IMG/VR virus record: IMGVR_UViG_3300032285_001705
Location: 1-44,026 of that record
Source of the DNA: a virus
Reading direction: 5' to 3' (one strand)
DNA: 44,026 bases
This document shows positions 1 to 44,026 of the stretch, piece by piece (the stretch's first letter is position 1; every line of letters starts with the position of its first letter). The notes below the pieces were generated by a model. The model was not told where the DNA came from, searched no databases, and worked only from the letters and a program-made list of their open reading frames with translations. The translations under genes were made by a program, and so were the position numbers.

Positions 1-355
1 CAAGACGTCTTGCTGTACCTTTTGAATTAGGATCGTTTTCACGATCGATTAGCAATCGATCAAGTACTAGTTCAAATGCTTCGGTTGCTTCGTCAATTAG
101 TTTTTCTTTGTCACCTTCGTGCAAGTAGTCGCTAATATTATCCCCAGCCCAGAAACGTTTCTTATCGCGTTTCATCTTAAAGCGAAGATGATCGCCTAGG
201 TACGCTTCTTCATATCCGCCATCGCCAGCCATAGCATCTATGGCTGTTTCTTTTTTGATATAAACGGGTTTGCCTAAAGGCTCGTATTTGTCTTCTTTGA
301 ACGGTCTATCAATGACTGTATTGAGTACTGGGTCTGGTTTAAATTCTTTATTCAA
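1..355 (-). CDS. folE: GTP cyclohydrolase I-like protein (FolE), N-terminal part, cut by window edge
   Basis: Only the first 118 or so codons are present; the gene runs off the left edge. The probable start is TTG at 355-353, with GGAG eight bases upstream (367-364). The N-terminal extension is followed by a helix and the stretch LLIDRENDPNSKGTARRL, which resembles the GCH-I region where the enzyme reads 'eGLldTPkRVAK'. FolE converts GTP to dihydroneopterin triphosphate, the first step of folate and of 7-deazaguanine synthesis. The zinc and catalytic residues would lie beyond the edge, so the call rests on one motif and on context (QueD-like and DpdA-like genes downstream of position 5000). 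It has its own sigma70-like promoter at 402-430. Another phage protein with a similar helix cannot be excluded. Confidence 0.55.
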   Translation of the reverse strand, partial: MNKEFKPDPVLNTVIDRPFKEDKYEPLGKPVYIKKETAIDAMAGDGGYEEAYLGDHLRFKMKRDKKRFWAGDNISDYLHEGDKEKLIDEATEAFELVLDRLLIDRENDPNSKGTARRL

Positions 356-401
356 TTAAAAATCTCCGATGTTAAGGCAGAGGATTGCCGTGTATACTTT
401 A

Positions 402-430
402 AGTATACAGTATTATTTAGGTTTTTGCAA
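402..430 (-). promoter_or_regulatory. sigma70-type promoter for the folE-like gene
   Basis: On the minus strand TTGCAA (430-425) is followed after exactly 17 bases by TATACT (407-402). The -35 lies inside the 3' end of the upstream gene and the -10 just past its stop. The -10 context ACTGTATACTTA is nearly the same as that of the dsbA promoter at 14075-14103. A perfect inverted repeat, GTATAC-TTTAA-GTATAC (392-408), overlaps the -10 and could be an operator. Confidence 0.6.
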
Positions 431-640
431 GTTTTCTTTAATATTATCTGCTCGAAGTTTACGACAGCCTTCTCTAACTTCGATTGGATAATCTGGACTA
501 ATTTCTGCTATACTACAATCATAACGTACAACCAAGTGTGGATGTTGATAGTTCCATAAGATGGCAAATATAAATCCTATTACGGCTAATATAAAAACAG
601 CATAAGCATCTAAATTCGATCGCTGAGTAGTATCTTGCAT
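413..640 (-). CDS. small single-pass membrane protein, unknown function
   Basis: 75 residues. A hydrophobic segment at about residues 13-30 (YAVFILAVIGFIFAILW) follows a short polar N-terminus, so the rest, with two cysteines (in RYDCS and EGCRK), probably faces one side of the membrane as a soluble tail. It overlaps the upstream gene (610-867) by 31 bases and is the last of a chain of overlapping small genes. I recognise the look of a conserved T4-like phage protein but no function. Confidence 0.7.
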   Translation of the reverse strand: MQDTTQRSNLDAYAVFILAVIGFIFAILWNYQHPHLVVRYDCSIAEISPDYPIEVREGCRKLRADNIKENLQKPK

Positions 641-867
641 AGGTCTGCATCCTTTTTTGATTTAAAATAAAAATCCATTTGATTTTCACTGGGATGACTA
701 GTAAATCGATCACCCGGTAATCCAAATACTTCTAATACATCAGCACAGGCTTCATTCCACCAATAGTGATCCTGTCCCTTCCATGGGATGGATATAGCGT
801 GTATGTAACCATCATTTCTTGCTGGAATTCGACTGTCCATGTTTTGATGTTTTTTTAAAGATTTCAT
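610..867 (-). CDS. conserved small phage protein, unknown function
   Basis: 85 residues. It starts at ATG 867, which overlaps the stop of the preceding gene as ATGA, pointing to translational coupling. A second Met at residue 10 is possible, but neither has a clear ribosome site. The body is aromatic-rich (IPWKGQDHYWWNEACADVL) and ends in a mixed alpha/beta stretch (MDFYFKSKKDADLCKILL). It is soluble, with no signal or membrane segment. The sequence looks like small conserved T4-like phage proteins of unknown role. Confidence 0.65.
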   Translation of the reverse strand: MKSLKKHQNMDSRIPARNDGYIHAISIPWKGQDHYWWNEACADVLEVFGLPGDRFTSHPSENQMDFYFKSKKDADLCKILLSDRI

Positions 868-1040
868 TTAAGACGGTTTTCTAAATTTCTTAATTCATCT
901 TCTAAATATTCTTTATACTCAATTAGAATATCTACTTTCCTAACAGAGTTACCTTCTGCTTGAAAACTTTTAAGATCTTCTTTGACCTTTTCAATCTTTT
1001 CTTTTAGTTGTTCAACAGTTAATCCTAATGGGTCGTTCAT
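864..1040 (-). CDS. small coiled-coil protein, unknown function
   Basis: 58 residues from ATG 1040, which is preceded by GAAGGG and overlaps the upstream stop (ATGA). The open frame extends further upstream, but that part overlaps the neighbour and looks non-coding. Nearly the whole chain is charged and helical with heptad-like spacing (LTVEQLKEKIEKVKEDLKSF), so it is probably a short coiled coil. No function is recognised. It sits between a membrane protein and another small protein in a coupled chain. Confidence 0.6.
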   Translation of the reverse strand: MNDPLGLTVEQLKEKIEKVKEDLKSFQAEGNSVRKVDILIEYKEYLEDELRNLENRLK

Positions 1041-1246
1041 TTCGAATCCCTTCGATTTAGACCAAATCGCAATCCAGTAATACTTCCTAGCAATAGGAAA
1101 TACGCACACCATGTTTCTAAGGTGTAGGGAATCCGCAGTACTGGAAATAGAGTGTTTAAACTCCATATACCTACAATAGGACCAAATCCTATAGCAATTA
1201 CAATTAAGGTAATTCCTAAAATAAGTTTAATCACGGCCGATGTCAT
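1037..1246 (-). CDS. small two-pass membrane protein
   Basis: 69 residues starting MTSAVIKLILG at ATG 1246, which overlaps the stop of the phosphoribosyltransferase gene (TTATGA) and has GGGAGGA upstream. An in-frame ATG further upstream lies deep in the neighbour and is unlikely. Two hydrophobic segments (about residues 4-25 and 40-58) and a basic C-terminus (RFGLNRRDSK) suggest both ends in the cytoplasm. Function unknown. Confidence 0.6.
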   Translation of the reverse strand: MTSAVIKLILGITLIVIAIGFGPIVGIWSLNTLFPVLRIPYTLETWCAYFLLLGSITGLRFGLNRRDSK

Positions 1247-1764
1247 AACCAAAAATCCTCCCAAGGATAAACAAGCCAACAATCTTCTTCTGCCTTGTTA
1301 ACTTCCCATACAGTATAATCAACGATTTCTTTACTTGCTAGATTATTTGTAAGGGTAGCAAATCTTACATTATACCCCCAAACATAATCCCATCGTGCAT
1401 CGTTTGGCAAACAAATACTTTGCCAATCTTTTTTAATCCATGCAATGGTATTGCCTTCGTCGTTGATATCGTCTACTACAAGAATGTTTTTGCATAAAGG
1501 TTCGCCGACTTCTTTGGCGGCATTAAAACCATAAGCATCTTCAGCCATTCCGCAGTTACTAACACAGTCACCGCCATCTCGCAAGCTCACATCTAGTGAT
1601 TTCATTGGAACGTCTAAGTATTGGCTTAATAGTACAGCAGGTACTAGTCCGCCACGTGTGATACCTACAATATAGTCAGGACGCCAGTCGCTGTTATTAA
1701 TTTGCCTAGCGATGTCTAAACAAGCACCTTCAACTTGTTGCCAAGTATAGTATACTTTTTTCAT
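1243..1764 (-). CDS. phosphoribosyltransferase
   Basis: 173 residues. The PRPP-binding signature VDDINDEGNT is at residues 97-106, preceded by the hydrophobic strand NILV. An upstream IVGITRGGLVPA (32-43) matches the early loop of type I phosphoribosyltransferases of the xanthine/hypoxanthine-guanine kind. Such enzymes move a phosphoribosyl group between PRPP and a base. The substrate cannot be read from the sequence; purine salvage is the simplest guess. It is coupled on both sides (ATGA at 1761-1764 and 1243-1246). A link to the nearby 7-deazaguanine-type genes is possible but unproven. Confidence 0.8.
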   Translation of the reverse strand: MKKVYYTWQQVEGACLDIARQINNSDWRPDYIVGITRGGLVPAVLLSQYLDVPMKSLDVSLRDGGDCVSNCGMAEDAYGFNAAKEVGEPLCKNILVVDDINDEGNTIAWIKKDWQSICLPNDARWDYVWGYNVRFATLTNNLASKEIVDYTVWEVNKAEEDCWLVYPWEDFWL

Positions 1765-1994
1765 GCAGTTAGTCCGTCAGCAAGTGCTTGACATTCTTCT
1801 TTAGTCATAAAGAAGTTATAGACTTGTGAGTCAACAACATCGCCGTCTTTTAGACTTTCTTGAACCATGTCAATACTAAACAAGCCTTTAGGCATTAGTA
1901 CTTCGTGCTTCTTTAGTGTTAGGCGAAAGCCTTCATGTTCTTTGATAACCACTTCTTTGTAGCTATCTCTAACTGATTCATGTAGTTGTGTCAT
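1761..1994 (-). CDS. small conserved phage protein, unknown function
   Basis: 77 residues, start ATG 1994 with AAGGAAACGACA upstream. It lies between grpE (17-base overlap) and the phosphoribosyltransferase (ATGA overlap). It is soluble and mixed in charge, with a beta-rich middle ([19 protein letters not shown]) and a helical end ([12 protein letters not shown]). No motif is recognised; its position suggests co-translation with grpE. Confidence 0.65.
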
Positions 1995-2508
1995 TGTCGT
2001 TTCCTTTTGTGTTTTTACTAACGGTTACCATTGCAGGGCGTAATACTCTATCTGAGATTAAATAGCCCCTTTGTAGCACAGCAACAACTGTATTTTCAGG
2101 TTGCTCTGATTCAACAGTTGCAATCGCTTGATGAGTTTTCGGGTCAAACAGTTCACCAACTGCTGGATTTACTTCGATCATCTTTCCTTTTTCAAAGGCT
2201 GAAAGCAGTTGTTTTAACGTAATCTCTAATCCGTCTTTTAGAGATTTTGCGTCATCGGTTTCGATAGCTAGTGCCGCATATAGACTGTCTGTTACTGGAA
2301 CTAAATGTTCTGCAAATGCTTCGATGGCAAATTTACGTGCCTTGACAGTATCCTCAACGCCACGCTTTCTTACATTTTCTGTTTCTGCTACAGCTCTTAG
2401 GTATTGATCTTTAACCTTGGCTAGTTCAGCTTGTGTTTCTTCTAACAAGTTAGTTGTTGATTCGTCAGAAGAAACTTCATTAATGTCTTTATCTAAATCA
2501 AGATCCAT
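1978..2508 (-). CDS. grpE: nucleotide exchange factor GrpE
   Basis: 176 residues, close to bacterial GrpE (about 200). A long N-terminal helix contains the family stretch [16 protein letters not shown], and the C-terminal beta domain carries [12 protein letters not shown], then [19 protein letters not shown] and the ending MVTVSK. GrpE exchanges ADP for ATP on DnaK; no dnaK is in this window, so it probably works on the host DnaK together with the phage DnaJ at 27408-28268. AGGAGAAG precedes the start, which overlaps the upstream stop (TAATG). A phage-borne grpE is uncommon. Confidence 0.93.
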
Positions 2509-2918
2509 TATTTGTCTTCTCCTTTAATTGCTTCAAATGTTCTATACTTACCCAAGGCATTGATGTAGTCATCATATAACTTCTTTAGCTTTGGATGCTT
2601 TTTTTCAAGTATAACATCTCTCTCGGGAATTTGCAAGACTGTTTCGATTGTCTTTAACCGTTCTTCTAAATCACGTCCATTGATAACTATGTTACCTTTG
2701 ACTTCTATAGTGGGCGGATTAGTTTGGTTAATCTTCATCACACTATCATATGGGGTAGCGGTTGTTCCAGTAGTCCAGGTCATACCATTTGAACCGTTGG
2801 CTGTTAAAAACTGTCCGCTAGTGGTATTAGTAGTATAAACTTGTCCGCTCAACTGTGGAGGCACTGCTCCGTAGCCCGAACTAACTGCGTTGTTTGCGCT
2901 GTTCAAAATAGTCGCCAT
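2508..2918 (-). CDS. small virion-associated protein, probable tail/fibre accessory
   Basis: 136 residues, start ATG 2918 with GGATAG upstream. The N-terminal half is rich in Gly, Thr, Asn and Ser ([19 protein letters not shown]), typical of phage fibre or decoration proteins. The C-terminal half is charged and helical ([17 protein letters not shown], then [16 protein letters not shown]). The same design, a beta-like variable head and a helical foot, recurs in 3326-3781. Role in the particle is inferred from composition. Confidence 0.6.
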
Positions 2919-3360
2919 TTTCTATCCATTTATTTTTAACGAGAAAGCCCCATTCTCTTTTCTGAGGACCGGGCATAAACAATGACCAAGCAGTGATGTC
3001 TGGATCGAGTTCGATTCGATGGTAGCTGGTAGCACCACAGATTCTAAAATGCCCCGGACCACGCCACTTGGCGATTTCTCCACATTTTAATCCTTCACTG
3101 TTAAACTGAGGAATCCATTCCCAGTAACCGCCTTTAAGGATTAGTGTAGCATAAGGCCATGGGTGATCATGTACATCATCTGGATCTGATTTAAGAAATT
3201 TATGTAGAAATACATTAAATGGGAAAAGTTTTCTATCTGTTAAAAATAGATAGTACCTTTCTAAATATGGAGCAGAACTTTCACGATCGAGAATGATTCG
3301 TTTTCGACCTCGCCGATCTAACCAATTAAGGAAGTTTTCTATCATTTTCCGGAGTATCAT
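2881..3360 (-). CDS. cupin-like protein, unknown substrate
   Basis: About 159 residues. I prefer the ATG at 3360 because AAAGG lies six bases upstream; an ATG at 3366 directly abuts that site. The sequence DDVHDHPWPYATLIL resembles a cupin metal-binding H-x-H turn; GPGHFRICG and YHRIEL follow, the latter like the second cupin motif. Conserved phage proteins of this kind are predicted single-domain cupins; the reaction is unknown. It overlaps both neighbours. Confidence 0.6.
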   Translation of the reverse strand: MILRKMIENFLNWLDRRGRKRIILDRESSAPYLERYYLFLTDRKLFPFNVFLHKFLKSDPDDVHDHPWPYATLILKGGYWEWIPQFNSEGLKCGEIAKWRGPGHFRICGATSYHRIELDPDITAWSLFMPGPQKREWGFLVKNKWIENGDYFEQRKQRS

Positions 3361-3781
3361 AATCATCCTTTACAAGCCTATATGTTGTTCTAAATTTTTC
3401 AAATGCTATTTTTAATGCGGGATATATTTCGCACATTTTTTCAATTCTATCCCAATCGGGAAATTTTGTTAAAAATGTTTGATCGTTACCGCCCCAGATA
3501 TCACTAATTCCTGTAAAGGTATAGGAAGTGGCAGTTGTAGAGCCAACAGTAGTGGTATAACCGCTCCCGCTAGTATTAAGAGTAATAGTGGGACAACTTC
3601 CGCCGTAGCCGCTTGAACTAATACTAATGCCAGTCGCACCAGTATAACACAATGACGAAATATCTGCAGATGTAAGTGCAGGTATTGGCGACAATGTTAT
3701 AGTATCAACCCCTGAGCTGGTCAAGCAATCCAACTGCGGAAAAGTAATTTTCTCGCAAGAATTCCAATTGTTTGTGGACAT
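3326..3781 (-). CDS. small virion-associated protein with conserved C-terminal helix
   Basis: 151 residues from ATG 3781 (AAGGG upstream); the open frame upstream of this overlaps the glycosyltransferase gene and is probably not translated. The N-terminal part is Ser/Thr/Gly-rich and beta-prone with paired cysteines. The C-terminal part, FPDWDRIEKMCEIYPALKIA and onward, is a helical segment I associate with small fibre-like proteins of T4-like marine phages. It has the same two-part plan as 2508-2918, suggesting paralogous accessory proteins. Confidence 0.6.
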   Translation of the reverse strand: MSTNNWNSCEKITFPQLDCLTSSGVDTITLSPIPALTSADISSLCYTGATGISISSSGYGGSCPTITLNTSGSGYTTTVGSTTATSYTFTGISDIWGGNDQTFLTKFPDWDRIEKMCEIYPALKIAFEKFRTTYRLVKDDYDTPENDRKLP

Positions 3782-4799
3782 AGTGTACCCTTGTTGAATA
3801 AAATTCCATATGGTCGATGATTGTTTTACAAACTTCCTGGCGGTGCTTGGTATATGATTCGAAACTTTCAGTCCATTCGCTAGGATATTTAAAATGATCA
3901 AGCGCCATTTCACTGTAGCTTAATCTATCAGGAACCATAGGAATAGCATCGACAATACATCCTTCGTACCAACTAATGCCTAGTGTTTCTTGTAGGTTAG
4001 CACTAAACACTAGTTTAGCCTCGCCTAATAGATTATGATATTCGTTTTTTGTTAGCTGTTGATCCTGACAGACTACAAATTCATATTGCGGCAAGTGTTC
4101 TTTTAGATCACGGAAAATTTCCACTTGCTTTTCTGGAGCGATACGATGCGGGAACAAAATAAGATCACGCTTGGGCATATTTTTATATGCCAATAGTGTG
4201 TCTTCCATATATTCCATGGGCCAACCTGTGCGTACATACTTGCCCGACGCTAGCATATCTGTTTTATCTTCTTCTTCCCACGGGTTTTCAACCATGCCAT
4301 CATTTAGTAAATTATGATGGAACATGTTGATATGGAAATTAGTAGCAAAATAATTATGATCAAAACAAGCAAAGAAACTTTTCTCTGCATGTCTAACCCA
4401 AGGCTTATCACCAATAAGACGACCTAGGAAATCTTGAGGATCGTATGATCCAGCATGCCAAAGCCCGTGTGTAGTTACAGGAATCTGTAACAGTTCACTC
4501 ATATACTTTAAGTTGATGATACCAGGGTGCCAAGCATCAGTAAAAATAAAGTGATCGCCGGGATGAACGGTTCCGTTACAAAATAAACGGCCCATTTGCT
4601 CCACTTGACTAGCCTTGTATATATTGGTGCCACCAAAATTAAGAAAAGCACCAGGAGTAGTGGCTGTAGGAATATCCGTAGGGCCAGAGATAGTTTGAAC
4701 ATTGTGTCCTGCCTTTCTAAGTAGATGTGGTACATGGGTCTTCCATTGACCTGTGTACCTGGTTTCTACAGCTTCAAGATCTACAATAAAAACGGTCAT
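3705..4799 (-). CDS. glycosyltransferase, GT-B fold
   Basis: 364 residues starting MTVFIVDLEAVETRYTG. The C-terminal half has the GT-B donor-site features: LILFPHRIAPEKQVEIF, a Rossmann-type region, then KLVFSANLQETLGISWYEG, where E and G follow the GT4-family E-x7-E pattern. Such enzymes move a sugar from a nucleotide donor. The acceptor could be phage DNA, a virion protein or a host surface glycan. It may use products linked to the UDP-sugar dehydrogenase-like gene at 9328-10116, but that is inference. It overlaps the next gene upstream by ATGA. Confidence 0.75.
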   Translation of the reverse strand: MTVFIVDLEAVETRYTGQWKTHVPHLLRKAGHNVQTISGPTDIPTATTPGAFLNFGGTNIYKASQVEQMGRLFCNGTVHPGDHFIFTDAWHPGIINLKYMSELLQIPVTTHGLWHAGSYDPQDFLGRLIGDKPWVRHAEKSFFACFDHNYFATNFHINMFHHNLLNDGMVENPWEEEDKTDMLASGKYVRTGWPMEYMEDTLLAYKNMPKRDLILFPHRIAPEKQVEIFRDLKEHLPQYEFVVCQDQQLTKNEYHNLLGEAKLVFSANLQETLGISWYEGCIVDAIPMVPDRLSYSEMALDHFKYPSEWTESFESYTKHRQEVCKTIIDHMEFYSTRVHYVHKQLEFLRENYFSAVGLLDQLRG

Positions 4800-5053
4800 T
4801 GATATGATGGTTTGTTATTGTATCTAGGGTTTTTACCCAAGTAAGGCTTACGTTCACCTGTAAAAGGTTTCTTGCCTCGTCTTGATTTATCGAAGTTTCT
4901 CCACTGCCAGCTTTCTCTGTTGTAGAGATCGGCTTCGTTAAACTGAGCCATTTCAAAACGACACCAGTCGCGGAATGCGTCTAGGTCATCAAAGATTTTT
5001 ACAATCTCGGGACGATTTTCAAAGTAACTGTAATCGTTGTAGTTCTTAGCCAT
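4796..5053 (-). CDS. small conserved phage protein, unknown function
   Basis: 85 residues. It has a helical acidic-aromatic N-terminal half (VKIFDDLDAFRDWCRFEM) and a basic disordered tail (FDKSRRGKKPFTGERKPYL). AAGAGG precedes the start and its stop overlaps the glycosyltransferase start by four bases. The type occurs in T4-like phages; the basic tail could bind nucleic acid. No function is recognised. Confidence 0.6.
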   Translation of the reverse strand: MAKNYNDYSYFENRPEIVKIFDDLDAFRDWCRFEMAQFNEADLYNRESWQWRNFDKSRRGKKPFTGERKPYLGKNPRYNNKPSYQ

Positions 5054-5065
5054 TATAGCCTCTTA

Positions 5066-5461
5066 TTAGTATTTGATTAATGAACCATTTTCTCCGTCTT
5101 CGGAGACCTCAATCCAAACCTCACGGTCTGGATACTTCTTGCTAATGACGTCATATAAGTCATCTGACATCATTTCGCAACTTTTGTGATCAAGGCTCAG
5201 AATGGAACCTTGACCATCATACAGCGATAGGAGCCATCGTTTGAACTGGATGAACTCGATGTCCCTATCATTGTGTGACACACCGATCCACACCCTGAAA
5301 TGAAAGATGTGGCGATGAGGATAACCCAAAAACGATACGTCATATTCGTCTCCTGTTGCTAGTGCCGGATCTGTAAGAGCCGCAGGGTATTTATGAATAC
5401 CTTCCTTTTGAAAGGTAACCCATATCATTTTAAGTGGTCGAATGTCTTGTTTAATAATCAT
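5066..5461 (-). CDS. queD: QueD/6-pyruvoyl-tetrahydropterin synthase-like protein
   Basis: 131 residues, the length of a single T-fold domain. His23 (GIHKYPAA), His49 and His51 (GYPHRHIFHF) lie where QueD places its three zinc histidines. The strand IEFIQFKRWL matches 'v.DF..lk..l', LDHKSC (90-95) the 'LDH' motif, and VWIEVSEDGENG the final strand with its Glu. QueD makes 6-carboxytetrahydropterin from dihydroneopterin triphosphate, the product of FolE, on the way to preQ0. It is an unusual phage form, so the exact reaction is inferred. FolE-like (position 1) and DpdA-like (6750-8408) genes share the operon direction. Confidence 0.6.
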   Translation of the reverse strand: MIIKQDIRPLKMIWVTFQKEGIHKYPAALTDPALATGDEYDVSFLGYPHRHIFHFRVWIGVSHNDRDIEFIQFKRWLLSLYDGQGSILSLDHKSCEMMSDDLYDVISKKYPDREVWIEVSEDGENGSLIKY

Positions 5462-5467
5462 AATAGT

Positions 5468-5974
5468 TTAGGAAAAAATTTCATTAAAATTGTTGTTGGC
5501 TACTCGTTTTTTAGACGATACATTAGAACAGAGTCCCCATGTCTTAATAACTTGCCTTCTCAAGTAAGCATAAGAATTAACTTCCGAAGGAATTTGTAAA
5601 GGACACTCTCCGCTATTACAAGCAAAATATGGTCCGTCTAAATTTACTTTCTTAACGTGCAGTTTATCAGTTTCTATAATTCTATGTAACTCTGACAGTA
5701 TAACATCTTCTGACATTTTAAAAATCTCAGTTTGTCCACTTATTTGATTAATATGAGTTCCTGATAGTGTATAGTATTGTTTTTTAAATTTTGCTTCTAA
5801 AAAATCTATATGAATAGGATCGCCTAAAAATATATGATTTAAATAAAACTTTTTAGAACAATTTTTTTGTCGACTACGTACAGCCGAGTATGGAGTCATT
5901 GCTTTACCGAGTTTTTTCCAATCAGGATTACCTGATAAGTCATTATGCAAATACAAAATAAAACTTTTACTCAT
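5468..5974 (-). CDS. conserved phage protein, unknown function
   Basis: 168 residues from ATG 5974, which overlaps the preceding stop (TTATGA). The longer open frame (to 6055) overlaps the neighbour and has no ribosome site. Features seen are FYLNHIFLGDPIHIDFLEAK, a lysine-rich middle, a C-P pair (SGECPLQIP) and a helical end. A distant likeness to small phage nucleases crossed my mind, but no catalytic signature is visible. It sits between the QueD-like gene and another unknown gene in the 7-deazaguanine-type block. Confidence 0.6.
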   Translation of the reverse strand: MSKSFILYLHNDLSGNPDWKKLGKAMTPYSAVRSRQKNCSKKFYLNHIFLGDPIHIDFLEAKFKKQYYTLSGTHINQISGQTEIFKMSEDVILSELHRIIETDKLHVKKVNLDGPYFACNSGECPLQIPSEVNSYAYLRRQVIKTWGLCSNVSSKKRVANNNFNEIFS

Positions 5975-6522
5975 AATATAATTTCGTCGTTGCCGTATTC
6001 GTCCCAATTGGTAAAATACTTGCGTTGAGTTAAGGCAGGTAATGGAATACACCATACACCTGGGTTGGTAGCTTCAAAGCCTTTATCGTCAATTTTGATT
6101 GTAGCATTGTAGCCAAGTTGATTTAGATAAGGCAATTTTACACTTATCTGGGGGATAAATCTACGGAATTCGACTAACGTAGATTCAAGTAAGCCTTCTG
6201 CCTGGGCCACATCTATATCTAGTGTACACCAAAAGCCTGCTTCTAAACATTCTTGAATCATTTCTTCCCAAGGACGCCAACCGCTTGCGTCATTAATTTC
6301 TAATTTAGGAAAACTTTGATTAGCACCAAAATATAGATGTTTAATCCGTTTGCTCTCATCAAGCAACGCTTGGGTATCATTTGCAATATGTAGGATAGTT
6401 GCTGAATCATGAACACCTACTACAAATAGGGTTTTCATACCAAATGCAGGAGTACGTTCAATTTCACGCCCAACAAAGAATGTAATACCTTCTTGAACTC
6501 CGTCTTTGTAATCACGCTTCAT
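5971..6522 (-). CDS. conserved phage protein in the queD-dpdA interval, unknown function
   Basis: 183 residues. It reads as an alpha/beta protein: strand TLFVVGVHDSATIL, helix, YFGANQSFPKL, WRPWEEMIQECLEAGFWC, then TLDIDVAQAEGLL, and near the end WCIPLPALTQRKYFTNWDEY. It seems to be one of the conserved genes of T4-like aquatic phages. The place between queD-like and dpdA-like genes raises a role in the same pathway, but there is no CxxxCxxC cluster, so it is not a standard radical-SAM QueE. It is coupled by overlaps on both sides. Confidence 0.65.
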   Translation of the reverse strand: MKRDYKDGVQEGITFFVGREIERTPAFGMKTLFVVGVHDSATILHIANDTQALLDESKRIKHLYFGANQSFPKLEINDASGWRPWEEMIQECLEAGFWCTLDIDVAQAEGLLESTLVEFRRFIPQISVKLPYLNQLGYNATIKIDDKGFEATNPGVWCIPLPALTQRKYFTNWDEYGNDEIIL

Positions 6523-6763
6523 TTTTCTTTTCTTCCCATACTTTAAACATTCTAGTTACTTCTTCCATACGTTCGGCAAATACATGCGGACTAGTTTCTG
6601 CGGCTTGTTGCATGTCCCACGGACTAGGATAATGACGGAGAATACCGCGAGCACGTTGACGTACATCTTTAGGAATACGTTTAATAATATTCGAATCGCT
6701 TAGGGCAATTAAAAATTCTTGCGCCTGCACTACAGCACGATATCTTTCATCAGGTAATGTCAT
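6512..6763 (-). CDS. BPSL0761-like small protein
   Basis: 83 residues, all helical. The opening MTLPDERYRAVVQAQEFLIA, then RQRARGILRHYPSPWDMQQA, resembles a small uncharacterised family common in beta- and gammaproteobacteria (BPSL0761 type: 'M..P.ERtRAvl.trEFL', 'R.eA..lLRHYP'). The resemblance is a hint about the host lineage. Function unknown. It overlaps dpdA by 14 bases and the next gene by 11. Confidence 0.6.
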   Translation of the reverse strand: MTLPDERYRAVVQAQEFLIALSDSNIIKRIPKDVRQRARGILRHYPSPWDMQQAAETSPHVFAERMEEVTRMFKVWEEKKNEA

Positions 6764-8408
6764 GTTTTACTTCTTCTTCAAGAGCATCAAGTTTATTAAT
6801 TTCATCATCAGTGAATTCTTCACTGTGCGTTGATTGTACAGGAGTAGTATCCACTTCGTCAAATAAACTGGCAAACATTGTACTTGAGTTAACCGTTTTC
6901 TTACCAGTAGCACCTCGAGTACCGATAATGCTCATCCAGAATCGGCTGTACTCTTCGACAACGGCATCTGCAATAGCTCGATCACTGGTAGCAAAAATTG
7001 CTTCAACAATGTCTTTGAAGAACAATCGATCAAATCTTTCTTCAACTAGCATGTTTGGACATTTACCAGCATCATATTGACGATTGGCTTCTTGTACAGC
7101 ATTGACGTGCATCCAAACATTATGACCCATCATGATAGCATAGGTAAACGAATCCCAACTTGTACGACCTACCTTGCCAATCTTATTTTGATCTGGCATA
7201 ACAGACCAATGTGCTGGATTATATGGATCTGGATCTGCAATGCCTGGCAATGCTGTACCGGCACCGTAGATACAAATTTCTTTCATGGTAACTTGATCAA
7301 TAATTGGACTTGATTCAAAATTACTAAAAATTTTATCTTGTACTACAGCGTCTTTAAAGAGTCTTGTGTCTGTTGCGTATTTCTTGTCGTCTGCAGAAGC
7401 CTGCATACGGTAGACCCACTTTTGTCTGTCGTCGGTTTCTGTTTGTATGTAGATTTGTCCATTCGCCGTTGCGAGGAAGGGACTTGCGCAATCAAAAGAG
7501 ATGGTAAATTGTTCATTATGATATTTCCTTACAGCTCGTTGTATGTCAGTTAATAACACAGCCCACTCTAACTTAGAGGTGCCTAAGAAGTGCATCCAGT
7601 CCTGATGTCCTTTTTCGAGAAGACCATCAAATCTCAATGACACTAATCTCTTTAGTACAAGATGGATATCACACATGTTCTGTCCACCCATACCCCAACC
7701 ATTAAATGCACGATCACCGTATTGTTTTGGGTCACAATACTTTTTCATACGTTGATACCAATCTTCAGCATCAGTGTGATTTTCGCCTTGGAGAACGTTT
7801 AAAAACTTACAGTTACCGTTACGATTATTAACGAAGTAATCATTATTGATATATGTGCCTTGCACAGCTTCGGCATATGAACTAATTTTAGTAGCCGCAA
7901 CACCACTTGGACTACGAGCTACCCACGCTGGAATATCAAGGCCCATGCCGTAATCCATAAGCGTGTCCATCCAAGTAAGAACCTGTTTACGTTTCTTCAT
8001 AGCTTGCGGACAATTAGGATCTTTCCAATCAGCAGGCCAAACACCTTTACCGATCTGGAATCCACCTGAATCACCTAGCACCCAACTTGTTCCTCTATTT
8101 CGATTGCGGAACATGTCTTCACTTTCGTCTTGCTTGTTCAAATCTAAGTTAGCATGACCTGCAGAGTATAAGCAATGATCATAATAGAACATGCCCTTGT
8201 CTGGATCTAGATAATTTAAACCTTCAACGCCGTTGTAGAAACTTGCAGGAATACGTGCAGGATCAACATAGTTACTGTAACGCTGTTTGCCTATGAACGT
8301 ACTGTAAAAACCAGATGTGGCAGGCAAAAAGTATGCGTAGTCGTTTTGTGTTGCTGTTAAATTTTTATTCAATTTTGCCCCATTTAATTTTAAGCCAAAT
8401 TCGTTCAT
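6750..8408 (-). CDS. dpdA: tRNA-guanine transglycosylase superfamily protein, DpdA-like
   Basis: 552 residues. Hallmarks of the TGT fold are visible in order: DSGGFQ with Asp113 (general base in TGT), GLDIP with Asp158, NVLQG (204-208, like TGT 'iVQG'), GWGMGG (237-242), and FDCASP with Asp306 in the position of the nucleophile. No C-x-C-x2-C zinc cluster is apparent. Phage DpdA proteins exchange guanine in DNA for a 7-deazaguanine. That role is inferred here from the absence of a reason for a phage to carry tRNA TGT and from FolE-like and QueD-like neighbours. ATG 8408 has no ribosome site; TTG at 8372, with GGGG five bases upstream, is an alternative giving an N-terminus NKNLTATQNDYAYF. Confidence 0.72.
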   Translation of the reverse strand: MNEFGLKLNGAKLNKNLTATQNDYAYFLPATSGFYSTFIGKQRYSNYVDPARIPASFYNGVEGLNYLDPDKGMFYYDHCLYSAGHANLDLNKQDESEDMFRNRNRGTSWVLGDSGGFQIGKGVWPADWKDPNCPQAMKKRKQVLTWMDTLMDYGMGLDIPAWVARSPSGVAATKISSYAEAVQGTYINNDYFVNNRNGNCKFLNVLQGENHTDAEDWYQRMKKYCDPKQYGDRAFNGWGMGGQNMCDIHLVLKRLVSLRFDGLLEKGHQDWMHFLGTSKLEWAVLLTDIQRAVRKYHNEQFTISFDCASPFLATANGQIYIQTETDDRQKWVYRMQASADDKKYATDTRLFKDAVVQDKIFSNFESSPIIDQVTMKEICIYGAGTALPGIADPDPYNPAHWSVMPDQNKIGKVGRTSWDSFTYAIMMGHNVWMHVNAVQEANRQYDAGKCPNMLVEERFDRLFFKDIVEAIFATSDRAIADAVVEEYSRFWMSIIGTRGATGKKTVNSSTMFASLFDEVDTTPVQSTHSEEFTDDEINKLDALEEEVKHDIT

Positions 8409-8568
8409 GTATGTAATAATCGATACTTAAAAGAATATGTAGTACTGTAGCAAATCCAGTAGCACTACCTAAATCAGCAGTAAACAAATATGTCCAAAGA
8501 ATAGTAAATACCCATGCCGTTAGGCGATAGGTGATCATTCTTACTACAGTTCTTTTATGTGTTTCCAT
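8365..8568 (-). CDS. DUF2061-family small membrane protein
   Basis: 67 residues. The pattern RMITYRLTAWVFTILWTYLF, second hydrophobic segment, then HERIWLKIKWG at the end is that of DUF2061 proteins ('tyR..a...T', 'HErlW.ki.wG'), which are two-pass membrane proteins of unknown role found in bacteria and many phages. Its start overlaps the clamp stop (TAATG) and its end overlaps dpdA, so it is translated between the two. Confidence 0.8.
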   Translation of the reverse strand: METHKRTVVRMITYRLTAWVFTILWTYLFTADLGSATGFATVLHILLSIDYYIHERIWLKIKWGKIE

Positions 8569-9299
8569 TACTTGCTCTGTGCTGGTAAAATATAATCGTA
8601 TACAGTAAGACCGCTGTCAACAGTGATGTTTAATGCTCCTGCATCTGCAATACGCATGGTAATGTCACCTGGCAAGTTTAAAATGCTTTGCACTTGGTTA
8701 ACAGGCCATGACCAAGATTGTTTTAGTTTACCTGAAATACCGCTTTGGAATGTAAATGATCCTGCGTGTGTACTTGCATCACCAAAACTAAACACTAGAT
8801 CAGAACCATCTGTGCTGACTTGGAATGTGGTTTCTTCTGTATGTGCCGCGGCTTGGAATTTTAAACGCTGGATACTTGCTACAGCTGGGGTAAATTCAAT
8901 ATCCCACTTTGCGCCTTTGAATTTAACAGCCTTTAATTTTTCATTAATAATTTCGCTATTCATAAAACGATAGTCGTTTTCAAAGTCGCCAGCGGAATTT
9001 TGGAAATGTAATCCTGTAGGAATAGTTTCTCCGTTGCGTTCAGCAGTAACCACGCTGATCTTTGCGTTCTCTTTATATTCTGGACACTTTAAATGCAGGT
9101 CTAGTTTATTTAGGTTTGGCATACCAAATACACCTTCAAAATTATCTACTGGTGTGTGTGTTTTTGCATTAAGGATAACTGAGCGATCTTCAGCCATTGA
9201 CTCAATTGCAGTTTCTTTATCAGTAGCACTTACTTTAACCAATGGCAAAAAGCCGAGGCTGTGTGTATGTGATACTAGGTCTTGTAAAAAGTCTTTCAT
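8568..9299 (-). CDS. 45: sliding clamp, DNA polymerase processivity factor (gp45-like)
   Basis: 243 residues from ATG 9299, chosen because GGAG sits six bases upstream. An ATG at 9311 lies only a few bases after the -10 and would be almost leaderless. The protein has the length and two-domain beta-rich character of T4 gp45 (228 residues), and its C-terminus, VDSGLTVYDYILPAQSK, matches the hydrophobic end of the family. It forms a trimeric ring that tethers gp43 (10118-12784) and is loaded by gp44 (34113-35030). It has a near-consensus promoter at 9320-9347. In T4 the clamp also couples late transcription to replication. Confidence 0.85.
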   Translation of the reverse strand: MKDFLQDLVSHTHSLGFLPLVKVSATDKETAIESMAEDRSVILNAKTHTPVDNFEGVFGMPNLNKLDLHLKCPEYKENAKISVVTAERNGETIPTGLHFQNSAGDFENDYRFMNSEIINEKLKAVKFKGAKWDIEFTPAVASIQRLKFQAAAHTEETTFQVSTDGSDLVFSFGDASTHAGSFTFQSGISGKLKQSWSWPVNQVQSILNLPGDITMRIADAGALNITVDSGLTVYDYILPAQSK

Positions 9300-9319
9300 A
9301 AGGTTCTCCATGTTTATTG

Positions 9320-9347
9320 ATTATACTTTAGTTTTGTTGATTGTCAA
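9320..9347 (-). promoter_or_regulatory. strong sigma70-type promoter for the clamp operon
   Basis: On the minus strand TTGACA (9347-9342) is followed by a 16-base spacer and TATAAT (9325-9320). Both hexamers are perfect consensus. The -35 is inside the coding end of the upstream dehydrogenase-like gene. Transcription would start about 10 bases before the ribosome site of the clamp gene and probably reads on through DUF2061 and dpdA. Confidence 0.8.
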
Positions 9348-10116
9348 CATCTTTTCTCACCGTTTTATTGTAATCAATCGCTGAATCCAATACAGTAATA
9401 GGTTTATTTAGGCCATAGGCATATTTTCTAAATGCTTTTGTATCCTTTGGAAAGCATGCACCACCAAATCCTCGTTCACCATCCGGCCCGGGAACTAACA
9501 TATGACTATTACCAATTCGTGTATCGTGTGTCAGTACTTGCCTAATCAGCCTGTAGTCACATCCATTGGCTTGACACATGTCATATATTTGATTAAAAAA
9601 TGCAACTTTGGTTGCTAGGAATGAATTAGCAGTATATTTTATCATACTAGCTTCAGCCATTGAGCAATTAAAATAGATATTACATTTAGTTAATACTGTA
9701 GAAAACAGATCTTGCCAAAATCCTTCAGGATCCTCTCCACCGATTACCATGTGTTTCTGGTTGGCAAAGTCTTCGTCAGCAGATACTTGTCTTAAAAATT
9801 CAGGACTGTAGCAAATACTGTGATCTTTATAGATAGTTTCCAATGCTTCTATAACTGGAGGAGTCATAGTACTCTTGATCAGCACGGGAATATGTATAGG
9901 CACTTGATCTAGTACATTACAAATTTGTGTAGAATCGCAAACACCACTGGGTAAACTAGGTGTTCCAACACAGATAATAATGCCATCAGCTAGTGGGAAG
10001 TGCTGTATTTCGGCACTAGTATACTTTGGATCTACTATATGTATATTGTGTTTTGATTTCAGTGTATTGGCTACTGCTTTGCCTACAAAGCCATAGCCTG
10101 CAATAATTATATTCAT
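9328..10116 (-). CDS. UDP-glucose/GDP-mannose dehydrogenase-like protein, two-domain form
   Basis: 262 residues from ATG 10116, one base after the polymerase stop; a TTG 12 bases upstream is less likely. The Rossmann motif GYGFVG is at residues 7-12, then CVGTPS, YSPEFLR, and GFGGACFPKDTKAF with the catalytic Cys at about residue 221. Full-length UDP-glucose 6-dehydrogenases have about 400-450 residues; here the C-terminal UDP-binding domain is missing, so the substrate and even activity are uncertain. It lies between DNA polymerase and the clamp. A role in making a uronic sugar for DNA, virion or host-surface glycosylation with the enzyme at 3705-4799 is possible. Confidence 0.82.
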   Translation of the reverse strand: MNIIIAGYGFVGKAVANTLKSKHNIHIVDPKYTSAEIQHFPLADGIIICVGTPSLPSGVCDSTQICNVLDQVPIHIPVLIKSTMTPPVIEALETIYKDHSICYSPEFLRQVSADEDFANQKHMVIGGEDPEGFWQDLFSTVLTKCNIYFNCSMAEASMIKYTANSFLATKVAFFNQIYDMCQANGCDYRLIRQVLTHDTRIGNSHMLVPGPDGERGFGGACFPKDTKAFRKYAYGLNKPITVLDSAIDYNKTVRKDVDNQQN

Positions 10117-10117
10117 A

Positions 10118-12784
10118 TTAAAACTCAAATAAACTGTTAAAGGTATTTTTTTCTTCTGTACTAGTAATGTCCCATTTCAGTACGCCGATTAGGTTATCTA
10201 ACTTGTTATCGATGATAGTCTGTTCCATTTCAGCATGATCAAAAGGTAAGTCCTTAAACCACTGTGGTAAACGTAGTTCGTCTACTGGATATGCGACACT
10301 GGTAAAGCCTAACGGATTAGGTTTGAGTTTACACACAATGACTTTAGCACCGTCTGTGATATTCATAGAATACTTGTCGCCATACATGCGCTTGAGTGTG
10401 TTCCAGTTAATACTAGCACGTACATGCCCTGGCATATTTGTTTTGCCTTGTTTCTTTTCTTTGGCTTCGTATTCTGTAATGTTATTGGCACGTTTAGGCG
10501 AACCTTTTTCCCAACCTGGACGAGCTTTGAACTTGATACGGAATTCACTAATCATATCTAAGACTTCTTGCTCTTGCTTGCCCATTAGAACCATTTCAAG
10601 GACATCACTTAAAAAGTTTTGAATGAATTCTGGAGTATCACTACGCTTCAGATCCAAGCCCATGGCCTTGATCTTACCAGACTTGCCCTCGATGTCGGTA
10701 CGCTTGCCTTCTTTATCATAGTAAAGAACAGCATAACGTTTCTTAGTAATAAACAAACTCTTACTGCCGACAATCTCACGTCCTGCTTTGATAACTTCAC
10801 CGCGTGATTTAGGCACATGGAATGTGTCTAACATAAACTGCGGGAATGTTTGATTTACTTCCTCGCCAATTTGATCATACAGTTGTATAACAGTTTCTTT
10901 AGTCCAGGGGATAGTACCGTTGTCGATTTCTTTTCTTAGTGTTTTGTAAGCTGAAAAATAACATGAGTCTGTATCACCGTAGATAACCGCTTTACCTATA
11001 TGATCGTATTCTCCAGTAATGATCTCATTAACTTTGGAAGCCATGTGCTTGGCAATCTGACGCCCAGTAAGAGTTGTAGATTGGCCGATGCGCTTATCAA
11101 AAAAGCGACAGCCGCTATTAAGAATGGCACCATAGAGTGAATTAAGGTTAATCTTCTTGACCAATTGTCGTTTATCCCAATACTCTTCTTCAATTTTGTT
11201 ACCAGCATTGATAGCCTCCTTTAGTTTGGCCTGCATCTCTTTACGTTCTGCATACCAACGTTTTAGTAGCCCCGGAATAATACCTTCATTTTCATGACTA
11301 AAGATAGTACCATTTGCTGAAAGCATCCAAGGCTGATTGCTTTCGAATATTAGTCTATATACTTCTGCGGCACTTAGTACATCGCTATCGCCATTCTCCC
11401 AGTCGATAGTAATGTCAGTGCCAATCTCTTGATTCATAACAGCTTCATATTCGTCGGTACCAAACTTACCTTCCCATGCCGCCGCAAATGATTTACCTTT
11501 GGCCATGAGATTTTCGATATACTCATCTGTTTTAGTTGGGCGTAGTTGTCCTACAATAGTTTCCGGACCCATATTCAGCGCACGAATCGCCGACGGATAC
11601 AGACTGTTAATATCTAATGATCCAACCCAATCTTGTAATCCTTCTTTAGGATAAGCAACATACGCACCAGCGGCCGCAGTATCCTCTCGCTCATCCATCT
11701 TAGTACGATTGGGTACAACAAATCCTCTACGATGGGCTTCGTTAATAATGGCCTGTTCGGTTACAGCCACGGCACCCATTGTTGTTTGTAGTAGTACAGT
11801 ACATTCATGCGCTAGGGTATTGGCAAGATCTAAGAATTTAAGTTTTTTATCTAGATCATCCAACAGTTGACAGTCATTGATGTTGTATTCAACAAATGTA
11901 CGGAAGTCATTGTTGTACAGTTGATCTAGTGTGCCTTCGTATTGTGTTTTACGCTGACCTAATTCATATTCAGCAATAGCATCCAGTCGATAACTATGAC
12001 GTTCTTCATAGGTATACTTGCGATATAGTTCTAGACTATCTAAATGCACACGACCGATAAAGTCATAGGTTACTGACTGTCGTCCAAATTTTTCATATTC
12101 TCTGCGTTTAGGAAATTGGTTGAACAAACAAAAACGTCTAGTATCTTCTTTGCTAAGTGTCTTGGTAACACGATTGACAGTATAAGGGATATCAAAGCCC
12201 TCACTGTTCCAGCCAGTTAAGATATCTGCATCTTTGATTAGATCTAAAAATACATCTAACATTTCTGCTTCAGATTCATATAACATTACATTACTAAAAT
12301 CTTTAACAGCTTCTTTGGCCTGTTCCATAGTTAACGTCTTTGGAGGAATAGCCAAACAGATCATAGTATCTAGCCACTGTAGTTTAACTGCAATGGCAGT
12401 AATTGGCATGAACGCATCATCCGGGCTTGCATAGCCACGTTCTGGGTCGAAGTCGACCTCAATATCGAAAAATGCTACATTTAGTTTCGGAGCATCTTGA
12501 TTTAAGTAATGTTCACTTAAGGTTACAAATATGGGATTGATATCACTTTCGTAAAGTTGACGACCGCTGTTGATGGCCATTTCTTTACGCAGTTCTTTTG
12601 TGTTTTTACATACAATACGGCTTACGGGATCACCGTAGATTGATTGATGTTTGCCCTTGGGGTCTTTGACGTAAAACGTGTGCTTGACAGGAATGTCACG
12701 GAACTCACGTTCACCTTTTTTATTGCGTTCGACAATCTTGATGATATCATTATCACGGTCGAACCATGCGTCTACATAACTCAT
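10118..12784 (-). CDS. 43: family B DNA polymerase (gp43-like)
   Basis: 888 residues from ATG 12784, which has AGGAGA seven bases upstream; the in-frame ATG at 12814 has no such site. T4 gp43 has 898. The 3'-5' exonuclease motif FFDIEVD is at about residue 105. The polymerase motifs SLDINSLYPSAI (motif A), KKINLNSLYGA (motif B) and YGDTDS (motif C) are intact, so it should be an active proofreading replicase. It works with the clamp (8568-9299) and clamp loader (34113-35030). The next gene follows after one base. A short inverted repeat (TGATCA, 8 bases, TGATCA) lies in its leader near 12825-12845. Confidence 0.96.
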   Translation of the reverse strand: MSYVDAWFDRDNDIIKIVERNKKGEREFRDIPVKHTFYVKDPKGKHQSIYGDPVSRIVCKNTKELRKEMAINSGRQLYESDINPIFVTLSEHYLNQDAPKLNVAFFDIEVDFDPERGYASPDDAFMPITAIAVKLQWLDTMICLAIPPKTLTMEQAKEAVKDFSNVMLYESEAEMLDVFLDLIKDADILTGWNSEGFDIPYTVNRVTKTLSKEDTRRFCLFNQFPKRREYEKFGRQSVTYDFIGRVHLDSLELYRKYTYEERHSYRLDAIAEYELGQRKTQYEGTLDQLYNNDFRTFVEYNINDCQLLDDLDKKLKFLDLANTLAHECTVLLQTTMGAVAVTEQAIINEAHRRGFVVPNRTKMDEREDTAAAGAYVAYPKEGLQDWVGSLDINSLYPSAIRALNMGPETIVGQLRPTKTDEYIENLMAKGKSFAAAWEGKFGTDEYEAVMNQEIGTDITIDWENGDSDVLSAAEVYRLIFESNQPWMLSANGTIFSHENEGIIPGLLKRWYAERKEMQAKLKEAINAGNKIEEEYWDKRQLVKKINLNSLYGAILNSGCRFFDKRIGQSTTLTGRQIAKHMASKVNEIITGEYDHIGKAVIYGDTDSCYFSAYKTLRKEIDNGTIPWTKETVIQLYDQIGEEVNQTFPQFMLDTFHVPKSRGEVIKAGREIVGSKSLFITKKRYAVLYYDKEGKRTDIEGKSGKIKAMGLDLKRSDTPEFIQNFLSDVLEMVLMGKQEQEVLDMISEFRIKFKARPGWEKGSPKRANNITEYEAKEKKQGKTNMPGHVRASINWNTLKRMYGDKYSMNITDGAKVIVCKLKPNPLGFTSVAYPVDELRLPQWFKDLPFDHAEMEQTIIDNKLDNLIGVLKWDITSTEEKNTFNSLFEF

Positions 12785-12859
12785 TTTTTCTCCTATGCAA
12801 TTTCTGGCTTGCAAATACCTCTATGATCACTTGTGGCTGATCAAACCTTAACGTATTAT

Positions 12860-13792
12860 TTAGTAGCCTTTGAATACAGTAGGCCACCAAGCTGGATCAT
12901 TCGGCCACCACCAATCTTGACTAATAGTCGGCTGATTTATGTTCTTCCAAAATACATCTAAACTATTATAATGTTTTTCTCTGAATTTTTCAAGACTTTC
13001 GCACCATAATTTTTGCTCAATGGGCGGATCTCCAAGTCCTAATTTTGGTCTTAAGTACGTATTAAGCCAGGTTACATTATGTTCTGGGCTTGGATGCATT
13101 TCTCGAGTTTTAGCGAATCTTTTAAAATCAAAAAATTCTTGGAATGGGATATTTGATTCCTGTGCATGTAACGCTAATGGTTTAAGCCACTTGTCTGATC
13201 TATCATCCCAGATGGCCTTAAGATAAGGTTTATATTCTGGAATATTTTCTTCAATTGACAACTGTCTTACTTCGTCTGGCGGTTTTTCTAAACTACCGTT
13301 GATGTCGTCTAAATCAGTTGATAGTTTCTGCCAATCACCGATGCTGGTCATATACCAAGTGCAACCTGTATTCTCTAAAAGATTTTGGGTTAGCAAAATG
13401 TGGTTAAGACAATGCATGACATAAGATGGTTCGTAAAAGAACTGTCGTTGCCATTTAGCATTATAGGATCCTCTGTTTATTTGACTAAAAATACTACCAC
13501 CGGTTTTCCAATTAAGTGTATTGTTAGTACCTTCAGGAGTCCAGTCTGGATTATGATAGTCGTGTCGTAAATGAGTAGTCCACTGTACTATGACAATGTC
13601 ATCAGGGGTAAATTTATTATAGGCGTGACATTCTGCCACACGTTCTGCAATAGCCCGACAACCTATGCCAGGCATCCCCCAATTTTCAACATAATCAAAA
13701 TCAAGATTTAATAGATCAGCCCATGACGGTCCACTGCAATAGGCAGTATAGCTACAACCAAAAGCAAATACTCTTCTTTTGTCTTTGGACAT
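12860..13792 (-). CDS. SGNH/GDSL hydrolase-like protein
   Basis: 310 residues. The N-terminal FAFGCSYT puts Ser14 in the block-I position of SGNH hydrolases (usually FGDS). NWGMPGIG (37-44) matches block II, IVQWTTH the third block, and MHPSPEHN (232-239) the block-V D/P-x-x-H. Such enzymes are serine esterases or acyl hydrolases, often acting on sugars. The rest is tryptophan-rich, ending DWWWPNDPAWWP. Phage proteins of this type are known but mostly untested. It begins right after the dsbA stop (TAAATG) with no clear ribosome site, so it probably depends on dsbA translation. Confidence 0.65.
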   Translation of the reverse strand: MSKDKRRVFAFGCSYTAYCSGPSWADLLNLDFDYVENWGMPGIGCRAIAERVAECHAYNKFTPDDIVIVQWTTHLRHDYHNPDWTPEGTNNTLNWKTGGSIFSQINRGSYNAKWQRQFFYEPSYVMHCLNHILLTQNLLENTGCTWYMTSIGDWQKLSTDLDDINGSLEKPPDEVRQLSIEENIPEYKPYLKAIWDDRSDKWLKPLALHAQESNIPFQEFFDFKRFAKTREMHPSPEHNVTWLNTYLRPKLGLGDPPIEQKLWCESLEKFREKHYNSLDVFWKNINQPTISQDWWWPNDPAWWPTVFKGY

Positions 13793-14050
13793 TTAGATTC
13801 GTTTTGTAATATCTAGGATAGCTTCGATTTCTTCCCAGTCTTCATTGTACTGGCTCCAGTCACCTTTATGAGCAATTTTAATTGCTTTATTAATAACACT
13901 GGGTTTGATTTGTAATTCTTCTGCAACTGCCTTGACAGTTTCTTTTAAGCCTTCTTGTAAGTCTTCTACTTCGCGAAGTACTGTTGAGCCTTCGTTAATT
14001 AATCTTTCGAGTTTTGCCTTTTCTTCGGCACCGTATGAACGACCAGCCAT
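13793..14050 (-). CDS. dsbA: dsDNA-binding protein, T4 DsbA-like
   Basis: 85 residues, near the 89 of T4 DsbA. The central KAVAEELQIKPSVINKAIKI, then HKGD, lines up with the T4 stretch 'rAKDELGVdgkmfNrLlaLYHK'. DsbA binds double-stranded DNA and aids late transcription in T4. The N-terminal half is helical and acidic. AAAGGAGAAG precedes the start. It is the first gene of the unit dsbA, SGNH-like, gp43, dehydrogenase, and has a clear promoter (14075-14103). Confidence 0.75.
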   Translation of the reverse strand: MAGRSYGAEEKAKLERLINEGSTVLREVEDLQEGLKETVKAVAEELQIKPSVINKAIKIAHKGDWSQYNEDWEEIEAILDITKRI

Positions 14051-14074
14051 ATGCTTCTCCTTTAAACAACTATA

Positions 14075-14103
14075 AGTATACAGTAATTATCGTGCTAGGT
14101 CAA
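14075..14103 (-). promoter_or_regulatory. sigma70-type promoter for dsbA and DNA polymerase
   Basis: Minus strand: TTGACC (14103-14098), 17 bases, TATACT (14080-14075). It sits about 20 bases past the terminator of the virion block, so it restarts transcription for the replication unit. The -10 context (ACTGTATACTTA) is shared with the folE promoter. Confidence 0.7.
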
Positions 14104-14122
14104 CCTTTAAGAAATTTTAGTC

Positions 14123-14152
14123 AAAAAAAATGGCGGACTAAATCCGCCATTT
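14123..14152 (-). terminator. rho-independent terminator of the virion block
   Basis: Minus strand: a 10-bp perfect stem AAATGGCGGA / TCCGCCATTT with a five-base loop, followed by a run of T (eight in all counting the end of the stem). It lies immediately after the stop codon of 14154-16466 and closes the unit that starts near 24010. Confidence 0.9.
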
Positions 14153-14153
14153 A

Positions 14154-16466
14154 TTATTTTAACCAGTTAGGATCACCAAAACTTTGATCTGTATAGTTTC
14201 GACTGCGTAGTTGTGCAGGTGTTAGTGTACTTGCATTAACTGGTGATTGTTGAGCTGAACTTCCCGAAGATCCTTTATATTTTTGTTTAAGGATTTCTAA
14301 TTGTTTTTTAACTTCTGGATTTTGACTCTTTTCCAACTCAGCAATTAAAGCATCAATCTGTTTTTTCAACTCTAACATTTCTGGAGTATCTTGAGATTGT
14401 TGCTGTTGTTGCTGTTGTTGCTGTTGTTGTTGCGGAGTAGGTGTAGGTGTAGGTGTAGGTGTAGGTGTAGGTGTTTCTGTACCACTGCCAAAGATATTAC
14501 CATCTCGATTGAACAAGTAACCAACTGTGCCCAATGCGGCTAACAATGTTAATACTTTAGTGTTGCCTAATAGTTTTCCAAACCTGCTATTCTTTAATGC
14601 GTCCCAAGACTTAGCACCAGGCCCTTGAATTGGCGGTACTGGGCCATTTTTAGGCGATGGTCCTGGAGTATTTGTGTGCGGAGTAGATGATCCTCCACCT
14701 TGTGATGCGTGTGCTTTTTCAATTTGACCTTGTAAAGTTTTATTAACTGGCTTACCGCTCTTGTCAGTCCAATCGCCTTTGCTATTTCTGTAATATACCT
14801 TACCACTCAATGGATCTGAGAAAGTATCACCTGCTCCCTGATGAGGTGCGTTTTTTGCGGCAATGTCAGCATCATATTTTTCTTTATGAGCTTTCATTTC
14901 TTCTGGTGACTTACGCTGTCCGTTAGTACTATGATACTCGCCAGTATTCTTATCGTAGGTCCAAGTTTCTTGAGGTTTCGAACCCTTACTTGGTTTCAAT
15001 TCAACAGTATTACCTAGATCTTTGACATTCTTCATGCCCTTGGTAGTAATACCGAGATTATCTAAACCATGACGACCTTTAGCTCTAAAATTGAAACCTT
15101 TTTCATTTAAAACTTCTTCTTCTAGTTCAGCGATGCGCTGTTTTAGTAAAGACATTCTTTCTGATTCGCTTAGTTTTGATAAGTCTACTGATTCAGTAGT
15201 ACCCATGTTAACTGCGCCAGTGTCTATACCTGCTAGTTTTGCCAACAACTCGATATCCGGAGTTGATTGTAGGTTATTCTTTTCTTTATAGGCTTTATAT
15301 GCACCGAATGTGTTTGGACCCCAGTAGCCGTCTATCTTACCAGGATCTTGCCCAGCACCCTTGAGTGCTGTTTGAATCTTTTCAATGTCCGGAGATTTAC
15401 TGCCGGATGTAAAGTTAAGCCCCTGCGGTGCCTGTGAATTTGGTGTAGATTGTGTCCCGCTACCGCCTGGATTTTCTCCTGCACCTGCTGGATATAAGAA
15501 GTCGACAATCGATTCTACAATCTTATCAGCCGCATCTCCACCGTAATAGATTGCAGCCGCACCACCTGCAAATGCGCCAATGGCGGCTGTAATAACTGCC
15601 CCTGGACCAGATACTAGACCAAAGCCACCGCCAACAAACGCACCAACTAAGGCACCTACATATCCTAGACCGATTTCAGCAATGGCTTTGCCGATGATTT
15701 TAGCTATCTGGCTATGGAATTGTGCTTTTGGTAAATTTTTTTCTTTTGCGGCTTTAATGTCTTTCCAAGTTGTCCAGATTTCATAACAAACAGCAATAGG
15801 CCAACCGATCTTTTTAATATTCTGCAACACACCCATGCCTAGACTGCTTGCCCAAGACATAAGGTCATCCCATCCTTCTGACATCGGAGTTAGTCCTTCT
15901 GCCAGCAACATAGATGTTACAACTTTTTGTTCTTCAGTTAAGTAACCAAAACTTTCAACAAGTTGTGCAGACAATGCTGTTAGTTCTATACTTTCGCTTC
16001 TTGATGTTTGTTTGGCTTTTAGTTCTAGATACTTGTCAATTAGTTCGCCAAGTTTCTTTAACTTTTCCATTTCTGCTGGATCAGGCTGTCCTGAACTACC
16101 GCTTTGTTGTGTTTGCTGTTGTTGTGTTGTGCCCGGTTTGTATGTTTTCCAAGTTACCCCTTCTGGAAACTCAACAGGCTTACCGTTTACATATATGCCG
16201 TCTACGCTAGCTGGATTGTAACCAGCACGATTTTCTGTGTTACCATTCCAACGTTGTATGGTACGACCAAACCCATTTGATCCAAAACCACCTTCGCCCG
16301 AATTACCTTGACCTTCCCACCAAAATACTCCTGGCTCAGTCATCATTAAAGGCATAATGTTACCTAAGTTACCTTTGTGGAAGTGTGTTGGAGTAATAGC
16401 AGTAGGCGGAGTTTCTCCAGCTTCAGCTAGGGTGTCAATTCGATCTAATAGTTCTCTGATATTCAT
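14154..16466 (-). CDS. large virion-block protein with peptidoglycan-binding domain and glycine-zipper segments
   Basis: 770 residues. The N-terminus MNIRELLDRIDTLAEAGE carries the tag shared with other genes of this block. Residues about 200-315 hold a hydrophobic glycine-zipper region (LGYVGALVGAFVGGGFGLVS, AIGAFAGGAAAIYY), likely membrane-active. Near 350-400 there is a peptidoglycan-binding-type repeat (KIQTALKGAGQDPGKIDGYW). A later hydrophobic segment (VLTLLAALGTVGYLF) is followed by a Thr-Pro repeat, 12 Gln and a helical tail. No enzyme domain is recognised. It may be an ejected protein that binds the wall and crosses the inner membrane, but this is inference. Ends at a strong terminator. 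Confidence 0.65.
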   Translation of the reverse strand: MNIRELLDRIDTLAEAGETPPTAITPTHFHKGNLGNIMPLMMTEPGVFWWEGQGNSGEGGFGSNGFGRTIQRWNGNTENRAGYNPASVDGIYVNGKPVEFPEGVTWKTYKPGTTQQQQTQQSGSSGQPDPAEMEKLKKLGELIDKYLELKAKQTSRSESIELTALSAQLVESFGYLTEEQKVVTSMLLAEGLTPMSEGWDDLMSWASSLGMGVLQNIKKIGWPIAVCYEIWTTWKDIKAAKEKNLPKAQFHSQIAKIIGKAIAEIGLGYVGALVGAFVGGGFGLVSGPGAVITAAIGAFAGGAAAIYYGGDAADKIVESIVDFLYPAGAGENPGGSGTQSTPNSQAPQGLNFTSGSKSPDIEKIQTALKGAGQDPGKIDGYWGPNTFGAYKAYKEKNNLQSTPDIELLAKLAGIDTGAVNMGTTESVDLSKLSESERMSLLKQRIAELEEEVLNEKGFNFRAKGRHGLDNLGITTKGMKNVKDLGNTVELKPSKGSKPQETWTYDKNTGEYHSTNGQRKSPEEMKAHKEKYDADIAAKNAPHQGAGDTFSDPLSGKVYYRNSKGDWTDKSGKPVNKTLQGQIEKAHASQGGGSSTPHTNTPGPSPKNGPVPPIQGPGAKSWDALKNSRFGKLLGNTKVLTLLAALGTVGYLFNRDGNIFGSGTETPTPTPTPTPTPTPQQQQQQQQQQQQSQDTPEMLELKKQIDALIAELEKSQNPEVKKQLEILKQKYKGSSGSSAQQSPVNASTLTPAQLRSRNYTDQSFGDPNWLK
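14397..14475 (-). repeat. coding microsatellites: polyglutamine and Thr-Pro repeats
   Basis: On the plus strand the GGTGTA hexamer occurs five times in a row (14440-14469) with degenerate copies at each side, coding for Thr-Pro pairs. Next to it, 14398-14433 is a CAA/CAG tract coding for exactly 12 Gln. Both are in frame inside the 770-residue protein and form a linker between the hydrophobic segment and the C-terminal helix. Confidence 0.9.
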
Positions 16467-16476
16467 CTCAAATCTC

Positions 16477-17637
16477 TTACTTTACAGAACACTTTGGAAC
16501 TAGCTTTCCGTCCTTAGTCTGCATGCCAGTTTGTACTTGTCCTGTTTTACATGTACTAGTTTTTTTCTTAGCCTTGATTGCTTTAGGTGTTGCGGCTTTA
16601 ATTGGAGCTAATACTGCTTCATTCATGTGCGGTTGTATACCCATCTCATGTTGACTGTACATATAATCTAATACAGCAACCATCATGCCTTTTGAAACAG
16701 CAATTTTTTCTTGTACCCACTCAGGCAAGTTTTCATCGCTATCTAAAATCTTTGCTAGTCCAGTACTTACACGAGCAACTGTGTGTAAATTATTTAATGC
16801 CATGCCTGCTTCGTCATTGTATTCTTGACTGTCAAATTCTTCACCAATATGCTTGTCAATACCACGACTAGCTACACCACCTTGCTTGCGCTTTCTAGCA
16901 AGCTCGCTAATACCGTGACGAATTTGTTCTAGGTTCTGTTCTAGACCCATGAACATGCCGCCTTTGGCCTTGGTACAAATTTCTTCCCATGCTAGCAAAT
17001 CGTCACGTTCTGCTAGTTGTGCTAGTTCTTTTAACTGAGCACGGGCTGACATGATACGACCGTTCAAGGTCATTGGGTTAGCCTTTTCATGACCGTGTAT
17101 CATTGGATTGTTTGGTTCATCTGGATCCATGGCAATCGGAGTTTCTGCAACTGATGATTGCATGCCTGGACCTTGTGGCTTAAAACCAGGATTTGGACTT
17201 AGATTAGGATTAAAACTTTCGTTAGGCACACAGTTGTTAACACGAACGCCACCTTTGATCTTAGTGCCTTCTTTGTGCTTGCCCGTCCAGCACTTAGCGT
17301 CTAAACGTTGTTTAACAGCTTTACCTTCTTTCATTAACACACGTTCAGCAATAGTTTGTGCGTATTGTTTAATGAGTTGATCTTTTTCTGTTTGCTGTTC
17401 AAAAACTTCTTCTTGAACTTCTTGAAAGTATTTTTTCAATACAGAAGGTTTTTGTTCTTTGATTTCAGTCTTAACAGGCTTGGTATAGTGTTGCATTGCC
17501 ATTTGCACTGGCAATGCAACCTTATGAGGATTTGCGCCTTCGTTGATAATCGACACGAATTTCTTCATGTCGTCAGCGCCTTCTACAGGTTTTGTAGAAA
17601 CGCTATCCATTGCCTGGAGAATGCGCTTCATGTCCAT
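16477..17637 (-). CDS. virion-block protein with paired Cys-Gly modules and W-V-Q-x-K-I helix
   Basis: 386 residues; ATG at 17637 (GGATAA upstream), with Met3 as alternative (MKRILQAMDS). The N-terminus continues SVSTKPVEG, a possible prohead-protease site. A cysteine module AKCWTGKHKEGTKIKGG, then VNNCVP (about 132-157) is typical of T4-like aquatic phage virion proteins, and the C-terminus has a related pattern (TCKTGQVQTGMQTKDGKLVP, then KC). Near residue 300, EWVQEKIAVSKGMMVAVLDY matches a helix in the next gene. It looks structural or packaged; no enzymatic motif was seen. Confidence 0.65.
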   Translation of the reverse strand: MDMKRILQAMDSVSTKPVEGADDMKKFVSIINEGANPHKVALPVQMAMQHYTKPVKTEIKEQKPSVLKKYFQEVQEEVFEQQTEKDQLIKQYAQTIAERVLMKEGKAVKQRLDAKCWTGKHKEGTKIKGGVRVNNCVPNESFNPNLSPNPGFKPQGPGMQSSVAETPIAMDPDEPNNPMIHGHEKANPMTLNGRIMSARAQLKELAQLAERDDLLAWEEICTKAKGGMFMGLEQNLEQIRHGISELARKRKQGGVASRGIDKHIGEEFDSQEYNDEAGMALNNLHTVARVSTGLAKILDSDENLPEWVQEKIAVSKGMMVAVLDYMYSQHEMGIQPHMNEAVLAPIKAATPKAIKAKKKTSTCKTGQVQTGMQTKDGKLVPKCSVK

Positions 17638-17642
17638 CGGTA

Positions 17643-18881
17643 TTATCCGTTTAGACGTGTTAAGAATTGTTTCATACGAGCCAAGTCAGCTGACTCTTTA
17701 ACAGTTTCTTTTTCTTTCTTACCGGCACGTAATGCGGCCAAGTCTGATTTCTCAATCTTGCCATCGTGATCTGCATCAATCTTTTCTTGATTGCCTGGCA
17801 AGTCTTTAGTTGCGGCTTTCTTTTCTTCGATATAAGCAGTAGTTTCTTTGATGTTCTTCCACATAGCGGCAGCGGCGATCTTCTCACCTTTCTTACCACC
17901 ACCAGCAGCCTTAGCTACCTTGTCAAAGCTCTTACCTGGCTTACCAATGTCGCCACCTGCCTTAGCTTTTTTAACTACAGCAGACTTTTTCTCTTTGCTT
18001 AGACCAGCTGATGGTTTGCTTTCCTCAACCTTGCCGTGTACTGGGCATTTAGTTTTGCCTTTTTCTTCACAGCAACATTTAGCTTTAGCTTCATCCATTT
18101 TATCACGGTTGTCGAATTTCTCATTGTCTTTCATTCCCCAAGTCTTAGCACTCTTAGGAGACATCTTTTGTGCTGGAGCACGTTCTTTCTTTTCTGCGGC
18201 ACTTTGTGACTTAGCATGGCTCTTTGTACCCTTACCAGATTTTTCGTCACCATCTTCATCGCTATAACTTGATGCAGGACGCTCATGTGTTAAACCTGTG
18301 TCAGTTTTAGTTACTCTATTGCCTTTAGAAGTAGTATAGCTATCACCAGTTTTCTTTAATGACTCTTGATCTTCTTCTAATTCATCTTCGTCCGGAATAC
18401 CATTGTGATTTTTGTCTAAACGCTTGCTAGCCGCATGCATGGCTTTTGATTTGCGATTATAAGCTGCCACTTTGCCTTTAACATGATGTGGAATTGTTGC
18501 AGGTTCTTTGTGAATCATACCTGTTCCGCCACAATGATCGCATGGAGCTTCGCCACCACTTAGAATGCCTTCTTCAACTTTCTTAGATTCAATCTTTTCA
18601 GCTTGTGCTTTTTTAAGTTCTTTAACTTTGGCCTTAGCCTCTGATAAACGAGCTTTTAGTACAGACTTTTGACCTTCGGAAAGATTTCCTGAAGATTCTA
18701 AAATTTTACTGTATTTCTGGAAATTGTTTTCATACTCTAAGTAATGATAAACGCTAGCAATAGCATCAGTTGCGTTGTCGATCTTAGCTTGAACCCAAGA
18801 TTCTAATTGAATGTTTTTATTTGCTTGCTCTTGTAGCTTTGCTGAGTAAGCGGCTAATTTTTTTAAATTTTCTAGTGGCAT
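17643..18881 (-). CDS. virion-block protein with EF-hand-like loops and cysteine clusters
   Basis: 412 residues, very lysine-rich in the second half. Residues near 26-45 contain SWVQAKIDNATDAIASVYHY, the helix shared with 16477-17637. Two calcium-binding-like loops are visible, DKNHNGIPDEDE and DADHDGKIEKSD, of EF-hand/dockerin type. Cysteine groups occur as CDHCGGTG and as KCCCEEKGKTKCPVHG, which could bind zinc. KKGEKIAAAAMWKNI is another segment I associate with phage virion proteins. An octamer like a late promoter lies 25 bases upstream of the start. Function unknown; likely a particle component. Confidence 0.65.
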   Translation of the reverse strand: MPLENLKKLAAYSAKLQEQANKNIQLESWVQAKIDNATDAIASVYHYLEYENNFQKYSKILESSGNLSEGQKSVLKARLSEAKAKVKELKKAQAEKIESKKVEEGILSGGEAPCDHCGGTGMIHKEPATIPHHVKGKVAAYNRKSKAMHAASKRLDKNHNGIPDEDELEEDQESLKKTGDSYTTSKGNRVTKTDTGLTHERPASSYSDEDGDEKSGKGTKSHAKSQSAAEKKERAPAQKMSPKSAKTWGMKDNEKFDNRDKMDEAKAKCCCEEKGKTKCPVHGKVEESKPSAGLSKEKKSAVVKKAKAGGDIGKPGKSFDKVAKAAGGGKKGEKIAAAAMWKNIKETTAYIEEKKAATKDLPGNQEKIDADHDGKIEKSDLAALRAGKKEKETVKESADLARMKQFLTRLNG

Positions 18882-18905
18882 GAGGTATACTCCGTTGTCT
18901 TTATA

Positions 18906-18913
18906 TATTTAGC
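18906..18913 (-). promoter_or_regulatory. possible T4-late-type promoter octamer (GCTAAATA)
   Basis: GCTAAATA on the minus strand, 25 bases before the start of 17643-18881, overlapping the stop of 18909-19193. The spacing equals that at 31910-31917. It would give an internal start within the virion unit. Confidence 0.4.
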
Positions 18914-19193
18914 GTCTTTTAAGAACTCCGCTACCAAAAACATTCTGATTCATATCTAGAGCGTTCTTAGCAGTACCGTCCTTGTTCTTTTTTTGTACTA
19001 TTTTAGGTAATTTAGGTGCCTTTGTACCCGATTTACCTGGTGATCCTGTGTAACTTTTATTACCGATATTCTTTTTGCCCAACGCTACGCCTGGATTAGG
19101 TAAACTAGGGATAGCGGCAGATGTAGTTGTAGTTCCAGCATCGCTTTCTAACATCTGTGTTTTAGTTAATCCTGTTAAGTCCTTAATTTTCAT
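18909..19193 (-). CDS. small basic virion-block protein
   Basis: 94 residues. It starts MKIKDLTGLTKTQMLESDAG, a variant of the shared N-terminal tag with a possible cleavage site after MLE. The rest is disordered and basic (LPNPGVALGKKNIGNKSY, KAPKLPKIVQKKNKDGTA) and ends GSGVLKRR. This resembles small conserved proteins of T4-like aquatic phages. It begins two bases after the stop of 19195-19611. The high charge would suit DNA binding in the head, which is inference. Confidence 0.6.
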   Translation of the reverse strand: MKIKDLTGLTKTQMLESDAGTTTTSAAIPSLPNPGVALGKKNIGNKSYTGSPGKSGTKAPKLPKIVQKKNKDGTAKNALDMNQNVFGSGVLKRR

Positions 19194-19194
19194 A

Positions 19195-19611
19195 TTAAAT
19201 TCCGTACTTGTTTCGCTTAGGTTTAGCTACAGGGCTAGCAACATTTATGCCCTTAGGCTCTACGCTACCTTTTTTAGTTAGAGCTTTTACCTTAACTCCT
19301 AACGCTTTAGCACTATGATTGATTATTTCAGTATCTACATCAGTATACTGTGTAATAACCATTTCATTATTAGCAACTCCTTCGTGTTCCGAAGGGTTGT
19401 GCGGGCTCCCCGCCATATGGACACCTAAGCGATACATGTTATAATATTGACCTGGCCAATCTGGGATAGTAACTAATCCAGGAATAGCTGCCTCATGGTC
19501 CGGGTTGATAGCATCTCTCTTACCGTTATGTTTATGGCCAGGGTGCGTACCGGAATCAAACCCAGTATCGTCGCCAGTGTCTTCTTTTAAAAATAGTTCT
19601 CTAAGTTTCAT
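19195..19611 (-). CDS. virion-block protein with tag at N-terminus and SPVAKPK-NKYGI at C-terminus
   Basis: 138 residues. The N-terminus MKLRELFLKED is the shared tag. The middle, IPDWPGQYYNMYRLGVHMAG, followed by a YTDVDTEIINHSAKAL segment, and the end ASPVAKPKRNKYGI repeat in diverged form the last part of the 1110-residue protein at 20304-23636 (YDRVYHMNRLMMAMG, YTKEEDNKIKAAMK, TSPVAKPKKNKYGI). So the two genes share a module. Function unknown; probably a particle component. Confidence 0.65.
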   Translation of the reverse strand: MKLRELFLKEDTGDDTGFDSGTHPGHKHNGKRDAINPDHEAAIPGLVTIPDWPGQYYNMYRLGVHMAGSPHNPSEHEGVANNEMVITQYTDVDTEIINHSAKALGVKVKALTKKGSVEPKGINVASPVAKPKRNKYGI

Positions 19612-19868
19612 TATGCCCTACCAAACCAGTGCTTAAACCATAAATCAGTGCCTGGTTGAATGTTTTTTTCTCTAGCAATGCGCCCTTTATCACTGCCTTG
19701 TATCTGCGGCAACTGTAAATTATTATAAACAGACATAGCTTCACTCGCACCTAAGCCGCCCATCATAGCTGATGGCATTAGCGCATGTATAGGATCATCC
19801 GGACTTAAATAACAATCGTTATCTTCTACTGGATTAATATCTTTGCTAGTGATTCTGTACTGTTTCAT
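19611..19868 (-). CDS. small conserved phage protein, unknown function
   Basis: 85 residues. Features are YLSPDDPIHALMPSAMMGGL near residue 20 and the strongly patterned end QGSDKGRIAREKNIQPGTDL, then WFKHWF. I recognise the pattern as one conserved next to virion genes in T4-like aquatic phages, without a known role. Its start overlaps the dps-like stop by four bases. Confidence 0.6.
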   Translation of the reverse strand: MKQYRITSKDINPVEDNDCYLSPDDPIHALMPSAMMGGLGASEAMSVYNNLQLPQIQGSDKGRIAREKNIQPGTDLWFKHWFGRA

Positions 19869-20302
19869 TTTAAACTTGATCTTAAGAACCAGCTGTGTTT
19901 TTTATGTGCATCTTGACGATCTGCTAGGAAATTGCTTAGTCCGTGATCTCCGTGTTCTTCTGCCATAGTAAATGTGATGCGGAATATATTAGCCATACGC
20001 TCGCTGTCTTCTAATAACTCACTCAACATGCCATGGAAATCTGGTACTGCATTTTCGTCTTCTACTTTTGTAAGCATACTAAACTTAGCTAAACTTGCAG
20101 GAGTATAGATTTGTAGTGCGCGAAGTTGTTCAGCAAAGGTATCAATGCTTCCGTAAACTTCGTCATAAATTCTTTCGTATAATAAATGCTGTTGATAAAA
20201 TAGTGGACCTTCAGTATTCCAGTGAAAGTTTTGAGCCTTTAATGCAAAAGCGTATTCACTGGCAAATGCTGTTTTGAGTGCTAAATGATATTTCTCGTCC
20301 AT
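19865..20302 (-). CDS. dps: Dps/ferritin-like protein with ferroxidase residues
   Basis: 145 residues, the size of a compact Dps. His27 (NFHWN), His39, Glu43, Asp54 and Glu58 (SIDTFAEQLRAL) reproduce the spacing of the Dps intersubunit ferroxidase site (His31, His43, Asp47, Asp58, Glu62 in Listeria Dps), with Glu for the middle Asp. Dps cages take up Fe(II) with hydrogen peroxide and protect or bind DNA. The extended lysine-rich N-tail for DNA binding is absent. It lies inside the virion block between tagged proteins, so it may be packaged or may protect phage DNA during infection. Iron-site use is strongly implied, the place of action is not known. Confidence 0.85.
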   Translation of the reverse strand: MDEKYHLALKTAFASEYAFALKAQNFHWNTEGPLFYQQHLLYERIYDEVYGSIDTFAEQLRALQIYTPASLAKFSMLTKVEDENAVPDFHGMLSELLEDSERMANIFRITFTMAEEHGDHGLSNFLADRQDAHKKHSWFLRSSLK

Positions 20303-20303
20303 G

Positions 20304-23300
20304 TTAAATTCCGTACTTGTTCTTCTTAGGCTTTGCTACTGGGCTGGTTGTATTTGTATCTTTAGGTTCAACACTCTTTGAAAATTTACTAATTTCTGCG
20401 CCATCAGTTGGCACGGTTTTCATAGCGGCCTTGATCTTATTATCTTCTTCTTTAGTGTATGGATGATGCGTATTAAATTTTTGAGCCCATGTTTCAGCAG
20501 GACTATCAACAGCATTGGTGCTTCTTCCGTCGGCTACACCCATGGCCATCATTAGACGATTCATGTGATATACGCGATCGTATCCACCTACGTCACGAGT
20601 GCGCGATACACCTTGGCCTACTGAATCTTCTTCGTGGCTTCTATGTGTAACTTTACCTTCTTTAACAAATTCTCGTGCTCTCATTTCTCGTATAACCTTA
20701 TTGGCTTCTTTGACCAAGCTGTATGCTTTTAAATTCTTGTTTGGCGTACTCTTATTTACGTCTACTGTGCTATTCTGTTTTGTAATAATTCCAACACCAG
20801 CCGCATCTTCTTGCGTAGTTGGATTGTCCGCTATGCCCATATTTTTCCTGGCAACATTCATCAAATGATGTATCCAGTCACGGCCTAATTTTTTCTCATC
20901 AAATGCTTGTAACCATACATGTAACTGTTGTTCTGGAGTTTTATTAGGATCCTGTAGTGCTTGACGACATTGTGTAAAACTAATACCAGTTCCGCCGTGC
21001 TCAGCTTCTCGTTTTGTTTCAATAGTATCAAATGTAACTTCGTTGTGACTGCCTGGATAGCGTGGATCTTTCATACGCTTGCTCAGTGTATCCATCCATT
21101 TTTTCATGCCAGCATAACGATCTGTGCCAACCATTAGTATGACATGCTTGTAAGGACTGTTGGCAGGTAATACTAATTCTTTTTCGATTTTCTTAACCGG
21201 AGTACCACCTTCTTGCCACACGTGAAATATACCAGCGTGTTGTGGATAAAGTTTTTTCCAAGTAGCTAATTTTAACTCCGGCGGGATAGGATCATCTGGA
21301 CCCATTGTTGGGCTAATATATACATACGGATCGCCACCGACTTTTCCAGCTTCCTGCAACACTAGATTTACCAACTGCTCATGACCTTTGTGTCCGACAA
21401 AACTTCCAGCTGTAACTACTGCGGTCTTAGTTCGTGTCGCTTGTCCAGCGGCTTTTCTAGCATTGCCAGCGGCAGCGATTGCGGCATTTTTATCTGCAAT
21501 AACTTGTTTCTGCTCAGGACTTGTAATTTTAACAGGACCATTACGAGTATTAAGAATAATACCTTCGTAGTCTTTGCCCAGTACGTCTTTGCCAACGATA
21601 CCTGGATGTTTAATAATAAATTGTCCAAGTTCATCTTTGACTTTTTGTAGTGCTTCTTTGGCTTCTGCTTTTTGATCACGCTTGCCACTTAAGACCATAC
21701 TACGTAATGCTTCGATATTTTCTACAGGAGGAATAATTGCAGTAGCGTCAATAGTACCGTTGGTGGTAAGACTATTGTCAATGATCATAGTTGATCCAAC
21801 TTTCTTAATAGCCTTTATTTGACTTATAATTTGATCACTGTTCGGATGAGCTTGTCCAGTTGAACTGACTTCGGCAAACAATGGAACTAGAGCCATTGTA
21901 ATACCTTTAGGTAATTCGTCGTAGTGTATGCCAACAAACTTCAAACGACCATCTGCTTGCTTTTCTGCAAATGGTAGATATAATACTTCTACATGAATCT
22001 TAGTATCTTTAAGATGTAGCTTGCTACCAACTGCATTTGCTACTTCTAGCATTTGATCGAACCAATCGTCAAATTGTTGTGTCTTCTTTAATTGTTCCGG
22101 ATCTGTCACACCTTTAGATTTAGCATAGGCCATAAACTGACCCGATTGGAACTTAGGGCCACTGCGACTTGTTTCAGCATAAGGCTTGCCGTTTTCGTCC
22201 ATACCAAATCGTCCACCAAAGCCGTCCACCTTGACGTTCATTGGAATATTGTTTAGATGGAACTTGTCTGATTTAGTTTTTAACTCGTCTAGCAAGTCTA
22301 AAAAATCTGAATCTTTCATTTTCTCCAAATGAACAATCCCTTTACGTTTGCTTTGCACTACGTTTGGATTTTCAGATTCAGCAAGTGGCTTCCATGTGCC
22401 TGCTTTAACGGCCGCAGATCTCATTGGATTATATTGAAGTTTCTTACCATCCGGTGATGGATTAGCTTTCTTAAATGCTTCTAAGTCTTGATAATCTTTT
22501 ACATACGTGTCAGCTTTGGTATCAGCTAACTTTCTTATCTGTTGTGGATTAGGCAGTTGTAAGTGTTCTATCATCCACTTGATTGCGGCTTCTTTAATTT
22601 GACCGTCGCCTACAGGATCATCTCTGTTGATCATTTGACTGCCTGGTTCAAAACATAGATCAATAAATGCTTCTGCAACTGTTTGATTTTGCTTTTGATC
22701 AAAGTTGGCATTCATCAGTTGAATAGTGCCTGTGAAACTTTTTTGTAACTCTGTTTCTTCTTTGCTCGGAGCATGACCGAAAAATCTTTCAAATTGCTGT
22801 GCTAGGTCAGTAATGTAAGGTCTTTCTGAAGTAGGAATCTCTTTCATCAAGGGCAAACCGTTATGAGTTTTACCAGTATCTTGATACTTGTCAGTTAAGC
22901 CACCGCCAGTTGCTGTACCATGTACGGCGAAAGATATATTATTATCATACACTGGACCTTTTATCTTAGTCTTCATCTGCACGTACTTCTCTGTAGCAGT
23001 AGTACGAGTCATAGCACGATATAGGTATTTGTGGAATACACCTTTAATTTGTTCGCTAAGATCTGCCCACTCAGAACTGTGACTAAACTTATACCAGTCA
23101 GTTGGTGCCTGAGTTTGTTGATCGTATTCACCAAATTCAAAATCAATTTGTACTTTGATAGGAGGATTGGCTAGTTGGAACAGAGCATTATATTGTCCGC
23201 CATTGTTACTAAATCCTAACAGTTTTGAATTTCCGATCTGTCTTCCGGTATGCGCAGTTAAAAATTGTCCAACCTGCGCTTCTAAATTCTTATCGCATTG

Positions 23301-23636
23301 TGTGTCAATGTCGCCGATTAAGGGTTTTACTTTTTTAAATTCATCGTCAGTGATATTGCCGATGTTAAAAAAGTGCAAGGATGAGCCGCTTAGAAACTCT
23401 CTGCTTTTTAATAAGGCAGGATTCCATAAATGCTGTTTATGTTGTGCTGTAAAAACTTGATTAATGCTATGTAGCACTTGATCTAAAATACCAACCATCT
23501 TTGTGCGATTGTGTACTTCTAAATTGATTCGGTCGGCACGATGCGGCTGTTGCGGATTATCTGGATTATCAATCTCAGCATTTCCGCCCTCAAGGATAGC
23601 ACGTTTAGTTTTAATAAACAGTTCGCGTAACAGCAT
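20304..23636 (-). CDS. multidomain nucleotidyltransferase: Pol-beta-like, ligase-like and NMNAT/cytidylyltransferase-like domains
   Basis: 1110 residues. N-terminal tag MLLRELFIKTKRAILEGG. Residues about 83-168 show LSGSS, IGDID and VQIDFEF, the G-S / D-x-D / D pattern of Pol-beta nucleotidyltransferases. Residues 467-704 show covalent-ligase motifs: NVKVDG (Lys469, motif I), HVEVLY (III), YEGIIL (690-695, IV) and VKI (V, Lys703). Residues 738-890 show GSFVGHKGH (HxGH, 749-752) and GISFTQCR (ISxT-like), as in NMNAT or cytidylyltransferases. The C-terminus carries a module shared with 19195-19611. The domains are typical of nucleic-acid joining and NAD or nucleotide chemistry. All three calls are from short motifs, and activity is not shown. 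Confidence 0.7.
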   Translation of the reverse strand: MLLRELFIKTKRAILEGGNAEIDNPDNPQQPHRADRINLEVHNRTKMVGILDQVLHSINQVFTAQHKQHLWNPALLKSREFLSGSSLHFFNIGNITDDEFKKVKPLIGDIDTQCDKNLEAQVGQFLTAHTGRQIGNSKLLGFSNNGGQYNALFQLANPPIKVQIDFEFGEYDQQTQAPTDWYKFSHSSEWADLSEQIKGVFHKYLYRAMTRTTATEKYVQMKTKIKGPVYDNNISFAVHGTATGGGLTDKYQDTGKTHNGLPLMKEIPTSERPYITDLAQQFERFFGHAPSKEETELQKSFTGTIQLMNANFDQKQNQTVAEAFIDLCFEPGSQMINRDDPVGDGQIKEAAIKWMIEHLQLPNPQQIRKLADTKADTYVKDYQDLEAFKKANPSPDGKKLQYNPMRSAAVKAGTWKPLAESENPNVVQSKRKGIVHLEKMKDSDFLDLLDELKTKSDKFHLNNIPMNVKVDGFGGRFGMDENGKPYAETSRSGPKFQSGQFMAYAKSKGVTDPEQLKKTQQFDDWFDQMLEVANAVGSKLHLKDTKIHVEVLYLPFAEKQADGRLKFVGIHYDELPKGITMALVPLFAEVSSTGQAHPNSDQIISQIKAIKKVGSTMIIDNSLTTNGTIDATAIIPPVENIEALRSMVLSGKRDQKAEAKEALQKVKDELGQFIIKHPGIVGKDVLGKDYEGIILNTRNGPVKITSPEQKQVIADKNAAIAAAGNARKAAGQATRTKTAVVTAGSFVGHKGHEQLVNLVLQEAGKVGGDPYVYISPTMGPDDPIPPELKLATWKKLYPQHAGIFHVWQEGGTPVKKIEKELVLPANSPYKHVILMVGTDRYAGMKKWMDTLSKRMKDPRYPGSHNEVTFDTIETKREAEHGGTGISFTQCRQALQDPNKTPEQQLHVWLQAFDEKKLGRDWIHHLMNVARKNMGIADNPTTQEDAAGVGIITKQNSTVDVNKSTPNKNLKAYSLVKEANKVIREMRAREFVKEGKVTHRSHEEDSVGQGVSRTRDVGGYDRVYHMNRLMMAMGVADGRSTNAVDSPAETWAQKFNTHHPYTKEEDNKIKAAMKTVPTDGAEISKFSKSVEPKDTNTTSPVAKPKKNKYGI

Positions 23637-23638
23637 TA

Positions 23639-24010
23639 TTAGTCCTTGTACTTGCCTTCTTCGATATGCTGTTGCACTTCGTCTTTAATTTTATCGCAGA
23701 TCTGTTGACAAATTTCTTCGTCTAAATGTGTAGGTAATTCTCTAATTGGGTATTTTTTAACGTATAGATTATAGCACTCGTGTACCGCAGGCTCGAATAG
23801 TGATGCCTTAAAGTTGGTACCTTTCTTGTGTGATTCTATACATTTGTTTAGGGCAGGATATAGATGACGTCGATATGCGTTATCATCATGATTCATGAAG
23901 TAGATTAAATCATCATGTAGATCAAAGTTGATTTTACGTCCATCATCGTCGTTGGACACAAAATCTAAATCATTAAAGTGTTTGCCTTCTAATAGCTCTC
24001 GAATACGCAT
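23639..24010 (-). CDS. conserved phage protein of the virion block, unknown function
   Basis: 123 residues, starting MRIRELLEGKHFNDLDFVS with the shared tag and a possible cleavage point after LLE. The body is acidic and helical: INFDLHDDLIYFMNHDD, YRRHLYPALNKCIE, then YPIRELPTHLDEEI. It belongs to a set conserved in T4-like aquatic phages near structural genes; no function is known to me. It is the first gene of the unit that ends at the terminator 14123-14152. Start ATG 24010 is weakly supported by GGAA upstream. Confidence 0.65.
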   Translation of the reverse strand: MRIRELLEGKHFNDLDFVSNDDDGRKINFDLHDDLIYFMNHDDNAYRRHLYPALNKCIESHKKGTNFKASLFEPAVHECYNLYVKKYPIRELPTHLDEEICQQICDKIKDEVQQHIEEGKYKD

Positions 24011-24041
24011 TTTCTTAGTTCCGTCAATAGATTACAGTAGC

Positions 24042-24066
24042 AGACGCACTGCGTCTAGTATTTATC
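24042..24066 (-). promoter_or_regulatory. probable T4-late-type promoter (GATAAATA) and small hairpin
   Basis: GATAAATA on the minus strand at 24066-24059, in the only gap (24011-24083) between the proteostasis operon and the virion block. It is followed by a perfect 6-bp hairpin AGACGC-act-GCGTCT (24042-24056) in the leader. The longer context CAAAGCGATAAATAC recurs at 38462-38476. No T run follows the hairpin, so it is not a classic terminator. Confidence 0.55.
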
Positions 24067-24083
24067 GCTTTGAAACTAAGCAG

Positions 24084-24701
24084 TTACTCTTTAATAATGC
24101 GCTCGACCTTGTTTACAGACGGTCCTAAGTGCATTTTTACCATTAAAAGATTGTTATCTCCACTTACATAGAAGTAAGTGCCACCCCAACTCCTTGGTGC
24201 TAGCAATTCCCTCTTGCATCCTTTAGTTAGTCTGAGTTTTTTGTTTGCTTCAGCCCAAGCAATAAATGTTGAGTATTCTTGTGTTGTTTTACCTAAAGTA
24301 ACCCTGTAATCAAAATTAACTTTAGGTAATATTATAGTGTTTTCTTCTAATGAGCTATTGCTTGGTAAACTAACATACTTGACCTGCTCTTTGTCAATAT
24401 TTGCAAGATTTGTAACATCTGCGGCATTATTTGTATAAACTGAAACCCAAGGAGACTCAACTCGAATCTCATAATCTTTCATATTAACTAGATAGTTTAA
24501 CAGTTGTAGTGCATAGTCCAACTGTTCTTGGGTTTTTATTGCATTTTTATATTGACTAGGGCTTTTTAAGTTTATTTTTTGTAACTCATCAAACGCTGAT
24601 CCAAGACGATTGCTTCGTAACAAATTTGATCCGTGGCAGACTAATACAATCTTACACTGATATTTGTTATTGAACAGTCGTCTCGTTGTTTTGATTAGCA
24701 T
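24084..24701 (-). CDS. conserved phage protein, unknown function
   Basis: 205 residues from ATG 24701, with GAAGAA five bases upstream; a TTG at 24719 is possible. It overlaps the 3' end of clpA by 35 bases, so it is read together with it. Features are KIVLVCHGSNLLRS near the start, WVSVYTNNAADV, and a beta-rich C-terminus (TYFYVSGDNNLLMVKMHLG). It is soluble, with no recognised domain. The context suggests co-expression with the ClpA unfoldase. Confidence 0.6.
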   Translation of the reverse strand: MLIKTTRRLFNNKYQCKIVLVCHGSNLLRSNRLGSAFDELQKINLKSPSQYKNAIKTQEQLDYALQLLNYLVNMKDYEIRVESPWVSVYTNNAADVTNLANIDKEQVKYVSLPSNSSLEENTIILPKVNFDYRVTLGKTTQEYSTFIAWAEANKKLRLTKGCKRELLAPRSWGGTYFYVSGDNNLLMVKMHLGPSVNKVERIIKE

Positions 24702-26952
24702 TTTCTTCGTTATTTCCAATAGTCAATAAAGGCACCTTAGGCATTTTCGGTTTAGAAACCAGTGCTATTTTACCATCATTAACAGTAATAGTCAACCATC
24801 CGCCGTTCTTTAAATCACCAAACAGCATTAGTTTAGCTAGATCTCGTTTGATTTCCTTATCAACTACACGATGCAATGGGCGAGCACCCATCTTAGCATC
24901 AAAGCCCATTTCAAGTAACAAGTTAGTAGCATCTTTATCAATCTTAATTTTAATGCCCTTGTCTTTAACTTGATCTCGGACTTCGTCAATAATTTTTTCA
25001 ACAACTTTGATCATTGTTTCTTTACCAAGTTTAGTAAATGTAATGATCGCATCTAAACGATTGCGGAATTCTGGAGTAAAGAACTTTTTAAGTTCCTTGT
25101 CACTGTATTCTTTTTCCTGGGTACCGAAGCCGATCACATTCTTTTCAGCGTCTTGTGCGCCAGCATTGGTAGTAAGAATCAACACTAGGTTGCGACAATC
25201 CGCTTGTTTGCCATTCGAGCCGGTGATAAAACCATTGTCCATCATTTGCAACAATACAGTTGACACATCTGGATGCGATTTTTCAACTTCGTCAAACAAC
25301 AACACAGCATTTGGGTTCTCTTGGATCTGTGTGATTAGTAATCCAGCATTGTCTTCAAAGCCAACATAGCCTGGAGGGCTACCAATTAGCTTAGAGATGC
25401 TGTGCTTTTCTTGATATTCACTCATATCAAAACGTAGCAACTTAACACCCAAGTGTTTGGCAAGACTCTTAGCTGTTTCAGTCTTACCGCAACCTGTTGG
25501 ACCCATGAATACAAAACTGCCAACTGGTTTGTTTTCTGGCTTGAGGCCAGCTTGTGCAACAATAATCTTATCAACAACTTCTTGAATAGCAGTATTTTGC
25601 CCAAACACTTCTTTGTTAATGCTTTCTTGAAGTGTACTGAGATTATGGCTTTCTGTTTCCATTACCCGCTCTTCAGGGATATTAGTTAGTTTAGCAAGCT
25701 CATATTGAATTTCGTACTCACCAATAATACGTTCATCTGCAAGTTTTAAATTAAAGCGTGAGCAAGCTAGATCAATTAAGTCAATAGCTTTATCTGGTAG
25801 TTTCTTATCTGTTTGATACTTGACCGATAACTTAACAGCGGCCTGGATAGCATCGTTACGGATTTTAACATTGTGGAATCCTTCATAGTATTTCTTAATA
25901 CCTTGTAGGATGCTAACTGTCATTTCTTGTGTAGGCTCGTCAACAGTAATGCGTTGGAAACGGCGCATTAACGCACGATCCTTTTCAAAGTGCTTGCGAT
26001 ATTCTTCCCAAGTAGTACTTGCAACAACTTTGATATTGCCTTTGCTCAGTGCAGGCTTCATCATGTTAGCAAGATCGTTAGCAGAGTTACTTGCAGATCC
26101 AGCACCACTAATCATATGTGCTTCGTCGATGAACAGCACAGTCTTGCCTTTTTTCTGCAAACTCTTAATAACCATCTTGAAACGTTCTTCAAAGTCACCG
26201 CGATATTTAGAGCCAGCTAACATAGCTGAGATATCTAAATTGTAAACTGTATAGTCTTTTAAGAAATCAGGAACAGCACCTTTAACAATATTATAAGCAA
26301 GTCCTTCTGCTATAGCAGTCTTACCTACACCCGGATCTCCGACTAAGATTACGTTGTTTTTGCTACGACGTCCTAGAGCTAGCGCAATGTTTTCTAATTC
26401 GTCAACACGGCCAATAACTGGGTCGATTTTATTCTTCTTAACTGCTTCGTTAAGGTTAGTAGTGAAAGCATTTAGAGCTTTATCATTTCCAGCTGGTTCG
26501 ATTTCTTCATCTCCGTCAGTTACTGCATGATTGATATAATCAGCAAATTTATCTTTATCAATATTTGCCTTGGCAACATAATAGTATACCCAACTACGCT
26601 TCTCGCCCATCATGGCAAGGAACACGTCACTTGGTTCTATGCGTTGTCGCCCGTTAAACAATACCTGCGTAAATGCACGATTGAGTACACGTTCAACTGC
26701 TTGTGTTTTTTTAGGTTTAATTACTACATCTGGTACCGTAATTTCTTGGCACTTGTTCTGTAGGTAATCTAGTAATTCTTTTTTCAGACCTTCTGCATCA
26801 GCACCAAAACCCTTAATTGATTCACTAAAACTGTCTTCCATGAGCATGGCGCATAAGATATGTTCTATTGTGAGATATTCGTGGTGTAACTTTTTGGCAG
26901 TGTCAAGAGCCTTTTCGAATACGGCTTGTAAGTTATCACTTGGTTCAACCAT
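24667..26952 (-). CDS. clpA: ClpA-like AAA+ unfoldase
   Basis: 761 residues, near E. coli ClpA (758), and without the ClpB middle coiled coil. An N-domain (1-145) with double repeats is followed by AAA-1 with GDPGVGKT (205-212) and FIDEAH, and AAA-2 with GPTGCGKT (484-491) and LFDEVEK. The loop NVIGFGTQ (607-609 IGF) is in the position of the IGL tripeptide that docks ClpP, so it may feed the host ClpP protease or a phage one outside the window. No clpS or clpP is nearby. AAAGGAAATT precedes the start, which overlaps the deformylase gene. A phage-coded complete ClpA is unusual. Confidence 0.93.
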
Positions 26953-27433
26953 TTAATTTCCTTTGTTTTTTTCGTGCCATTTGCAATTTTAAATCACTTA
27001 CGTGTTCAGTAAATGTTACACCGTCTAAATGATCCAGCTCATGCTGGAAACATCTTGCGTCGATGCCTTCAAGTTCTATTATACACTGTCTGCCTGTATT
27101 GTCAAGATATGCGGCAGTAATTTTTTTATTTCTTTTGACCTTTAACCAAAGATTTGGAAAACTTAAACATCCTTCGTCGTCTTCGATTAAATCATTATCG
27201 CCGTGTAAGATATAGGGATTGAAGCAACCAAATTCTCGACCATCTTGTGTGCGCATGACAAATACTCTGCGCAAGAGACCAACCTGGTTTGCCGCGAGCC
27301 CAATGCCGTTGCTAGACTTCATTAGTTCTAGCATTTCACGTTCTACTACATCAGCATTAATGTGATTTTCAAAATCCCAATTTTCAGCTTTTTGTTTTAG
27401 TATGGGATCAGGCTCTTTGATTAATTTCATCAT
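26945..27433 (-). CDS. def: peptide deformylase
   Basis: 162 residues with all three motifs: GIGLAANQVG (43-52), EGCLSFP (Cys89) and HELDH (131-135), the last two giving the Cys-His-His metal site and Glu132 as catalyst. It removes the formyl group from new polypeptides. Deformylases are known in aquatic phages. Two adjacent ATG codons (27433, 27430) are possible starts. The gene overlaps dnaJ by 26 bases and clpA by 8, so dnaJ, def and clpA form one operon. Compared with bacterial forms it lacks a C-terminal extension. Confidence 0.93.
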   Translation of the reverse strand: MMKLIKEPDPILKQKAENWDFENHINADVVEREMLELMKSSNGIGLAANQVGLLRRVFVMRTQDGREFGCFNPYILHGDNDLIEDDEGCLSFPNLWLKVKRNKKITAAYLDNTGRQCIIELEGIDARCFQHELDHLDGVTFTEHVSDLKLQMARKKQRKLNG

Positions 27434-28268
27434 TTAATTGTTGTAGTCTTTGTATTATTACTGGATCAACAATCACCGGAGTTTTAATATTGACTACAGT
27501 AAACAATCTGCCTTTAACACCGGTATTTACATTAGGGAAACCGTTGCCTCCGCTAGCAAATTCAGTTCCATGTTCAACACCGCCTCGTATGTCTAAATCC
27601 ATAACTTGGCCTGTGATTGTTTTAATTTTTTTCTTACAACCGATCATAGCTTCGATTGGACTAATCTCAACATCAGTGTACATGTCGTCACCTGCACGTC
27701 TGAATGCAGGATCTGGCATGACTAGTACTGTGACATTTAGATTACCTCTAGGACCCGGCATACTATCGTCACCTAGGCCTTGATACCTAATAACTTCGCC
27801 GTGCCCGATGCCAGCTGGAAGATTAATGACTACATTTTGATTCCTGCCGCTGGGTAATTTATAGTTTGCTTCTAATTGTTTACCAAGATAAGAATCTAGT
27901 AAACTAATTTGACACTGGATATTTAAATCTCGATTTCGTCGAACTTGACGTCCAAAAATATCGCCAAATGGATGACCGCCCCCAAAGGGACTACCTTGTC
28001 CGAATATCGAACTAAACGGGTCGTCTCCAGCATTGAATGTAAAATGTACACCACCTGGCCCTGCGTTGCCATATCGGCGTTGGTGATCATACTCGGATTT
28101 TTTCTGAGCATCACTTAGTGTTTCGTAAGCAACACTGATGTCTTTGAATTTGGCTTGATCTCCACCCTTGTCTGGATGATGTTTATTAGCCAAGCTTCGG
28201 TATGCTTTCTTAATTTCATCTGGGCTAGCTGTTTCGCTAACACCTAGTGTTTGGTAATAATCAATCAT
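27408..28268 (-). CDS. dnaJ: DnaJ-like cochaperone without zinc finger (type B)
   Basis: 286 residues. The J domain has HPD at 31-33 (NKHHPDKGG), followed by a Gly/Phe-rich stretch (FGQGSPFGGGHPFGDIFG) and a C-terminal substrate domain (GHGEVIRYQGLGDDSMPGPR). There is no CxxCxGxG zinc region, so it is like CbpA or type-B DnaJ. It stimulates DnaK ATPase; the host DnaK is the likely partner with the phage GrpE at 1978-2508. It leads an operon with def and clpA behind a consensus promoter (28300-28328). Confidence 0.93.
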   Translation of the reverse strand: MIDYYQTLGVSETASPDEIKKAYRSLANKHHPDKGGDQAKFKDISVAYETLSDAQKKSEYDHQRRYGNAGPGGVHFTFNAGDDPFSSIFGQGSPFGGGHPFGDIFGRQVRRNRDLNIQCQISLLDSYLGKQLEANYKLPSGRNQNVVINLPAGIGHGEVIRYQGLGDDSMPGPRGNLNVTVLVMPDPAFRRAGDDMYTDVEISPIEAMIGCKKKIKTITGQVMDLDIRGGVEHGTEFASGGNGFPNVNTGVKGRLFTVVNIKTPVIVDPVIIQRLQQLNDEINQRA

Positions 28269-28274
28269 AGTCGT

Positions 28275-28322
28275 AAAAAAGGCTCCATTAATAGTATTAA
28301 TTATACTATTTTAAATGGAGCC
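28275..28322 (-). terminator. terminator of the lysis unit, with the dnaJ promoter inside its hairpin
   Basis: Minus strand: outer arms GGCTCCATT (28322-28314) and AATGGAGCC (28289-28281) with an inner pairing ATAGTAT / ATACTAT, followed by six T (28280-28275). Transcripts from the lysis unit would form it and stop. The -10 of the dnaJ promoter is at the apex, so RNA started there lacks the left arm and cannot form it. Confidence 0.85.
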
Positions 28323-28328
28323 TGTCAA
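28300..28328 (-). promoter_or_regulatory. consensus sigma70 promoter for dnaJ-def-clpA
   Basis: Minus strand: TTGACA (28328-28323), 17 bases, TATAAT (28305-28300), both perfect consensus with ideal spacing. It is interleaved with the hairpin at 28275-28322. Confidence 0.85.
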
Positions 28329-28337
28329 GAGTTTGAT

Positions 28338-28520
28338 TTACTTTTTCTTAGCTGGTGCCTTAGCTGGTGCCTTTTCGGGTACCTTCTCGCCGTCGAACTT
28401 CTTGTGTTTCTTAACTTCTTTTTTAACCACGGCTGGCTTTTTGTCCACTGGCTTTTTATCGGCAGCAAATGCTGGAACAGCAAATGCGGCAATCATTAAA
28501 AGTGCTAGTAATTTTTTCAT
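28338..28520 (-). CDS. small exported lysine-rich protein
   Basis: 60 residues. A classical signal peptide, MKKLLALLMIAAFAVPAFA, with an A-x-A cleavage site after AFA, then a mature part of about 41 residues made mostly of Lys, Pro, Ala and Val (KKPAVVKKEVKKHKKFDGEK, EKAPAKAPAKKK). It would be a periplasmic polycation. AAGGAAAA precedes the start. It is the last gene of the lysis unit, after the holin, and just before the terminator, which suggests a role in envelope disruption or in charge-masking; this is inference. Confidence 0.65.
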   Translation of the reverse strand: MKKLLALLMIAAFAVPAFAADKKPVDKKPAVVKKEVKKHKKFDGEKVPEKAPAKAPAKKK

Positions 28521-28530
28521 ATTATTTTCC

Positions 28531-29130
28531 TTATAATACTGGTTGTGGATCTTGAGGAATAACCTTTTGACCTTTTGCGTTTACTGCTGGAGTTGCTGTT
28601 GCTGAAGGTGCGCTTCCAAAGCCGCCTCCGCCAAAGCTACTTGTTGCTGGTGCTGGTGAACCAAAACTACTGGAGCCACCGAAGCTTCCTGCTGGAGATG
28701 CGCCAAATGCTGGAGCCCCGCCTGATGAAAAGTTGTTGCCACCGAATCCGCCATTACCTGCTCCTCCGAAACTTGGTGTGCTACCGCTACCAAATCCGCC
28801 AGCTACGTTGCCTGACATGTTTTGATTGTTAGTAACTGATTGACTTGTAGCAGTTGGATTTGCCGCTGTACCTGCTAGTTTTTCTTGTGTACGACCAAAC
28901 GCACTAATACCTAATACAGCACCCATAGCAATATGGAATAAACCAGCACCTTGTAGTGTTAATGGATTCCATTGTGTAATAGGCACATGCATCACTGCCT
29001 GTAATACTGACCATAGAACTGGAAATATTGCCATGTCTAAAAGACATATTAACATATACATCCAGCCCATTGCTGGACGCCAGAGTTTTTGCATCCATTC
29101 GGCTCCGCCGCTTTCTTTTTCTTCTGCCAT
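28531..29130 (-). CDS. holin, three-TM type, with long Gly/Ser-rich tail
   Basis: 199 residues. The start region WMQKLWRPAMGWMYMLICLL matches the first segment of the phage holin family with three membrane segments; further hydrophobic stretches are about 33-46 and 60-76 (GAGLFHIAMGAVLGISAFG). The remainder, about 110 residues, is an unusual disordered Gly/Ser/Phe/Ala repeat region (GGFGGNNFSSGG, SFGGSSSFGSP). Holins open or depolarise the inner membrane at a set time to release or activate the endolysin. It follows spanin and endolysin genes. AAAGGAGCG precedes the start. Confidence 0.8.
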   Translation of the reverse strand: MAEEKESGGAEWMQKLWRPAMGWMYMLICLLDMAIFPVLWSVLQAVMHVPITQWNPLTLQGAGLFHIAMGAVLGISAFGRTQEKLAGTAANPTATSQSVTNNQNMSGNVAGGFGSGSTPSFGGAGNGGFGGNNFSSGGAPAFGASPAGSFGGSSSFGSPAPATSSFGGGGFGSAPSATATPAVNAKGQKVIPQDPQPVL

Positions 29131-29165
29131 TGTTCGCTCCTTTGGCTTAAATTATGTACTACTAT

Positions 29166-29438
29166 TTATTTGATACTATCAAATATCTTTTTTTGGCTAT
29201 TATACCACTCGATCCAAGCGTTATATTTCTCTCTTAACTCGTAGTATTTTCCAGAATTTTCATTAACATTTTCTATAATATCGCTTAACTGCACCTTTTT
29301 GCTAGTATCTAGCGGTGTTAGTTTTCCAGCAGGCTCTAATAATGCTTGCGGAGCTTCGGGAAATTTAGCGGTTACAGGTACACTAGTTGCACAGCCAGTT
29401 AGGGAAGTGATAAAAAGAATCGCTAGAACTTTTTTCAT
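29166..29438 (-). CDS. outer-membrane spanin lipoprotein (o-spanin, Rz1-like)
   Basis: 90 residues. A signal sequence ends in the lipobox SLTGC, with Cys16 as the lipid-modified residue. The mature chain is Pro-rich at first (KFPEAPQALLEPAGKLTPLD) and then helical (IIENVNENSGKYYELREKYN, then WIEWYNSQKKIF). It would anchor in the outer membrane and pair with the inner-membrane spanin at 29435-29899, whose stop it overlaps by four bases (ATGA). It fuses the membranes in the last step of lysis. Confidence 0.8.
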   Translation of the reverse strand: MKKVLAILFITSLTGCATSVPVTAKFPEAPQALLEPAGKLTPLDTSKKVQLSDIIENVNENSGKYYELREKYNAWIEWYNSQKKIFDSIK

Positions 29439-29899
29439 TTGCTCGCTCCTTCTGGTTCTGCTATTGCTTGATTGTAATCTCTAATAGCAATATCGTTAAT
29501 TTTACATTCTGCATTAATAGCATCAGCATCTTTTTGTATTATTGTTTTTACTACTTCTACTTTCTTTTCTACAACTTTTACTCGCTCAACTACTTGAGTC
29601 TGTATGATTGTATTTGTTTCCTGGCTTTTAGCTTCGGCAGCTTGCACCTTAGCTTCTAAGGCTTTTGCCTTGTCTCTCCAAGCCATTTCAACTCCATAGC
29701 CTCCTAACAACCAGAAACCTCCGCAAAGTACAACCACACCTGCTATTTCTGCAGGTAGTTTGTATTGACCCATGAATGGGATTAATTTTACAAGTTTGCT
29801 TCCGATGTATAATGCAAAACCTAAAACTGTAAACAGATAATAAATCCAAATTAGGATATTATCTGGAATAAGATTTAGTACCCACTGTATCTGCCACAT
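29435..29899 (-). CDS. inner-membrane spanin (i-spanin, Rz-like)
   Basis: 154 residues. Two hydrophobic segments (about 14-38 and 50-68) anchor it in the inner membrane. A long coiled coil follows (WRDKAKALEAKVQAAEAKSQ to EKKVEVVKTI), and a C-terminal segment (ECKINDIAIRDYNQAI) with one Cys, as in Rz-type spanins that link by disulfide. The coupling to the lipoprotein gene downstream and the endolysin gene upstream (three-base gap) makes the assignment firm in context. Two anchors rather than one is a variation on lambda Rz. Confidence 0.72.
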   Translation of the reverse strand: MWQIQWVLNLIPDNILIWIYYLFTVLGFALYIGSKLVKLIPFMGQYKLPAEIAGVVVLCGGFWLLGGYGVEMAWRDKAKALEAKVQAAEAKSQETNTIIQTQVVERVKVVEKKVEVVKTIIQKDADAINAECKINDIAIRDYNQAIAEPEGASK

Positions 29900-29901
29900 G
29901 A

Positions 29902-30531
29902 TTACGCTTGTAGAACTTGCATAGCATGATGATAATGCTGTGTACGTTCTTCAAGTCCAAGGGTACCACCATTAATACGTTTAGTCATTGTTAGGATATC
30001 GCCGCTGTCAGCATATTGATTTAGGTTGTTTGTCTCCCAAAACCAGCAAGCTGATTGAATGGCACCTTCGAATGTAGCTAGGAAATCTGGAATTTCTTCA
30101 ACTGGTGTTTCAATACTTTCAGCAAACTTAGTATAGTTCTGTTTACCAGTAAGTTGAATTAGACCACGACCACAGTAGCGGAATCCGTCACCACTTGCTT
30201 CGTCGCCATTGCCCATACGATTAGCATAGGCACGATTAGCAATAGCTTCTTGATTATGTTCATATTGTTTAGCATTACTAGCATTAAAGTAACGTGGCCA
30301 AACTTTACATAATGTTTCAGCACGATAGTTTAAATTTTCTTTAAGTGCTTTGTAGCCGCCTGACTCGTGTGCTGTTTGTGCTAAGAAAGCCGCAACACGT
30401 TCAACTGTATTAATATCGTAGTCTGGTAATATTTTACTTAAGGCTTCGTGCCAGTGATCAATATATGGATTACCGGGCAGAATAGCCGCTAGTTTATCTA
30501 CTGTAAAATTAAATTCAAATCCTTCTGCCAT
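29902..30531 (-). CDS. endolysin, GH19 chitinase-like muramidase/glycosidase
   Basis: 209 residues, the size of a single GH19 domain. AQTAHESGGY holds catalytic Glu56; further family motifs are LNYRAETLCKVWPRYF, FRYCGRGLIQLTGKQNY and SACWFWETNNLN, and the C-terminal KRINGGTLGLEER. Such phage enzymes cleave peptidoglycan glycan strands. No signal peptide is seen, so release depends on the holin at 28531-29130. AAAGGAAAC precedes the start, which overlaps the previous stop. Confidence 0.9.
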   Translation of the reverse strand: MAEGFEFNFTVDKLAAILPGNPYIDHWHEALSKILPDYDINTVERVAAFLAQTAHESGGYKALKENLNYRAETLCKVWPRYFNASNAKQYEHNQEAIANRAYANRMGNGDEASGDGFRYCGRGLIQLTGKQNYTKFAESIETPVEEIPDFLATFEGAIQSACWFWETNNLNQYADSGDILTMTKRINGGTLGLEERTQHYHHAMQVLQA

Positions 30532-31268
30532 TATAGTTTCCTTTTTAGTGCAACGGCCCAGCCGCTGTTTTCAAAAATAAACGTGTCGTTTATCTTTGTT
30601 ATATTGTAGTTACCAATTACTTTACTTAAGAACAATATTTCTGCTATATGAGAATGTTCTAACATTAGCGGGCCAGGTACTGCATCGTAAACTTCTTTTT
30701 TAGGGCCACTAGTAACCACTTCAAATTTGATTGCTTCGTTATTTCTATTTTTAAAAATAATACTTTCATCTAGCAAACTAATGTTGTCTGCATAACTACG
30801 ACTAAAAAATTCTTGAAAATTGTTTAATTGATTTCTTTCAGTAGAAATGTTATATGAATTTTTATCTAATGGAATGAGAGCCTCTAAGTTTTCTGCTGTA
30901 GCTGCCTGACTTTTAAAATTTTTAAAATATCTAAATCTCATATCGTCAAGATTAGTTGCATTTTGAATACCATTGACAATTTCTAAAATTTGTTCAGGAG
31001 CGTGACGGCCGCGTTCTATTTCAACAAACACTTGATAAGTGCCATCATCTGTTTCGCCTGGAGTTACATCTGCATCTAATACAAATGAATAACCCATTTC
31101 GATAAAATTTTCTAAATCTTTAGCAGGGTCTTCTTCGTCGACGGTAAAGTTTAAAACAATAATGTCTTCATCTTTGCCTATCTTACTCTTAAACTGATCC
31201 ACTCCAAAGGTCTTTTTGACCATGTCGCGTAGATCGCCTTGTTGTAAACTTTCTCGTATCTGGTTCAT
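30531..31268 (-). CDS. conserved phage protein, unknown function
   Basis: 245 residues from ATG 31268 (MNQIRESLQQGDLRDMVK); the open frame upstream only mirrors the Gly/Pro-rich tail of the neighbour. The sequence GKDEDIIVLNFTVDEEDPAK and MGYSFVLDADVTPGE, then VFVEIERGRHAPEQI, is of a type conserved in T4-like aquatic phages. The second half has a beta-rich domain ending ENSGWAVALKRKL. It lies four bases after 31273-31884 and just before the endolysin. It could be a particle component; no motif shows a function. Confidence 0.7.
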   Translation of the reverse strand: MNQIRESLQQGDLRDMVKKTFGVDQFKSKIGKDEDIIVLNFTVDEEDPAKDLENFIEMGYSFVLDADVTPGETDDGTYQVFVEIERGRHAPEQILEIVNGIQNATNLDDMRFRYFKNFKSQAATAENLEALIPLDKNSYNISTERNQLNNFQEFFSRSYADNISLLDESIIFKNRNNEAIKFEVVTSGPKKEVYDAVPGPLMLEHSHIAEILFLSKVIGNYNITKINDTFIFENSGWAVALKRKL

Positions 31269-31272
31269 AATA

Positions 31273-31884
31273 TTAAACTGCTGGTGCTGGTGCTGGTGCG
31301 CCACCAGCCATTCCGCCTGGTGCGCCTCCTGGTGCTGGCATTCCGCCTGGTGCTCCCGATGGAGGAGGCATTCCACCGACTGGTGGTGTTACTGGAGCTG
31401 GTTGTCCGGGAGCGGCTTGTCCTTGTGTAGGACCAGCTTCTTCTTTATACTCGCCCTTCATTTTATCCATGTAGCCTCTGTATACATCAAATGCTACTTT
31501 TTTAGGCATTCTAATTTCAACGATCCAAATAGGGTGACGATCTAGTTTGCCCTTCTTTGTGCCCGGACGTAGATCTTCCGGCATGCGGATTTTACGGGGT
31601 TCTACTAAGTGACTCTTTTGATATGTAATTTTGCAACCAGCTTCCATCAAGCGTTTTCCGCCATTAGGATCTGGCATTTTTTCTCTGGGCCACATGAAGC
31701 CCACTGTAATCCAGTGACGTTCTACTTTAGGGCCATAGGCAATTTCACCCTCGCCCCAGTTTTCAAACACATAAGTGTCTAATTCGTCGATAACACGCTC
31801 AAAGTCTTTAAGCACAGCTAGACTAGTGTTATTTTCATATAGGTCTTGTACGTTGCGTATAACGTCTAAAATATCATGGTGCAT
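31273..31884 (-). CDS. conserved phage protein with Pro/Gly/Ala-rich tail
   Basis: 203 residues. The first 160 are folded (WGEGEIAYGPKVERHWITVG, MEAGCKITYQKSHLVEPRKI, HPIWIVEIRMPKKVAFDVYR). The last 45 are Pro, Gly, Ala and Met only, a flexible tail. The type is conserved in T4-like phages; function unknown. It heads the unit of lysis genes and has a late-type octamer (31910-31917) 26 bases before the start, with AGGACG as ribosome site. Confidence 0.7.
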   Translation of the reverse strand: MHHDILDVIRNVQDLYENNTSLAVLKDFERVIDELDTYVFENWGEGEIAYGPKVERHWITVGFMWPREKMPDPNGGKRLMEAGCKITYQKSHLVEPRKIRMPEDLRPGTKKGKLDRHPIWIVEIRMPKKVAFDVYRGYMDKMKGEYKEEAGPTQGQAAPGQPAPVTPPVGGMPPPSGAPGGMPAPGGAPGGMAGGAPAPAPAV

Positions 31885-31909
31885 AATGCGTCCTAGGAAG
31901 TCTTACTGT

Positions 31910-31917
31910 TATTTATC
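31910..31917 (-). promoter_or_regulatory. T4-late-type promoter octamer for the lysis unit
   Basis: GATAAATA on the minus strand, 26 bases upstream of ATG 31884. If transcription starts about 6 bases past the octamer, as in T4 late promoters, the leader is about 20 bases with AGGACG in it. It faces away from the plus-strand octamer at 31961-31968. Confidence 0.6.
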
Positions 31918-31960
31918 TAGGCTAAAACTTTAACATAATACTTTATTCTTTGCGTATTCT

Positions 31961-31968
31961 AGTAAATA
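31961..31968 (+). promoter_or_regulatory. possible late-type promoter octamer for phoH (AGTAAATA)
   Basis: AGTAAATA on the plus strand. With the T4 late spacing the transcript would begin near 31974, which is exactly the first base of the left arm of the leader structure at 31974-32038. No good sigma70 pair was found upstream of phoH. Confidence 0.45.
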
Positions 31969-31973
31969 ATAGT

Positions 31974-32038
31974 GTAGGACCTCTGTAGTTATCAAAGGCG
32001 GTCACTACAAGTCCTGCTTTTTCAACTAAAGTAGGAGC
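31974..32038 (+). promoter_or_regulatory. structured phoH leader with two mutually exclusive pairings
   Basis: GTAGGAC (31974-31980) can pair over 7 bp with GTCCTGC (32011-32017), with an inner helix GTAGT (31985-31989) / ACTAC (32004-32008). The same TCCTGC can instead pair with GTAGGA (32031-32036), which contains part of the phoH ribosome site AGGAG eight bases before the ATG. The first fold frees the ribosome site, the second hides it. The layout is that of a translational switch or riboswitch; no known class is recognised. Confidence 0.45.
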
Positions 32039-32045
32039 AACTTAG

Positions 32046-32762
32046 ATGAGCAAAAGAGTGAAAAAACGCTTTACATCAGAAGTTAACATAATTGATTTTC
32101 CAACATATCTTCCTCAAAAGAAGAATCGTGTAGTGATTAGCGCACGAAATTCTAACCAAAAGATATACCTTCAGAAACTCCAAGACGAACAAAAAAGTAT
32201 TGTATTTGCTATCGGGCCTGCAGGCACTGGTAAAACCATGCTGGCTGTTCAACATGGAATTAAGTTATTTCAAGAAGGCGTAGTTGACAAGATCGTTGTG
32301 ACAAGACCCGCCGTTTCCGTAGATGAAGATTTAGGATTTTTACCAGGTGACTTAAATGAAAAGATGGCACCATGGACACGCCCTATTTTTGACGTTATGG
32401 GAGAATATTATAAACAATCAGATATAGCAGAGATGCTGAAGGAAGGTGTTATTGAAATAAGCCCACTTGCGTACATGCGTGGACGCACATTTAAAAACGC
32501 ATACATCGTTGCAGACGAAATGCAAAATGCCACAGTCAATCAAATGAAGATGCTACTAACCCGTTTAGGAGAGGGCTCTAAGATGGTAGTAACCGGAGAC
32601 TTAGCACAAGCAGACAGATTAAACGACAACGGTTTGATCAACTTCTGTAACTTGCTCACAGGAAAAAGAGAATTGCAACATATTGATATTGTTCAATTTG
32701 ATGCTCGAGACATCGAACGCCATAATGCCGTGAAGGAGGTGCTTGCGGTTTATGGAGACTAA
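32046..32762 (+). CDS. phoH: PhoH-like ATPase
   Basis: 238 residues with the PhoH P-loop GPAGTGKT (57-64), VTRPAVSVDEDLGFLPG, the Walker B strand YIVADEMQNA and sensor TRLGEGSKMVVTGDLAQ. PhoH proteins are RNA-linked ATPases or helicase-like; in phages they are widespread and the role is debated (phosphate starvation, RNA handling). It is the only plus-strand gene here, convergent with dCMP deaminase and divergent from the lysis unit. AGTAGGAG precedes the start within a structured leader. The N-terminus is a basic tail (MSKRVKKRF) with no KH or PIN domain. Confidence 0.95.
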   Translation: MSKRVKKRFTSEVNIIDFPTYLPQKKNRVVISARNSNQKIYLQKLQDEQKSIVFAIGPAGTGKTMLAVQHGIKLFQEGVVDKIVVTRPAVSVDEDLGFLPGDLNEKMAPWTRPIFDVMGEYYKQSDIAEMLKEGVIEISPLAYMRGRTFKNAYIVADEMQNATVNQMKMLLTRLGEGSKMVVTGDLAQADRLNDNGLINFCNLLTGKRELQHIDIVQFDARDIERHNAVKEVLAVYGD

Positions 32763-32773
32763 TAGGATGTAAA

Positions 32774-32799
32774 AAAAAGGACTCTTAGGAGTCCTTTTT
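32774..32799. terminator. bidirectional terminator between phoH and dCMP deaminase
   Basis: AAAAAGGACTC, loop TTAG, GAGTCCTTTTT: a perfect stem of 11 bp whose A/T flanks make a U run in either direction. The stop codon of the minus-strand deaminase (32787-32785) is in the loop, so its last codons form one arm. Confidence 0.92.
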
Positions 32800-33303
32800 A
32801 ATTTGTGTAACTGCTACCTTTGACTGTTCGAGGAAACGTATTCCATCTTCGCTACGATAAGCGTCACGATAAAACACACTCCGAATGCCAGACTGGTATA
32901 TAAGTTTGGCGCAATCCAAACAAGGAGCGTGAGTAATAAACATATCAGCATCGAGCCCAGATTCATTGCTCTTAGCCAATTTAGCGATTGCATTTGTTTC
33001 AGCATGTAAGACCTCCGGTTTAGTTTTTAATCCGTATCTATATTCTTCATCAGCATCTTCATTATACTCGGAGTAGGGATATTGTTCTTCAAATTCTTCA
33101 GGACTAATCCATCCTCCAGCCCCATTATCGTACACCCGATCTTCACAATCGTTATCCCAACCTGCCGGCATACCATTGTAGCCAATACTAATGATACGAT
33201 CGTCCTTAACAATGATAGCGCCAACGTGTAATCTACGTGCATGACTAAGCTCTGCAAATACCTCTGCGGTTTTCATGTAAGCGTATATAAATTTTGGTTT
33301 CAT
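32785..33303 (-). CDS. cd: dCMP deaminase
   Basis: 172 residues. Zinc motif H-A-E (His100, Glu102) and P-C-L-D-C (Cys128, Cys131) as in T4 CD and related deaminases. An insertion between residues 48 and 97 with cysteine and acid-rich sequence (WDNDCEDRVYDNGAGGW) is typical of the phage and eukaryotic enzymes that bind an extra zinc and dCTP. It converts dCMP to dUMP for dTMP synthesis. The start directly follows the nitrilase gene stop (33304). The last gene of the clamp-loader unit. Confidence 0.93.
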   Translation of the reverse strand: MKPKFIYAYMKTAEVFAELSHARRLHVGAIIVKDDRIISIGYNGMPAGWDNDCEDRVYDNGAGGWISPEEFEEQYPYSEYNEDADEEYRYGLKTKPEVLHAETNAIAKLAKSNESGLDADMFITHAPCLDCAKLIYQSGIRSVFYRDAYRSEDGIRFLEQSKVAVTQIKKDS

Positions 33304-34116
33304 TTAATTCTCAATCATTAATTGACCGTATACAAAATTAAAATCGTAATAAAAATTCTGTGCGCCAGTTCGGGGTACTTGAGTTTTCCAGTTTCCCTGG
33401 ACTAGTACTCCACTCTCGCTGGCAGTATATCCGTCATATTCGACTCCGTTATGCATGATAGAATTGTCAACTGTGATAATCGCCTTGGTAGTAAAGTATG
33501 ACATGAACCGTAAATTAGCATTGGTCCAGTCGTTAAGTACATCATCCTCTGTTTGATTAAAACCGCGCCACGCATTAGTAGCATGGACTATTAACTGTGC
33601 GCCCTGTAATCTTGCTTTATTTGCTAAACAGTCAACGTGATATCCACCACCCCACATGTCATTGCAAATTAAACCAGCAGTTTTTACCAGTGTGGTAGTA
33701 TGTGGAATGTGTAGTTGTATAAATTGAGGACCATCAGTTGCAGGCACAACTTTTTCATCACCAACTACTGCTGTTTTATTAGCAGTTCCGATTAATGTAC
33801 CTGCAAGATTAAACGCTCGAATTTGGTTCCTACGCAGACCATCGTCGATATACATGGTGCCAAGAAGTAGTCCAGTTTGCTTTTCACGGCAATAATCGAT
33901 TAACTCTTGTTCTGCGGCCAACACATCGTCAAAGGTACGACCTCCTCGAGTGTCAAAATCTGGAATATATCCAGTTAATGCACCTTCTGGTGTTAGCAGG
34001 TAGTCGACTTTATTTTCTGCGGCCCAATCCAGCGAGGCCTTGATTGATGTTACATTTTTAGCAAGGTCAGTGGTGCAGGGCATCTGCGCACCGCCTATAC
34101 GTAGCTTTTCTATCAT
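33304..34116 (-). CDS. carbon-nitrogen hydrolase (nitrilase superfamily)
   Basis: 270 residues. The catalytic triad is in place: Glu44 (LLTPEGALTGY), Lys114 (NKTAV) and Cys151 (GLICNDMWG), with the family order alpha-beta-beta-alpha. Members hydrolyse nitriles or amides, or supply ammonia to NAD synthetase, and include carbamoyl- and omega-amidases. The substrate is not apparent. It sits between clamp loader and dCMP deaminase with ATGA coupling at 34113-34116, a nucleotide-metabolism setting, which is why an amide of a nucleotide or cofactor path is attractive. Confidence 0.85.
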   Translation of the reverse strand: MIEKLRIGGAQMPCTTDLAKNVTSIKASLDWAAENKVDYLLTPEGALTGYIPDFDTRGGRTFDDVLAAEQELIDYCREKQTGLLLGTMYIDDGLRRNQIRAFNLAGTLIGTANKTAVVGDEKVVPATDGPQFIQLHIPHTTTLVKTAGLICNDMWGGGYHVDCLANKARLQGAQLIVHATNAWRGFNQTEDDVLNDWTNANLRFMSYFTTKAIITVDNSIMHNGVEYDGYTASESGVLVQGNWKTQVPRTGAQNFYYDFNFVYGQLMIEN

Positions 34117-35030
34117 TGAATATGACTCAATCTAATAAGTGTTGCGGCAAGGTTAATCTCTGGATCAATACATAATGAATGATCAGTAGCACCTGCTTTG
34201 ATAATAAGAATTGCCTTGTCTTGTTTTGCTTCATCACCGAAGATTTCAACATTATCGTAAAGCCAGCGATAAATTTCATCCATTTCTTCTGGACGGGCTT
34301 GACTACATACCAGCTTGCGACCCTGACTAATTTTACCTGCTTTAAACAGTTCAACCATTTCTAGTTTGTAATCTGCTTCGCCTGTATCGCCTTTTTCAGG
34401 AGTGTGTAACTTGCCATCTACACTATTCATCTGAACAGTATTGATACATTTACGCAAATCCGGGTATGTCGCCTTGACGAAGGTGTCTAAGGTGTCAATG
34501 TCAAATTCAATTCCTTCAGAGATGAGTATTTCAGCGATACGGGCAGTAAACTCAGTTTGGTCAACTCGCTCGATGTGGAACCCTTGACATCTGCTGTGAA
34601 GTGCAGGAATAATGCGGTTTGGATAATTACAAGTAAGAATAAACCGAGCGGTGGTATGATACGTTTCCATAACTCCGCGAAGGATAGCTTGTGCGTTAGG
34701 CGTAAGATAATCTGCTTCATCTAGTAATACTACCTTAAAGTCGCCAAATGGAATCATTTGGACAAAGTTTGTAATTTTATCGCGAATGGTTTCTGCGCTG
34801 TTTTCGCGACTTGCGTTTATTTCCATAATGTCTAAATCGTTAATTTCTAACTCATTAAACAATACTTTTGCCAGCGTTGTCTTACCAATGCCAGCATTAC
34901 CACTAAACAACAAGTGAGGAATAGAACCTTCTTTGATCCAATTCTCTACCTGTTGTCTTTGATGGTTATCTCGAAATACATAACCTTTAATGGTTTTAGG
35001 GCGATATTTTTCTACCCACAGTTCTTTCAT
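34113..35030 (-). CDS. 44: clamp loader ATPase large subunit (gp44-like)
   Basis: 305 residues (T4 gp44 has 319). Opening WVEKYRPKTIKGYVF; Walker A GNAGIGKT (44-51); DEAD box LLDEADYL (104-107); sensor TCNYPNRI; and the SRC arginine finger motif HSRC (146-148). It opens and loads the clamp at 8568-9299 with the small subunit gp62, which is not in this window. It overlaps the next gene upstream by four bases, so it depends on the promoter at 35439-35467. Confidence 0.95.
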   Translation of the reverse strand: MKELWVEKYRPKTIKGYVFRDNHQRQQVENWIKEGSIPHLLFSGNAGIGKTTLAKVLFNELEINDLDIMEINASRENSAETIRDKITNFVQMIPFGDFKVVLLDEADYLTPNAQAILRGVMETYHTTARFILTCNYPNRIIPALHSRCQGFHIERVDQTEFTARIAEILISEGIEFDIDTLDTFVKATYPDLRKCINTVQMNSVDGKLHTPEKGDTGEADYKLEMVELFKAGKISQGRKLVCSQARPEEMDEIYRWLYDNVEIFGDEAKQDKAILIIKAGATDHSLCIDPEINLAATLIRLSHIQ

Positions 35031-35269
35031 ACTAGTTCCTCGGCAATGCCTAATACTTCAGCTAATACTAACAGAAGTCCAGCGCCTTGTAAATAGGGAT
35101 TCATTTCTAACCAACCGCCACCAGCAAGTGCTAGTCCAGCGACAATTCTAAATCCGCTTTTGACCATGCTAACGCTTGTATGGGTTAAAAGTTTTTTTGG
35201 TGCAGGACCCGCATCTAAAACTTGCTTTGCCTTTTTAATATCGTTTACAGCCTCTTCATGTGTGCTCAT
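35027..35269 (-). CDS. small membrane protein, unknown function
   Basis: 80 residues. A charged helical head (EEAVNDIKKAKQVLDAG) is followed by two hydrophobic segments (FRIVAGLALAGGGWL and LQGAGLLLVLAEVLGIAEEL). It is of the kind found ahead of gp44 in T4-like aquatic phages; no function known. AAGGAACTATT precedes the start. It ends with ATGA overlap to gp44, so its translation may set the level of the clamp loader. Confidence 0.7.
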   Translation of the reverse strand: MSTHEEAVNDIKKAKQVLDAGPAPKKLLTHTSVSMVKSGFRIVAGLALAGGGWLEMNPYLQGAGLLLVLAEVLGIAEELV

Positions 35270-35278
35270 AATAGTTCC

Positions 35279-35419
35279 TTATAGATAATTTAATAACGTG
35301 TGGAGGTCCCAACCAAGCAACCCTGTCCAAAACATAGCCCAACCGATTCTATAATCGTCATAGGCTTCCTTGGCAAAGTATGCCGCAACTAGGGTAGCAA
35401 TTAAAGTTAACATAAACAT
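35279..35419 (-). CDS. 46-residue small membrane protein
   Basis: A short frame with a strong ribosome site (AAAGGAGAT, five bases before ATG 35419) that fills the gap between the promoter at 35439-35467 and the next gene. Product begins MFMLTLIATLVAAYFAKEAY and continues with a tryptophan-rich amphipathic part (IGWAMFWTGLLGWDLHTLL). The hydrophobic N-terminal segment suggests a one- or two-pass membrane protein. Unknown function; the first gene of the clamp-loader unit. Confidence 0.65.
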   Translation of the reverse strand: MFMLTLIATLVAAYFAKEAYDDYRIGWAMFWTGLLGWDLHTLLNYL

Positions 35420-35438
35420 TTGAGATCTCCTTTAGCTT

Positions 35439-35467
35439 ATTGTAAAGGAGAGAACAGGGCTTGTCAA
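35439..35467 (-). promoter_or_regulatory. sigma70 promoter of the clamp-loader operon
   Basis: Minus strand: TTGACA (35467-35462), 17 bases, TACAAT (35444-35439). The -35 is the loop of the hairpin that follows the cochaperonin gene (35453-35477). The ribosome site of the 46-residue gene begins just after the expected start. Confidence 0.8.
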
Positions 35468-35477
35468 GAGCCCTGTT
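35453..35477 (-). terminator. hairpin after the cochaperonin gene, probably a terminator
   Basis: Minus strand: AACAGGGCT (35477-35469), loop of seven bases, AGCCCTGTT (35461-35453): a perfect 9-bp GC-rich stem nine bases past the groES-like stop. The tail is CTCTCCTTT, poor in T, so it may pause or protect the RNA end rather than terminate fully. The loop carries the -35 of the next promoter. Confidence 0.6.
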
Positions 35478-35486
35478 GTTCAAAAC

Positions 35487-35903
35487 TTAATCAGGACGGA
35501 AATTAAATTCTGGAGGACTTAGATCAACTGAATCTAAGCCAAATGATACTTCGTTTGGTTTTTCGTCTGATACCATTAACATACAATTAGTATCTACTCG
35601 AAATATTTTACGTTCAGAGCCGTCGTCTTCGATGTACTTGATAGCCCGAGTCCATCGTCCGTGTTCAATGAGGATCCATTGGCCAACTTCAACATCCTGT
35701 TGTTCCGGTCCTACGGCAAACACGCGACCCCATCGAGGTTTAATACCTGCATCTTTACCATCGTCGCTAGGAAGGACAATTCCGCCTTTTGATATTTGTT
35801 CTTCAAAGTTCATGTCAGTAACAAATACATTTTTATGTAATGGGATAAGTTTTCCTGTTACTGCGGGTTTAAACCCAGTATGCCCGATACCTTTTAAATC
35901 CAT
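35487..35903 (-). CDS. 31: GroES/gp31-like cochaperonin
   Basis: 138 residues, longer than GroES (97) and like T4 gp31 (111) with a C-terminal extension (DSVDLSPPEFNFRPD). The opening LIPLHKNVFVTDM, the mobile-loop region (EEQISKGGIVLPSDDGKDAG), RWGRVFAVGPEQQDVEVGQW and the last strand MLMVSDE match the beta-barrel. In T4, gp31 replaces GroES on host GroEL so that the capsid protein folds. It is the last gene of the late unit that contains fibre proteins. Confidence 0.82.
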   Translation of the reverse strand: MDLKGIGHTGFKPAVTGKLIPLHKNVFVTDMNFEEQISKGGIVLPSDDGKDAGIKPRWGRVFAVGPEQQDVEVGQWILIEHGRWTRAIKYIEDDGSERKIFRVDTNCMLMVSDEKPNEVSFGLDSVDLSPPEFNFRPD

Positions 35904-35905
35904 AA

Positions 35906-36208
35906 TTACTCGTTTCCTTCCGGATCCATGTTAGACACATCCTTTTTAGACGGCTTAACTGCAACTGTTTCTTGAACAGGTGCTTCTTCTTGTACAGTAA
36001 TTTGATCAGGTACAGCATTTTGAGCTGCCAAAATTTCTTCACGCTTTTGTATAATTTGTCCGCCTGGGCCTAACTTGTCGCCACGGGCGTTGACTTTTGC
36101 GTTGCCTACCGCAGGCACAAGTTCGTTTTGATTGATTAGTTTGTTTAAATCAACCACTTTTCCTTGCATGCTACGATATACCATGCGTTGTTGTTCTTTC
36201 ATTGCCAT
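35906..36208 (-). CDS. conserved T4-like phage protein, unknown function
   Basis: 100 residues. MAMKEQQRMVYRSMQGKVVD, then NELVPAVGNAKVNARGDKLG, and PGGQIIQKREEIL, then an acidic disordered tail (VSNMDPEGNE). The N-terminal half is of a kind highly conserved in T4-like aquatic phages. No function known. AAGGAGATT precedes the start and it ends two bases before the cochaperonin gene. Confidence 0.7.
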   Translation of the reverse strand: MAMKEQQRMVYRSMQGKVVDLNKLINQNELVPAVGNAKVNARGDKLGPGGQIIQKREEILAAQNAVPDQITVQEEAPVQETVAVKPSKKDVSNMDPEGNE

Positions 36209-36235
36209 TTTAATCTCCTTGGATTATGCATATAC

Positions 36236-36745
36236 TTATCTCAGGAATTCTCGCCAGTCTAAATTATATTTGATGCTGTCTATACTATGAACACCTATTA
36301 GGAATAGCACGTAACTGGCTACACTAGATCCCCGACCTAGCCCCCACACAACACCTTCTTTTGAGCAAGTATCTACAAAATATTTCAACCAGCGCAGTAA
36401 ATCTAGCATGTTTCTTGCTTTGTACGCTTCTAATTCTTCCCTAGTTCTTGTGTAGTTTGGATCCCAAGGCGGACATTGTTCTAATATCCATTCTTCTATA
36501 TCCATAGTTTTGTATTCGTTGGGAATTTGCCAATTACTTTGATGTGCTTGATCATATCCTTCTAGATCGATATCTAGAGTATCAGGATATGGCATTTGAA
36601 AAGTATATTCTAACTGCTGTTCTAATTGTTCCACATCGGGCGTTTTTTCAACAAACAAATCAGAAGACAATGTTTGGCCTTTGTATAAGGCATCAAATAA
36701 ATCTTGTTCGTTAAAAACTGGGTTTGAATACTTGTCTAGGCGCAT
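36236..36745 (-). CDS. fragment-like homologue of bacterial DNA polymerase III alpha (GRGS region)
   Basis: 169 residues. The C-terminal part WGLGRGSSVASYVLFLIGV, continuing HSIDSIKYNLDWREFLR, matches the DnaE stretch 'GvGRGSgagSlvaY.LgIt.iDPl.ynLlFeRFL', which leads into the polymerase active site in DnaE; here the protein stops at that point, so no catalytic aspartates are present. The first 100 residues are unlike DnaE. The stand-alone piece seems conserved in T4-like aquatic phages. It cannot polymerise; it could bind template or host replisome partners (inference). Not coupled to neighbours. Confidence 0.7.
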   Translation of the reverse strand: MRLDKYSNPVFNEQDLFDALYKGQTLSSDLFVEKTPDVEQLEQQLEYTFQMPYPDTLDIDLEGYDQAHQSNWQIPNEYKTMDIEEWILEQCPPWDPNYTRTREELEAYKARNMLDLLRWLKYFVDTCSKEGVVWGLGRGSSVASYVLFLIGVHSIDSIKYNLDWREFLR

Positions 36746-36755
36746 AGCCTATAGT

Positions 36756-36986
36756 TTAATTGACATTTATTAATTTGTCAAGCCCTTTATCGCGATTTGC
36801 CATCATTTTTTCCCAGGCTGCGGCTTGTCTTCGTTGTTGCTCTCTTTTATAATCTTCCAATAAGGCAACAATTTGAGCTTTTACGCCCGGGTTATTCACA
36901 ACAAAATATTTTTTAGTAAGGTCGCCGATCTTTTGATCAAGTTCGGCGTCTTTTAATTGAGAAAAATCGCCAGCTAAAGGATGCAT
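36756..36986 (-). CDS. small helical protein, conserved in T4-like phages
   Basis: 76 residues. MHPLAGDFSQLKDAELDQKI, then a helix with KAQIVALLEDYKREQQRRQA and AAWEKMMANRDKG. It is all alpha and highly charged, probably a coiled-coil dimer. The opening MHPLAGDFS is a recurrent start in T4-like phage proteins near the late-transcription genes; I cannot name a function. It overlaps the fibre gene stop by one base. Confidence 0.65.
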   Translation of the reverse strand: MHPLAGDFSQLKDAELDQKIGDLTKKYFVVNNPGVKAQIVALLEDYKREQQRRQAAAWEKMMANRDKGLDKLINVN

Positions 36987-38431
36987 TAGAATCTTCCAAT
37001 ATATCTCATGTATACAGTTGCGCCGTTGTTAACAGACCACGCTTCGATAACATCTTTCTTGGTTCCAGTACCGGATGTTAAATTAGCTATGGCAGTAGCG
37101 TTCAATCCACCACCACCGTTGATTGACACAGCCGGAGGAGTTGAAGCGTAACCAAAACCTGATGTTGTAACGGTAACAGCATTAATACCAAAATTAAATG
37201 ATGCAATAGCTCCTGATCCAGCTCCGGTTATTGCGTGTAGTCTTAGTGATCCAGTGACTGGAGAAGTAAAGACTCCATTTAATGTTACTACTAAACTTCC
37301 AATAGGGCCAGTTGAACTAGTATACGTTACGCTTACTGGATTAGCACTGGTAGCAGTTGCATTAGCACTCATGACCACAGTGCCTGTGCTGGTATTAATG
37401 CTTAGGATAGTAGTACCGTTAGGTATTCCTGTTCCGCTTACAGTGACACCTGCGGCTAAATTTCTAAAATCAGTAACACCTGTTAGATTTGGAGAACCAT
37501 TGGCTGTAGTTGCTAAGAATGTTGTATTAATAGAACCAACAGTAAACAATACTGTATTGTTATTGGCCACAGTAAGTTGATCTCCTACAGCATATCCGTT
37601 ACCACTACTTAATGCGTCCCAGTAAGTGGTTGCAGTTGCAGGATTTTGATTTGAATGAGCCAACTGAGCTACGTAATACACACCGTTTAAAATAGCAATG
37701 TCACCAATAGCGTAACTAGTTGAATTGTTCCAAGTTAAGCCACCGGAAACTACTGCTGTGGTAATTTTGTAATTTGCCACGGCTGTTGGAGTTACTGCAC
37801 CAGTTACGGGATTGCCACCAGTAAATCCTACAGTAGCTGAACTGGTATATCCACTGCCGACTCCGGTTATGCTTACAGAACTCACACCTTCTTGTCCTTG
37901 AACAATGCCAGGTAATCCTGTATTGGTAAATCCTGGTGGAACTAATGGAAAACTAGAATCGTATACTAGTGTTCCTGCATTTGCAGTAGAAAATACAGGA
38001 GCATAAACTCCTGTTTGATTATTGCCTATGATAACTCTAACAACGCCAACAGTTCCGGAATCTGGCCAATTTGTAAAAGTTAATGTTGCAGATCCTGTTA
38101 AGTTAAACGCTTGAACAGGACCATTGTTTAAATCAATATTTGCTGCCGCAGATACTGAGCCACCGTTAAAATAAACTCCGTTAAACTGACTGAATAGTGC
38201 GTTACTAATTGTACTACCTAGTAAGTTGTTTACAATAGGAGTACCTGCAGATAAATCTGCAATCAATACGGAATTGGTTTGTAGTCCAGTAATTTCTGTT
38301 TTGGCAGTGGCCAAACCTGCTGAAATAGCAGTAAAATTGTCTCTAAAACCCTGGCTGTTATTGTCTTGTCCTGCAACGGGGTAATTTGTTGCTATGGCAG
38401 CATAATTTATTTGGCTGGTTGGTCGTGTCAT
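36986..38431 (-). CDS. tail fibre/structural protein with repeated beta motifs
   Basis: 481 residues, nearly all Ser, Thr, Gly, Asn, Val and Ala. The N-terminus INYAAIATNYPVAGQDNNSQ, then GFRDNFTAI, is an attachment-type head shared by many T4-like aquatic phage fibre proteins; a similar NYPNDG...LRTAFTKVNANF head occurs in 42639-43199. The remainder has repeats such as SITGVGSGYTSSATVGFTGG and VTTSGFGYASTPPAVSINGG with beta-helix or Ig-like character. A role as fibre or baseplate-linked protein is inferred. Starts inside the 3' end of the peroxidase gene (TATGAC). Confidence 0.75.
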   Translation of the reverse strand: MTRPTSQINYAAIATNYPVAGQDNNSQGFRDNFTAISAGLATAKTEITGLQTNSVLIADLSAGTPIVNNLLGSTISNALFSQFNGVYFNGGSVSAAANIDLNNGPVQAFNLTGSATLTFTNWPDSGTVGVVRVIIGNNQTGVYAPVFSTANAGTLVYDSSFPLVPPGFTNTGLPGIVQGQEGVSSVSITGVGSGYTSSATVGFTGGNPVTGAVTPTAVANYKITTAVVSGGLTWNNSTSYAIGDIAILNGVYYVAQLAHSNQNPATATTYWDALSSGNGYAVGDQLTVANNNTVLFTVGSINTTFLATTANGSPNLTGVTDFRNLAAGVTVSGTGIPNGTTILSINTSTGTVVMSANATATSANPVSVTYTSSTGPIGSLVVTLNGVFTSPVTGSLRLHAITGAGSGAIASFNFGINAVTVTTSGFGYASTPPAVSINGGGGLNATAIANLTSGTGTKKDVIEAWSVNNGATVYMRYIGRF

Positions 38432-41400
38432 ACGGTTATCCTATCGTTTCTAAATACTAGGTATTTATCGCTTTGTTTTACCTGGTCGCTAATTATTACG
38501 CTGTCTATAATGTATCGATCTACAGTATAATCTAATAATTTAAAGTCAAAACCACTGTTTTTTATGTTTAAAATAATGTCTGCTGATTTTCCAGGAAGGC
38601 AATAACACAGGGGAACAGCGGCCACGTAACCTAGTTGATCTTTTGTTCCGGGTTGAATAGTTCTCATCCAACTTGGCAAATAGTTACGTTCAGTTTCACC
38701 AACTTTGTTTAGATTAGCTTGCCAGTTGGTTATACTGTTAGGGAAATAGGTATTAGTTTTATAGTTGCTAGCCTCATAGCCTGTGCTATCAATAGTGATT
38801 TGATACTCGGGTCTAGTGCTAGCCGGTGCGTCATTGCTTAGACTGTCTAGAGTATTACTCCAAATATCGTTACTAGCGTCACCGGTGATAGTAGTTGAAG
38901 ATAAACCATCTACTAGAATTTTTCCAGGTAGATACTTTCCATTAGGTTCTCTCGGATCGATCATTTCCACGTATACTACTTCGTATATTGTATTTCCTGC
39001 AGAGTCTAGTGACACTGCTGTTTTTAAAGAACCAAAGTGGAATCGTTTTCTTTTATGATTTAATCCTATGGCAGAAATATAGGCAGCGGCATTCATTGTT
39101 TCGATACCAGCGTAGATCAGCATGCTCAAACTAGACTGCAATCCAAACGCTGGATCATTTGGTCGATATATACTGCTGGATGTGAATATATTAGAATTAT
39201 TAATAAAATTCTTCCAAATCTTGCGCTGGCTTAGATCCATTAATGGTTGCACTTTTATGTTGCTGTAATTTAGGTCATTAGGGGTATTAATTTTTAGGGT
39301 AAATGTTTTTTCGCTGGCTATTTGATTAAAGGTGTCAGCGGCCTTGACTGTAAATGTATAGACCTTGTCAAACGTGGTCAAACCTCTATCAAAGCTAATC
39401 ATCTTACCGTCGAAGGATATTATACCAGGACCAACATCTGCATTATAATATTGATTTGGTTTTCCTATAATTTCGCCGTCTGGGTTTAAGGTCAATCCGT
39501 TGGGCAAATTACCGCTTACTAACAGATAAGTTATAACGGATGTTGTTTTTTTAGTAGTTGCAGAAATTTTTAAAGTTGAAAGATAATTTGCGTCAATGCT
39601 ACCTAAATCTGCAGAAGTGTCCCATGTAATAGAACTGTCAATCTCTCCGATGATTTTAATTGTAAATGTTCTTGAAGCACTTAATGAATCACCGGAATTT
39701 CCAAAACGAGTAGCTACTACTGTGAATGTAAATGTTCTAGTGATTGCTGGTTGGTAGGGAATTACTCCGTAAAGTTCGCAGTTGTTTACATTGAAGTTAA
39801 TACCAGGAGGTAAACTAATAAGCGATCCGATATAAAATTCAGTTTTATCTGGAACAGTGATCAGTAAGTTTGATTGCAGGGTTAGTCGATAAACACCATT
39901 GCCTAAATTAGCCACACTGGTAATTAAATATTTGTCTTCCCCAGCAGTGGAGATATAGTTGTCAAAGCTGACATATTGTCCAGTAACTGGAACGCCGATA
40001 GTATCGTGGATTGTTAAGTGGTTGCCACCTACTTTGTTGTCAGTGCTTAAAACTTTATAAGCCACAGCAAACACTTCTTGATTAGTTGCATCTAATCTAA
40101 AAAGAACTTCGTTTTTATTATATAATGCCAGCGGAACAGTTAGATAGTTGTTTGCTCTATGTGTGCCCAAATCTGGATTGGTTAACCAAGCGGGCCTTCT
40201 AATATAGGTAACGTCAGCAGTGAATAAACCGCCCATGAATCCGTCTAATGCTGTAGTGTCAGCTCTAAAGGTATCATCACCTACTACAAAAATTCTAAAC
40301 AACCGTTGAGCATAGTTGATGCCATCAGTTAAGGTAACTTTAAATTGATAGTTTCTACTAAGCGTTACTGGAGTAGTGTCTGTTAGTGCATGGTCATAAA
40401 AATCGTCATCGAACTGCTTTAAATCGTAACCATCAACGGTACTAGAATTTGTATTAGAACCAAAATCATAAGCAATAGCATCGAATATACTTTCGTCATA
40501 TGTACCAGTACCATCTGCGGGTGTAATTTTAATATTAGGTTCGATGAACCCACTAATCACACCTGCCGAACTAAGAGTCAGTCCTGGAGGCAATTCGCCA
40601 TCGCCTGACAGAATTGAATAATTTAAATTTAATCCGGCTGCGGTGTTTAGATCAAATGCTTCGATCTGATAATTGATCACAGTTTGATCTAGTGCGTATA
40701 ACTGTTGATGTACTCCTACAGCAAGAGCCCCACTGGGCGTTATAAAGGTTGGTACATTGTTTCCATCTATTGTCATGGAAAATGTTCTATCTGCAATATC
40801 AATACCGTTACTGGCACGTATGCAAAAACTATAAGTTGTTACATTATTGGTTATGAACGGATTACCCTGTATTCTTGTCCCCTCTAAAAACAATCCAGAA
40901 GGTAGCGATCCACTAATAACTTTGTAAGTAAATGCCGCTGGATCCGTAGCGGGATAATTAACGCCTCCGGCAGTATCAGTTGTAATGTAATCAACACCAT
41001 TTATAGCAGTAGGCAAATATAAATCAGAACGTTCAACAGCTACAAACGCATCGAGTTGCATGCGAACAGTATCAGTGTTTCTAAGTATAATTTTCGATAA
41101 TGTTTGAGATTGCAACCAGTCAAAGTCTCCAAGTGCCCATGGCTGGTTTTCCCAGTATAGCGCATCACCATCGCGTAGTCTTATCATCTGGCTTGATATG
41201 ATATTTTGAAAAGTTTGTCCTACCATAGCACCGGGAACTGGAGTTTCGGCTAACCCTCCGACCCACAAATCGATATTATTAATATTAGTATATGCAGTTT
41301 GTAAAGCGGAAGCTACTACGCTGTCTGTAGTTATTTGACTAAATGAAGTGTACGCCGATAATCCTAATGCTGTACGCATTTGATTTAAACTTGGTAATCC

Positions 41401-42639
41401 AGCATCACGTCCACGTTGTATATTAGTTGCGGCAAGATCCATTGCGGCAGGCGGATCATTTAATAAATTACGCAAGTCTTCAATGATATGTACATCTAAT
41501 TTATTACTGATGTCGCTGGCTAATTTACGAATAAATCCGTTCGCACCACCGTTACGTTCGTATAGATCCGGAGTTAAAAAGAACGCCTGAGATAATGTTA
41601 GTGATTCGGTAATGTTACCCTGTTCGTCTACTCGATCCTGTGCACCTGATACAATACTATGACCAAATCTCATTGCTGCCACAGCAAACTCTACAGTTAC
41701 GCTGGCATCGATATTTGTTTTAAAACCTGTATATGCCGGAATAGTTGAAGCACCGACAATCTTCGGCAACCATTCTTTATATGTTATATTTTGAAATTCG
41801 GCAATAACTATGTTGCGAGCACGTTGATATAGTTGCTCGCCACTCCAGTCAGGATGTAGTACTTTTAATCTGTCTACATGCCAGTTATGTTCTCTGATGA
41901 ATAGTGTTTGTATAGACGTTAAATCTGGATTTTCTGTGCCTCGAGGATCTCCAAATACAAAACTATTATTAACAACAGGTGCATATTGTCCATTAGAGCT
42001 GGTAGACAATTTGCCAGTAGTTGCAGTTTGACCGCCTTCTCTTAAATTAATAGGATTTTGAAATGGTGTAGGGCCTTGCGGTACACCTGGAGGATAGGCA
42101 AGTCCATAAACAACACTACAATCTATCCAGCCAGTGACATCATTTATTGGCAGTGCTGTATGACCAGCTATACCTGTTCCTGGGGCAATAGCACTACGAT
42201 TAACTGGAATATGACTTCCGGGAGTTAAATTAGTGTCACCTGCCGGCACAACAACATCTATGTTAGTACTACCAGGTCGAGCAAATTCTAAATCGTGTGT
42301 CAAAAATTGTCCAAATGCATACATGAAACCACTATAGCCGTTTGGATCTGCTTGGTTACCTTGATTAACTTGATCCCACACTACTAAATTACTAACAGTG
42401 CGAGCATTAGGCAAATCATTACGCATTTGATAAATGCCGTCTACATAACTGTTTACAGCATTACGAATAAAAGGGGCACCGGCACTATTTCGTAAAGGAG
42501 CAACCGGATGATGTCCTTGCCCGGTATAACTGGGATTAGTTAATACCCCGCTAATAGGTAAGGCAATATTTACTGATGTTTGTTCAGTAAAAGTGCCGAG
42601 ACTTGCTCCCGACGGTTTTGTCCATACATCTAAAGCCAT
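38428..42639 (-). CDS. giant structural protein with N-terminal animal-type haem peroxidase domain and He_PIG/Ig-like repeats
   Basis: 1403 residues. Residues about 45-545 are an animal haem peroxidase domain: FGQFLTHDLEF (distal His115, Gln111, Asp116), WIDCSVVYG, DPRGTENPDLTS (Arg233, Glu236), RFGHS (proximal His327) and NIQRGRDAGLPS (Asn406). All match myeloperoxidase residues (His95, Gln91, Arg239, Glu242, His336, Asn421) except that the haem-ester Asp94 is Thr114. After it come putative-Ig repeats with SGSLPSGLFLEG, LPPGLTLSSAGVISG and SGNLPNGLTLNPDGEIIGKP, then a C-terminal part that looks like large structural proteins of T4-like aquatic phages. It would oxidise halide or organics with peroxide at the particle surface. 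No signal peptide. Confidence 0.88.
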   Translation of the reverse strand: MALDVWTKPSGASLGTFTEQTSVNIALPISGVLTNPSYTGQGHHPVAPLRNSAGAPFIRNAVNSYVDGIYQMRNDLPNARTVSNLVVWDQVNQGNQADPNGYSGFMYAFGQFLTHDLEFARPGSTNIDVVVPAGDTNLTPGSHIPVNRSAIAPGTGIAGHTALPINDVTGWIDCSVVYGLAYPPGVPQGPTPFQNPINLREGGQTATTGKLSTSSNGQYAPVVNNSFVFGDPRGTENPDLTSIQTLFIREHNWHVDRLKVLHPDWSGEQLYQRARNIVIAEFQNITYKEWLPKIVGASTIPAYTGFKTNIDASVTVEFAVAAMRFGHSIVSGAQDRVDEQGNITESLTLSQAFFLTPDLYERNGGANGFIRKLASDISNKLDVHIIEDLRNLLNDPPAAMDLAATNIQRGRDAGLPSLNQMRTALGLSAYTSFSQITTDSVVASALQTAYTNINNIDLWVGGLAETPVPGAMVGQTFQNIISSQMIRLRDGDALYWENQPWALGDFDWLQSQTLSKIILRNTDTVRMQLDAFVAVERSDLYLPTAINGVDYITTDTAGGVNYPATDPAAFTYKVISGSLPSGLFLEGTRIQGNPFITNNVTTYSFCIRASNGIDIADRTFSMTIDGNNVPTFITPSGALAVGVHQQLYALDQTVINYQIEAFDLNTAAGLNLNYSILSGDGELPPGLTLSSAGVISGFIEPNIKITPADGTGTYDESIFDAIAYDFGSNTNSSTVDGYDLKQFDDDFYDHALTDTTPVTLSRNYQFKVTLTDGINYAQRLFRIFVVGDDTFRADTTALDGFMGGLFTADVTYIRRPAWLTNPDLGTHRANNYLTVPLALYNKNEVLFRLDATNQEVFAVAYKVLSTDNKVGGNHLTIHDTIGVPVTGQYVSFDNYISTAGEDKYLITSVANLGNGVYRLTLQSNLLITVPDKTEFYIGSLISLPPGINFNVNNCELYGVIPYQPAITRTFTFTVVATRFGNSGDSLSASRTFTIKIIGEIDSSITWDTSADLGSIDANYLSTLKISATTKKTTSVITYLLVSGNLPNGLTLNPDGEIIGKPNQYYNADVGPGIISFDGKMISFDRGLTTFDKVYTFTVKAADTFNQIASEKTFTLKINTPNDLNYSNIKVQPLMDLSQRKIWKNFINNSNIFTSSSIYRPNDPAFGLQSSLSMLIYAGIETMNAAAYISAIGLNHKRKRFHFGSLKTAVSLDSAGNTIYEVVYVEMIDPREPNGKYLPGKILVDGLSSTTITGDASNDIWSNTLDSLSNDAPASTRPEYQITIDSTGYEASNYKTNTYFPNSITNWQANLNKVGETERNYLPSWMRTIQPGTKDQLGYVAAVPLCYCLPGKSADIILNIKNSGFDFKLLDYTVDRYIIDSVIISDQVKQSDKYLVFRNDRITV
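38462..38469 (-). promoter_or_regulatory. possible late-type octamer within the 3' end of the peroxidase gene
   Basis: GATAAATA on the minus strand, 31 bases before ATG 38431. Its 15-base context (CAAAGCGATAAATAC) is the same as at 24059-24073, in front of another virion unit. It is inside codons (Ser-Asp-Lys-Tyr), so it may be partly chance. Confidence 0.35.
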
Positions 42640-43199
42640 TAGACAATTGTTCCAAAGTCAATTTGATTTGACAATGGGTTATCGGTGAATAATCCCATGT
42701 CTAGTGGATAGCCGTGAAAATTAGTAGCTTCTCCAACCGCAGACATGTCTGCCGCTGGGCATAAATCGATAACAAGCGTATTTGATTGCATGGCTATTTG
42801 TAATAAAGAACTGATAATAGAAATATCATAACCATAAACAGTTGATTGTACGTCTCCTGGCCCGTGGATAACGTTACCGTTTAATCCCAAGGCGGCACCT
42901 AGAGACGGATTTGGATCATTGAATAGAGTAGTGATTGTTTTTAAATCAACAACGTTTGAAGTACTAGTAATGTCAACGCTGTTGTCACTACTGATCAACG
43001 TACGAAATTCTAAGTTAGAACCGTTAACGTCTGCAAATACAGAAGTACCAGCACCTAAGTTTGTTCCACCTGTAACACCTAACGCTAGTTTGAGGGTGTT
43101 AAAGTTGGCATTGACTTTGGTAAATGCTGTGCGTAAATCGTCACCTGTACCGTCATTTGGGTACTGTCCTAAATTGATTGTCTGTAGTATAGTGGTCAT
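42639..43199 (-). CDS. tail fibre-like structural protein
   Basis: 186 residues. The opening TINLGQYPNDGTGDDLRTAF, continuing TKVNANFNTLK, is a recurrent attachment head of tail or baseplate-linked proteins in T4-like aquatic phages. The rest is beta-rich and Asn/Ser-rich. It overlaps the start of the peroxidase fusion by one base and has a late-type octamer 19 bases upstream, so it is probably expressed late with the peroxidase and the 481-residue protein. No catalytic motif. Confidence 0.75.
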   Translation of the reverse strand: MTTILQTINLGQYPNDGTGDDLRTAFTKVNANFNTLKLALGVTGGTNLGAGTSVFADVNGSNLEFRTLISSDNSVDITSTSNVVDLKTITTLFNDPNPSLGAALGLNGNVIHGPGDVQSTVYGYDISIISSLLQIAMQSNTLVIDLCPAADMSAVGEATNFHGYPLDMGLFTDNPLSNQIDFGTIV

Positions 43200-43217
43200 T
43201 TTGCGCTCTCTTTAGTA

Positions 43218-43224
43218 TATTTAC
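43218..43224 (-). promoter_or_regulatory. possible late-type promoter (GTAAATA)
   Basis: GGTAAATA on the minus strand in the short gap between the protease gene (stop 43226) and 42639-43199, 19 bases from the ATG. It would start the unit fibre, peroxidase, fibre, small genes, cochaperonin. Confidence 0.45.
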
Positions 43225-43225
43225 C

Positions 43226-44014
43226 TTATGGATTTGTTACGCTAGTAATGATCCAAAAGTCATCACTCATATTAGCGTTGGCTATTACTTGATATGGCAT
43301 ATAAAAATAACCACGATCGCCCCAGCCTGTTCCCCACGAATTACGGCAAATAAAACGTCCACCGTTTAGGTTATCATTGTAGCCTACGATAGCCACAGCG
43401 TGTCCACCTAATAGCTGTTCGCCAGCCGCAGGGTAGGGCATCATGCCTGTTGTGTTGTTTACTGTTCTTTCAAAACTTTCGTAAACATCAAATCCCACTA
43501 CTACAGGATAGCCTTGACTCAGTGCTGTTTTAACACCAGGTACACGAGTGGTGATTTTTTGATAAGCGCCTGCTTTGCGTTTGGCAGCATCTGTATAAGC
43601 CGCTGTGGTAGGACGGTTGGCAAATCTACTGACAATGTAAGGCCATAGACTTTCTAATGGTGCGCCATACTTGTTGACAGCTTTGATACCATCACGTAAG
43701 TAAGCACCTGCATCATAGTTTACTGTACCTTCTAATAGCCTTTCTTGATAGTAGATAAACAAGCGACTGACATCTAAGTTCTTATTTGCCTTGCGATCCA
43801 AGTATTCAATTATGCCGGCGATAGCATTTCCTGTGCATGAGCCCAGTTGTCCTTGGTCTTCGATAGGACTGCAAAAATTACGTAGGTCTACACTAACTGG
43901 CAATGTAGGTGCAACTGTGCCTAACTTGACAGGGTCATATGTGTGATCTCTAGTGTCAGCAGGCTCACGCTTCCAATGATATTTAGGTATTGAAGGTATT
44001 TTTAATCCTGGCAT
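43226..44014 (-). CDS. papain-family (C1A) cysteine protease
   Basis: 262 residues. Full catalytic set: Gln54 (oxyanion hole, EDQGQLGSC), Cys60, His205 (LGGHAVAIVGY) and Asn225 (RNSWGTGWGDRGYFYMPY). It begins almost directly with the mature-like domain (VDLRNFCSPIEDQGQ), with no long inhibitory propeptide and no signal peptide; a basic N-terminal stretch of about 38 residues precedes it. Phage C1A proteases are rare; roles may be virion processing, host protein digestion or particle-borne attack. It lies upstream of the fibre and peroxidase genes. Start ATG 44014 has only GGATTG as a possible ribosome site; a bit of the upstream region lies outside. Confidence 0.9.
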   Translation of the reverse strand: MPGLKIPSIPKYHWKREPADTRDHTYDPVKLGTVAPTLPVSVDLRNFCSPIEDQGQLGSCTGNAIAGIIEYLDRKANKNLDVSRLFIYYQERLLEGTVNYDAGAYLRDGIKAVNKYGAPLESLWPYIVSRFANRPTTAAYTDAAKRKAGAYQKITTRVPGVKTALSQGYPVVVGFDVYESFERTVNNTTGMMPYPAAGEQLLGGHAVAIVGYNDNLNGGRFICRNSWGTGWGDRGYFYMPYQVIANANMSDDFWIITSVTNP

Positions 44015-44026
44015 TATGTCAATCCG

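Follow-up and report, generated by a model that had tools for sequence, protein, structure and literature searches.

Phage tails are known to carry enzymes. Tail-spike depolymerases and virion-associated lysins are displayed on the adsorption apparatus and are often exchanged by recombination; to our knowledge, they are hydrolases, lyases or esterases that cleave polymers by hydrolysis or elimination, and none is a haem redox enzyme. Sinorhizobium phage Phosso (gp119, L024) and Agrobacterium phage Atu_ph07 (gp329, L172) encode a subtilase fused to the same scaffold, of Ig repeats and a conserved C-terminal module, as the protein described below. In the peroxidase-cyclooxygenase superfamily, an X-G-Q-X-X-D-H-D motif with an ester-forming Asp is typical, except in families 4 and 7 (PMC4420034). 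Bacterial relatives of the present domain include MopA, a haem- and Ca-dependent Mn oxidase that is not stimulated by peroxide (PMC6247904), and PepA, which, as cited within that article, was reported to be a poor peroxidase with a Km for H2O2 of 13 mM.

We analyzed a window of 44,026 bases, the whole stretch of the IMG/VR virus record IMGVR_UViG_3300032285_001705. Judging from its sequence and that of its relatives, a group of giant bacterial viruses carries a complete and apparently working animal-type haem peroxidase inside an Ig-like protein. The gene runs uninterrupted from an ATG to a stop codon and is composed of the following parts:

38428..42639, minus strand: whole fusion gene, a tail-type Ig-repeat scaffold with an inserted haem peroxidase, 1403 aa (intact reading frame; An_peroxidase, He_PIG)
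42550..42639, minus strand: scaffold N-terminus, residues 1-30, predicted first strands of a split Ig domain (motif common to peroxidase-free relatives; strands 12-18 and 23-26 in the model)
40954..42549, minus strand: inserted peroxidase cassette, residues about 31-562, with the Pfam domain at 37-532 (missing from peroxidase-free relatives; Pfam; AlphaFold model)
38428..40953, minus strand: remaining scaffold, residues 563-1403, with further Ig (He_PIG) repeats and a conserved C-terminal module (identity to scaffold relatives)

The Pfam family PF03098 (An_peroxidase) matches residues 37-532 over profile positions 3-530 of 530 (E 6.2e-115; 385 bits, the cut-off being 25 bits), and He_PIG Ig repeats match four stretches, the best of which covers residues 544-624. 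No other Pfam family scored above its cut-off in the fusion protein, including any polymer-degrading domain of the tail-depolymerase kind (CBM49 fell below threshold), and neither PHROGs nor NCBIfam contained a model for it. The initial annotation of this DNA had proposed an intact animal-type haem peroxidase fused to a phage structural-type protein, with He_PIG-type repeats after the peroxidase. The repeats were recovered, and the fusion is supported by profile, structural model, conservation, selection and synteny. Its layout is refined here: residues 1 to ~30 are part of the scaffold and not of the peroxidase, which is an insert that many relatives lack.

A structural model, one of the checks named with that annotation, predicts a peroxidase fold. 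The AlphaFold2 model of residues 1-640, built from 70 sequences (15 phage and 55 bacterial relatives), has a mean pLDDT of 89.4 and a pTM of 0.83, with pLDDT mostly 88-98 across the Pfam domain; when the 15 phage sequences were used alone the peroxidase was modelled poorly (pLDDT 38.7), which was solved by adding the 55 bacterial relatives. Foldseek matched the model to the Cyanobacterium TDX16 peroxidase (PDB 8s6c; TM 0.90, rmsd 2.0), to DdPoxA (TM 0.85) and to myeloperoxidase (TM 0.81), so that the full-length profile match is accompanied by the predicted fold of the superfamily. Strands at residues 12-18, 23-26 and ~570-625 were predicted with fair to good confidence in both AlphaFold models, as would be expected if the insert interrupts a single Ig domain.

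A scan of viral contigs returned 22 peroxidase-bearing loci with 64-96% identity on contigs of up to 265 kb, and seven more contigs of the clade (L312 and L322-L327, L323 being a fragment) as well as a free-standing copy (L335) came from a scan with looser settings; because several loci are near-copies, independent events are fewer than the locus count. Exactly one peroxidase was present in each of six long peroxidase-bearing contigs examined. As the fusion gene comes from a metagenomic contig only, it might have been an assembly chimera or a stray bacterial gene, but the same fusion, whole or as a truncated end, recurs on nearly 30 further contigs of up to 265 kb, frames in the peroxidase-bearing loci are uninterrupted except at contig ends, and the junctions and neighbours are conserved across other contigs. 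We consider this explanation vanishingly improbable, an assembly chimera being ruled out by the independent contigs with the same fusion.

The phage scaffold named in the initial annotation proved to be a phage protein family, which several hundred further viral-contig stretches encode: the C-terminal module alone retrieved 416 relatives as a query, and a second query retrieved 528. Most of the scaffold proteins read lack the peroxidase and are typically about 790-1100 aa long. They open with the N-terminal motif of the window protein (MALNIWTQPSGYSFGTFQEQ...LP) and align to window residues 1-30 and 563/571-1403 with nothing between; over residues 563-1403, close peroxidase-free relatives are 57-59% identical to the window protein. 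Together with the modelled strands, these alignments show the peroxidase as an insertion into the predicted first Ig-like domain of the scaffold. A second site is used in L324-L327, whose divergent scaffold carries the peroxidase in its final Ig domain; L248, a relative of theirs, has this scaffold but no peroxidase. Seven long relatives, from a total of 135 that are complete, were scanned for other enzymes in the scaffold slot and, the Phosso and Atu_ph07 subtilases apart, showed no recognisable one.

Comparisons between closely related loci show, at the sequence level, that the peroxidase behaves as a cassette that is swapped in and out by recombination. The window and L002 share 95.6% nucleotide identity over codons 45-540 and 58.9% past codon 575, with a sharp break at about codon 571, and L006 and L007 follow the same pattern. 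L007, which has the peroxidase, and L074, which does not, are 97.9% identical across 7.8 kb downstream and 92% identical over 120 bp at the gene start, and they differ by a cassette of roughly 1.6 kb; with this natural near-isogenic pair, the question of what the cassette confers is directly testable. On a tree of the scaffold C-terminus, peroxidase presence requires 10 changes, eight of them forced by well-supported branches, although this is a quick tree and recombination of the scaffold may inflate the count. In informative pairs, dN/dS of the peroxidase is about 0.05-0.18 (the nearly identical L013/L017 pair is uninformative), values that show purifying selection on these sequences. The peroxidase is patchily distributed, more in the manner of host-interaction modules than of structural parts.

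The nearest cellular relatives of the domain, which are 36-51% identical, occur in Synechococcus/Cyanobium, Mycobacterium, Bradyrhizobium, Acetobacteraceae and others, and mostly have RTX-like repeats after the peroxidase domain. By sequence, the scaffold-fused phage peroxidases are akin to these secreted bacterial RTX peroxidases. In the phylogeny against bacterial peroxidases, which the initial annotation had also envisaged, they form one clade with support 100/100, and still do so when the second-site copies are added. No bacterial donor was singled out in two trees, between which the sister group differs. Synechococcus UW140-type MAG peroxidases (L104, L107, L111) nest inside a Mycobacterium group (L106-L115, L166, L169), which suggests either that the gene crossed between phyla or that contigs were mis-binned. 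The free-standing copy, a 482-aa An_peroxidase on a different phage-like contig (L335:4869-6314, plus strand), falls outside the scaffold-fused clade; it keeps Asp94, and its Asn406 is replaced by Asp.

The haem pocket is represented by the following features:

42292..42309, minus strand: distal motif Q111-F-L-T114-H115-D116, with the distal His and Gln, Thr replacing the ester-forming Asp, and the Ca-ligand Asp
42115..42135, minus strand: Ca-binding loop T169-x-W171-x-D173-x-S175
41929..41943, minus strand: R233-x-x-E236-N237, with the catalytic Arg and the remaining ester-forming Glu
41659..41661, minus strand: proximal haem ligand H327
41422..41424, minus strand: N406, partner of the proximal His

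The six residues previously reported to be in place (Q111, H115, R233, E236, H327 and N406) are all invariant in the phage homologues that cover them (n=23, 23, 23, 23, 22 and 20, respectively, counts that include some near-copies). Bacterial relatives have the same pocket residues, N406 being kept in 65/67, and the distal His/Gln, catalytic Arg, R-x-x-E and proximal His with Asn of the superfamily are therefore complete. The observation that Asp94 of myeloperoxidase is Thr here, with the loss of one haem ester residue, also holds beyond the window. The corresponding residue, Thr114, is Thr in every scaffold-fused phage copy read at this position, whereas 67/67 bacterial relatives carry Asp; losing the Asp is therefore a derived feature that marks the phage clade as a whole. 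The X-G-Q-X-X-D-H-D motif with its ester-forming Asp is accordingly absent from the scaffold-fused peroxidases, which, on sequence grounds, bears on their placement in families 1-3 and not on superfamily membership. The Ca ligand D116 is Glu in 12/23 phage copies; the two changes may mean that stability or redox potential differ. The phage domain also has an extra conserved loop after the Ca site (AYPPGVPQG in the window) and no conserved cysteines, which would suit folding in the cytoplasm. The suggestion that haem comes from the host, the phage having no visible haem-loading gene, gains from the absence of ferrochelatase in 11 large contigs of the phage group, a result that fits host supply.

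The loss of Asp94 across the whole clade and the long stem branch of that clade (0.72) would suit a domain that is enzymatically dead and serves as an adhesin-like binding or spacer module on the particle, and insertions in Ig scaffolds are often binding modules. We nevertheless consider this unlikely. Phage copies that have diverged at about 30% of positions still agree in every one of these pocket residues, and the peroxidase is more conserved than the scaffold and is the best-conserved part of the protein, above all in the stretch 321-440 that contains the proximal His. Moreover, the HMMER alignment places Ile opposite Asp94 in DdPoxA, a homologue of solved structure.

The fusion gene overlaps tail-type genes at both ends:

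42639..43199, minus strand: upstream gene with a T4 gp9/gp10-like N-terminus, baseplate/tail-fibre connector type, whose stop overlaps the fusion gene start (PHROG 677, E 1e-8)
36986..38431, minus strand: downstream gene with a T4 gp10-like N-terminus, fibre type, whose start overlaps the fusion gene stop (N-terminus homology)

A homologue of the upstream gene lies near the scaffold in nearly all loci, and the N-terminus of the downstream gene has homologues in the genes next after the scaffold in Phosso and Atu_ph07. Among named phages, these two have the most similar DNA polymerases (48.7% and 44.6% identity, respectively). As in a gp329-type scaffold, the He_PIG repeats and the conserved C-terminal module are present (E 5.5e-18; residues 563-1403 are about 25% identical to gp329 and gp119) and the next gene has a T4 gp10-like N-terminus. 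In the published Atu_ph07 particle proteome, most virion proteins fall into three clusters, one of which is CDS 284-329 (PMC6102473); gp329 is the last gene of this cluster, which is rich in MS-detected particle proteins, and we infer that gp329 itself was among the proteins detected. By analogy, the fusion protein is probably on the particle exterior. The description of the peroxidase as virion-bound thus gains indirect support from scaffold homologues, tail-gene neighbours and the Atu_ph07 cluster, the location itself being a probable one.

Since this location is read from relatives, the protein could instead act inside the infected cell or be released at lysis, outside the particle. This seems quite unlikely in view of the stop/start overlaps with two tail-type genes, the position of scaffold homologues in tail regions and that of gp329 at the edge of the particle-protein cluster; furthermore, the scaffold is retained in most of the relatives read, with no enzyme that can be recognised in it.

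Upstream of its tail-type genes, the window also encodes a cysteine protease of the papain family (C1; 43226-44014, minus strand). Its relatives lie upstream of the scaffold in L025, L043, L047, L051, L053 and L057, and it is 90% identical in L025 although the scaffold is only 59% identical there. A 169-aa gene (36236-36745, minus strand), whose match to DNA polymerase III alpha is limited to a piece of 71 residues, lies close to a GroES-like (Cpn10) gene (35487-35903, minus strand), and small genes like these come after the scaffold in L324 and L326. Genes for a carbon-nitrogen hydrolase (33304-34116, minus strand), a PhoH-like protein (32046-32762, plus strand) and a ClpA/ClpB-like ATPase (24667-26952, minus strand) are in keeping with a jumbo-phage fragment. 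The cyanophage host marker psbA was absent from 11 contigs.

The explanation that we favour, and hold to be somewhat probable as a whole, is a jumbo myovirus-like tail or baseplate protein whose first Ig domain is split by a mobile peroxidase that oxidises the host surface. The domain would have been captured once, probably from a secreted bacterial RTX-type peroxidase, would have lost Asp94 and been inserted into an Ig domain of a tail-type protein, and would since have passed from phage to phage by recombination, as a cassette kept under purifying selection. The fusion protein would probably fold in the host cytoplasm and take up host haem, anchored by Glu236 and His327, and after lysis the peroxidase would be displayed on the particle. 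Most likely, it would then act as a virion-displayed oxidase at the surface of the next host, where environmental or host-derived H2O2 would be used for surface oxidation. Substrate and benefit can be guessed at: candidate targets are phenols, halides or pseudohalides, or Mn, and their oxidation might aid adsorption or penetration. The roles put forward in the initial annotation, namely production of hypohalous acids, oxidation of surface polymers and removal of peroxide, are candidate alternatives. The poor peroxidase activity cited for PepA would, by analogy, count against an active oxidase; equally, with MopA not stimulated by peroxide and PepA described in that citation as a poor peroxidase, peroxide need not be the natural oxidant.

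The displayed peroxidase might mainly remove or buffer H2O2 around the particle or the newly infected cell and so protect it. Every peroxide-reacting residue is kept, and the cassette varies between near-identical phages, as a niche-dependent trait would. We regard such protection as rather unlikely, however: the small number of copies bound to a tail would use up little peroxide and depend on a reducing substrate, and a free protein would be equally good, yet the domain is kept in a tail-type scaffold at two sites. A haem peroxidase on the tail would bring oxidation into the chemistry of phage entry and make infection depend in part on how much peroxide and haem the habitat supplies; it would also establish that a widespread jumbo-phage protein family has a slot for exchangeable enzymes.

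No match to the peroxidase domain was found among the phages of INPHARED, a GenBank-derived collection, nor did we find a report of such a phage peroxidase in the open-access literature. Among predicted viral structures (BFVD), where no named phage haem peroxidase appeared among the matches, the sole close full-length match is that of Orpheovirus; it is virus-encoded and has the same fold, but belongs to an amoebal giant virus and is only 23% identical. With myeloperoxidase, lactoperoxidase, DdPoxA and 8s6c of the peroxidase-cyclooxygenase superfamily, the phage copy shares the full-length domain, predicted fold, pocket residues and Ca loop, and differs in Thr for Asp94, the extra loop, the embedding in an Ig scaffold and the lack of conserved cysteines. 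Secreted bacterial RTX-type peroxidases (MopA/peroxicin type) have the same pocket at 36-51% domain identity, but mostly carry C-terminal RTX (haemolysin-type Ca-binding) repeats and always Asp94, whereas the phage copies have neither and continue into He_PIG repeats and the phage C-terminal module.

Atu_ph07 gp329 and Phosso gp119 likewise carry an enzyme domain on the same scaffold family, followed by the same type of gene, in the jumbo phages that, among named ones, come closest to this phage by DNA polymerase; their enzyme, however, is a subtilase at the N-terminus. These fusions suggest a general enzyme-display protein. We put at about even the chance that jumbo-phage tails bear an active haem peroxidase as a redox weapon on an Ig scaffold that is a general display platform with exchangeable enzymes. 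The proposed display on the adsorption apparatus and exchange by recombination would resemble those of tail-spike depolymerases and virion-associated lysins, among which a haem redox enzyme, if confirmed, would represent a new chemistry.
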